DNA from: a virus
Direction: 5' to 3' (one strand)
Length of the DNA: 20,308 nucleotides
Virus record (IMG/VR): IMGVR_UViG_3300020055_001415
Location: 1 to 20,308 of that record
This document shows positions 1-20,308 of the stretch, piece by piece. A model generated the notes under the pieces. It was given only the letters and a program-made list of their open reading frames with translations. It made no database searches and was not told the origin of the DNA. The position numbers were made by a program, and so were the translations under genes. Position 1 is the first letter of the stretch; the number at the start of each line of letters is the position of its first letter.

Positions 1-2
1 AT

Positions 3-617
3 GTTGCTAAAGTAAGTATGTTAATAAAGCAAGGTAACATAGAAGATGCTGCTGGAGAAATGGCAGATGCTATGGCTGATCAAGATGGCGGTAGTGATAA
101 GTTTGATATGGTAATGCAGAGAGCCCAAGAATACATTGAAGATTATATGGACGATATGGATGAAGGTTATGACAACGAGCCAGAACCAGAATACCAAGAT
201 CACAAGCATATGACTAAAGATTTAAGCGGTGGTATTAACCGCGAAAAGAAAATGTATGCTAAAGCACAAGATGGCGATAATGCTCTTGCTGTAGAAACCA
301 TCAAAGCAGCACTTATGAAAGCTCTTTCAGAAAAGAAAAAGCCAGACGCAAATAAGAATGGCATTCCAGATTATGCGGAAGATGGCAAAGGTCCAAACGA
401 TCTAAAGAAGAAAAAGAAAACAAACGAAGCAGAATTTAAGAAAACTGGCAGAGATGGCGACGGCTCAGCAAAGTTTGATGAAATGGGCTGCAAAGAAGAA
501 ATGAAAAAGTTAAACGCAAGTGGCTGTGCTAAAATGGAAATGTATAAAAAAGTACATGAAAAGTATGGTTGTAGCAAAGGCAAGTTCGAAAAACTATACG
601 CAAGTAATTGTAATTAA
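3..617 (+). CDS. Acidic, Cys-containing phage protein of unknown function, probably 5'-truncated by the window edge
   Basis: The function is not recognised. The frame is open to the left edge (codons from position 3 read VAKVS before the ATG at 18). The ATG at 18 has no clear Shine-Dalgarno, so the real start is probably outside the window; if not, the protein starts at 18 with 199 residues. It is very acidic in its first half and then Lys-rich. At 345-380 it carries an EF-hand/thrombospondin-type-3-like loop (DANKNGIPDYAE, with D1, N3, N5, G6, D9, E12), a possible Ca2+ site. The last 45 residues hold four Cys (GCKEE, SGCAK, YGCSK, SNCN), which could be a small disulfide or metal-binding module. 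It sits directly before the terminator and gp17, which suggests a virion or packaging-related role by position only. Its reality is well supported by sustained coding and the terminator just after its stop. Confidence 0.75.
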   Translation, partial: VAKVSMLIKQGNIEDAAGEMADAMADQDGGSDKFDMVMQRAQEYIEDYMDDMDEGYDNEPEPEYQDHKHMTKDLSGGINREKKMYAKAQDGDNALAVETIKAALMKALSEKKKPDANKNGIPDYAEDGKGPNDLKKKKKTNEAEFKKTGRDGDGSAKFDEMGCKEEMKKLNASGCAKMEMYKKVHEKYGCSKGKFEKLYASNCN

Positions 618-632
618 TTCCCCCAGCAAATC

Positions 633-659
633 AATAGGCTCTTAGGAGCCTATTTTTTT
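633..659 (+). terminator. Rho-independent terminator upstream of gp17
   Basis: AATAGGCTC (633-641), loop TTAG (642-645) and GAGCCTATT (646-654) form a perfect 9-bp stem, and the 3' arm runs into a seven-T tract at 653-659. It begins 16 nt after the stop of the preceding gene, in the right orientation to end that transcript. A late-promoter-like motif follows immediately. Confidence 0.92.
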
Positions 660-660
660 G

Positions 661-668
661 GATAAGTA
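661..668 (+). promoter_or_regulatory. T4-type late promoter candidate for gp17
   Basis: GATAAGTA matches the T4 late consensus TATAAATA at six of eight positions. It lies directly behind a terminator and 5 nt before the gp17 ATG. With T4 geometry (motif at about -13 to -6) transcription would begin at about 674, the A of the ATG, giving a leaderless mRNA. There is no Shine-Dalgarno in this gap. Confidence 0.5.
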
Positions 669-673
669 TTAGT

Positions 674-2254
674 ATGAGCAAAAGTTTAGATGGTGTATTA
701 ACCAAAAAGGCTAATACTAAAGAAACATATACAGAAGAGCAAATACAAGATTTGATGCAATGCATGGATCCTGATAATGGCTACTTGTATTTTGCACGTA
801 AATTTGCGTACATCCAACATCCTGTAAAAGGTAAGCTATTGTTTGAGCCTTACAATTATCAACTAGGCTTAATGGATACATATCATAACTATCGTTTTAA
901 TATTAACATGATGCCTAGACAGACAGGCAAAACAACTTGTGCTGCTATCTATCTTGCTTGGTATGCAATGTTTAATCCAGATCAAACTATTCTTATTGCT
1001 GCACACAAATACACAGGTGCACAGGAGATCATGGCACGTATACGTTATGTGTATGAAACTTGCCCTGATCACATTAGAGCAGGTGTTACAAGCTACAACA
1101 AAGGTAGCATAGAGTTTGAGAATGGTAGTAGAATTGTAAGTCAAACAACAACAGGCAACACAGGACGTGGTATGTCTATCTCGCTACTATACTGTGACGA
1201 GTTTGCGTTCGTACAACCTAATATTGCTGAAGAATTTTGGACTTCAATATCTCCTACACTAGCAACAGGTGGTCGTGCTATTATTACTAGTACACCAAAT
1301 AGTGATGAAGATACCTTTGCTACTATTTGGAAGCAAGCAGAACAGCGTTTTGATAATCACGGTAATGAACAAGAAGTAGGTATCAACGGTTTTCGTTCAT
1401 TTATGGCACATTGGGACGAACATCCTGATAGAGACGAAAAGTGGAAAGAAGATGAAATTGGACGCATTGGCGAAGAAAAGTTTAGACGTGAGTATGGCTG
1501 TGAGTTTCTAGTATTTGATGAAACACTAATTAACTCAATCAAACTAGCAACCATGGAAGGCGGGTCACCGATTATAAACATGGGTCAAACACGTTGGTAT
1601 AAAAAACCATCTAACCAGTACACCTATGCAATTGCACTAGATCCTTCAATGGGCACAGGAGGAGATTATGCGGCAATACAGGTATTCGAATTACCTACAT
1701 ACGAACAAGTTGCTGAATGGCAGCACAATCAAACTGCTATACCTGGACAGATAAGAGTGCTTGCAGATATTTGTAAATACATTGAAGAATGTACACAAAA
1801 CCCACAAGGTATTTATTGGAGTGTAGAAAACAATGGGTTGGGAGAAGCCGCGCTTATCGTTATCAATGACTTTGGGGAGGAAAATATCCCTGGTTTGTTT
1901 GTTAGTGAACCCATTAGAAAGGGACACGTCAGAAAGTTCCGCAAAGGATTCAACACAACCCACAGTACCAAAGTTACAGCTTGTTCCAGACTCAAAACAA
2001 TGATAGAAAATGACAAAATGGTTATACATTCAAAGCCATTTATATCTGAACTAAAAGGATATGTTGCAACAGGATCTAGTTACCAAGCTAAAAGCGGTAT
2101 GACAGATGATTTGATAAGTGCAACATTATTAGCAATAAGGATGATGAGTGTTTTGAAGGATTGGGATCCAAGAGTATACAATACATTTAACCAAGCAGAA
2201 GATATTGAAGATTATGATCCTCCAATGCCAATCTTCATTAGCAGCAATTATTGA
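674..2254 (+). CDS. terL: Terminase large subunit gp17 (DNA packaging ATPase/nuclease)
   Basis: This is the motor that pumps concatemeric DNA into the prohead and cuts it at headful. The 526 residues contain both expected domains. The ATPase domain has a Walker A motif PRQTGKTT (residues 81-88, Lys86), Walker B LLYCDEF (171-177, Asp175-Glu176) and a coupling motif TSTPN (205-209). The C-terminal RNase H-like nuclease has acidic residues in DPSMGTGGDYAA (Asp323, Asp331), SVENNG (Glu385) and GMTDDL (Asp478/479), matching the spacing of the T4 gp17 catalytic triad. T4 gp17 is about 610 residues, so this is a compact version. The ATG at 674 is the only sensible start but lacks a Shine-Dalgarno; a late-promoter-like motif lies 5 nt upstream. 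Unlike in T4, the tail sheath gene does not follow. Identification is very secure. Confidence 0.97.
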   Translation: MSKSLDGVLTKKANTKETYTEEQIQDLMQCMDPDNGYLYFARKFAYIQHPVKGKLLFEPYNYQLGLMDTYHNYRFNINMMPRQTGKTTCAAIYLAWYAMFNPDQTILIAAHKYTGAQEIMARIRYVYETCPDHIRAGVTSYNKGSIEFENGSRIVSQTTTGNTGRGMSISLLYCDEFAFVQPNIAEEFWTSISPTLATGGRAIITSTPNSDEDTFATIWKQAEQRFDNHGNEQEVGINGFRSFMAHWDEHPDRDEKWKEDEIGRIGEEKFRREYGCEFLVFDETLINSIKLATMEGGSPIINMGQTRWYKKPSNQYTYAIALDPSMGTGGDYAAIQVFELPTYEQVAEWQHNQTAIPGQIRVLADICKYIEECTQNPQGIYWSVENNGLGEAALIVINDFGEENIPGLFVSEPIRKGHVRKFRKGFNTTHSTKVTACSRLKTMIENDKMVIHSKPFISELKGYVATGSSYQAKSGMTDDLISATLLAIRMMSVLKDWDPRVYNTFNQAEDIEDYDPPMPIFISSNY

Positions 2255-2260
2255 TAAATA
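2253..2260 (+). promoter_or_regulatory. T4-type late promoter candidate for the 822-residue gene
   Basis: GATAAATA matches seven of eight bases of the T4 late consensus. It overlaps the last two bases of the gp17 stop codon and ends 4 nt before the next ATG at 2265. The predicted transcript start is about 2266, within one base of the start codon, so this would also be an effectively leaderless mRNA. No Shine-Dalgarno is present. Confidence 0.55.
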
Positions 2261-2264
2261 CATT

Positions 2265-4733
2265 ATGCAGAAATTTGACAGAATAAGTGAAGATCTTTTT
2301 AAAAAATTGCGTGGAAAATTTCCAGCGATTACAATAGGCGATGCTGAAGGCAATGTAACAAATGAACCTTCAGAAGCTAGATTCTTTGATTTTTCTTATA
2401 ACAATGACGGAACGGATATTGGAAAAGTTAGTATAAGTATTTCGGAACAAGAAGGACTCACTGTAATTTATTCTAATGATATTGTTGAATTTCAAGATGA
2501 TATAACAAAGAAACAATGGTTTAATTTTTTAAAAGAACTAAGAGTCTTTAGTAAAAAAAGATTACTTGATTTCAGTATCAGAGACATAAACAAATCAAAC
2601 TTAACAAAAAAAGATTATAAGTTTTTAGCAACAAATCGGTCTGGGGACGGAAAAATGACAGAATCAAAACTATATGGCACTAGTCGTGTAAGCTATCAAA
2701 AAGTAGGCGAAGCACGTATTATAATCAAACATACAGAAAGTATTAACCAGGAAAGTGCCACAGGTAGAACACAAAAGATTGGAAAAATTTATATTGAATC
2801 TCCCGAAGGTGAAAGATTTAAATATCCATACAAACATCTAAGTGGTGCAAGAGCAATGGCACGTCACGTAGCAGAAGGCGGAAACACATACGACGATTTT
2901 GGTAAGCATATTGTAGGCCTATCAGAAGAAATGGCAAAGCTACGTAAGTTTAAAAACTATATGAGCCGTTCAGCTGTAATGGCAGAAAGCCTAGCAGGAT
3001 ATACAGATATTGTCAAAGAACGTATTGCTACAGTTAAAAAAGAAATAGCGTCATTACAAAAGCCAGCATACTACAAAGAAGCATTTGAAACATTTAATCC
3101 CCCAGTACTAGAAGATGTTCCAAGTGATGTTGCTGAAAACTGGATAGACGAACTAACTATTAAGCAGTTTAATGAAGAACTACAAGATATCTTCCCATAC
3201 ATATACAACCTAGTAAAAGAAGGTACAAAGGCCAAAGAACTAGGTCCAGATGATGTACTAGGAGAGTCAGAAGAAGAATTAGACGAAGTTGCTCCGCTTA
3301 TAGCAGCAGGTGTAATGGCCGCAGCTAGAGCAGCAATTCCGCAACTATCGAGAATGGGTGCTTCAATATTAGCCAAAAGAGGTGCTGCAATAAAAGCTGC
3401 AAAAGCCCGCATTGCTGCAAGAGCCGCAGGACAAACAGCCGGACAAGCAGTTGGGCAAGCAGCCGGACAAGTTGCAAGAAGCGCAGGACAAGCAGCTGGA
3501 CAAGTTGCAAGAGGCGCAGGAAACTATATTGCAAAAAATCCAGGAACAACCGCAGCACTGGGCGGTGCTGCTTATGTTGGAAAGCAAGTAAGCGATACTA
3601 TAGATGATTTAGCAACTAGTGCAGAAGAACTTATGGATAAAGCTTCTCAAGGTATTAATGGTATACAAGACGAAATTTCAGCATTTTTAGGCGGCGGCGC
3701 TCTTAGACAAATTGGAGCATCAGCAGCTAAATATGGACTACCTGTACTTGCAGTTATTGCTATATTATATGGTGGCAAGAAAGTAATAAATTGGTTAATG
3801 GGCAAAGGCGACGAACCTAGAACAGAAGAAATTGAATTTGACGAAGGCGAACGTCACGGCAATAGTAAGATTTATGATAAGTGCCGCGACGGTTGGCGTA
3901 AAAAACCAGGTGCAACAAGAGGATCTAAAGGTTCTTGCATTCCAGAAGAAACTGCATTAGAACAAGGCTTTGAAGAAATGATGGGTCAGTTTAGCGAAGC
4001 TGAAAATGATCTAGAAGAAGCATATATCAAAACACGCAAAGACGCTGTAGAAGCATTAGGTCGTTTGCGTGGCATTGGTAAAAAGATTGAAACAGGCAAA
4101 GACACATATGATGGCAACTTAGCCAATGAATATGTAAGTGATGTATACGATGTATACAGTTGGATGGATAGCAAATTAGGTATTAGCGGTATGAATGATC
4201 CTAAGCTAAAGGAAGTTCTAGAACCTGTTATGCAGTTACGTGGCGAAGCTAAGAAATTAGAAACTAAGCCAGGCAGCGGTGAAAATGCACGTTTTGGTAA
4301 TCAAATTGTAAATGCATTATATCCATTGATGGTTTATATTAGAGATGTAATGGAAGATCCAAAAGACGAATCTAAAGGCAAAGATCTTGACAAGGACGGC
4401 GATATTGATTCAGATGATTATATGAAGGCAAAAGATATTGCTATTAAAAAGGCAATGGGAAAAGATGACGAAGAAGACGTCAAAGAACAAAAGACACCAT
4501 TAGGCGAGTTTATACTATCATACTATGACAGAGAAACAGGCCTGTTTCCAAAAGGCGAGACCGCAGTATTAACTATGGTTGAGAAAGACTACGGCGAAGA
4601 GTTCATAGAACCGGCAAAGGCTTTCATTGAACAGGTACAAGCACTCTTCGATGAGTATCAGATGCATACACAACCACAGCAGTTGGATACAGAAGAGTTT
4701 GACAGAATGAAGGAGCTTGCAGGTTTACGCTAA
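2265..4733 (+). CDS. Large unknown phage protein, probable virion or DNA-ejection component
   Basis: I do not recognise the family. The ATG at 2265 (protein MQKFDRISED) is preferred over the in-frame ATG at 2205 because the latter lies deep inside gp17; this gives 822 residues. The N-terminal 370 residues are mixed alpha/beta and highly charged. Residues about 345-420 are Ala/Gly-rich, with an AAGQ-type repeat including two 11-residue copies (QAAGQVARSAG). A hydrophobic segment at about 490-503 (GLPVLAVIAILYGG) is followed by Lys/Trp residues and could insert in a membrane. Two Cys flank a Lys-rich stretch near 545-568. An excellent EF-hand loop, DLDKDGDIDSDD, occupies 707-718. The C-terminus ends FDRMKELAGLR, a tail type I recall from marine T4-like virion proteins. 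Long, late-promoted, next to the terminase and with a membrane-active centre: a structural or ejected protein is the best inference. Confidence 0.88.
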   Translation: MQKFDRISEDLFKKLRGKFPAITIGDAEGNVTNEPSEARFFDFSYNNDGTDIGKVSISISEQEGLTVIYSNDIVEFQDDITKKQWFNFLKELRVFSKKRLLDFSIRDINKSNLTKKDYKFLATNRSGDGKMTESKLYGTSRVSYQKVGEARIIIKHTESINQESATGRTQKIGKIYIESPEGERFKYPYKHLSGARAMARHVAEGGNTYDDFGKHIVGLSEEMAKLRKFKNYMSRSAVMAESLAGYTDIVKERIATVKKEIASLQKPAYYKEAFETFNPPVLEDVPSDVAENWIDELTIKQFNEELQDIFPYIYNLVKEGTKAKELGPDDVLGESEEELDEVAPLIAAGVMAAARAAIPQLSRMGASILAKRGAAIKAAKARIAARAAGQTAGQAVGQAAGQVARSAGQAAGQVARGAGNYIAKNPGTTAALGGAAYVGKQVSDTIDDLATSAEELMDKASQGINGIQDEISAFLGGGALRQIGASAAKYGLPVLAVIAILYGGKKVINWLMGKGDEPRTEEIEFDEGERHGNSKIYDKCRDGWRKKPGATRGSKGSCIPEETALEQGFEEMMGQFSEAENDLEEAYIKTRKDAVEALGRLRGIGKKIETGKDTYDGNLANEYVSDVYDVYSWMDSKLGISGMNDPKLKEVLEPVMQLRGEAKKLETKPGSGENARFGNQIVNALYPLMVYIRDVMEDPKDESKGKDLDKDGDIDSDDYMKAKDIAIKKAMGKDDEEDVKEQKTPLGEFILSYYDRETGLFPKGETAVLTMVEKDYGEEFIEPAKAFIEQVQALFDEYQMHTQPQQLDTEEFDRMKELAGLR
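3456..3521 (+). repeat. In-frame 33-bp tandem repeat (two copies)
   Basis: Copies at 3456-3488 and 3489-3521 differ at only two bases (C/T in the third codon, A/G in the ninth). Each encodes QAAGQVAR(S/G)AG. Looser AGQ units precede them from about 3424. The register is exactly eleven codons, so this is a coding repeat of the large protein, plausibly a site of copy-number variation, and not a mobile element. Confidence 0.85.
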
Positions 4734-4756
4734 CCTGCAAGACTCCTATACAGGAG
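4711..4756 (+). promoter_or_regulatory. Two mutually exclusive hairpins around the next gene's Shine-Dalgarno
   Basis: CTTGCAGGTT (4716-4725) and AACCTGCAAG (4732-4741) form a perfect 10-bp stem with a 6-nt loop. Past one bulged A (4742) the stem extends by AGGAG (4711-4715) with CTCCT (4743-4747), giving 15 bp. The same CTCCT can instead pair with AGGAG at 4752-4756, which is the Shine-Dalgarno of the gene at 4763. The upstream stop codon (4731-4733) lies inside the long hairpin. There is no T-tract, so it is not a standard terminator. A translational switch or an mRNA processing/stability element is inferred. Confidence 0.6.
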
Positions 4757-4762
4757 CAGTAA

Positions 4763-4996
4763 ATGGCTATTACAACTACAGAAGAATTAAAAACAAGATG
4801 TTTGGAACTTGTTGCAAGAGGAGACAAACCTTATCCAGGAATGGTTGCAGCAATTGTACAAGAATTGAAAGAGGGTGGTTCTAAGTTGACTATGCAAGAA
4901 TGTTCATACGCACTAAGAGATGCATATGTAGACGGATTTATTACAGAAAAGTATCTTAGAGATCTTCTACAAAAAGATGGCGTAGAATACGATTAA
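4763..4996 (+). CDS. Small unknown protein upstream of gp32
   Basis: A 77-residue protein of unrecognised function. The start is supported by AGGAG at 4752-4756 with a 6-nt spacer. It is predicted to be mostly helical, with two helices separated by GGSKLTMQEC and an acidic end (DGVEYD). There is no signal peptide or membrane segment. It lies between the large 822-residue gene and gp32. Its Shine-Dalgarno can be sequestered by CTCCT at 4743-4747, so expression may be tied to upstream translation. I considered gp33, the late-transcription coactivator that sits near gp32 in T4, but saw no convincing similarity. The small size, clean Shine-Dalgarno and fit between neighbours make it a real gene. 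Confidence 0.8.
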   Translation: MAITTTEELKTRCLELVARGDKPYPGMVAAIVQELKEGGSKLTMQECSYALRDAYVDGFITEKYLRDLLQKDGVEYD

Positions 4997-5006
4997 AAAA
5001 TAATTA

Positions 5007-5047
5007 AATAAATAGTTGACAAGATAAATAAACGAGTGTAGTATTAT
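5007..5047 (+). promoter_or_regulatory. Composite early (sigma70-like) and late promoter region of gp32
   Basis: A consensus -35 TTGACA is at 5016-5021. With a 17-bp spacer the -10 is TAGTAT (5039-5044); TATTAT at 5042-5047 is an alternative with a longer spacer. Two T4-late-like motifs are interleaved: AATAAATA (5007-5014) and GATAAATA (5023-5030). The second would start transcripts at about 5036, exactly the first base of the predicted leader pseudoknot. Expression of gp32 both early and late fits its constant need during T4-like infection. Confidence 0.6.
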
Positions 5048-5105
5048 AACTGTGCTACACAAATATAGGCACAAAGCACATAGGCATAACAATAGGAGGC
5101 ATAAC
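5036..5105 (+). promoter_or_regulatory. gp32 leader: candidate pseudoknot plus phased repeats (autogenous operator)
   Basis: GTGTAG (5036-5041) pairs with CTACAC (5055-5060). Loop bases TGTG (5051-5054) can pair with CACA (5070-5073, or 5077-5080 as an alternative), which is H-type pseudoknot topology. Downstream the leader is unstructured and A-rich, with ATAGGCA at 5065 and 5080 and AGGCATAAC at 5082 and 5097, all at a 15-nt period, ending in the Shine-Dalgarno AGGAGG (5094-5099). T4 gp32 represses its own translation by nucleating on a leader pseudoknot and spreading over an unstructured region onto the ribosome site; this leader has the same plan at about the same distance from the ATG. 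Stem 2 is only 4 bp, so this is a hypothesis. Confidence 0.5.
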
Positions 5106-5106
5106 T

Positions 5107-6096
5107 ATGGCATCATTAGCAGAAATCCGAGCAAAGCTCAAAGAACAAGAAGCACGTTCATCAGGTGCATCAAACGGCCCAAGCGGCCCTAACCCAATTT
5201 ACCCATTCTGGAATATTAAAGAAGGCGAAAGCGCAACTATGCGTTTCTTACCTGACGGTGACGCCGATAATACTTTCTTTTGGAAAGAGCGTCTGATGAT
5301 TAAACTTCCTTTTAGCGGAGTAAAAGGCGACACAGGTTCGCGTCCAGTACAAGTACAAATTCCATGTATGGAAATGTACGGCGAGACATGTAACATTCTT
5401 AATGAAGTACGTGGCTGGTTTAAAGATCCAAGTCTAGAAGATATGGGTCGTAAGTATTGGAAAAAGCGTTCGTATATCTTCCAAGGCTTTGTAACGGACA
5501 ATCCGCTAGCCGATGATGAAGCACCCGACAATCCAATTCGTCGCTTTATTATTGGTCCACAAATCTTCCAGATCATTAAGCAGGCGCTTATGGATCCAGA
5601 CATGGAAGAGTTGCCAACAGATTATACTGCTGGTGTTGACTTCCGTCTTAATAAAACTTCAAAAGGCGGTTATGCAGATTATGGCACATCTAATTGGGCA
5701 CGTAGAGAGCGTCCATTGAGTGATGTAGAAATGGCTGCAATTAACGAACACGGCTTGTTTAATCTTTCAGATTTCCTTCCCAAAAAGCCAGACGAAACTG
5801 CTGTCAAGGTGATGCAGGAAATGTTTGAAGCGTCAGTAGACGGTGAAGCATACGATGCAGATCGTTGGAGCAATTACTTCCGTCCAAGCGGCATGGCTGC
5901 ACGTACAGGTGATCCTAATGTAGCGACATCTAATGGTACTGCAACTAGTCAAACTGCTCCTGCTCCGGTAGCAGAGGCAGCACCAGTTGTTGAACCTACT
6001 CCAGAACCTGAAGCTGCTCCAGCAGCAGAAGCGACAGGAGATGCCGGCGGTGCGCAAGACATTCTTGCAATGATCCGAGCACGTCAAGGACAGTAA
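5107..6096 (+). CDS. gp32: Single-stranded DNA-binding protein gp32
   Basis: It coats ssDNA during phage replication, recombination and repair and organises the replisome. The N-terminus MASLAEIRAKLKEQEAR is the basic cooperativity segment. The OB-type core follows, with the marine-phage signature around IPCMEMYGETC (residues 86-95) and KYWKKRSYIFQGFV (116-129). A long Ala/Pro/Glu linker (about 283-312) leads to a terminal helix, AQDILAMIRARQ. The 329 residues compare with 301 in T4. In T4 one His and three Cys bind zinc; here only Cys87 and Cys95 are evident, so the site looks incomplete. The start is certain from AGGAGG with a 7-nt spacer. A terminator follows the stop, separating it from uvsX. 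Confidence 0.95.
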   Translation: MASLAEIRAKLKEQEARSSGASNGPSGPNPIYPFWNIKEGESATMRFLPDGDADNTFFWKERLMIKLPFSGVKGDTGSRPVQVQIPCMEMYGETCNILNEVRGWFKDPSLEDMGRKYWKKRSYIFQGFVTDNPLADDEAPDNPIRRFIIGPQIFQIIKQALMDPDMEELPTDYTAGVDFRLNKTSKGGYADYGTSNWARRERPLSDVEMAAINEHGLFNLSDFLPKKPDETAVKVMQEMFEASVDGEAYDADRWSNYFRPSGMAARTGDPNVATSNGTATSQTAPAPVAEAAPVVEPTPEPEAAPAAEATGDAGGAQDILAMIRARQGQ

Positions 6097-6102
6097 TATA
6101 TT

Positions 6103-6132
6103 ATGGGGGAGCAATCCCCCATTTTGCTTTTT
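6103..6132 (+). terminator. Rho-independent terminator after gp32 with GCAA tetraloop
   Basis: ATGGGGGA (6103-6110), a GNRA-type loop GCAA (6111-6114) and TCCCCCAT (6115-6122) form a perfect 8-bp stem with five G-C pairs. It is followed by TTT, GC and TTTTT (6123-6132). It begins 7 nt after the gp32 stop. The T-tract is interrupted, so some readthrough into uvsX is plausible; no separate uvsX promoter was seen. Confidence 0.9.
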
Positions 6133-6149
6133 AGATTAGGAGATTAATT

Positions 6150-7244
6150 ATGGCTAATAAGGCATTCGATCCTACTAAGTTTCGAACATCGCTAACGAAA
6201 TCCATTACAGGCATGAGTGCAGGATTTAACGATCCTACTGATTGGATTAGCACAGGTAACTTTGCACTCAACTATCTTATTTCAGGTGATTGGAACAAAG
6301 GTATTCCGCTAGGCAAAGTAAGCGTATTTGCAGGCGAATCTGGTGCAGGTAAGTCTTATATCTGTTCAGGCAACATTGTAAAGTCAGCACAAGATCAAGG
6401 TATCTTTGTAGTTCTTATTGACTCAGAGAACGCACTTGACGAAGCGTGGCTACAAGCACTTGACGTAGATACTTCAGAAGATAAACTGCTAAAACTTAAT
6501 ATGTCAATGATTGATGACGTAGCAAAGACTATTAGTACGTTTATGGCAGACTACAAAGCAATGAACGAAGAAGATCGTCCTAAGGTATTGTTTGTAGTTG
6601 ACTCACTAGGCATGTTGCTAACACCTACAGACGTTGACCAGTTTAACAAAGGTGATATGAAAGGTGATATGGGTCGTAAGCCTAAAGCACTAACAGCACT
6701 TGTTCGTAACACCGTTAATATGTTTGGTTCGCACAATGTAGGCTTAGTAGCAACTAACCACACTTATGCATCGCAAGATATGTTTGACCCAGATGATAAA
6801 ATCTCAGGCGGTCAAGGCTTTATCTACGCATCATCTATCGTAGTTGCAATGAAGAAGTTGAAACTTAAAGAAGATGAAGACGGTAACAAGATCAGTGAAG
6901 TGCGTGGTATTCGTGCCGCTTGTAAGGTTATGAAAACACGTTATGCTAAACCGTTTGAAGGTGTACAAGTTAAGATTCCATACGAAACAGGTATGAATCC
7001 ATATAGCGGACTGCTTGAGCTGTTTGAAGCAAAAGGTGTTATTGTTAAGCAAGGCAATCGTCTAAAGTATGAAACAATTGACGGTGAAGAACTATTAGAA
7101 TATCGTAAAAACTGGAACGGTGAACTACTCGATAAAGTTATGTCAGATTACTTAATTAAGGAGGCTTCTGTGGTAAATACCTCTGAAGTTGACGAAGAAG
7201 CAACTGATGTAGAACTAATCGAGGAAACAGTAGCCAATGAGTGA
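6150..7244 (+). CDS. uvsX: UvsX, RecA-like recombinase
   Basis: It forms filaments on ssDNA displaced by gp32 and catalyses strand exchange for recombination-dependent replication and repair. The 364 residues (T4: about 390) contain Walker A GESGAGKS (62-69), the catalytic-Glu region LIDSENALDE (89-98), Walker B VLFVVDSLG (146-154, Asp151), an ATNHTY segment near the L1/L2 DNA-binding loops, and GGQGFIYASS. The C-terminus is strongly acidic (EVDEEATDVELIEE), as in RecA and UvsX where the tail modulates access to DNA and mediators. The start is supported by AGGAG (6138-6142) with a 7-nt spacer. The stop overlaps the next ATG (ATGAGTGA), implying coupled translation. An internal Shine-Dalgarno (7158-7164) lies before an in-frame GTG at 7170. 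Confidence 0.96.
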   Translation: MANKAFDPTKFRTSLTKSITGMSAGFNDPTDWISTGNFALNYLISGDWNKGIPLGKVSVFAGESGAGKSYICSGNIVKSAQDQGIFVVLIDSENALDEAWLQALDVDTSEDKLLKLNMSMIDDVAKTISTFMADYKAMNEEDRPKVLFVVDSLGMLLTPTDVDQFNKGDMKGDMGRKPKALTALVRNTVNMFGSHNVGLVATNHTYASQDMFDPDDKISGGQGFIYASSIVVAMKKLKLKEDEDGNKISEVRGIRAACKVMKTRYAKPFEGVQVKIPYETGMNPYSGLLELFEAKGVIVKQGNRLKYETIDGEELLEYRKNWNGELLDKVMSDYLIKEASVVNTSEVDEEATDVELIEETVANE

Positions 7245-7464
7245 AGACCAAATTGCAGATATTTGGACCATGTTTAAGGAATATCTAGATAAAAAACAGA
7301 TAGATGTTATAGCAGAAAAATATATAGATTTACTTGCAGATTACGGTGTAGATGATCAAGTATTCAAAGAAGCTATCGGTCACGATAGAGTCCTTGACGA
7401 AGCTATAAGTTATTATTTAGATTTAGATAACGTAGATGATGATTACGACGAATGGGATGATTAA
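7237..7464 (+). CDS. Small acidic conserved phage protein downstream of uvsX
   Basis: A 75-residue protein without a recognised function. It starts within the last 8 nt of uvsX and is thus translationally coupled to it, and its own stop overlaps the next ATG (TAATG). It is helical and negatively charged, with a very acidic tail (DNVDDDYDEWDD). I recall similar small proteins next to uvsX in marine T4-like phages. An acidic tail of this kind could be a DNA mimic or a protein-protein hook such as a clamp- or recombinase-binding peptide. I considered gp33 and found no adequate similarity. Placement suggests a helper of UvsX or of the following gene; that is inference only. Confidence 0.85.
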   Translation: MSEDQIADIWTMFKEYLDKKQIDVIAEKYIDLLADYGVDDQVFKEAIGHDRVLDEAISYYLDLDNVDDDYDEWDD

Positions 7465-7919
7465 TGGGTTGGTACAGCGAAGTAAGTCGCGACATAAACA
7501 AAATACCTGATGCAATACAGTACTTTGAGACAGAACTTGCAATAGCAAAAAATGAATGTAAACTTGTAGGCAATGTTGAAAAGTCGGCGGCAGCAATGCC
7601 CGGTATTGTAGAACATCGTTTTAATCAACTTCAAGAAATTGAAGCCATACTAAATTATTTGAACATTGAGCTACGTAGACTGCGTAGCTCTTTCTTCAAA
7701 AAATATCTTGAAAATTATCAACGAGCTCTGTCTAGTCGTGACGTAGAAAAATACGTTGACGGCGAGGCAGACGTTGTTGACTATGAAAAGATTATCAATG
7801 AGTTTGCACTAATGCGTAACAAATGGTTAGGAGTCTTAAAGGCCCTTGATCAAAAGCAATGGCAAATAACAAATGTTGTAAAATTACGTGTTGCAGGTAT
7901 GGAAGATGCTACGTTATGA
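7464..7919 (+). CDS. Conserved phage protein with UvsY-like C-terminal half (candidate recombination mediator)
   Basis: A 151-residue, mostly helical, charged protein. Residues 55-95 look like a coiled coil. The C-terminal part, with VEKYVDGE at 94-101 and KALDQKQWQITNVVKLRVAG at 126-145, has the same pattern as the end of UvsY proteins as I remember them: a YLDADE-like motif followed, at nearly the same distance, by an aromatic-Q-I-x-N-hydrophobic-(x)-R-x-x-AG motif. UvsY loads UvsX onto gp32-covered ssDNA, so a position two genes after uvsX in one overlapping unit would fit. The N-terminal 50 residues do not obviously match. The alignment is from memory, so UvsY is a hypothesis; the gene itself is secure (TAATG start, ATGA junction to the next gene). 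A perfect hairpin lies within the gene at 7668-7690. Confidence 0.85.
   Translation: MGWYSEVSRDINKIPDAIQYFETELAIAKNECKLVGNVEKSAAAMPGIVEHRFNQLQEIEAILNYLNIELRRLRSSFFKKYLENYQRALSSRDVEKYVDGEADVVDYEKIINEFALMRNKWLGVLKALDQKQWQITNVVKLRVAGMEDATL
7668..7690 (+). other. Intragenic perfect hairpin in the UvsY-like gene
   Basis: GAGCTACG (7668-7675), loop TAGACTG and CGTAGCTC (7683-7690) make an 8-bp perfect stem followed by TTTCTTC. It resembles a weak intrinsic terminator or pause site inside the coding region, encoding ELRRLRSS. It may be a by-product of alternating CGT codons, but it could reduce transcription into the accessory island that begins at 7916. Confidence 0.4.
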
Positions 7920-8602
7920 AAACCTACATAATACGTTTAGAGGAAAATCCACATTCTTGTAGAATGGCACAAGAGTGTTTTGATCAGGCTGTAAAGGTCG
8001 GTCTTACTCCAGAATATTTCAAAGCTATAAACGGATTGGATGCGAAAAAACATTACGAACTTACAGGCATACAAGCAAAGAAAAAGTTAAAAAAAGGTAA
8101 ACTAGGCGTACTAGGTTGCTTTTTTAGTCATTACTATATTTGGCAAGAATGTATCAAAATAAAAAAGCCAATATTAGTATTAGAACACGACGGTTTTATG
8201 TTACGTCCACTTCCAGAAAATATAGTACACCAATTTAACGACGTTCTTAAATTAGACAGACTTGATCCGTATAGTAATTCTTATAATAGATCTATAGAAG
8301 AAGAAGCTGGACTAGATTTACGTATAGAAAAATATGTTAATTTAAGTCCTAAAAATCCTGTGAAATTAGGTACTGGCAATTATTTCAAAGGGGCATATGC
8401 ATATATCATCAAACCCCAAGGTGCCCACAAACTTGTTCAACACATTAGAAAAGAAGGACACATTACCGCTGACCAACAGATAGGAGATTGGGTATTGGAA
8501 ACTAATACAACTGTTCCTAGTGTTGCTAGATTACATCCTTTTTATAGTGAAGGTTCGAATATAAAAACACATAGCCTTACTTCAAATCTAGGAAAAGTAT
8601 AA
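7916..8602 (+). CDS. GT25-like glycosyltransferase (LPS/O-antigen type)
   Basis: It is predicted to transfer a sugar from a nucleotide-sugar donor onto a glycan or protein. The start at 7916 (MKTYIIRLEENPHSCR) is chosen because it overlaps the previous stop as ATGA and begins exactly at the family's first beta strand; the longer frame from 7859 adds a Cys-rich, unrelated leader. Of 228 residues, 63-76 (LGVLGCFFSHYYIW) form the GT25 hallmark (typically LGC.LSH...W) and 87-94 read LVLEHDGF, where the family normally has LVLEDD. One acidic residue of that metal-binding motif is thus His here, leaving Glu90 and Asp92. This is the first gene of the accessory island. The acceptor is unknown. Confidence 0.85.
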   Translation: MKTYIIRLEENPHSCRMAQECFDQAVKVGLTPEYFKAINGLDAKKHYELTGIQAKKKLKKGKLGVLGCFFSHYYIWQECIKIKKPILVLEHDGFMLRPLPENIVHQFNDVLKLDRLDPYSNSYNRSIEEEAGLDLRIEKYVNLSPKNPVKLGTGNYFKGAYAYIIKPQGAHKLVQHIRKEGHITADQQIGDWVLETNTTVPSVARLHPFYSEGSNIKTHSLTSNLGKV

Positions 8603-9297
8603 TGTATAATGCATGGTGGCTAACAAAGGACAAAAACTTTGGAGATTTACTTACACCTTATATCTTAGATTATTTTAATATTGATTATACACCTACTAAA
8701 ATTGAAGATGCCCAACTACTGTGTATAGGATCAATTGCAAGACATGCAAAAGACGGCACAATTGTATTAGGTTCTGGCATGATAAATGGCCGTAAAGAAA
8801 AATTAAATCCAAACGCAGACTGGAGATTTGTGAGGGGTCCTTATACTAGACAACGTGTATTAGACTGCGGAGGCAGCTGTCCTGAAATATATGGCGATGC
8901 AGCAATGCTATTGCCATTGTTATGTCCAGCAGAAGAAAAGAAATATGACGTTGGTATTGTTCCACATTTTGTTGACTACGATTACGTCAAAGAGTATTAT
9001 CCTAACTATAAAATCATTAATGTAATAAATGACGATCCTTTAGAAGTTGCTAAAGAAATATCTCAATGCAAGAAAATTATTAGTAGTTCTTTACACGGAA
9101 TTATTGCAGCTCACGCATATGGAATACCTGCTGCTTGGGTAGAATTTTCTGATAAAATAAAAGGAGATAAAATTAAGTTCAAAGATCATTATGCTGCGTT
9201 AGGATTGATTGCTACAATTTCTACAGTAGATCATCCTGTGTTTACAGTTGGACAATTAAATTTAAATCCAATTATAAATATTTTAAAAAGCTTATAG
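8602..9297 (+). CDS. Polysaccharide pyruvyltransferase-like protein
   Basis: Members of this family move pyruvate from phosphoenolpyruvate onto sugars of exopolysaccharides, adding negative charge; some relatives are divergent glycan enzymes. The 231 residues show the family's order: N-terminal NFGDLLTPYILDYF (12-25), RFVRGPYTRQRVL (75-87), YGDAAMLLPLL (97-107) and the diagnostic SSSLHGIIAAHAYGIPAAW (161-179). The protein is shorter than typical bacterial members (often above 300 residues), a compact version seen in phages and glycan islands. It overlaps the GT25-like gene by TAATG, so the two are co-translated. A perfect T4 late motif lies inside its 3' end. The substrate sugar cannot be read from sequence. 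Confidence 0.88.
   Translation: MYNAWWLTKDKNFGDLLTPYILDYFNIDYTPTKIEDAQLLCIGSIARHAKDGTIVLGSGMINGRKEKLNPNADWRFVRGPYTRQRVLDCGGSCPEIYGDAAMLLPLLCPAEEKKYDVGIVPHFVDYDYVKEYYPNYKIINVINDDPLEVAKEISQCKKIISSSLHGIIAAHAYGIPAAWVEFSDKIKGDKIKFKDHYAALGLIATISTVDHPVFTVGQLNLNPIINILKSL
9273..9280 (+). promoter_or_regulatory. Perfect T4 late promoter motif upstream of the 2OG oxygenase gene
   Basis: TATAAATA is an exact match to the T4 late consensus. It sits in the last codons of the pyruvyltransferase-like gene. The predicted start at about 9286 would give a 23-nt leader containing AAGGA (9298-9302), 6 nt before the ATG at 9309. Unlike the other late motifs here, this one yields a conventional leader. Confidence 0.6.
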
Positions 9298-9308
9298 AAG
9301 GAAAATAA

Positions 9309-10148
9309 ATGGCGCATTTTGACTACATTATAGACAAGATACACAGAGCTGACTTTGTTGAAAGTCCGTTTAAATATCTATATATAGAAAATTTCTTTAA
9401 TCAAGAGGACTTTGAATTAATTACTTCAGATAAACAAATAAATTTACAAAAATATAATTCTACCGAGGAATTAATTGAAGACCTTCAATCGAAAAAATAC
9501 AAACCTGTTCCTTTTCCAGGATGCACAACATCAGTTAATGAATATTTAGATTGGTATAACAATTCTACAACTACAGGATTTCATAATGATGACTTGTTAG
9601 AAGGATTTGGAATGAGTATGCGTCTAAGATCCTATGCTAACGAAAAGATACAAGAATTAATGAACTTTTTGAATTCAGATACCTTTCATAATGTAATTAA
9701 GGAAAAGTTTGGGAAAACAAAAAAAACAATAGTCGAAACTGCTATACAAAAATATCTTTCGGGATATGAAATTAGTCCACATCCTGACATTAGAACAAAA
9801 TGTTTAACATACATGATAAACATCAACACTGATACAGCATTGTCTGAAAAACTAGACTTACATACTCATTTTATGTCATTTAAAGATAGTAAATCAAACA
9901 TATATGACTATTGGAAAGATAATACAGCAGTAGATCGATGCTGGGTGCCGTGGGATTGGTGTGAGACCAATTTTCAACATGTAAAGAACAATTCTATTAC
10001 AATGTTTGCTCCTGATAATAATACATTACATGCAGTAAAGTTAAAATACGATCATAAAGTAATACAACGAACACAAATATACGGAAATCTATGGTATGAT
10101 ACAAAAAAAGGAAAATCTTCTTCGTGGAAGGATTTAGAACAAGTATGA
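9309..10148 (+). CDS. 2OG-Fe(II) dioxygenase-like protein
   Basis: It is predicted to hydroxylate a substrate using Fe(II), O2 and 2-oxoglutarate. The 279 residues contain the double-stranded beta-helix signature: HPD (His158, Asp160) in the context SGYEISPHPDIRTK, a distal His at NTLHAVK (His241), and Arg254 in VIQRTQIYGNLW placed to bind 2-oxoglutarate. The N-terminus, with SPFKYLYIENFF (19-30), resembles the entry strand of prolyl-hydroxylase-type enzymes. The start has AAGGA 6 nt upstream and a late promoter behind that. It overlaps the GSCFA gene by ATGA. Such oxygenases are frequent in marine T4-like phages with substrates mostly unknown; between glycan genes, a modified sugar or a virion protein is plausible. 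Confidence 0.85.
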   Translation: MAHFDYIIDKIHRADFVESPFKYLYIENFFNQEDFELITSDKQINLQKYNSTEELIEDLQSKKYKPVPFPGCTTSVNEYLDWYNNSTTTGFHNDDLLEGFGMSMRLRSYANEKIQELMNFLNSDTFHNVIKEKFGKTKKTIVETAIQKYLSGYEISPHPDIRTKCLTYMININTDTALSEKLDLHTHFMSFKDSKSNIYDYWKDNTAVDRCWVPWDWCETNFQHVKNNSITMFAPDNNTLHAVKLKYDHKVIQRTQIYGNLWYDTKKGKSSSWKDLEQV

Positions 10149-11146
10149 GTAAAATTGCTTTAGAAGGAAAATATCAAGGACACGACGGCGGCGCAAAAAA
10201 AAGGATAGGAAGATCTTTTTATAGAGGAGAGTATGTAAATTTTAATCCTTACTTAAAAGACTTCGAACAAGAAAATTTTCTTGATAACTATCTGTTTAAA
10301 GGTTGGAAACCTGATAATAAAATTATTACCAAAAACACTAAGGTTACAGCATTTGGTAGTTGTTTTGCAAGCAACATTGCTAACCATTTAAGTAATGCAG
10401 GGTATTCGTTATCAAAAGACGAACAACCTGATATCTATATTAGTTCTATGGGTGAAGGTCTTGTAAACACATTTTCACTTCTACAACAATTTGAATGGGC
10501 ACTAGAAGATAAGACGCCAACACAAGCATTATGGCACGGTTACAAAGCAGAAGATTACGGTTATTCAGATGAGATCAAAGAAAAAACAAAAGAAGCATTT
10601 TTAAATACAGAATTTTTTATTATCACATTAGGACTATCTGAGATATGGTATGACGAAGTAACTGGCGAAGTATTTTGGAGAGCTGTACCACAGGACAAAG
10701 TTGATCCAAGCAGGCATAAATTTAGAGTGTGTACATTATTAGAAACAAAAGAAAATCTACAAAAAATTTATAACATAATACGCAAGCACATACCAAATGC
10801 AAAGCTGCTGTTTACTCTAAGTCCTGTACCTTTAGCAGCTACTTTCCGACCAGTAAGTTGTATGAGTGCTAACAGTGTATCCAAATCAATATTAAGAGCT
10901 GCACTAGATGAATTTTATAGAGACAATTGGTCTGATGTAAACACCAAGTTGTTTTATTTTCCAAGTTACGAAATTGTTACAGAATTGTTCTTCCAAAAAT
11001 TTAAAGAAGACAATCGACATCCTAAAGACGAAATTATTGCAATGATAATGAACTTATTCGAGTACTACTATTGTGATACTAAAATGAGTAATATTGAACA
11101 AACATATAAAAAATTAAGAGAAGAAAACAAAAATCAAATAACTTGA
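10145..11146 (+). CDS. GSCFA-family SGNH-like hydrolase/esterase
   Basis: The start at 10145 (MSKIALEGKY) gives an ATGA overlap with the previous gene; an upstream ATG at 10124 lies inside that gene and is less likely. In 333 residues all GSCFA landmarks are seen: AFGSCFASNIA (69-79, nucleophile Ser72), TLGLSEIWYD (161-170), FTLSPVPLAATF (223-234) and DNRHP (Asp289, His292, the Asp-x-x-His pair of SGNH hydrolases). The Ser-Asp-His set is therefore complete and the enzyme is probably active on an ester or acyl group. The family is linked to cell-surface glycans in bacteria. Paired with a 2OG oxygenase under a late promoter, it could trim or modify an acylated glycan; that is inferred. The next gene starts after 30 nt with its own late motif. 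Confidence 0.9.
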   Translation: MSKIALEGKYQGHDGGAKKRIGRSFYRGEYVNFNPYLKDFEQENFLDNYLFKGWKPDNKIITKNTKVTAFGSCFASNIANHLSNAGYSLSKDEQPDIYISSMGEGLVNTFSLLQQFEWALEDKTPTQALWHGYKAEDYGYSDEIKEKTKEAFLNTEFFIITLGLSEIWYDEVTGEVFWRAVPQDKVDPSRHKFRVCTLLETKENLQKIYNIIRKHIPNAKLLFTLSPVPLAATFRPVSCMSANSVSKSILRAALDEFYRDNWSDVNTKLFYFPSYEIVTELFFQKFKEDNRHPKDEIIAMIMNLFEYYYCDTKMSNIEQTYKKLREENKNQIT

Positions 11147-11163
11147 TAATCATTATATACCCA

Positions 11164-11171
11164 CATAAATA
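11164..11171 (+). promoter_or_regulatory. T4-type late promoter candidate for the glycosylation operon
   Basis: CATAAATA matches seven of eight bases of the late consensus. It lies in the 30-nt gap after the GSCFA gene and ends 5 nt before the ATG at 11177. The predicted transcript start is exactly that A, so the mRNA would be leaderless. No Shine-Dalgarno is visible. The six following genes are overlapped and have no other promoter. Confidence 0.55.
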
Positions 11172-11176
11172 TCTAC

Positions 11177-11932
11177 ATGAAAGTAGTATTGGTTACAGGC
11201 GGCTTTGATCCGTTACACAGTGGTCACATAGAATATTTTAAAGCAGCAAAAGAATTAGGCGATCACCTTGTTGTAGGTGTGAATAGTGATGCATGGCTTA
11301 CACGTAAAAAGGGTAAAGCATTTATGCCCTTTGAAGAACGTTGTGCAATAATTAAAGAACTAGATTGTGTAAATGAAGTTATAGGATTCAATGACGATGA
11401 CGATACTGCCTGTGCTGCAATATTTCAAGTGCTGTCCACTGTAGGCAGTCAAACTAAAGTCGTATTTGCTAACGGCGGCGATAGAACCAAAGACAACATT
11501 CCTGAAATGATATATGACGATGTTGAATTTGTATTTGGTGTTGGTGGCGAAGATAAAAAGAATTCAAGCAGTTGGATACTCAAAGAATGGAGTCAACCTA
11601 CTACTGAACGTGCCTGGGGCAAATACACTGTGCTACACAAAGGTGACGGTTGGCAGGTAAAACAATTAGCGTTTTATGCAGGTAAAGCATTAAGCGACCA
11701 ACGGCATTTTAAACGTTCTGAACATTGGCATGTGGTAGAAGGTGAAATAAAAATGATCCTTGAATATACAAACGGACTACGCCATACAAAAAGATTAACA
11801 GCAGGCGATAGTATAGATATTCCTATGCTAACATGGCATAAAGCAAGTAATATAGGCGATGTTACTGCAAAAGTAATTGAAGTATGGATGGGGAACCATT
11901 TAACAGAAGACGATATTGAAAGAAGAGATTAA
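11177..11932 (+). CDS. Fusion of RfaE/TagD-like nucleotidyltransferase and mannose-6-P isomerase type II-like cupin
   Basis: Residues 1-135 form a cytidylyltransferase-like domain: GGFDPLHSGH (8-17, with the nucleotide-binding His14-x-x-His17), GVNSDAWL (34-41), RKKGK (43-47), and SSSWI (130-134) in the place of the family's ISST.IR motif. This class joins CTP or ATP with a sugar- or polyol-phosphate to make an activated donor. Residues 145-245 form a cupin like the C-terminal domain of GDP-mannose pyrophosphorylase/phosphomannose isomerase: WGKYTVLHKGDGWQVKQL, RHFKRSEHWHVVEGE (metal ligands around His177, His183) and a second motif with His221. Both together suggest making and isomerising an activated sugar for the glycosyltransferases that follow. 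It heads the late-promoted operon and overlaps the next gene by TAATG. Confidence 0.88.
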   Translation: MKVVLVTGGFDPLHSGHIEYFKAAKELGDHLVVGVNSDAWLTRKKGKAFMPFEERCAIIKELDCVNEVIGFNDDDDTACAAIFQVLSTVGSQTKVVFANGGDRTKDNIPEMIYDDVEFVFGVGGEDKKNSSSWILKEWSQPTTERAWGKYTVLHKGDGWQVKQLAFYAGKALSDQRHFKRSEHWHVVEGEIKMILEYTNGLRHTKRLTAGDSIDIPMLTWHKASNIGDVTAKVIEVWMGNHLTEDDIERRD

Positions 11933-12606
11933 TGAAAGTATTTGTAGGATATGACACTAGAGAAGATATTGCTTACCAAGTTTGTAAACACAGTATTGAA
12001 ACTAAGAGTAAACTAGCCGATGTACGTCCCCTAAAACAACAGGAATTACGTGATGCAGGATGGTATACTAGACCAATAGATAAACTTGCAAGTACAGAGT
12101 TTACATTCACACGTTTTCTAATACCAGAGCTTACCAACTTTAAAGGTTGGGCATTGTTTATGGATTGCGATATGATCCTTACAACAGACATCAAAGAACT
12201 GTTTGATCAAGCAGATCCAAAGTATGCAGTGATGTGTGTGCAACATGATTATACACCTAAAGAAGGCACAAAGATGGATGGACAAAAGCAAACTATCTAT
12301 CCACGTAAAAACTGGTCAAGTGTAATGTTGTTTAACTGTGGTCATCCAAGCAATGCTGCATTAACACAAGACTTAGTTAATGATCCAGAAATAAACGGAG
12401 CATATCTACACAGATTTAGTTGGTTAAAAGATGAAGAAATTGGAGAATTGGATCACACTTGGAATTATCTTGTTGGTGTTTATGACGATATAGAAACACC
12501 AAAACTAATACATTATACAGAAGGAGGACCGTGGTTTGAAAACTATAGAAACTGTGAATTCAGTGATCTATGGAAACAAGAACTTGCGGACATGATGAAT
12601 GGGTAA
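11932..12606 (+). CDS. GT-A glycosyltransferase, GT8-like
   Basis: A 224-residue nucleotide-sugar glycosyltransferase with a Rossmann-like start (MKVFVGYDTRED) and the metal-binding DxD motif LFMDCDMI (residues 75-82, Asp78 and Asp80). Further features fit GT8 and related families: EFTFTRFLIPEL (56-67), NWSSVMLFNCGHP, LDHTWNYL and the C-terminal IHYTEGGPWF, whose His would be the third metal ligand. It lacks a signal peptide or membrane segment and should act in the cytoplasm. The start overlaps the previous stop (TAATG) and its end overlaps the next gene by 8 nt, so it is in one translational chain with the sugar-activating fusion protein. The donor and acceptor cannot be determined here. 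Confidence 0.88.
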   Translation: MKVFVGYDTREDIAYQVCKHSIETKSKLADVRPLKQQELRDAGWYTRPIDKLASTEFTFTRFLIPELTNFKGWALFMDCDMILTTDIKELFDQADPKYAVMCVQHDYTPKEGTKMDGQKQTIYPRKNWSSVMLFNCGHPSNAALTQDLVNDPEINGAYLHRFSWLKDEEIGELDHTWNYLVGVYDDIETPKLIHYTEGGPWFENYRNCEFSDLWKQELADMMNG

Positions 12607-13423
12607 AGTAGCAGCTATAGACAGTAAAGGCGGAAACAATTATCATAAGAAAGGGCACGAATACGATCCGTATTTGCGCAGTTTTATGATAGGAGTAGAT
12701 GGAAAGGAATCTACTTGGGAAGCTGAAGAGGATACTGATAGTATCCTTATTGTACGTGGCCTAGGCGGCGGTAGTCAAAAAGCTATAAAACGTTGTTGGA
12801 GTACAGGGAGGCCTTTCTATGCAATCGATACAGGATATTTTGGTAATGACAAACACAAAAGATGGCATCGTATAACATATAATGCGCTACAAAATATGGA
12901 GTCTATTATAGATAGACCAGATGATAGGTTAAAGTTACAGTTAGGGGATTGGGAAAATATATACAAACCTTTTACGCCAGGCGAAAAAATTCTAGTATGT
13001 CCTCCGAGTGACAAAGTAATGAATATGTTTAATCAAGGCACTGCCGAAGAATGGACTAAAAAATGTGTTGCACAAATAAGAAAAATAACCAATAGACCCG
13101 TTGTAATCAGAATGAAGCCTATTAGAAGTGAACGTATCAGCACAAAGACAATACAAGACGCACTAGCAGATGACATACACTGTTTAGTAACATACAATAG
13201 TATTGCTGCTACCGAAGCATTGATGGAAGGCAAGCCTGCTATTACGCTAGGTCCAAATGCAGCTCAACTTGTATGCGAAACAAAACTGGAAAATATAGAA
13301 AATCCACGTATACCTAGTGAAAAGCAAATGTATGCCTTCATGAAGCACCTGTCTTATGCACAATTTACGCAAGCCGAGATGGAGGACGGTACTGCTTGGA
13401 AGATATTAACGGAGCGTAGATAA
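12599..13423 (+). CDS. Glycan-island protein, GT-B-like, paralog A of three
   Basis: A 274-residue protein not matched to a named family by eye. Residues 129-215 carry a pattern shared with the genes at 13423 and 15203: EKILVCPP, IRKITNRPVVIRMKP (160-174) and VTYNSIAATEALMEGKPAI (197-215). The last part, a donor-site-like Ser/Asn-S-x-x-A...G-x-P motif, resembles the sugar-nucleotide-binding C-domain of GT-B enzymes of capsule synthesis. A common ending, with EMEDGTAW followed by a Leu, is also shared. The N-terminal half differs from the paralogs and could choose the acceptor. It overlaps its neighbours by 8 nt (5') and TAATG (3'). A glycosyltransferase or glycan-export role is inferred from pattern and context. 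Confidence 0.82.
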   Translation: MGKVAAIDSKGGNNYHKKGHEYDPYLRSFMIGVDGKESTWEAEEDTDSILIVRGLGGGSQKAIKRCWSTGRPFYAIDTGYFGNDKHKRWHRITYNALQNMESIIDRPDDRLKLQLGDWENIYKPFTPGEKILVCPPSDKVMNMFNQGTAEEWTKKCVAQIRKITNRPVVIRMKPIRSERISTKTIQDALADDIHCLVTYNSIAATEALMEGKPAITLGPNAAQLVCETKLENIENPRIPSEKQMYAFMKHLSYAQFTQAEMEDGTAWKILTERR

Positions 13424-14355
13424 TGGGTACAAAGGTTGCAAGCTATCTAATGGGTATACCTCCAGGAAATAAAAATCCTGAAAAACCTGCAATTATAGTT
13501 AACTTCATAGAAGGTGTATGGAAGAGCGGCGACGAAGGAACAATTGTCACAGATTACAATCCTGTTGATGCAGATGTTGCTGTAGTACAAGGATTTGTGC
13601 ACCCTGGCAGTAAAAAGATGCCGCATTTAGATTTGCGTAAAAGAGTTTTTGATAAACAACAAATCGAAGGCAAAAGAAGCATCATTGTCGATAGTAATTT
13701 ATTTTTATCTTATGATCCAGATAATACAAAAAAATATTTAAGGTACAGCTATGACGGCGTATTTCCTAATACAGGCGAGTATTGTAATGATTTGCCTGAT
13801 CCTTCGAGATGGGAACAAATAAAAAGAGACATAGGAATAGAACTACAAGTACCAAGATATCATGGCAAGTATATTTTAATTTGCTGTCAGCGTGACGGTG
13901 GTTGGAGTATGGATGGCCAGCCAGTTATGCCATGGCTTGTAAGAACAATTAATATAATTAGAAAGTTTTCCGATCGTATGATATTAGTTAGATTTCATCC
14001 TGGTGATAAAAACCGAATTCAGCATATAAGAGCTCTGCAACGATATAGATTACCTGGCGTAGCACCTAGTAATTCGGATGGTTTATTAAAAGATCTAAAG
14101 AATGCTTATGCAGTTATTAATTACAACAGTAGTCCGGCTGTTGTAGCAGCAATAGAAGGAATTCCTACATTTGTTTTAGATCCTGATCGTAGTCAAGCAG
14201 CAGACGTATCACATCATAGTCTAAGCGAATTAGAAAATCCAAGAGAATTTGATAGAGAATCGTGGATTAGAAAAATGGCTCAGATGCACTGGACATTAGA
14301 CGAACTTAAAGACGGAACAGCATGGAGGCACCTAAGACAATGGGCCAAGAAATAA
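13423..14355 (+). CDS. Glycan-island protein, GT-B-like, paralog B of three
   Basis: A 310-residue homolog of the proteins encoded at 12599 and 15203. The shared core is KYILICCQRDGGWSMDGQ (149-166), IIRKFSDRMILVRFHPG (178-194), AVINYNSSPAVVAAIEGIPT (230-249) and the tail WTLDELKDGTAWRHL. The HPG and NSSPAVVAAIEG.P segments are what one expects around a sugar-nucleotide site in a GT-B fold. The N-terminal 145 residues are distinct, with a central VDSNLFLSYDPD. It starts in a TAATG overlap and its 3' end overlaps the next gene by 16 nt. Together with the two paralogs it looks like stepwise duplication and divergence to build a glycan with several different linkages. Confidence 0.82.
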   Translation: MGTKVASYLMGIPPGNKNPEKPAIIVNFIEGVWKSGDEGTIVTDYNPVDADVAVVQGFVHPGSKKMPHLDLRKRVFDKQQIEGKRSIIVDSNLFLSYDPDNTKKYLRYSYDGVFPNTGEYCNDLPDPSRWEQIKRDIGIELQVPRYHGKYILICCQRDGGWSMDGQPVMPWLVRTINIIRKFSDRMILVRFHPGDKNRIQHIRALQRYRLPGVAPSNSDGLLKDLKNAYAVINYNSSPAVVAAIEGIPTFVLDPDRSQAADVSHHSLSELENPREFDRESWIRKMAQMHWTLDELKDGTAWRHLRQWAKK

Positions 14356-15206
14356 TAGTAGTAACAACTTTCCATCCAGAAGGAATGGAAGTATATGGAC
14401 AACGTTTTATAGATAGCTTTGCACAAAACGTTGCTAAACGTATCAAATTAGTCGTTTACGCAGAGGACTGTACGCCAGTTAACCCTGACCCTAACCAAAT
14501 TACTATACTTGATGCAAAGCAAGAATTACCTAAACTAAATGCATTTAAAGAACGTTGGAAAGATGATCCAAAGGCAAATGGTATCCCGCCAGATAATATA
14601 AAAGCTAAACGTCCAAGAGATTGGCACAAAGAATTTAAATGGCATGCGATACGTTTTGCAAATAAAGTATATGCAGTGTTTGATGCTTGTGCAAAAAATT
14701 ATGGCACAGGTAGATGGATCGTTTGGATGGATGCAGACACATATGTACATAGTCCGTGGAGTCTTAAACAGTTTGAAGAACTACTGCCTTATAACAATTG
14801 GCTAACATATGTAGGTCGCGGCAAAGGATCTCAAACATGGCCAGAATGCGGATTTTATGGTATTAACATGAATCATCCAGTAGGTTGTAGTTTTGTAGAA
14901 GCGTTTGAACGTATGTATGAAGATGCAGACAACGGTATCTTTACACTAGAAGAATGGCACGACAGTTATGTGTTTGGCGAATTATTAAACAAAAATTTTG
15001 CAGACTTCAAAGACAAGGCACTAGATTATAGTGCTAACATATACAATAAAACTGCAAAAACTGGCGGCGGCGGACATCCCTTGATAAACAGTGAATTAGG
15101 TAAATGGATCGACCATATGAAAGGCGCCAGAAAATTTGACGGCAAATCAAAACGTAAAGATCTAATGGGCAATAGAACTGAACCTTACTGGCAAACAGTA
15201 AAATGA
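14340..15206 (+). CDS. GT-A-like glycosyltransferase with DxD motif
   Basis: The start at 14340 (MGQEIIVVTTFHPEG) is preferred because the first beta strand begins right after it; an in-frame ATG at 14322 adds six residues. The 288-residue protein has a clear WIVWMDADTYVHSPW stretch (126-140) with the metal-binding Asp131-x-Asp133 of GT-A enzymes. Later motifs include ECGFYGINMNHP and EWHDSYVFGELL, where the Trp-His-Asp segment could hold the catalytic base. The C-terminal GGGGHPLINSELGKWIDHMK and Lys-rich end are seen in phage and island glycosyltransferases. It is interleaved between paralogs B and C and overlaps the next gene by ATGA. The exact GT family is not assigned. Confidence 0.85.
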   Translation: MGQEIIVVTTFHPEGMEVYGQRFIDSFAQNVAKRIKLVVYAEDCTPVNPDPNQITILDAKQELPKLNAFKERWKDDPKANGIPPDNIKAKRPRDWHKEFKWHAIRFANKVYAVFDACAKNYGTGRWIVWMDADTYVHSPWSLKQFEELLPYNNWLTYVGRGKGSQTWPECGFYGINMNHPVGCSFVEAFERMYEDADNGIFTLEEWHDSYVFGELLNKNFADFKDKALDYSANIYNKTAKTGGGGHPLINSELGKWIDHMKGARKFDGKSKRKDLMGNRTEPYWQTVK

Positions 15207-16081
15207 TTTTTTGTTTATATACAGATTACGGTGCATTGAATAGTAAGCCTGTATTTGAAGCATTTGCACACAGCCTTATTGATGCAGGACATACTGTAAT
15301 TTATAACGAACCGTATAGAGTAATGAATCATTACAATAATTACGATGTGGCTGTAATATGGAGTGTTTTATGGAATGGACGAATGTCCTCCAATCAGCAA
15401 GTATGGGAAGTAAATAGAAACAATAACAGACCTGTAATTGTACTGGAAGTAGGTGGCATACAGAGAGGTACTACATGGAAGGTAGGATTGAATGGAATCA
15501 ATAGAGATGCTTATTGGGGGATTGATAATAATAGCGATAGCCGTGTCCGTTTACTTGGACTTGAAGTAAAACCTTGGCGTACGGACGGCGAGTATATTCT
15601 TATATGTGGTCAACACGATAAAAGTTTGCAATGGCAAAACATGCCACGTATGAGCAATTGGTTTTTAAACACATACGACGAAATACGCAAACACACAGAC
15701 CGTCCTATAATATTCAGACCGCATCCACGCTGTAGACTTGAACATATAGAACGTGGGTTGCGTTATGTAGAAAGACAGGAACCTCGACATGTTACTAATA
15801 CTTACGACGACTTTGATATGGGCTTTAATAATGTTTGGGCTACTATCAGTTACTCAAGTAACCCGGGCATACACAGTATCATTAACGGAGTGCCTGCTTT
15901 TGTTAGTACTCACAGTCTTGCTTACCCTGCAGGCAATGATATTGATTTTTTACATACTATAGAACAGCCTCTAATGCCAGATAGAACACAATGGCTCAAC
16001 GACTATGCTTGGACAGAATATACTATAGAAGAAATTAAAAACGGTGTTCCACTTAAACGATTGACAAATATGATTTTTTAA
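15203..16081 (+). CDS. Glycan-island protein, GT-B-like, paralog C of three
   Basis: A 292-residue homolog of the proteins at 12599 and 13423. The N-terminus FCLYTDYGALNSKPVFEAFA looks like the first Rossmann domain of a GT-B enzyme, with AHSLIDAGHTVIYNEPYRV after it. The shared core is EYILICGQHD (130-139), IRKHTDRPIIFRPHPRCR (161-178), ATISYSSNPGIHSIINGVPA (213-232) and the tail WTEYTIEEIKNGVPLKRL. The RPHPR and SYSSNPG...NG.P motifs match those of the paralogs and are typical of capsule-type glycosyl- or glycerophosphotransferase-like domains. It overlaps the DxD transferase gene by ATGA and is the last gene of the island. An early-type promoter for the next gene begins inside its 3' end. 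Confidence 0.84.
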   Translation: MIFCLYTDYGALNSKPVFEAFAHSLIDAGHTVIYNEPYRVMNHYNNYDVAVIWSVLWNGRMSSNQQVWEVNRNNNRPVIVLEVGGIQRGTTWKVGLNGINRDAYWGIDNNSDSRVRLLGLEVKPWRTDGEYILICGQHDKSLQWQNMPRMSNWFLNTYDEIRKHTDRPIIFRPHPRCRLEHIERGLRYVERQEPRHVTNTYDDFDMGFNNVWATISYSSNPGIHSIINGVPAFVSTHSLAYPAGNDIDFLHTIEQPLMPDRTQWLNDYAWTEYTIEEIKNGVPLKRLTNMIF

Positions 16082-16089
16082 GTTATACT
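16061..16089 (+). promoter_or_regulatory. Strong sigma70-like (early) promoter for the uvsW unit
   Basis: TTGACA (16061-16066, consensus) and TATACT (16084-16089, five of six) are separated by exactly 17 bp. Transcription is expected at about 16096, which is the first base of the next ATG. The promoter overlaps the end of the glycan island, isolating the recombination genes from it. No Shine-Dalgarno is present. Confidence 0.72.
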
Positions 16090-16095
16090 TAATGT

Positions 16096-17319
16096 ATGAC
16101 AAATATTACTACTATCGAAGATTGTTTAGAACTTGTTGCAGGTCTACAGTTAGGACCTAAAATACAAATAGAGTCTAGTGATATAACAATTATGCATAGC
16201 ATTGCTAGGCAAGTGTTTAAAGGCACAGCTCTCACAGACCGTCAATTTGCTCTTATGAAGCAAAAACTCACTGTATACAAAGATCAATTTATTAATATAG
16301 ACTGCGATTTTGATTTTGTAATTGAGCAACTGCGACAGCCTTTAAGAGAAATTGATCGTAGTAAGTATATAAAAATTTGTAATCCGTCTGAAGATGAAAT
16401 TCCATTGGCTGGAATTGATAATGATCAGCAATGGATTAAAGTAAGATTTCCGTTTAAAAAATCTTTGATAATCTTAGTAAATGACATTGCTAGTGCAGAA
16501 AATTATTATCATAAAAAAGGTTCACATGAACACTTTTATGCTTTGACTGATTTAAACACAGATCTAATATTAGGAAAGTTTATAGATAAAGGATTTGAAA
16601 TTGATCAAGAGTTGTTAGACAGATACAACGATATTCAAAAAATTAAAGAAAACAAAACAAATTATATTCCTTATTTTGATGGAGAAAATATTTGTAATCT
16701 AAATGCCAATGCTATACATTTTTTAAAGAAAGAAATTGGAGAAATATCAAAGGATAATTTTACTAAAGTTGCTGACAGAAGTTTGAGGTATGGATATCAA
16801 GTAGATAAAAAAGAATGTGTAAGTATTGTTGAAAAAATTGCATATAGAAATAGTACATCAGTTCATATTAAACCAAGCAAGCACAATTTGCAAGAAGTTC
16901 TTATGGCATTACATACCTTAGATAGATTTCCACTTGTAGTTTTATTAAATGAAAATCAAGCATTAAGTCAATTAGATAGTGTATACAAAATATTTAGAGA
17001 CGTAATTCCTAGCTCACAGCAAGCAGTCATGTTTAGAAAAACAGGTTATGATGATTTCAATGTTTATGTAAAAGATAAATCTTTAAACAATTGGGTTGAC
17101 AACAATACAAAAATAGTGTATATTAATGCTAAGAAAGTGCCAAAAGTACTCTTGAGTTCGGGGTGGAATCCTATTACAGCAATATGTTTTGATAGTTTTA
17201 GTTCTAGAGAAATAGAAGCTTATGTAAGTTTTAACGCAGATTTGTTTATAACTTATGAAGAAAGTCTTAGTCCGTTTGCAAATAGATCTAGCTCGTATAT
17301 AAGACGTTATGGAATTTAA
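16096..17319 (+). CDS. Unknown 407-residue protein abutting uvsW
   Basis: The family is not recognised. The protein is charged and mixed alpha/beta, without signal peptide or membrane segment and with no Walker A or other obvious catalytic motif. Segments resembling Rossmann-like strands occur at KIVYINAKKVPKVLL, ITAICFDSF and ADLFITYEE in its last 90 residues, so it may be a degenerate nucleotide-binding or helicase-like domain. Its stop is immediately followed by the uvsW ATG (TAAATG), and both share the sigma70-like promoter at 16061, so a joint role with UvsW at branched DNA is the simplest inference. It looks more AT-rich than gp17 or uvsX. The start at 16096 coincides with the predicted transcript start; there is no Shine-Dalgarno. 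Confidence 0.85.
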   Translation: MTNITTIEDCLELVAGLQLGPKIQIESSDITIMHSIARQVFKGTALTDRQFALMKQKLTVYKDQFINIDCDFDFVIEQLRQPLREIDRSKYIKICNPSEDEIPLAGIDNDQQWIKVRFPFKKSLIILVNDIASAENYYHKKGSHEHFYALTDLNTDLILGKFIDKGFEIDQELLDRYNDIQKIKENKTNYIPYFDGENICNLNANAIHFLKKEIGEISKDNFTKVADRSLRYGYQVDKKECVSIVEKIAYRNSTSVHIKPSKHNLQEVLMALHTLDRFPLVVLLNENQALSQLDSVYKIFRDVIPSSQQAVMFRKTGYDDFNVYVKDKSLNNWVDNNTKIVYINAKKVPKVLLSSGWNPITAICFDSFSSREIEAYVSFNADLFITYEESLSPFANRSSSYIRRYGI

Positions 17320-18783
17320 ATGGCTAGTTGTAGATTAATAATTGAAGATGAAGTAAACATCAAGCTAGAAGGACTAGAGGTAGATGTACGACGAAAACTA
17401 GCCAGTGCTCTTAAGTTTGAAGTGCCTTATGCAAGGTACATGCCCCAGTATAAATTAGGACGTTGGGACGGTAAAGTTGCTTTTTTTGGCATCGGCGGCA
17501 CAGGCTACGTTAATCATCTTGATACTATTGTTTCGGTTCTACAAAAAAATAATGTTCAAATAGTTGATATTGATGATCGTAGACATCCTGTACAGTTTAA
17601 TTTTCCTACTATAGACGAACGATATTGGGCAGACCAGGGCGTTGTATGGCCTAAAGGACATCCAGCAGAAGGTGAAGAAATTATTCTGCGTGACTATCAA
17701 GTCACAGCAATAAACAACTTTCTACAAAACCCACAGAGCTTGCAAGAGATTGCAACAGGTGCAGGTAAAACAATTACAACTGCAACACTGTCACACATCA
17801 GTGAGCCATATGGTCGTAGTATAGTTATTGTGCCTAACAAATCACTTGTTACACAGACTGAAGAAGACTATATTAATTGTGGACTAGACGTTGGCGTATA
17901 TTTTGGTGATAGAAAAGAACTAGGCAAGACTCACACAATCTGTACTTGGCAAAGTTTAAACATATTAGATAAGAAGCACAAAGACGGAGAAGCAGTATTA
18001 TCTCTTGCAGAGTTTTTAGATGGTGTAAGCACTATTATCGTAGACGAAGTGCATCAAGCAAAGGCAGAAGTACTAAAGAATTTACTTACACGCAACTTAA
18101 AAAATGCTCCAATACGTTGGGGTTTGACAGGTACAGTACCTAAAGAGAAGTTTGAGTTCGAGTCGATACATGCTTCACTTGGCCCCGTAATTGGACAAAT
18201 TAGTGCAAAAGAATTGCAAGACAAAGGTGTACTATCGCAGTGTCATGTGAATATTGTTCAACTAGTTGATACCCAAGTACACAGAGACTATCAATCAGAA
18301 CTCAAGTATCTAGTTACAAACCCAGAAAGAATAGAATATATAGGCAAACTACTAAACACAGTTAAAGAGTCAGGCAATACACTTATACTTGTAGATCGTA
18401 TTAGTGCAGGTGAAATGTTACAAGAACTTATTCCAGGCTCTACATTTGTAAAAGGCGATGTAAAATTAAAAGACAGAAAGGAAGCATACGATGAAATTAA
18501 CGAAGGAACAAATCACGTGGTCATTGCTACGTATGGCGTTGCTGCCGTCGGCATTAATATCCCTCGTATTTTTAATCTTGTTCTTATAGAACCAGGCAAA
18601 AGTTTTGTTAGAGTAATCCAATCAATTGGTAGAGGCGTAAGAAAGGCAAAGGACAAAGACTTCGTTCAAATATGGGATCTTACAAGCACTTGTAAGTTTG
18701 CGAAGCGGCACCTTACTCAACGTAAGAAATTTTACAAGGAGGCGCAGTACCCATTCACAATAGAAAAAGTGGATTGGAATTAA
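17320..18783 (+). CDS. uvsW: UvsW, superfamily 2 DNA/RNA helicase
   Basis: An ATP-driven helicase that unwinds R-loops and migrates branched DNA, shifting T4-like phages from origin- to recombination-dependent replication. In 487 residues (T4: about 500) all SF2 motifs appear in order: LRDYQ (123-127), Walker A ATGAGKT (145-151), IVPNKSL (170-176), Walker B IIVDEVH (239-245), LTGT (269-272), ILVDR (356-360), IATYGVAAVGINIP (402-415) and motif VI QSIGRGVRK (434-442). An N-terminal domain of about 110 residues, with LGRWDGKVAFF, matches the DNA-binding part of UvsW. The ATG follows the previous stop with no gap. The stop overlaps the next start (TAATG). Confidence 0.96.
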   Translation: MASCRLIIEDEVNIKLEGLEVDVRRKLASALKFEVPYARYMPQYKLGRWDGKVAFFGIGGTGYVNHLDTIVSVLQKNNVQIVDIDDRRHPVQFNFPTIDERYWADQGVVWPKGHPAEGEEIILRDYQVTAINNFLQNPQSLQEIATGAGKTITTATLSHISEPYGRSIVIVPNKSLVTQTEEDYINCGLDVGVYFGDRKELGKTHTICTWQSLNILDKKHKDGEAVLSLAEFLDGVSTIIVDEVHQAKAEVLKNLLTRNLKNAPIRWGLTGTVPKEKFEFESIHASLGPVIGQISAKELQDKGVLSQCHVNIVQLVDTQVHRDYQSELKYLVTNPERIEYIGKLLNTVKESGNTLILVDRISAGEMLQELIPGSTFVKGDVKLKDRKEAYDEINEGTNHVVIATYGVAAVGINIPRIFNLVLIEPGKSFVRVIQSIGRGVRKAKDKDFVQIWDLTSTCKFAKRHLTQRKKFYKEAQYPFTIEKVDWN

Positions 18784-19289
18784 TGAGAATATTAACATTA
18801 GACGACAAGTCATTTCAGCTAGATGACTTGCCAGAACAAATTGAAGATGATATAAGATTTGCAGTTTTAGATAACTCAGATCCTAAAGAACCTGATTTCT
18901 TTTTTGTGCCTTTAATTTTCTTAGAATCTTTTAGTTCTCCAGCAATGGTGCTAGAAATTAACGGACACGAAATTACAATGCCAGTTGACTGGCACATTGC
19001 AGTAGGAGATTCTGAAGCAGGAACAGATTTAGAAATCCTACCGTTAACAAGTATCAACGATAGAGGATTTGAAGCATTTCTTTTTAATCCTTTATCTGGT
19101 TATAAAATGGAGTTTGGAACATTGAATATAACAAATTTTTACACGGATGTAAAATGGTATTTTCCTAAAATGAAAAACGGACAACTTTTAACAGTGCCAA
19201 TCACTGACGGAGATAAACCTCAGTGTGCTTACTTTGTAAAAGACATAAGTAGGCAATGTGAAGTAATAGATAATTCAAAGTTGCTTTAA
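18783..19289 (+). CDS. Conserved phage protein of unknown function downstream of uvsW
   Basis: The start at 18783 (MRILTLDDKSFQL) is taken because it makes the usual TAATG overlap; an in-frame ATG at 18774 would add three residues inside uvsW. The 168-residue protein is acidic and predicted mostly beta. FFFVPLIFLESFSSPAMVLE and MPVDWHIAVGD mark a central core, and DVKWYFPKMKNGQLLTVPI is a striking aromatic segment near the end, followed by CAYFVKDISRQCEV. I recall closely similar proteins behind uvsW in marine T4-like phages, but no function is known to me. There is no signal peptide. It is translationally coupled to uvsW and to the following oxygenase-like gene. Confidence 0.85.
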   Translation: MRILTLDDKSFQLDDLPEQIEDDIRFAVLDNSDPKEPDFFFVPLIFLESFSSPAMVLEINGHEITMPVDWHIAVGDSEAGTDLEILPLTSINDRGFEAFLFNPLSGYKMEFGTLNITNFYTDVKWYFPKMKNGQLLTVPITDGDKPQCAYFVKDISRQCEVIDNSKLL

Positions 19290-19894
19290 TGGATAATAGA
19301 TATCATAGATATTTAGATTTACCTTTTGAAATTACAAAACACCCGCTTTGTGATACAGAACCAACTGACATGAAGCATCTAGATATCAATCCTTATAGAG
19401 ATCCACAAATAGATTCATGGCTTGAAAGTTTAGGGTTGTATTGTAATCATTCTGAGGTATTTTGGACACCTGCAGGTGCAAGTTTACCTGTACATGCAGA
19501 TGATGTAACTTTAGACGATCACGTAAAGATAAACATTACTTACGGTCCTGAAGAAGGAAAAATACGATGGTGGAAATCAAAAAAGTCTCAAGTCGTTACT
19601 GATATTGAAACCGCAAAAAAAATGTTACATGACTTAGATAATGATGTTGCAGACGAATTTAGCGAAAGAGAACATACAAATGTTCTTGCTAATAGAGACG
19701 ATTGCACATTAGTATATGAAGCAAACACAAATCGTCCTAGTTTAGTAAATGTAGGACAATTACATGATACGTATAGTCCTCCACACAAAGGAAGATGGAC
19801 ACTTTGTTTTGTACCAGGAGTTCCTAACGGACCTGGATATATTTATTGGGACGAAGCAGTAGAAATATTTAAAGATTATATTATTAAGGAATAG
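19289..19894 (+). CDS. 2OG-Fe(II) oxygenase / aspartyl-hydroxylase-like protein
   Basis: A 201-residue single-domain protein with the jelly-roll dioxygenase pattern: HAD (His69, Asp71) in ASLPVHADDVTLDDHVKINI, a distal His in VNVGQLHDTYSP (His159), and Arg169 in GRWTLCFVPG as the candidate 2-oxoglutarate anchor. This arrangement is nearest to the Asp/Asn hydroxylase-like group. The N-terminus is short, so it is a minimal catalytic domain. The substrate is unknown. It overlaps the previous gene by TAATG and is followed within 3 nt by a small membrane protein gene. It is distinct from the oxygenase at 9309; the two share only the metal-site logic. Confidence 0.82.
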   Translation: MDNRYHRYLDLPFEITKHPLCDTEPTDMKHLDINPYRDPQIDSWLESLGLYCNHSEVFWTPAGASLPVHADDVTLDDHVKINITYGPEEGKIRWWKSKKSQVVTDIETAKKMLHDLDNDVADEFSEREHTNVLANRDDCTLVYEANTNRPSLVNVGQLHDTYSPPHKGRWTLCFVPGVPNGPGYIYWDEAVEIFKDYIIKE

Positions 19895-19897
19895 ACT

Positions 19898-20146
19898 ATG
19901 GAATGGCTTAACAAAATATTTAGGATCAAATCTAAAGATCTTGGATTAGAAGTTGAACTACCTGCTGTAGATGAAAAGCCAAAAGTTGTAGATGTAATGA
20001 AGGATGATGTTGACCCTGCAGAGGTAACAATTGAGAATGCGTATAAAACTAGATGGATATGGTATCATACAATTCTTGCAATTGAAATTTTGTTTACAAA
20101 TATATTATTGGTCGCTATCCTATTAGTAATTGCATTTAAATTATAA
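19898..20146 (+). CDS. Small membrane protein with one C-terminal transmembrane segment
   Basis: An 82-residue protein. Residues 1-50 are soluble and charged (MEWLNKIFRIKSKDLGLEVE start), and residues about 57-80 form one long hydrophobic helix (HTILAIEILFTNILLVAILL) ending AFKL at the C-terminus. It could be tail-anchored with most of the protein in the cytoplasm. The start has AAGGA (19886-19890) with a 7-nt spacer and lies 3 nt after the previous stop. The function is unknown; small tail-anchored phage proteins may recruit replication factors or take part in lysis timing, but nothing in the sequence decides this. Confidence 0.85.
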   Translation: MEWLNKIFRIKSKDLGLEVELPAVDEKPKVVDVMKDDVDPAEVTIENAYKTRWIWYHTILAIEILFTNILLVAILLVIAFKL

Positions 20147-20155
20147 GGAGTAAAT

Positions 20156-20308
20156 ATGAAAGCAGGAAAAATTTGGGGACAAACTGAACTTATACATGCT
20201 AACGGTGTATTGGAATTTCACCGTATTGAATACAAAGCAGGATACAAATGCTCAGAACACGAACATAGATTTAAATGGAATGGATTCTTTGTAGAGTCTG
20301 GTAAAATG
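20156..20308 (+). CDS. Cupin-like phage protein, cut by the right edge
   Basis: The first 51 codons are present and the frame is open to the window end. The start is certain from AAGGAG (20145-20150), 5 nt before ATG. The text KIWGQTELIHANGVLEFHRI followed by CSEHEHRFKWNGFFVESGK is cupin-like: an E-H-E-H cluster as possible metal ligands and a Gly-containing turn after it. Comparable short cupins occur in marine T4-like phages near the replication genes, as I remember them. No enzymatic role can be assigned from the fragment. Confidence 0.8.
   Translation, partial: MKAGKIWGQTELIHANGVLEFHRIEYKAGYKCSEHEHRFKWNGFFVESGKM

What the first reader, a model, noticed from the sequence alone, without database searches (positions are those of the whole stretch)
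11177..11932. Nucleotidyltransferase fused to a type II phosphomannose-isomerase-like cupin
An RfaE/TagD-like HxGH domain followed by a cupin with RHFKRSEHWHVVEGE is a different pairing from bacterial GDP-mannose enzymes, where the cupin follows a large mannose-1-phosphate guanylyltransferase. The small cytidylyltransferase would instead make a CDP- or ADP-activated sugar or polyol, so a new activated donor is possible.
Basis: partly seen in the sequence, partly recalled or inferred. Interest (0 to 1): 0.5.

Follow-up and report, generated by a model that had tools for sequence, protein, structure and literature searches.

The report
Phage sugar-activating enzyme with swapped parts
A marine phage gene joins a small nucleotide-transferring domain to a sugar-isomerase domain, a pairing also carried by many SAR86 ocean bacteria, where it may stand in for the usual enzyme that supplies activated mannose.

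Summary
The ORF at 11177-11932 is real: 251 aa, an HxGH nucleotidyltransferase (NT; PF01467) joined to a type II phosphomannose-isomerase (PMI) cupin (PF01050), predicted metal ligands kept. It lies in a glycan island behind uvsX of a jumbo T4-like marine phage. The architecture is not rare: the 80 IMG/VR loci kept (of 277) encode it over nearly its whole length, as do 80 of 151 sampled genomes of the SAR86 order. No record among 72,556 plasmids or 50,697 phages covers 80% of it, and of 398 Pseudomonadota genomes only the SAR86 centre reaches E 1e-30.

In the SAR86 sample it behaves like a replacement for ManC (guanylyltransferase + PMI). ManC occurs in 0 of 80 fusion genomes against 16 of 71 others; class I PMI in 0 of 151. 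GDP-mannose dehydratase (gmd) occurs in 21 fusion genomes, in which a ManC model found no guanylyltransferase domain (one 25-bit hit aside); gmd lies within 50 kb of the fusion in 18 of 21 (1.9 expected). Best reading: an activated-mannose enzyme with ManC's logic but an unrelated NT fold. The nucleotide is unproven; NT-only relatives argue against tight coupling. My searches found no published description.

The parts
11177..11932 (+). NT-cupin fusion gene, 251 aa
11177..11590 (+). HxGH (CTP_transf_like) nucleotidyltransferase domain, residues 1-138
   Evidence: Pfam; model mean pLDDT 93 for the whole protein; fold matches 3glv Z 15.3 (2.0 A over 116), 2b7l Z 15.2, 1coz Z 15.1, tied
11216..11227 (+). 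HxGH motif (residues 14-17, HSGH)
   Evidence: H14, G16, H17 invariant in 60 of 60 rows
11471..11485 (+). NGGDR motif (residues 99-103), in the position of the KGGD-type motif of HldE-like enzymes
   Evidence: invariant in 60 of 60; aligned to VKGGD of 5x9q
11555..11575 (+). KKNSSSW motif (residues 127-133), probably the nucleotide-binding ISTT-type signature
   Evidence: K127 and N129-W133 invariant in 60 of 60; role recalled from the family, not tested
11600..11929 (+). type II phosphomannose-isomerase cupin, residues 142-251
   Evidence: PF01050; VIA best row 7zvm Thermococcus phosphomannose isomerase Z 17.4, 1.3 A over 101, tied with the CapF cupin Z 17.1
11699..11722 (+). predicted metal ligands Q175, H177, E182 (QxHxxRxE)
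   Evidence: invariant in 60 of 60, same residues in ManC; ligand role by analogy with type I PMI, recalled
11837..11839 (+). predicted metal ligand H221
   Evidence: invariant; role recalled
11932..12606 (+). GT8-like glycosyltransferase directly downstream
   Evidence: PF01501 29.7 bits vs cut-off 24.3; homologue starts within 400 bases after the fusion in 53 of 80 viral loci
12599..13423 (+). paralogue of 13423-14355; fold assigned only through that protein's model
   Evidence: 26% identity, E 2e-15
13423..14355 (+). KpsC/WbbB-like (Kdo-transferase fold) GT-B protein
   Evidence: model pLDDT 94.7; VIA best 8fuw KpsC Z 14.0, 3.9 A over 246, tied with other KpsC rows
14322..15206 (+). weak GT2-like protein
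   Evidence: Pfam hits below cut-off
15203..16081 (+). paralogue of 13423-14355
   Evidence: 32% identity over 174 residues
7859..8602 (+). GT25 glycosyltransferase
   Evidence: PF01755 55.2 bits
8602..9297 (+). polysaccharide pyruvyl transferase
   Evidence: PF04230 64.9 bits
9309..10148 (+). 279-aa protein of the island without a family hit
10124..11146 (+). GSCFA-family protein
   Evidence: PF08885 144.8 bits
6150..7244 (+). UvsX/RecA-like recombinase, upstream border of the island
   Evidence: 67.0% to the RecA-like protein of phage Phosso; upstream and on the same strand in 43 of 43 viral loci that hold it

Best explanation
The protein is a two-step, ManC-like enzyme for supplying an activated mannose-type sugar. 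Its cupin isomerises fructose-6-phosphate to mannose-6-phosphate (inferred from similarity to PMI cupins). A mutase from the cell makes mannose-1-phosphate (assumed, not tested). The HxGH domain then transfers a nucleotide to the sugar-1-phosphate, in place of ManC's unrelated guanylyltransferase domain (inferred). In SAR86 the product would feed Gmd and GDP-fucose-synthase-like enzymes; in the phage it would feed the glycosyltransferases of the island, first perhaps the GT8-like protein encoded next to it, to alter the host surface or a phage glycan (inferred). Shown: both domains, their conserved sites, the distribution, the mutual exclusion with ManC in one sample of 151 genomes and the loose gmd linkage. 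Not shown: either activity, the nucleotide, the phage's host.
For: Cupin: PF01050 81.4 bits; the C-terminal part of ManC is the best NCBIfam hit; fold nearest to Thermococcus phosphomannose isomerase, tied with CapF; sites shared with ManC. SAR86 order, 151 genomes: fusion near full length in 80 by my count; ManC (E <= 1e-60) 0 of 80 vs 16 of 71, Fisher p 2e-6; class I PMI ManA (E <= 1e-15) 0 of 151. gmd (E <= 1e-80) in 29: 21 with the fusion, 5 with ManC, 3 with neither intact (one of them, G043, has a fusion cut by a contig end); fusion-or-ManC in 26 of 29 gmd genomes vs 70 of 122 others, p 0.001. In those 21 a ManC search down to E 1e-5 hit the fusion cupins, plus a 25-bit hit to positions 3-179 in G045 and a 34-bit hit to positions 322-452 in a 520-aa frame of G107. 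G037 and G011 lie on contigs of 1,325,892 and 1,194,046 bases, about their listed genome sizes, so a missed ManC is unlikely there. gmd starts within 50 kb of the fusion in 18 of 21 (1.9 expected from genome size), within 3 kb in 3. Gene orders: pgsA/NT-cupin/wzz-like/gmd/fcl-like; metK/NT-cupin/ahcY/gmd/fcl-like/degT-like; ugd-like/NT-cupin/galU-like/wzz-like/gmd/fcl-like/degT-like. gmd of L168 and L169 is over cut-off (554.6, 574.4 vs 415), the three fcl-like proteins are under theirs (246.5, 275.7, 480 vs 500); metK and ahcY are named by eye. Phage loci L017 and L018 carry a gmd homologue about 3 kb from their fusion (44%; 379.5 bits vs cut-off 415 for L018).
Against: The NT scores best against ADP-heptose and CDP-glycerol enzymes; I recall no HxGH enzyme that uses GTP or mannose-1-phosphate. 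NT-only forms exist: G055, G026 and G144 list a single match, the NT, with no cupin, at sites where relatives have the fusion (L129, L127, L128); G106 also has an NT-only frame, elsewhere (L130); none of the four has gmd. Cyanophages carry the NT alone. 59 of 80 fusion genomes show no gmd. The gmd linkage is looser than for ManC: from the coordinates, gmd starts within 3 kb of ManC in 4 of 5 genomes, but of the fusion in 3 of 21. A CDP-alcohol phosphatidyltransferase gene (PF01066, PgsA-like) is near the fusion in 11 of the 42 loci clustered, which could be read for a CDP-alcohol; it usually comes with uvrC, a common bacterial pair (recalled). The genomes are related and partly incomplete, so the Fisher values overstate independence. 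The mutase and other NTP_transferases (for example the GalU-like neighbour, under its cut-off) were not surveyed genome-wide. The window itself holds no gmd.
Confidence: 0.4

Rival explanations
1. One reading: the NT makes a CDP- or ADP-activated sugar or polyol unrelated to mannose, and the cupin is only an associated isomerase that feeds another branch.
For: NT profile and fold nearest to HldE domain II and TagD; NT retained without the cupin in some SAR86 genomes and in cyanophages; NT half far more constrained than the cupin half (dN 0.014-0.104 vs 0.163-0.272); a PgsA-like CDP-alcohol phosphatidyltransferase near the fusion in 11 of 42 SAR86 loci, though usually beside uvrC.
Against: Gives no reason for ManC and fusion being mutually exclusive in the SAR86 sample or for gmd lying in the same region.
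Confidence: 0.25
2. Activated heptose: the cupin is a phosphoheptose isomerase (in place of GmhA) and the NT an ADP- or GDP-heptose synthase.
For: NT is HldE-like. In cyanophage P-TIM68 an HldE-like NT gene, a cupin gene (annotated cysteine dioxygenase) and a gene annotated phosphoheptose isomerase lie side by side, with transketolase-like and sugar-kinase genes just upstream.
Against: HldE kinase (E <= 1e-40) is found in 14 of 80 fusion genomes against 25 of 71 others; none in 80 viral flanks and the 300-kb contig G004 at E 1e-6. The NT of that cyanophage cluster matches A1 only weakly (63.4 bits over positions 1-103). GmhA-like hits in 54 of 151, none over the cut-off.
Confidence: 0.18
3. 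The cupin is a non-catalytic sugar-binding or regulatory domain on an ordinary NT.
For: Faster evolution of the cupin half; cupin absent from some NT-only proteins at the same sites.
Against: The predicted ligands and the PMI tail motif are invariant in 60 of 60 rows; cupins of some SAR86 fusions lie nearer to ManC cupins than to the others, as expected if isomerase activity is what is selected.
Confidence: 0.08

Closest known systems
ManC / AlgA-type mannose-1-phosphate guanylyltransferase / mannose-6-phosphate isomerase (TIGR01479)
   Same: C-terminal PMI cupin with the same sites; two-domain NT + PMI layout; in SAR86 found in genomes with gmd, as ManC is
   Different: No GT-A-fold guanylyltransferase domain; a small HxGH NT instead; looser linkage to gmd than ManC has
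HldE (RfaE) domain II, ADP-heptose synthase (TIGR02199)
   Same: HxGH fold; GGD-type motif in the same place
   Different: Far under cut-off, no kinase domain, cupin instead; five SAR86 HldE rows form a separate clade (100/100)
TagD/GCT glycerol-3-phosphate cytidylyltransferase (1coz, 2b7l)
   Same: Fold of the NT half, Z about 15
   Different: 50.8 bits vs cut-off 165.4
Stand-alone type II MPI of cyanophage S-SCSM1 (PMC9602691, passages seen)
   Same: Phage-borne PMI of type II
   Different: Described there as monofunctional, the MPI domain only
Jumbo-phage/cyanophage sugar clusters (PMC7824862, section 22 read)
   Same: HIGH-superfamily NTs, cupin isomerases and glycosyltransferases together in phage clusters, read there as surface modification
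   Different: That section speaks of them as separate components and does not mention a fusion

Membership tests
Type II PMI cupin (PF01050) | profile score over curated cut-off | tested here: met
   81.4 bits vs 23.6
Type II PMI cupin (PF01050) | metal ligands and active-site motifs kept | tested here: met
   Q175, H177, E182, H221 and E-x-D-I-E-R invariant in 60 of 60, aligned with ManC
Type II PMI cupin (PF01050) | mannose-6-phosphate isomerase activity | not testable with these tools
   needs an assay
HxGH nucleotidyltransferases (PF01467) | profile over cut-off, HxGH motif | tested here: met
   59.9 bits vs 21; H14, G16, H17 invariant
ManC (TIGR01479) | GT-A guanylyltransferase domain at the N-terminus | tested here: not met
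   only profile positions 358-460 match, 77.4 bits vs 372.95
ManC (TIGR01479) | makes GDP-mannose | not testable with these tools
   only indirect: gmd without ManC in 21 fusion genomes
HldE domain II (TIGR02199) | equivalog score over cut-off | tested here: not met
   69.9 vs 181.5 bits
HldE | fused PfkB kinase domain | tested here: not met
   251 aa, no kinase-domain hit
TagD / glycerol-3-phosphate cytidylyltransferase (TIGR01518) | equivalog score over cut-off | tested here: not met
   50.8 vs 165.4 bits

The most novel reading that the evidence does not exclude
An HxGH-superfamily domain that guanylylates (or otherwise nucleotidylates) mannose-1-phosphate: a non-homologous replacement of ManC, spread through SAR86 and its exchange partners among marine jumbo phages, which would make SAR86 a likely host of these phages.
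Probability: 0.25. Interest if true: 0.75.

Novelty: new variant of a known kind. Interest (0 to 1): 0.5.

Why it matters
If the reading holds, a widespread group of surface-ocean bacteria makes its activated mannose with an enzyme of a fold not known (to my recall) for that job, and phages carry the same enzyme into infection. It would fill a missing step in SAR86 glycan pathways, give a two-domain enzyme that can be assayed at once, and offer a gene shared between SAR86 and an uncultured group of jumbo phages as a host clue.

Tried and rejected
Chance or frameshift: rejected. Cyanophage origin: cyanophages have a relative of the NT alone, between gp43 and uvsX; the best listed rows for the window's TerL and UvsX are jumbo phages (Pseudomonas phages such as PA5oct, 54.6%; Phosso 67.0% and Atu_ph07 65.4%; 12 rows listed of 2529 and 2522 records). 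Repeated independent fusion: suggested by the cupin trees (L123/L137/L138 and the QSSS group fall with ManC cupins), but holding all fusion cupins together is not rejected (p-AU 0.159), so not claimed. Plasmids: 411 of 72,556 records match, none over 80% of the query. Other cupins in the fold lists (OxdC, quercetinase, CapF and more): general cupin fold; CapF ties with the PMI rows. First NT tree dropped: its outgroup row was cut from the wrong part of L135 and 19 rows without the exact NSSSW string were lost; one search replaces it, and its bootstrap had not settled. Rows dropped: SAR_L120 (partial in my ORF calling); phage rows over 88% identical thinned, 44 of 58 kept, the window being represented by its identical copy L004, 12 of 44 phage rows used and SAR_L136 left out. 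Genomes with traces of the fusion not counted in the 80: G043 (cut by a contig end), G099, G067, G073, G135 (broken or split frames); I added nothing to their sequences. No tRNA in the window. Host of the phage: not settled.

Full report
Observation. The ORF 11177-11932 encodes 251 aa. Pfam finds CTP_transf_like at residues 6-119 (59.9 bits) and MannoseP_isomer at 143-249 (81.4 bits), both over their cut-offs. NCBIfam places the cupin with the C-terminal part of ManC (77.4 bits, positions 358-460) and the NT nearest to HldE domain II (69.9 bits), with TagD at 50.8 bits, all under their equivalog cut-offs. The predicted model has mean pLDDT 93 and pTM 0.67, so the domains are firm and their mutual placement is less so. 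The cupin's best row is Thermococcus phosphomannose isomerase 7zvm (Z 17.4, 1.3 A over 101 residues), tied with the CapF cupin (Z 17.1); the NT half matches 3glv (Z 15.3), 2b7l (15.2) and 1coz (15.1).

Conserved sites. In 60 distinct fusion proteins (window, 56 viral rows, L082, two SAR86) the residues H14, G16, H17, N99-R103, K127 and N129-W133 of the NT and Q175, H177, R180, E182, W184, H221 and D246-R249 of the cupin are invariant. Aligned with ManC cupins the same cupin sites are kept. Ligand roles are by analogy with phosphomannose isomerases and are recalled, not computed.

Distribution. In IMG/VR, 277 stretches encode a relative; the best 80 were kept, and these 80 carry both domains. 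Of 50,697 phage records 30 match, none over 80% of the query. Of 72,556 plasmid records 411 match, none over 80%. In genome contigs three loci were found by a search that reaches close relatives only: two SAR86 and L082, an 8.6-kb contig binned as Pirellulales whose ORFs look phage-like to me (read, not scanned). In 151 genomes drawn from the order of the SAR86 genome G001, 128 match at E 1e-3, and by my count from that table 80 carry both domains near full length in one open frame. In 274 genomes of its class, among the listed rows only G001 and G011 show the full fusion and G298 has an NT-only frame and, apart from it, a cupin in a frame of 126 aa; the other listed matches cover one domain. 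In 398 genomes of its phylum only G001 reaches E 1e-30. Other phyla were not searched with the profile.

Genome context in the phage. The window is a 20,308-base virus record. Its TerL is 54.8% identical to that of a 287-kb Pseudomonas phage and its UvsX 67.0% to that of Sinorhizobium phage Phosso; five contigs with the fusion are 200-342 kb long, so these are probably jumbo phages. uvsX lies upstream on the same strand in 43 of 43 loci that hold it. A GT8-like homologue is found in 56 of 80 loci and starts within 400 bases after the fusion in 53, whereas homologues of the window's four upstream island genes are found in 9, 6, 3 and 6 of 80. Loci cut short by contig ends lower all these counts. 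Three further genes of the island are paralogues; the model of one (pLDDT 94.7) is nearest to KpsC, WbbB and KrkA Kdo transferases (Z 12-14). So the fusion belongs to a glycan-building island. One published analysis reads such phage clusters as surface modification and names HIGH-superfamily NTs and cupin isomerases among their parts (PMC7824862, section 22).

Genome context in SAR86. Among 42 loci clustered, the fusion lies at several sites: metK-X-ahcY (named by eye; L083, L084, L114, L145), pntB-X-gyrA (L110, L112, L117), and beside uvrC, pgsA, UDP-glucose-dehydrogenase-like, Wzz-like and NTP_transferase genes (families of cluster representatives). At both of the first two sites some genomes have an NT-only form in place of the fusion (L129; L127, L128), so the cupin can be lost or gained.

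The ManC test. Of the 151 genomes, ManC (E <= 1e-60) is in 16, none of them among the 80 with the fusion. Class I PMI (E <= 1e-15) is in 0 of 151, while the same search rings in 7 of 14 control genomes. HldE kinase (E <= 1e-40) is in 14 of 80 fusion genomes and 25 of 71 others. gmd (E <= 1e-80) is in 29: 21 with the fusion, 5 with ManC, 3 with neither intact. In the 21, a laxer ManC search (E <= 1e-5) returned the fusion cupins, plus a 25-bit hit to the NT part in G045 and a 34-bit hit to positions 322-452 in a 520-aa frame of G107; the ManC-bearing G069 and G095 in the same call gave over 680 bits. For two of the 21, G037 and G011, the contig is about as long as the listed genome. The fusion and gmd start within 50 kb in 18 of 21, 1.9 being expected from genome size alone, and within 3 kb in three. 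For ManC the link is tighter: gmd starts within 3 kb of it in 4 of the 5 genomes that have both (coordinates). In three loci the gene order reads as a route from GDP-mannose to a GDP-6-deoxysugar; gmd is over its cut-off, the fcl-like proteins are under theirs. A published SAR86 single-cell genome reports GDP-mannose dehydratases in a hypervariable region for outer-membrane modification (PMC3569297, one passage).

Interpretation. A protein that joins a PMI-type cupin to a nucleotidyltransferase, was not found together with ManC in this sample, and occurs with gmd in genomes where the models used detect no other PMI and no ManC-type guanylyltransferase is most simply a ManC stand-in. The weak points are plain: kinship among the genomes, incomplete assemblies, no survey of mutases or of all NTP_transferases, 59 of 80 fusion genomes without gmd, NT-only relatives, a looser gmd link than ManC's, PgsA-like neighbours that could be read for a CDP-alcohol, and an NT whose nearest named kin use ATP or CTP (recalled). 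I therefore give 0.4 to the activated-mannose reading and 0.25 to its strongest form.

Evolution. In the NT tree most SAR86 rows form one clade (35 rows, 98/100); phage rows, cyanophage NT-only rows and a few SAR86 rows lie outside it; the bootstrap had not settled. In the cupin tree the phage rows are one clade (95/84) and some SAR86 fusions fall with ManC cupins. For L123 the cupin is 50% identical to a ManC cupin and 34% to the window's, while its NT is 59% identical to the window's. One origin is nevertheless not rejected (p-AU 0.159). Between window and relatives L007, L009, L010 and L011 synonymous divergence jumps at the domain junction (0.36-0.69 in the NT, 1.7 to saturated in the cupin), less so in the other four compared; this suggests that phages exchange the cupin half by recombination.

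Literature. Searches listed no paper that I could see to describe an NT-PMI fusion or a ManC replacement in SAR86; the library holds open-licence papers only, and most listed papers were seen only as listings. Seen as passages: PMC9602691, PMC3569297, PMC5332604 (which predicts a SAR86 host for one environmental virus) and PMC7824862 (section 22 of it in full).

Noticed in passing
window 12599-13423, 13423-14355, 15203-16081: Three paralogous proteins without a Pfam hit; the model of 13423-14355 has a KpsC/WbbB-like GT-B fold (Z 14.0 to KpsC), i.e. Kdo-transferase-like enzymes in a phage.
   Followed up: partly
L007, L009, L010, L011 against window 11177-11929: Synonymous divergence jumps at the NT/cupin junction, suggesting recombination that swaps the cupin half among phages.
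   Followed up: partly
L032, L033, L035, L072, L080 (about 2972-3431), L070 10797-11207: Further NT-only ORFs of 137-151 aa, about 30-34% identical to the window's NT over 77-78 residues, in the same phage loci.
   Followed up: no
SAR86 loci L083, L084, L114, L129, L145 and L110, L112, L117, L127, L128: Between metK and ahcY, and between pntB and gyrA, the fusion and an NT-only form replace each other.
   Followed up: partly
SAR86 loci L123, L137, L138 and L124, L125, L132-L136: NT-cupin proteins whose cupins group with ManC cupins; the second set has QSSS in place of NSSSW.
   Followed up: partly
P-TIM68 record positions 166044-173051 (L165): A cyanophage cluster with transketolase-like, sugar-kinase, HldE-like NT, cupin (annotated cysteine dioxygenase), 'phosphoheptose isomerase', epimerase and glycosyltransferase genes, resembling an unfused heptose-type route.
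   Followed up: no
L123, L137, L138, L146 (genomes G045, G089, G110, G115): A few SAR86-order genomes carry NT domains that fall outside the main SAR86 clade, among phage and cyanophage rows, a sign of exchange between phages and bacteria.
   Followed up: partly
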